From: Chrysochromulina parva | Lineage: Eukaryota > Haptophyta > Prymnesiales > Chrysochromulinaceae | Assembly (NCBI GenBank): GCA_002887195.1 | Contig: PJAB01002146.1 | Coordinates: forward strand, 1 to 10,268 | Direction of reading: 5' to 3' | DNA length: 10,268 bases | Shown here: positions 1 through 10,268 of the stretch, piece by piece | Numbering within the stretch: the stretch's first letter is position 1 | How the letters are laid out: each line of letters starts with the position of its first letter | Made by a program: the position numbers and the translations under genes | Notes under the pieces: generated by a model | What the model was told of the DNA's origin: nothing | Seen by the model: the letters and a program-made list of their open reading frames with translations, nothing else | Database searches by the model: none

Positions 1-231
1 AGCCGGCCTCTCTCATCTCTGCGAGGGTGAAGCCGGCCTCTCTCATCTCTGCGAGGGTGAAGCCGGCCTCTCTCATCTCTGCGAGGGTGAAGCCGGCCTC
101 TCTCATCTCTGCGAGGGTGACTCTCATCTCTGCGAGGGTGAAGCCGGCCTCTCTCATCTCTGCGAGGGTGAAGCCGGCCTCTCTCATCTCTGCGAGGGTG
201 AAGCCGGCCTCTCCCATCTCCGCGAGCGTGA
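1..231. repeat. 30-bp coding tandem repeat array
   Basis: The unit begins AGCCGGCCTCTCTCATCTCT on the plus strand. Units at 1-30, 31-60, 61-90, 91-120, 142-171 and 172-201 are identical. The copy at 121-141 has lost its first 9 bases, an in-frame loss of three codons, and 202-231 differs at three positions. Read on the minus strand each unit encodes GFTLAEMREA. The identity shows recent homogenisation or expansion, since synonymous sites are also unchanged. The array probably continues left of the window. Confidence 0.95.
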
Positions 232-1261
232 AGCCGGCCTCTCGCATCGCGACGAGCTCGTATCCGGCCGCCCTCAGCTGCGCGAGCGAGTAGCTGGCTT
301 CCTTAGCCTCGACGCATGTGTAGCCGGCCGCTCTGATCTGCTCGAGCGTCCAGCCCTCCCTTCTCATCTCCACACACGTGTACCCGGCCACCTTGAAGCC
401 CTCGAGGTACCCGGCCGCTCTGATCTCAAAAAGGGAATAGCCGAGCGCTCTCATCTGCACCAACGAGTAGCCCGCCGCCTTGATGTCCCAGGGCATGAAT
501 CGTAAGTGCGGCATCTTGTATCCGAGCTCCTTCACCTCCTCGAGCGTGTACCCGGCCGCCTCGAAGCCCTCGACGTACCCGGCCGCTCTCATCTCGGCGA
601 GCTTGAAGCCTGCCGCTTTGGCATCGCCGATTGTGTACCCGGCCGCTCTCATCTCGTCGAGCATGTAGCCGGCCGCCTTGGCATCGCCGATTGTGATACC
701 GGCCGCTCTCATCTCCGCGAGCGTGTAGCCGGCCGATCTCAGCTCTGCGAGCGTAAAGCCGGCCGACATGGACTCGGCGCACGTGAATCCGACACCCTTG
801 AGACCCTCGACGTACCCGGCCGCCTTGATCTGTTCCAGCGTGTACCCGGCTTGATTCATCGCCGCACAAGAGTAGCCGGCTTGCTTCAGTCCCTCGACGT
901 AGCCTGCAAGGCGTAGCTCCATGAGCACATACCCAAGTTCCCTTGCTGTGAAAGCTGTCACACCAGTCTCCTTCAACTGTTTGAGCGCTTCCACTCGGAG
1001 GCCCAGATCTGCAACAGTTGGGCGTGTTGGGCTGGCGGCGGACAGCGAAATGGCTGCCTCCGAGCGCAGGCGTGCAATTTCCTGCCGGAGAATCCCCTCC
1101 GACGCGTCCACCTGGGCACGTAGATGAGTAGCGAGCTGTTCGTTGTGGCGACGCTCTGCAAGGAGGGCTTCGTCTAGGGTTGACACACGGCTTGTCAGCT
1201 GTAATACCTGCGCCTGCAGCAAGTGAATCATGTGCTCCATCTGCTCAATCGCGAGAACCAT
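1..1261 (-). CDS. Coiled-coil and decapeptide-repeat protein, 3' end beyond the window
   Basis: I do not recognise a named family. The minus frame is open from a stop near 1376 to the left edge. I start it at the first in-frame ATG (1261-1259); an upstream exon is possible. Residues 1 to about 70 are heptad-like (MVLAIEQMEHMIHLLQAQVL onwards, then LRAQVDASEGILRQEIARLR) and suggest a coiled coil, hence perhaps an oligomer. A Ser/Pro/Thr linker follows, and from about residue 100 the protein is a run of more than 30 repeats with consensus G[YF][TS]L[AE][EQ][MI][RK]xA. Most units are 10 residues. Four are 9-residue variants (such as GYVEGLKQA), and one stretch (GYKMPHLRFMPWDIKAA) is degenerate. 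C-terminal units are nearly identical at DNA level, N-terminal ones diverged. No signal peptide or catalytic motif is visible; a scaffold or binding role is inference only. Divergent from the sulfotransferase gene. Confidence 0.7.
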   Translation of the reverse strand, partial: MVLAIEQMEHMIHLLQAQVLQLTSRVSTLDEALLAERRHNEQLATHLRAQVDASEGILRQEIARLRSEAAISLSAASPTRPTVADLGLRVEALKQLKETGVTAFTARELGYVLMELRLAGYVEGLKQAGYSCAAMNQAGYTLEQIKAAGYVEGLKGVGFTCAESMSAGFTLAELRSAGYTLAEMRAAGITIGDAKAAGYMLDEMRAAGYTIGDAKAAGFKLAEMRAAGYVEGFEAAGYTLEEVKELGYKMPHLRFMPWDIKAAGYSLVQMRALGYSLFEIRAAGYLEGFKVAGYTCVEMRREGWTLEQIRAAGYTCVEAKEASYSLAQLRAAGYELVAMREAGFTLAEMGEAGFTLAEMREAGFTLAEMREAGFTLAEMRVTLAEMREAGFTLAEMREAGFTLAEMREAGFTLAEMREAG

Positions 1262-1506
1262 GTTTGCAAGAGCAGTCGCTGCTGTGCCTGCGACTGTGAA
1301 AGCTTGGACGTCGTCGCCTTGATCGACAGACAGAACAACTCGGTCGAGCTCGCGGTCGTGCTCGCATTCCGAGCACGAAATTCAGCCGTAGCCGCAAACG
1401 AACACTCGGAGCGTACATGTATCGAACTTAGAGAAGATTTCGTGATTTGGGAGAGCAAGCTGTGAAATTCAATTCACACCAGAGTTTGTTCGACGCGATT
1501 GCGTCA
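1262..1506. other. Intergenic region between divergent gene starts
   Basis: This 245-bp stretch separates the starts of the minus-strand repeat protein and the plus-strand sulfotransferase, so it probably holds both promoters. I see no clear TATA box, initiator or motif. Both flanking frames remain open a little upstream of the chosen ATGs (to about 1375 on minus, to about 1447 on plus), so short upstream exons or longer N termini cannot be excluded. Confidence 0.5.
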
Positions 1507-2878
1507 ATGGCACACCGAACCATCGGCAGCGTGACCGCCGGCATCGTGCTCGGAGCGCTCATCAGCGCTTCGCTCACGGGCCGCTCGGCGTCGTCCAAGC
1601 TTTCACATGTACGGGGTAAGCGGAGCCTCGTGCTCGCCAACGAGTTCAGCGCGCCACTCCTCGACCACTCGGCGCGGCTTGCAGAGCTCAAGAAGGCGCA
1701 ACCTGACATCGCTGCCGTGCTGCCGCTCCGTTTCGATTTGCGGCTCAAAACCCCGTGCTTTGCGAATGGTACGGCCATGCGCTGCCTGCCGGCCTTCTTT
1801 CTGAGCGGCGCGATGCAGTGCGGGACGTCCGACATGTGGAGGAGGCTCACTGTGCACGAGCAGATTGCAAGCGAGCACGACGCGCTCTCGCACTGGTGGA
1901 CTTTGCATCCACGATCGATGGCGCGTGGGCGGCTGCGCGACTTCAACCAGTACCTCGACCTCTATTCCGCGCCGCGCACGCTCGCCATGCTCGAACGGGC
2001 TCCGGGCACGCTGCTGGGCGAGGCGTCGCCGGCGACTTTCACCTACATGATGGCCGAGCAGCTTCGGCTGCACCATTTATATTTGGACGCCTTCAGCGCG
2101 TGTTGGGGCAAGTGCCGCTCGTCCACGTGCAAGGCGGGCTGCTACGACGTCGCCAACGCCGCCACCGTCACTCTCGAGTTCAACTTGCCATCCTTGATCG
2201 CGACCACGTACTCGGCCACCCGGCTGCCCAAGCTGATCGCGCTGCTGCGCGACCCGTCCGTGAGGCTTTGGGTCGCGTTCTGGAGCTACGGCCAGTACCC
2301 GGCCAAGTACGGCCAGAGCGTGGAGGGCTTCGGTTATTATTTCGGCAACCAGTCGGCCGCCTTCCATGCTTGCACGCAGGTGCGCAGGTCGTAGAATCAA
2401 GTATCTGATTGTGTCTGATTGCTTCTTCCATGCTTGCACGCAGGCATATGGGCGACGCAGGTGCGCGCTGCGTTTTGAGGCATACGGTGCGGCGGAGGCG
2501 AACGTGTACTATCACTGCGACCAGCTGATCAAGGGCATGTATGCTGCCTTCCTGCCTGAATGGGTCGCCGCCCTCGGCGCTCCTAACCTCCTCGTGATGC
2601 GCACCGAGGCATACCTCTCGCGGCCGATCCAGACCCTCAAGCGTGCGCTTCGCCATCTCGGGCTACGGGCTCCGACCGAGGCGGAGGCTCGACGCATGCA
2701 AGCGCTGGAGAGCTCGGATGAGCTGCGCAGGGTGGAGCGTGAGCATGGGATGCCGCCCGCGACCTCCCTCAAGCTCTTGCGCCGCTTCTACCTGCCGTTC
2801 AATAGAGCGCTCGCCAGCATGCTCGACGACGACGGCTTCCTCTGGCAAGGGCAACGAGATTCCTCACGAGAGTCCTGA
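1507..2878 (+). CDS. Type II membrane carbohydrate sulfotransferase, CHST15-like (two exons)
   Basis: Predicted to transfer sulfate from PAPS to a glycan in the Golgi lumen. Joining 1507-2379 to 2444-2878 gives 435 residues. The first ATG in the open frame is at 1507 and is followed at once by a signal-anchor-like segment (GSVTAGIVLGALISA, residues 7-21). The 5'-phosphosulfate-binding region is LSGAMQCGTSDMWRRL at residues 99-114, resembling the family's G-x-x-K/Q-C-G-T pattern. The 3'-phosphate region is LLRDPSVRLWVAFW at 246-259. A Cys-rich loop (C199, C203, C208, C212) precedes it. Exon 2 supplies VYYHCDQLIKGMY (312-324) and LLVMRTEAY (340-348), typical of the CHST15-like group in algae and animals. 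It ends normally after YLPFNRALASMLDDDGFLW. Odd point: the usual Ser three residues after the second Arg of the 3'-phosphate motif is Val256. Exact glycan substrate unknown. Confidence 0.85.
2380..2443 (+). other. Intron of the sulfotransferase gene (64 bp)
   Basis: Donor CAG|GTGCGC, acceptor ACGCAG|GCATAT. Splicing restores the frame (TQ|AYGRRR) and removes the in-frame TAG at 2392-2394. A 20-base sequence, CTTCCATGCTTGCACGCAGG, occurs at 2361-2380 across the donor and again at 2425-2444 across the acceptor, an offset equal to the intron length. A second AG at 2459-2460 (GACGCAG|GTGCGC) would shift frame and reach a stop after five codons, so the first acceptor is preferred. Confidence 0.85.
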
Positions 2879-3003
2879 ATTTGGCGTTAGGTTGTTTTCG
2901 AGACGATCGTGTTTGGTCTCTCAACGTACTTTGTGCAGGTGGCTTCCTACGTGGATATTGCAGGGAAAATTGCGCAGGCAATCAGGCTGCAAACTTCTCG
3001 GAA

Positions 3004-5050
3004 ATGCTCGACAACGAAGAGCCTCTGCTCCCGCCGTACGCGGTCGCCGCCGTGCTCGGTCTCTTAGGTGTGGCCTACTGGCTGCACACTAACCGACGCC
3101 CTGCGCAAGGCCAGCCTGCAGTCGCAGCGGACGCCGACGCTGTCCGCGCCGCTCGGCTGGCAAGGCTTGGGGCCTCCACGTCAGAGGTCGCCAGCCAGCC
3201 CGCGGTCCCAAGCGTGCCGACTGGATTGGCGGCGCCAGCACATGGCGCTGCCTCTACTACCAAGGATGCGAGCGTCATTGCTTCCAGGGCGAAGCACGTG
3301 CCAGCTCAAAAGGCACCGGCTGTGGAGCCGCCCACGCCCACGCCTGCGCCTGTGCCCGCACCCGCTCCCGCACCCGCACCCGCTCCCGAGGCGGCCGTCA
3401 AAACCGCCAGCCCGCCCCGCCCGATGGCACTGGCGCGCACCCCCATATCTCTCGACGAGGCGCTAGAGTGTGCGAAGGCGACGCTGTTGGCCGTCGCGGC
3501 CGGCGATGCGTCGTCGGTTGCATGCTGGGAGCGCGCAATGGCCGACGCAGGGGCGGCTACGATCGTGGAGCCGGGTGAGCCTGCCATCGAGGTGGCCAGC
3601 CAGCGCCTCTTTTCCGCGCTCGTCATGACCCTCGCTGGCACCGCGCCCGCGACGGTGGCGCTCGAGGCAACACTGAGAGCTCTCGCCGTGTGTGAGAAGC
3701 CAACCGTATGTCCGCGTACGAGCCCACAGTTGCACTCCTCGCCGCTGCTGCGCGATGCTCTCGCCAAGTACACGCTAGGGGCCACGGCGCGGCGTGCGGT
3801 GGTGGCGGCGTTGCGCACGGTGCTTCACTCCGAGCTGCCGCCGGCGGTAACGGCTGTGGAACTCTTCCCTCCATTACCCGTCGGCGGTGTCGCTATGGGC
3901 GGCGGCATGTTCGGAGGTATGGGCATGGGCGGCGGTATGGGCATGGGCGGTGGCTTCGGCGGCGGCATGCCGACCTTCACAAGCGCTGCCCCGTCCTCCG
4001 CCGCCACCGCACCCGACCCCCTGACCGCCGCCTTCACCGCCGCCCTTGTGAACGGGCGAGTGCCGGGCTGGGCGCTCGAGTGCCTCCCCACCGCCATCGC
4101 GACGCCCGAGGACGTTGATGAAGCTCTCATCGCCTTCGAGCAGACAGTCGACATCATGAGCGCCGCGCTGCCTCTGCTGCTGCGCCCGCTCGGCGACACC
4201 GCCGCCGACGACCCAAAGCCGAGCCTCGGGGCTCTGCTCATGATCCTCCTTGCCAATCCAGCGGCACCGGCCGCGCTGTGTCGACTGCTCGAGGTCGAGG
4301 CGAGCGCGATGCGAGAGAAGCGCGTGAGCGGTGCACGGGCCGAGCACGGCACGTACGTCGGCTGCTTACTGCGCGTCGGCCGCCCTGCCGCCTTCGGCGC
4401 TGAACTGTCCAACCCTTTGCGCGCCAAAGTGACGAATCTCGACCGTCTCGTCGAGGCGGGAGATCGCGAGCTCCAGTACGTGGCCGAGTCCCTGCAGCGC
4501 GGTCTCGCGACGCTCCTCGGGGGCGGCCAGCAGGCATGGCTGCGCGTGCTGCGCGCTGGCGGAGCGGACGGTCGCGAGATGGTCCTCCAATGGTTCTCAG
4601 CGATGTTGCATGCAAGCGCGCCTCGGGCCGAGGTGATCGCCTCGTCCTTTCGCACCATGCTCCGTCCGGGAGAGGAGCGTGCTCGGCGCATGCGCCTCAT
4701 TCGAGAGGCAAGCTCGGATGAGCTCCTGACCAACGCGTGGGCGACCCTCTTGCGCCTGTGTGAGCCATTCCTCACCTTTGATGCACGTGGCGAGCCGTCG
4801 GCGGAGACGCTCGCGAAGCTCGAGCCCGCGGCGCACTACACGCGCACGGCCGCCACGCACCACCGCATCGACTATGCGAACGTGTACACCACCCTCGCGG
4901 GTCGCATCCACTCATCGAGGGGGATGGCGAGCGGGGCGGGCTCCGACTACTTTGCCGCTGTCGCCGCCGCTGAGGCCGAACTCCACGCGGCGAGCGACGA
5001 GCCGATCCCAGGGGCGTCCGCATCCGCAGACGGCACGGCCGCTGCCGACG

Positions 5051-5092
<42 letters not shown>

Positions 5093-8000
5093 CGCCCTCG
5101 TTTGTGAGTGAGGCCTTCTTCCTTGCCCAGTACGCGGCGCACGTGGGTCCAGTCCCCATGCTTCGTCACATGCGCTTCCAGTGCGGCGGCTGGCACCACA
5201 ATCTCACCGCCGGAGGTGGCAGCGGCGCGCTCTCGCCGGATCAGAACGCGACGCTGTACCGGATGCAGCAGGCCTTCCTGTTGCACCTGCACCAGCCTCA
5301 CACCCTCGACCTCTCCATACGGTATGCTCGGCTGCAGGCTGCGTGGCTCCATCGGCTCTGTGAGAGGCAGCCCCCCAGTGCCGCGCTCGCCGCCCTCGAG
5401 CTTGTGCCCTCGTTCGTCGTGGGCGACATGTGCACTCTCCTCATTGAGGCGATCCAAGGGGCGCCTGACGCGATGGCACTGCATGATCTACAGCCGCTCA
5501 CGCTCGCCATCGCCGCGCTCCTACGTGCGGGCTCGCCGGCCCTCAACCAAGGCATGCGCCTCGTGCGATCTCCCGTGGTGCTCGCGCAGCTGCTCGAGGT
5601 GTGCTACTATCTCGTCGTGCCCTCGCGCTCGAGACGGCGCTCGAGCAGCGCCCTGCTCGGTGCGAGTGGGTGGGGCGGCGACGTGGGCGGTCGCCTGTCC
5701 GAGGCCGTCCTCGGCGATGCGCGCGTACGAGTCAGCCTTGTCGTACCCCTCGCCGCCGCATACGCCGCCCTCGACGCTGTCGAAGGACTCGATGTGGACG
5801 CGGTCGAGAACGAGCTGCCAGACGGCGGCCAGTTCGAAAAGTTTGGGCTTCGTCAGAAAATCAACACGCTGCTCCTGCAGCTCTGGCGGCTTCCCGACGC
5901 GCGGGACACCCTTTGCGCTGCCGCTACCGGCCAGCCAACGAGCGGCGCCGCTGGTGGGGATGGTGGGGCGGCCGCGGCCGAGGCGGCGGCGGCCGGGGCC
6001 AAAGTGGTCGCGGGCCTCGCGAACGGAATGCTGGACACGCTGCTATACCAGCTCGAGGAGGCCCTTAAGCGCATCCGAGAGTGCAATCTCGCGGCGTGGG
6101 ACGAGTCCGCGACCGAGCTACTCCACTCGCAGGGCTATTGCAAGGCACTTCTCGAGGGATCAAGCTCGACGCTCGAGCTCATGGGCGCGCTCACTACGGC
6201 GCCCGAGCTCGCGGCCGTCTTTGCGAGCCCGCCTGTGGTCGCACGCACCGCCGCCGCGTCCCTCCAATTTTTGACGAAACTGTGCGCCAAGCCGAGGGCC
6301 CTCGCTGTGAAGAGCCGATGGCCCTCGCTGTGAATCTGCATGTCCACTGATGTCCCCTGATGGCCCCTGATGGCTTCGGATGGCCTCTGATAGCCCCCGA
6401 TGGCCTCTGGTGGGCCCTGATGGCTTCGGATGGCCTCTGATGGCTCCTGATGGCCTCTGGTGGCTTCGGATGGCTTCGGATGGCCTCTAATGGCCCCTGA
6501 TGGCCCCTGATGGCTTCGGATGGCCTCCCCCATCAGGTGCGGCAAGCAGGCGCTCGATATGAAACTGCGCGGCCGCCTGACGAACGCGGACTTTGGCTTC
6601 GACCCGATTGGGTTGCTCAAAGGTCTCTGTGGGGTCTTGCTTGGGTGCACCCGCCACGACGAGGGCGCACGCACGACGCTGATCGGCTGCCTCGCGACGC
6701 ATGACGATCTCGAAATAACGGTCCTGCGAAAGCTGGTCATGATTGTGACGCGGGATCACATGCTGCCTCTCTCGGAGCAGCAGAGACTCGCCGCACTTGT
6801 GGAGGCGGTCGCGGAGGAGGCATGCCGACACGGCGCGGCGGTGGGCGGCGCAGTTGCAGTTGGTGGCGGCAAGGCGGCGGCTAACGGCTGTGGCGCCGAC
6901 ACAACGGCCGGCGCGCCCAGCGCGCCCGCGGAGACTTCGATCTTCGCCGTTCTCGAGAGGGAGATTGGCGTTCTCGGGAGCGAGATTGGGCCGAGCGGCT
7001 CCGCGAGCGGCTCGGCGGCTGCATCGGAGGGTGTTGAGGAGGAGGCGGCTTACGTGGCCGCGCTCGAGGGATTCGTCTTCGACCAAGCTGATCTGCTGAG
7101 CGATCGCGCGCCACAGCGCCACCACTATGCTGATCAGGCGGCTGCAGCCGAGGGCGGCGGCGCATTGCCCGCGTTGCGCAAGAAGCTCATGAAGGAGGTG
7201 AGAGCTCCAGGCTGATCACCATTCTGATGGCCTCTGATGACCTCTGATGAGCGCTGATGGCCCCCCTCATCACCGACGAGCGCGGATGCCCCCCCTCATC
7301 AGGTCAAGGAGCTCCAGCGCGGCGACCTTCCGCTACATGTGAACGCGGCGGTCCTCGTGCGTCAGGACGAGAGCCGTATGGACGTATGGCGTGCGTTGCT
7401 CTCGGGCCCAGTGGACACGCCCTATGCCCTCGGCCTCTTCGCATTCGATCTCTTCTGCCCCCCCGAGTACCCTAGCATCGCCCCACTCGTGCACCTGGCG
7501 ACGACTGCTGGTGGCACGGTCAAGTTCAACCCCAACCTGTATGCGGATGGCAAGGTGTGCCTCTCGCTCCTGGGCACATTCACACTCACATTCATATTCA
7601 CACATTCACATTCACAATCACAATCACAGGTGTGCCTCTCGCTTCTGGGCACGTTCAACGCGGGCGACGCGTCCGAGAAGTGGGACCCGATGCGCTCGTC
7701 CCTGTTCCAGGTGCTGGTCTCGATCCAATCTCAGATCCAACCCCAGATCCAATCTCGATCCAATCTCAGATCTAATCTCAGATCCTGTGTCTCGATCCAA
7801 TCTCAGGTGCTGGTCTCGATCCAATCTCAGATCCTTACTGAAGAGCCCATCGTCAACGAGCCCGGCTACGACGAGAAGCATCTAGGAGGCGCCGCCTCTC
7901 GCGAGTACAATGCCAAGCTGCGTCTGCACACGATGCGGCACGCGATGACCGCGCAGCTGCTCCGCCCGCCTGCGGGCTTTGAAGCTGCCGTGACAGCACA

Positions 8001-8223
8001 CTTCACCGCGACCCGAGCGCGCGTTCTTCGTCAATGTCGACGTTGGACTATCGAGGCTCCACCCGAGCTCCGACCTAAAATGGAAGCGGCGCTCGCCGCA
8101 CTCCACGCGGCACTCCCGCCGCCGCCGGTGGCGGCCAACGGCGAGGCGGGCGCCGCTGCATCGTCATCGAGCGAAGCTCCGGTGCCGGCGGCCCATGATG
8201 ATGATGATGGGCTCTACGATTGA
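3004..8223 (+). CDS. Membrane-anchored E4 (UBE4/Ufd2 core) fused to a BIRC6-type E2 (UBC) domain, five exons
   Basis: Exons 3004-6281, 6537-7197, 7303-7554, 7630-7710 and 7807-8223 give 1562 residues. The start is the first ATG in the open frame. Residues 12-28 (YAVAAVLGLLGVAYWLH) look like a membrane anchor; VRAARLARLG just after resembles the N-terminal motif of UBE4 proteins. Pro/Ala, Gly/Met (about 296-322) and Ala-run (684-695) low-complexity segments follow. Ufd2-core landmarks: FVSEAFFLAQYAAHVG from 700, RSPVVLAQLLEV 855-866, FEKFGLRQKINTLLLQLW 944-961, MLDTLLYQLEEALKRI near 1010-1025 and DFGFDPIGLLKGL from 1111. After a Gly/Ala linker comes the BIRC6-like lead (YVAALEGFVFDQADLL, 1265-1280), then UBC: RQDESRMDVWRALLSGP, FNPNLYADGK (1388-1397), catalytic Cys1399 in VCLSLLGTF, QVLVSIQSQIL and NEPGY (1441-1445). 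No U-box is found before the stop. Predicted to build or extend ubiquitin chains at a membrane; the anchor and membrane role are inference. Confidence 0.85.
5053..5088 (+). repeat. (GCC)n trinucleotide run encoding polyalanine
   Basis: A dozen consecutive GCC codons encode an alanine run just before the conserved Ufd2-core segment FVSEAFF. It lies in frame in exon 1 of the E4-E2 gene and probably marks a flexible boundary. Slippage makes it likely to vary in length between strains. Confidence 0.9.
6282..6536 (+). other. Intron 1 of the E4-E2 gene (255 bp, minisatellite-filled)
   Basis: Donor ACT|GTGCGCC, acceptor CATCAG|GTGCGGC. Splicing gives FLTKLC|GKQALDMKLRG, which rebuilds the conserved Ufd2-core stretch and removes the TGA at 6331-6333. 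The intron start (GTGCGCCAAGCCGAGGGCCC) is a diverged copy of the exon 2 start (GTGCGGCAAGCAGGCGCTCG). A 15-base repeat, GGCCCTCGCTGTGAA, occurs at 6297-6311 and 6320-6334. The rest is a 10-bp tandem repeat. Confidence 0.85.
6341..6530 (+). repeat. 10-bp minisatellite inside intron 1
   Basis: Nineteen consecutive 10-base units with consensus TGGCCYCTGA run without a register change. The commonest variants are TGGCCTCTGA, TGGCCCCTGA and TGGCTTCGGA. The array stops six bases before exon 2, and its last unit flows into the acceptor tract CCCCCATCAG. On the minus strand it reads as an open frame of SEAIRGHQ-type repeats, which I take as a by-product and not a protein. Confidence 0.95.
7198..7302 (+). 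other. Intron 2 of the E4-E2 gene (105 bp)
   Basis: Donor GAG|GTGAGAG, acceptor CTCATCAG|GTCAAGG. Splicing yields LRKKLMKE|VKELQRGDLP, continuing the helix that leads into the UBC fold, and removes the TGA at 7213-7215. The intron start GTGAGAGCTCCAG resembles the exon 3 start GTCAAGGAGCTCCAG (shared GAGCTCCAG). The interior carries TGATGGCCTC-like units as in intron 1. A 25-base segment is duplicated at 7249-7273 and 7278-7302 with three differences; the first copy ends CAC, the second CAG and serves as acceptor. Confidence 0.85.
7555..7629 (+). other. Intron 3 of the E4-E2 gene (75 bp), next to the E2 active-site codon
   Basis: Donor AAG|GTGTGCC, acceptor ATCACAG|GTGTGCC. The first 28 bases (7555-7582) repeat the first 28 of exon 4 (7630-7657) with two differences, both at third codon positions. 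The remainder is CATTCA-like simple sequence. The length is a multiple of three with no in-frame stop, so the genomic frame reads through. Removing it leaves a single GKVCLSLLGTF as in BIRC6-type E2 domains, with the catalytic Cys codon second after the junction. Confidence 0.8.
7711..7806 (+). other. Intron 4 of the E4-E2 gene (96 bp)
   Basis: Donor CAG|GTGCTGG, acceptor TCTCAG|GTGCTGG. The first 28 bases (7711-7738) are identical to the first 28 of exon 5 (7807-7834). The interior consists of degenerate copies of part of that segment (CGATCCAATCTCAGATC). It is a multiple of three without an in-frame stop. Removal gives SLFQ|VLVSIQSQILTEEP, matching the conserved QVLVSIQSLIL region of BIRC6-type UBC domains; retention would insert 32 residues there. 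Confidence 0.8.
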
Positions 8224-8662
8224 GAGATCTTGATTGAGCGTCCGAGTTATGTTGTTATTCAGAGAATCCTCCCGGATAATTTCTGTGACAATACTCAGTC
8301 GCATCTACGACCCGTGTGCTGGGCGTCCAACTCTAAACCATTGACGCTGTGACAGCGAAAGAGGCCGACGCAACCATGTACGTCGTCGCACCCGGGAGAC
8401 CGGCTGCCGGCGTAGCGCGCCGCGGACGCACCGGCCCGGGCGGCCTGATGTGCCCCGCCCCCTTAGCATTGTCGAATTCAGTATTCACAAAAGCTCGTCA
8501 CCGTCCTCCGAGTCCCCCACACCATTGAATCTGCTACATATCATTGTATCTCTGTATGGCATTGAATGGCGATGTATCTGCATGCCATCGTATCTGTCTG
8601 GCATTGCTCGAGGCCGTTCTGGCGCCGTGCCCCTGCAGGATGCTCCAGGGATCATGTCCTGA
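8224..8662. other. Intergenic region between convergent genes
   Basis: These 439 bp lie between the 3' ends of the E4-E2 gene and the PP2C-like gene and should hold both 3' UTRs. I find no convincing gene and no AATAAA. A 13-base palindrome, CGCTGTGACAGCG, sits at 8345-8357. A GC-rich block at 8390-8450 has a small hairpin (CCGGCTGCCGG, 8400-8410). Three diverged GTATCTG...GGCATTG-like units occur at about 8546-8607. Confidence 0.6.
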
Positions 8663-10264
8663 TCAGGTCCTCGGCGATGGTGATGGAGGTGAGGGCGGCG
8701 GCGGAGGGGGTGGGTGCTTCCACAGGGGGTGATTCCACGCCATACGGAACATCGAATAGCGGCTCCGGTGGGGGTGTGGAGGGGGCGATATCGGCGGTGG
8801 CTGAACAGGCGGTAGTTGTGGTAGTCGAAAAGGTGGGGATGGCGACGGTGGACATGGGCTTGGTGGTGGAGGGTCAGGGTTAGGGTTGGACGACTGCGAA
8901 GCTTCCGCAGAGAGGCACCTGATCCCCGCGTCGGATGCGTCGGATGCGCTCGCCATCGGGGTCGACGAGCTGGTTGGCATCATCGGCTGCTTGTCCGCGA
9001 TGGTGAGCAGCGCGGCGGGCTTGAGCAGCGCGAGAGCTGTGCCAGCCGAGGCGGAGGTTTCGGACGTGGGTGAGTCACAAGAGGCCCTTCGTGGCGAGGC
9101 GACGGCGGAGGAAAACGAGACAGAGGGAGAGGAGGCGGAGGACGAAGAGGAGGCGGCGGAGCAGGAATCGGAGCTCTCAGATAAGGAGCCAGCCGTTCCA
9201 CCCTCGAAGGCGCGGCGCAGCGCCTCTGCGATCATGTCGGGCGAAGATGGCGCTGCGCCGCGATGATCGTGTCGCAGATGATGCCCTGGGCGCTGCGCAA
9301 GAGGCCGACGCCAAGATCTAGCGCCAGCCGGTGAGTGCGAGAAGCCCTGTGCTTCTCTCTGTTCTTCCGCCACCGCGTCCAGTTCCGGACGGTTCCTACC
9401 GACGAGGATGCACAAGCACGTGATATCGCGTGACCCTTTCGCGCGCAGCGCCTTGGAGACGATCGCTTCTGCGGCCTCGCGCGCGTCCCTTGCCTTGAGA
9501 ACCGTCTTGAAGACCGTTTCACGCGAGATGGCGTCCCACACCCCTGCACTCGCGATCAGCACGTACGCATCCCCCTCTGGGAAAGGCATGACGGTCATGT
9601 CCGGCATGGGGCTCACGAACGGCGCGCAATCGCGGTCGCCGAGCGCGCGCGCGCAGGTCACTCCGCATGGGAAGGCGCGCAGCGGCCCGGTCGGCTGCCC
9701 GTCTTTGATGGCATGCCCGAGCTTGGCGCCCAACGCCAGGACGCGTGTACGCTCGGCCTTGCTTTCGGCGAGGCGGTGCTCCTGGGTGAGGGGAACCGAG
9801 GGCAACGTTTCCGCGGCGGGACTGGCGGGCAAGAGAAAAGCGGCCGAGGTGCCCACGTGCCCCGTCGTCAGCTCACCGCGCGTCTCGTTGATGAGGCAAA
9901 CGGTCGCCGTAGTGCCCGATGTGTGCAGACTGTCCTCGCACACCAACGCGCTCAGCCGTAGGAAGGCGCGCTCCAGGGCCTGCGAGACCGCGCTACCGCT
10001 CGCATCGTCATGGCTCTCCTCGCAGATGAACTCGATGATGTGGTCAACGACGAACAAGGCAGCTTGATGGCCTGCATGCCCGTCCACGACGACTGCGCAG
10101 AGCACGACATCTCCACCAATTAGGCGGCGCTCGACGCGCAGGCCGTCCTCCCCCTTGCGACGCACCGCGTGCGCGGCAACAACGCTGGTCATGAGCGCGC
10201 CCGGCCGCACCGAGGCCTCCTCAATCGTTGGTTCTCTGAGGATCCCCGACCGCCCGATCAGCAT
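8663..10264 (-). CDS. PP2C-fold protein phosphatase-like protein, probably impaired metal site
   Basis: 533 residues from the ATG at 10264; the window ends four bases upstream, so the start may lie further out. PP2C landmarks in order: VRRKGEDG (34-41), VVVDGHAGH (58-66), SGTTATVCLI (116-125), HVGTSAAFLL (136-145), TQEHRL (160-165), ARALGD (205-210), LIASAGVWD (236-244) and GSRDITCLCILV (277-288). The fold is clear over about 290 residues, normal for the family. Two acidic residues that bind metal in active enzymes are missing: the Asp of VGDS is Thr139 and the Asp of SDG is Ala240. Asp61 and Asp280 remain. It may therefore be a pseudophosphatase or act weakly. After about 290 comes a tail rich in Ser/Ala, then Pro (PPPPPPPSPPSPSP), of uncertain frame: another minus frame at 8652-8855 is equally protein-like. 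The E4-E2 gene converges on it. Confidence 0.8.
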   Translation of the reverse strand: MLIGRSGILREPTIEEASVRPGALMTSVVAAHAVRRKGEDGLRVERRLIGGDVVLCAVVVDGHAGHQAALFVVDHIIEFICEESHDDASGSAVSQALERAFLRLSALVCEDSLHTSGTTATVCLINETRGELTTGHVGTSAAFLLPASPAAETLPSVPLTQEHRLAESKAERTRVLALGAKLGHAIKDGQPTGPLRAFPCGVTCARALGDRDCAPFVSPMPDMTVMPFPEGDAYVLIASAGVWDAISRETVFKTVLKARDAREAAEAIVSKALRAKGSRDITCLCILVGRNRPELDAVAEEQREAQGFSHSPAGARSWRRPLAQRPGHHLRHDHRGAAPSSPDMIAEALRRAFEGGTAGSLSESSDSCSAASSSSSASSPSVSFSSAVASPRRASCDSPTSETSASAGTALALLKPAALLTIADKQPMMPTSSSTPMASASDASDAGIRCLSAEASQSSNPNPDPPPPSPCPPSPSPPFRLPQLPPVQPPPISPPPHPHRSRYSMFRMAWNHPLWKHPPPPPPPSPPSPSPRT

Positions 10265-10268
10265 GGGC

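Follow-up and report, generated by a model that had tools for sequence, protein, structure and literature searches.

The window, i.e., the complete stretch of 10,268 nucleotides of Chrysochromulina parva DNA analyzed here (contig PJAB01002146.1), contains a gene with Ufd2P core and E2 domains and five introns, four of which break up this gene (Table 1). Excision of intron 1 fuses the open reading frames at 1447-2394 and 2366-2878. An in-frame stop codon lies inside intron 2 (6331-6333). Neither intron 4 nor intron 5 shifts the frame or contains a stop, which would suit an explanation of such segments as coding minisatellites or peptide insertions rather than introns; the Pfam match to the E2 domain, however, is interrupted by both. 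The NCBIfam search added only one sub-cutoff match, to a phosphatase. A protein search with the Ufd2 exon returned a single relative (P0001, 92% identity over 57% of the query), which does not reach any intron.

Table 1. Gene, introns and junction repeats in the window.
Feature	Position	Strand	Remarks
Gene with Ufd2P core and UQ_con (E2) domains	2881..8223	+	Pfam PF10408, PF00179; broken up by introns 2-5
Intron 1 (64 nt, GT-AG, type 2)	2380..2443	+	3' end copies the end of the upstream exon
Intron 1, repeat copy 1 (20 nt, exon end)	2361..2380	+	20/20 match to 2425-2444
Intron 1, repeat copy 2	2425..2444	+	direct repeat of 2361..2380
Intron 2 (255 nt)	6282..6536	+	family B; body of CTGATGGCCT-like units, terminal CCCCCATCAG
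Intron 3 (105 nt)	7198..7302	+	family B-like body, terminal CCCCCTCATCAG; weak repeat, out of register by 2 nt
Intron 4 (75 nt)	7555..7629	+	CACATT-type body; missing from haplotype P0007 and paralogues C784 and C840
Intron 4, repeat copy 1 (30 nt)	7553..7582	+	28/30 match to copy 2
Intron 4, repeat copy 2 (30 nt)	7628..7657	+	28/30 match to copy 1
Intron 5 (96 nt)	7711..7806	+	body mostly of exon-derived GATCCAATCTCA units; missing from 5/9 near-identical haplotypes
Intron 5, repeat copy 1 (31 nt)	7708..7738	+	31/31 identical to copy 2
Intron 5, repeat copy 2 (31 nt)	7804..7834	+	31/31 identical to copy 1

Junction repeats in the window and elsewhere in the genome

The initial annotation had described all five introns as bounded by a direct repeat with an offset equal to the intron length (64, 255, 105, 75 and 96). 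The coordinates and lengths were confirmed. To assess the repeats, donor and acceptor flanks were aligned, and the scores were compared with a null distribution (5000 draws) based on 1287 AGGT sites from 200 kb sampled at random. Introns 1, 4 and 5 have scores of 40, 50 and 62, respectively, which none of the 5000 draws reached; their repeats are beyond doubt. Intron 2, the start of which is similar to the exon start at 6537, has a modest but probable repeat (score 22, p = 0.006). For intron 3, the repeat is marginal and the case for it weak (score 18, p = 0.046). Its GAGCTCCAG match is displaced by 2 nt (offset 107 versus intron length 105), so that the equality of offset and length does not hold for this intron.

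Repeat-bounded introns are not peculiar to the window, and a junction repeat is not universal among the introns of this genome. Six introns elsewhere, defined by protein homology, were inspected by eye. One of them (L115) has a diverged repeat. In the first intron of C1293 and in the C127 intron, an exon copy (30 and 24 nt, respectively) is nested within the intron, at an offset smaller than the intron length. No junction repeat was seen in the second intron of C1293 or in the introns of L114 and L125. The latter two and L115 are the three introns found at 20 kinase loci, which were retrieved from a scan that scored the best 126 of 432 candidates, mostly uninterrupted; a diverged repeat is thus present in one of the three.

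Isolated two-copy repeats were collected from a random 200 kb (n = 28). GT and AG are found at an equal offset in both copies in 11 of these, compared to a null mean of 4.5 (s.d. 1.9, maximum 10 in 300 draws); they are located at the left edge of the repeat in four cases, inside in five and at the right edge in two. When GC donors are admitted, the excess is not significant (13/28 versus 10.8, s.d. 2.5). A dinucleotide tally over the left edges of all direct repeats, in which GT/AG ranked 50th of 256, was discarded because tandem arrays and an AG common to both copies confound it. It is superseded by the isolated-repeat test and the family A tests (see below).

Dispersed insert families and reading-frame rescue

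The 25-base core of insert family A has 1706 matches genome-wide (at most 3 mismatches), and its reversed control has none. Pattern matches number 7143 for family B, 165 for family C and 10 for family D, counts in which the units within one array are counted several times. Forty exact copies of the family A core were fetched. Direct repeats scoring above 99% of the null flank 26 of these 40 loci, with nine exceeding the null maximum; the other 14 have no significant flanking repeat. In 21 of the 26 repeat-flanked loci, copy 2 of the repeat begins at most 5 nt from the CAG at the 3' end of the intron, a count restricted by the choice of loci via the core, which in these key cases is separated from the CAG by no more than 12-19 nt, so that copies cut off further upstream are not visible. 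In an anchored test, restricted to loci with a CAG in reach (five others were excluded), 24 of 35 exceed 99% of the null. The repeats are variable in length, 15-38 nt with a median of 28 (23 loci). In the 24 family A copies above the 99% level, the distance between duplicate and core ranges from -6 to 36 nt, and thus the 5' end is variable.

Non-array repeats of at least 19 nt are clear by eye at about 7/20 family B and 4/15 family C loci. L134, a contig from another assembly, shares its type of structure with C1930. Among viral contigs, a search with the family A core matched one, and searches with two family B-like patterns and with the Ufd2 protein returned nothing useful.

The reading frames would be in keeping with splicing of the family A introns. 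For 21 of these introns with GT donors, the exons are in phase after removal in 18 cases, and shifted controls are in phase in 2/21 and 1/21. The length is not a multiple of 3 in 16 of the 21, and among these 16, unspliced, 15 lose phase and one stays in phase. In nine of the 21 unspliced loci, the frame of exon 1 is still free of stops. Three other loci (L063, L067, L088) have inserts with duplicates for which no matching GT/AG was seen by eye and which have lengths divisible by 3. These would fit coding minisatellites or peptide insertions, an explanation that we nevertheless regard as very unlikely in view of the phase loss in family A and the split E2 domain.

Alleles and the origin of the introns

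Intron 5 is missing from five of nine near-identical public protein haplotypes, one of which (P0003) has 100% identity across the aligned columns, and intron 4 is missing from one of seven informative haplotypes. The empty alleles, seen as protein only, hold a single copy of the repeat. The paralogue C784 also lacks introns 4 and 5, with one copy of each repeat common to its flanking matches; the match spacing in C840 is consistent with this pattern. Among seven near relatives of a malonyl-CoA decarboxylase, compared at the protein level, one has a family A insert, five are empty and one (P0128) has only a 9-residue tandem duplication where another haplotype has the introner. Presence or absence between haplotypes in two genes, together with the large insert families, supports the recent, genome-scale intron gain proposed in the initial annotation. 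Intron birth may have been caught in the act here, with near-identical relatives still devoid of some inserts.

For this gain, the initial annotation had favored the duplication in tandem of an exonic stretch with a proto-splice site (mostly AGGT). As assessed here, the model includes a later expansion of the middle. The mostly exon-derived body of intron 5 fits, as does P0128, and therefore some duplications seem to arise with no foreign insert. As a general cause, however, tandem duplication is not the best reading because a single dispersed sequence, present at 1706 places, makes up the family A inserts; these and the family B inserts (7143 pattern matches) are not copies of the flanking exon. 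We consider it improbable. The dispersed family A fits the competing explanation offered at the time, in which an element inserts and duplicates its target site; intron 5 is an exception.

The introns of the window and of the families are likely to be recently gained spliceosomal introns that arose by insertion with long exon duplication. We are highly confident of the insertion with a long target duplication as such. Insert families, repeats, the register of the junctions, reading-frame rescue and one-copy empty alleles (as protein) are demonstrated. A short element would enter an exon, so that about 15-38 nt of exon then flank it on both sides. This element would often be a fragment of an intron family already present and sometimes microsatellite-like or locally copied DNA. 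Splicing would restore the message when donor and acceptor occupy an equal offset in both copies. In type 1, the commonest in family A, the element would supply the core (including CTCAC, which we take to be a branch-point-like motif), the pyrimidine tract and the CAG, with the upstream exon copy providing the GT donor at its start. Type 2 would take its donor from the element, and the exon end, as copied downstream, would contribute the AG. Yet another arrangement would place AG|GT within the duplicate. The GT at the repeat edge may be explained by selection.

For the insertion step, break repair competes closely with a retroposition of excised intron RNA. We tentatively propose target-primed reverse transcription of the excised RNA because family A copies appear to end at the 3' terminus of the intron, differ at their 5' end and have long duplications of variable size. 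Our estimate is kept low because a core near the CAG served to choose the loci, and copies truncated further upstream are invisible to such a choice. The type 2 copies and the local fillers (introns 4 and 5, L048) are unlike retroposition. Compared with non-LTR retroposons, the 5' end is variable in 24 family A copies; a fixed 3' end would fit the start of copy 2 at the CAG in 21 of 26 repeat-flanked copies, among loci chosen by a core close to it. As for a partner enzyme, five RVT_1 domain matches in the genome are barely above the cut-off (29.7-34.2 versus 29.6 bits). In a SINE-like version, which is rather unlikely, the 3' end of the RNA would be copied into an exon nick, reverse transcription would stop variably and the target duplication would give the donor. 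If true, every new copy would immediately be a working intron, and introns would spread as retroposons, with half of their splice signals rebuilt from the target.

Staggered double-strand breaks repaired by end joining are a realistic possibility, if short of a probable one. Fill-in would create the duplication, any available DNA, including intron fragments and slipped break-end copies, would be captured, and selection would keep what is spliceable. Consistent with this are the variable duplication length, the duplication-only allele P0128 and the inserts of L063, L067 and L088. Also, the filler resembles the duplicate's own end above 95% of the null in 9 of 52 events (2.6 expected; 4/52 in the left-end version of the test), a count made after omission of L035, L092 and L099 (arrays, low complexity) and of two sample repeats (offsets > 200). 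This likeness is strongest in window intron 5 and L048 and is also seen in L103 and window intron 4. Random capture, however, predicts many truncated 3' ends and AGGT inside the duplicate, while 21 of the 26 family A repeats start at an intact intron 3' end, an argument limited by the selection of loci via the core.

How introns arise is a long-standing open question. If the 40 sampled loci are typical, about a thousand of the 1706 family A copies carry a long legible scar. Near-identical haplotypes show filled, empty and duplication-only alleles side by side, and the rate, mechanism and selection of intron gain could be measurable in one natural population.

Comparison with known systems

Introners (Gozashti et al. 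2022, PMC9860276) are dispersed similar short introns at new sites, with target duplications and with splice sites split between element and duplicate. The introns described here share these properties: many similar introns occupy unrelated sites (1706 core matches versus none in the control; 40 loci inspected), and insertion at a site that is empty in relatives is seen for malonyl-CoA decarboxylase at the protein level. The message is precisely restored in most of the published families; here, the agreement of reading frames in 18 of 21 cases would be in keeping with such restoration. Published target duplications are 3-9 bp, some families have inverted repeats, and some lack a target duplication. 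Here, in contrast, the duplications are variable with 15-38 nt (median 28), several fillers are simple repeats, and the copies of family A extend to the CAG on the 3' side and differ at their 5' ends. Mobilization as a DNA transposon by a transposase, as published, would account for dispersed families with target duplications, but the length of the latter and the variable 5' ends make it most improbable here.

Neointrons of Daphnia, attributed to staggered break repair (Li et al. 2014, PMC4202315), show a similar presence/absence polymorphism. Their repeats are shorter (4-12 bp versus 15-38 nt), and an insert family of a thousand copies, as found here, is not described in the passages considered. 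Tandem genomic duplication via AGGT (reviewed in PMC3443670) equally places donor and acceptor at the same offset in both copies, and intron 5 and P0128 fit; the intron body would be an exon copy, whereas a single dispersed sequence, unrelated to the exon, forms the family A body. For 213 introns, Rogers and Bendich 2025 (PMC11782384) reported repeats of 4-30 bp (mean 11.4) located on the borders or close to them, based on a manual search up to 80 bp from each border; here, unlike in that study, repeats and splice sites share one register, and alleles lacking the intron were observed. The introners of Amoebophrya (Farhat et al. 2021, PMC7789003) are likewise repeated invasive introns with direct repeats, but these are 3-5 nt long and are accompanied by inverted repeats of 8-20 nt and non-canonical splice sites. 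The scar found here (15-38 nt) is thus longer than in either of the introner descriptions considered here, which points to a different insertion chemistry.

Predicted introns of the window and their junction repeats

The assembly of Chrysochromulina parva comprises 45 Mb in 2199 contigs, one of which (PJAB01002146.1) is the window. A 200 kb sample (the first 10 kb from each of 20 contigs) has a G+C content of 64%. The initial annotation described five introns in the window, and their coordinates, lengths and GT-AG ends all hold.

Genes and introns of the window
Feature	Position	Strand	Remark
Decapeptide-repeat protein	2-1261	minus	PF25296
Gene containing intron 1			no Pfam match
Intron 1	2380-2443
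Fused Ufd2-core and E2 gene	2881-8223
Intron 2	6282-6536
Intron 3	7198-7302
Intron 4	7555-7629
Intron 5	7711-7806
PP2C gene

It also claimed a junction repeat at all five introns, with an offset equal to the intron length. Proto-splice sites, drawn 5000 times, served as the null for the similarity of donor and acceptor flanks. Introns 1, 4 and 5 exceed what chance would give, intron 2 shows a moderate match (p = 0.006) and intron 3 a marginal one (p = 0.046). The equality of offset and length fails for intron 3, where the match is 2 nt out of register. At the 5' end, introns 4 and 5 (and, less strongly, intron 2) copy the start of the next exon, while intron 1 copies the end of the previous exon at its 3' end.

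Introns 4 and 5 interrupt the E2 domain match. The closest named relatives of the E2 part are an MMETSP transcript (56%) and Emiliania huxleyi (49%). The gene fuses a Ufd2-type E4 core to a ubiquitin-conjugating E2 domain, a pair also listed for the public proteins P0017, P0027, P0039, P0043 and P0076. The decapeptide-repeat gene carries a 30-nt tandem array, one step of which is 21 nt. Most of the best-scoring chaperonin and kinase genes of the assembly are uninterrupted, which may mean that old introns are few; complete matches are favoured in the kinase list.

A dispersed family of putative introns with flanking repeats

The 200 kb sample contains 28 isolated repeats that have two copies and an offset of 40-400. 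GT and AG occur at equal offset in both copies in 11 of them (null 4.5 +/- 1.9, maximum 10 in 300 draws), at the left edge in four, at the right edge in two and inside in five. When GC donors are also allowed, the sample shows no excess (13 of 28; null 10.8 +/- 2.5). Junction repeats are more than a local oddity of the window.

Among the repeat fillers of this sample are shared families. The 25-nt core that defines family A has 1706 matches in the assembly at up to 3 mismatches, and its reversed control has none. Pattern matches, which count a tandem array several times, number 7143 for family B (CTGATTGCCT units, like introns 2 and 3), 165 for family C (CACATT units, like intron 4) and 10 for the intron-5 type. 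Around the CACATT units, five loci (L054, L056, L059, L062 and L064) share a motif resembling GAAGTCACACAGACACACATTCAC or CACACAGACACACATTCAC, a possible origin of family C fillers. At L109 (contig C1293) and L110 (C127), exon-sequence copies are nested within longer introns, as if these had been hit again.

Forty family A loci were hand-picked from 100 listed exact matches (1706 matches overall); contigs with several close matches were mostly passed over. The best alignment of 120 nt upstream with 110 nt downstream exceeds the 99% level of mispaired flanks at 26 of the 40 loci, and the mispaired maximum at nine. At 21 of these 26, the downstream copy begins no more than 5 nt from the first CAG that follows the core; there the core sits 12-19 nt before the CAG, and copies 3'-cut ahead of the core escape the search. 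The remaining five comprise L035 and L099 (array-like), L092 (low complexity), L093 and L090, a type 2 locus, where the element brings the donor and the AG comes from the downstream exon copy. An anchored test, which requires a CAG within 45 nt, covers 35 loci (thus excluding L035, L045, L093, L099 and L106), and 24 of the 35 exceed the mispaired 99% level. Repeat copies are 15-38 nt long (median 28) at 23 loci, namely the 21 in CAG register plus L090 and L093. GT is no absolute requirement of insertion, since it is absent at the repeat edge in three of the 24 anchored repeats (L096, L098 and L102).

A codon model was built from long open frames of the 200 kb sample. With the predicted intron removed, exon phases agree in 18 of the 21 family A introns of the anchored set that have a GT donor, compared with 2 and 1 of 21 when the acceptor frame is shifted. 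Left unspliced, introns of a length not divisible by 3 give agreement in 1 of 16. In that frame, the exons are stop-free in 17/21 cases spliced and 9/21 unspliced.

The last 375 bases (4180-4554) of L134, which IMG/VR lists as a viral contig, match contig C1930 with 90% over the gapped alignment and are nearly identical outside gaps. Within the match lie a family A core and, around TGACGAACCC units, a repeat of 39 nt. The number of units differs (4 against 6), and L134 also lacks 14 nt of the intron copy. This comparison indicates that the intron structure is not an artefact of a single assembly and that fillers change fast. The matching end of L134 would be either a chimeric assembly or transferred DNA.

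Filled, empty and duplication-only alleles

Allele evidence comes from protein sequences. An alignment combined five more distant proteins with the nine public ones nearest to the E2 part (P0002-P0010), whose identity over aligned columns is 92-100%. Intron 5 is present and read through in frame in P0002, P0006, P0008 and P0010. It is exactly absent from P0003, P0004, P0005, P0007 and P0009, which have a single QVLVSIQSQIL (or QVLISIQSQIL); P0003 is 100% identical over the columns aligned. Intron 4 occurs in P0002-P0006 and P0009 but not in P0007, while P0008 and P0010 stop short of it. The simplest order would be that intron 4 was gained first and intron 5 later. P0007 seems to be genomic or unspliced rather than mature message, because it has GPPHQ ahead of VKELQ, corresponding to what the 3' end of intron 3 encodes (APPHQ in the window). 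P0010 has MTSDDIF in place of RSSLF before its intron 5 copy, as if there were another insertion just upstream. A paralogue on contig C784 lacks introns 4 and 5, and its two flank matches overlap by one copy of each repeat; on C840, match spacing agrees with the absence of both.

Malonyl-CoA decarboxylase carries the family A copy L095 in frame, and its seven closest relatives (P0122-P0128) show 94-100% in the alignment. P0122 has a 25-residue insert with VGLTPRV twice, and P0123-P0127 are empty, with GLTPRV once. At the same site, P0128 has the nine residues TEVGLTPRV twice in tandem and no element, which may represent a repair duplication at this spot. Simple loss of the element fits poorly, since the residues between the copies are the exon's TE, not the intron's DE.

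Mechanism and comparison with published introns

A long, variable target duplication is not typical of ordinary cut-and-paste transposases. Were spliced intron RNA retroposed, it would leave the 3' end at the CAG and the variable 5' end that family A shows. Support from the 3' end is weakened, as the loci were picked by their core, and type 2 copies (L090, probably L045, and window intron 1) keep the donor end and lack the 3' part, which is not what retroposition predicts. Reverse-transcriptase domains are few in the assembly (five matches, just over the cut-off). Alternatively, inserts may be captured between duplicated ends during break repair. The filler start resembles the duplicate end above the 95% null in 9 of 52 events (2.6 expected), and a left-end test of the same events gives 4. 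Break repair would also fit the inserts at L063, L067 and L088, which by eye have no matching GT/AG. These have duplications of 20-33 nt at offsets of 45, 54 and 69, and are perhaps unspliced peptide insertions. Retroposition and break repair may both be at work.

Tandem genomic duplication with AGGT is covered in a review (PMC3443670). In the parts of the literature that were accessible, which mostly do not cover subscription papers, no account was found of 15-38 nt duplications on a dispersed intron family. Direct repeats of 3-5 nt (PMC7789003) and, close to the borders of assorted introns, of 4-30 bp (PMC11782384) are described in the portions consulted. As far as the consulted text goes, the 15-38 nt duplications of family A differ from the 3-9 bp of introners (PMC9860276) and from the 4-12 bp repeats of Daphnia break-repair introns (PMC4202315).
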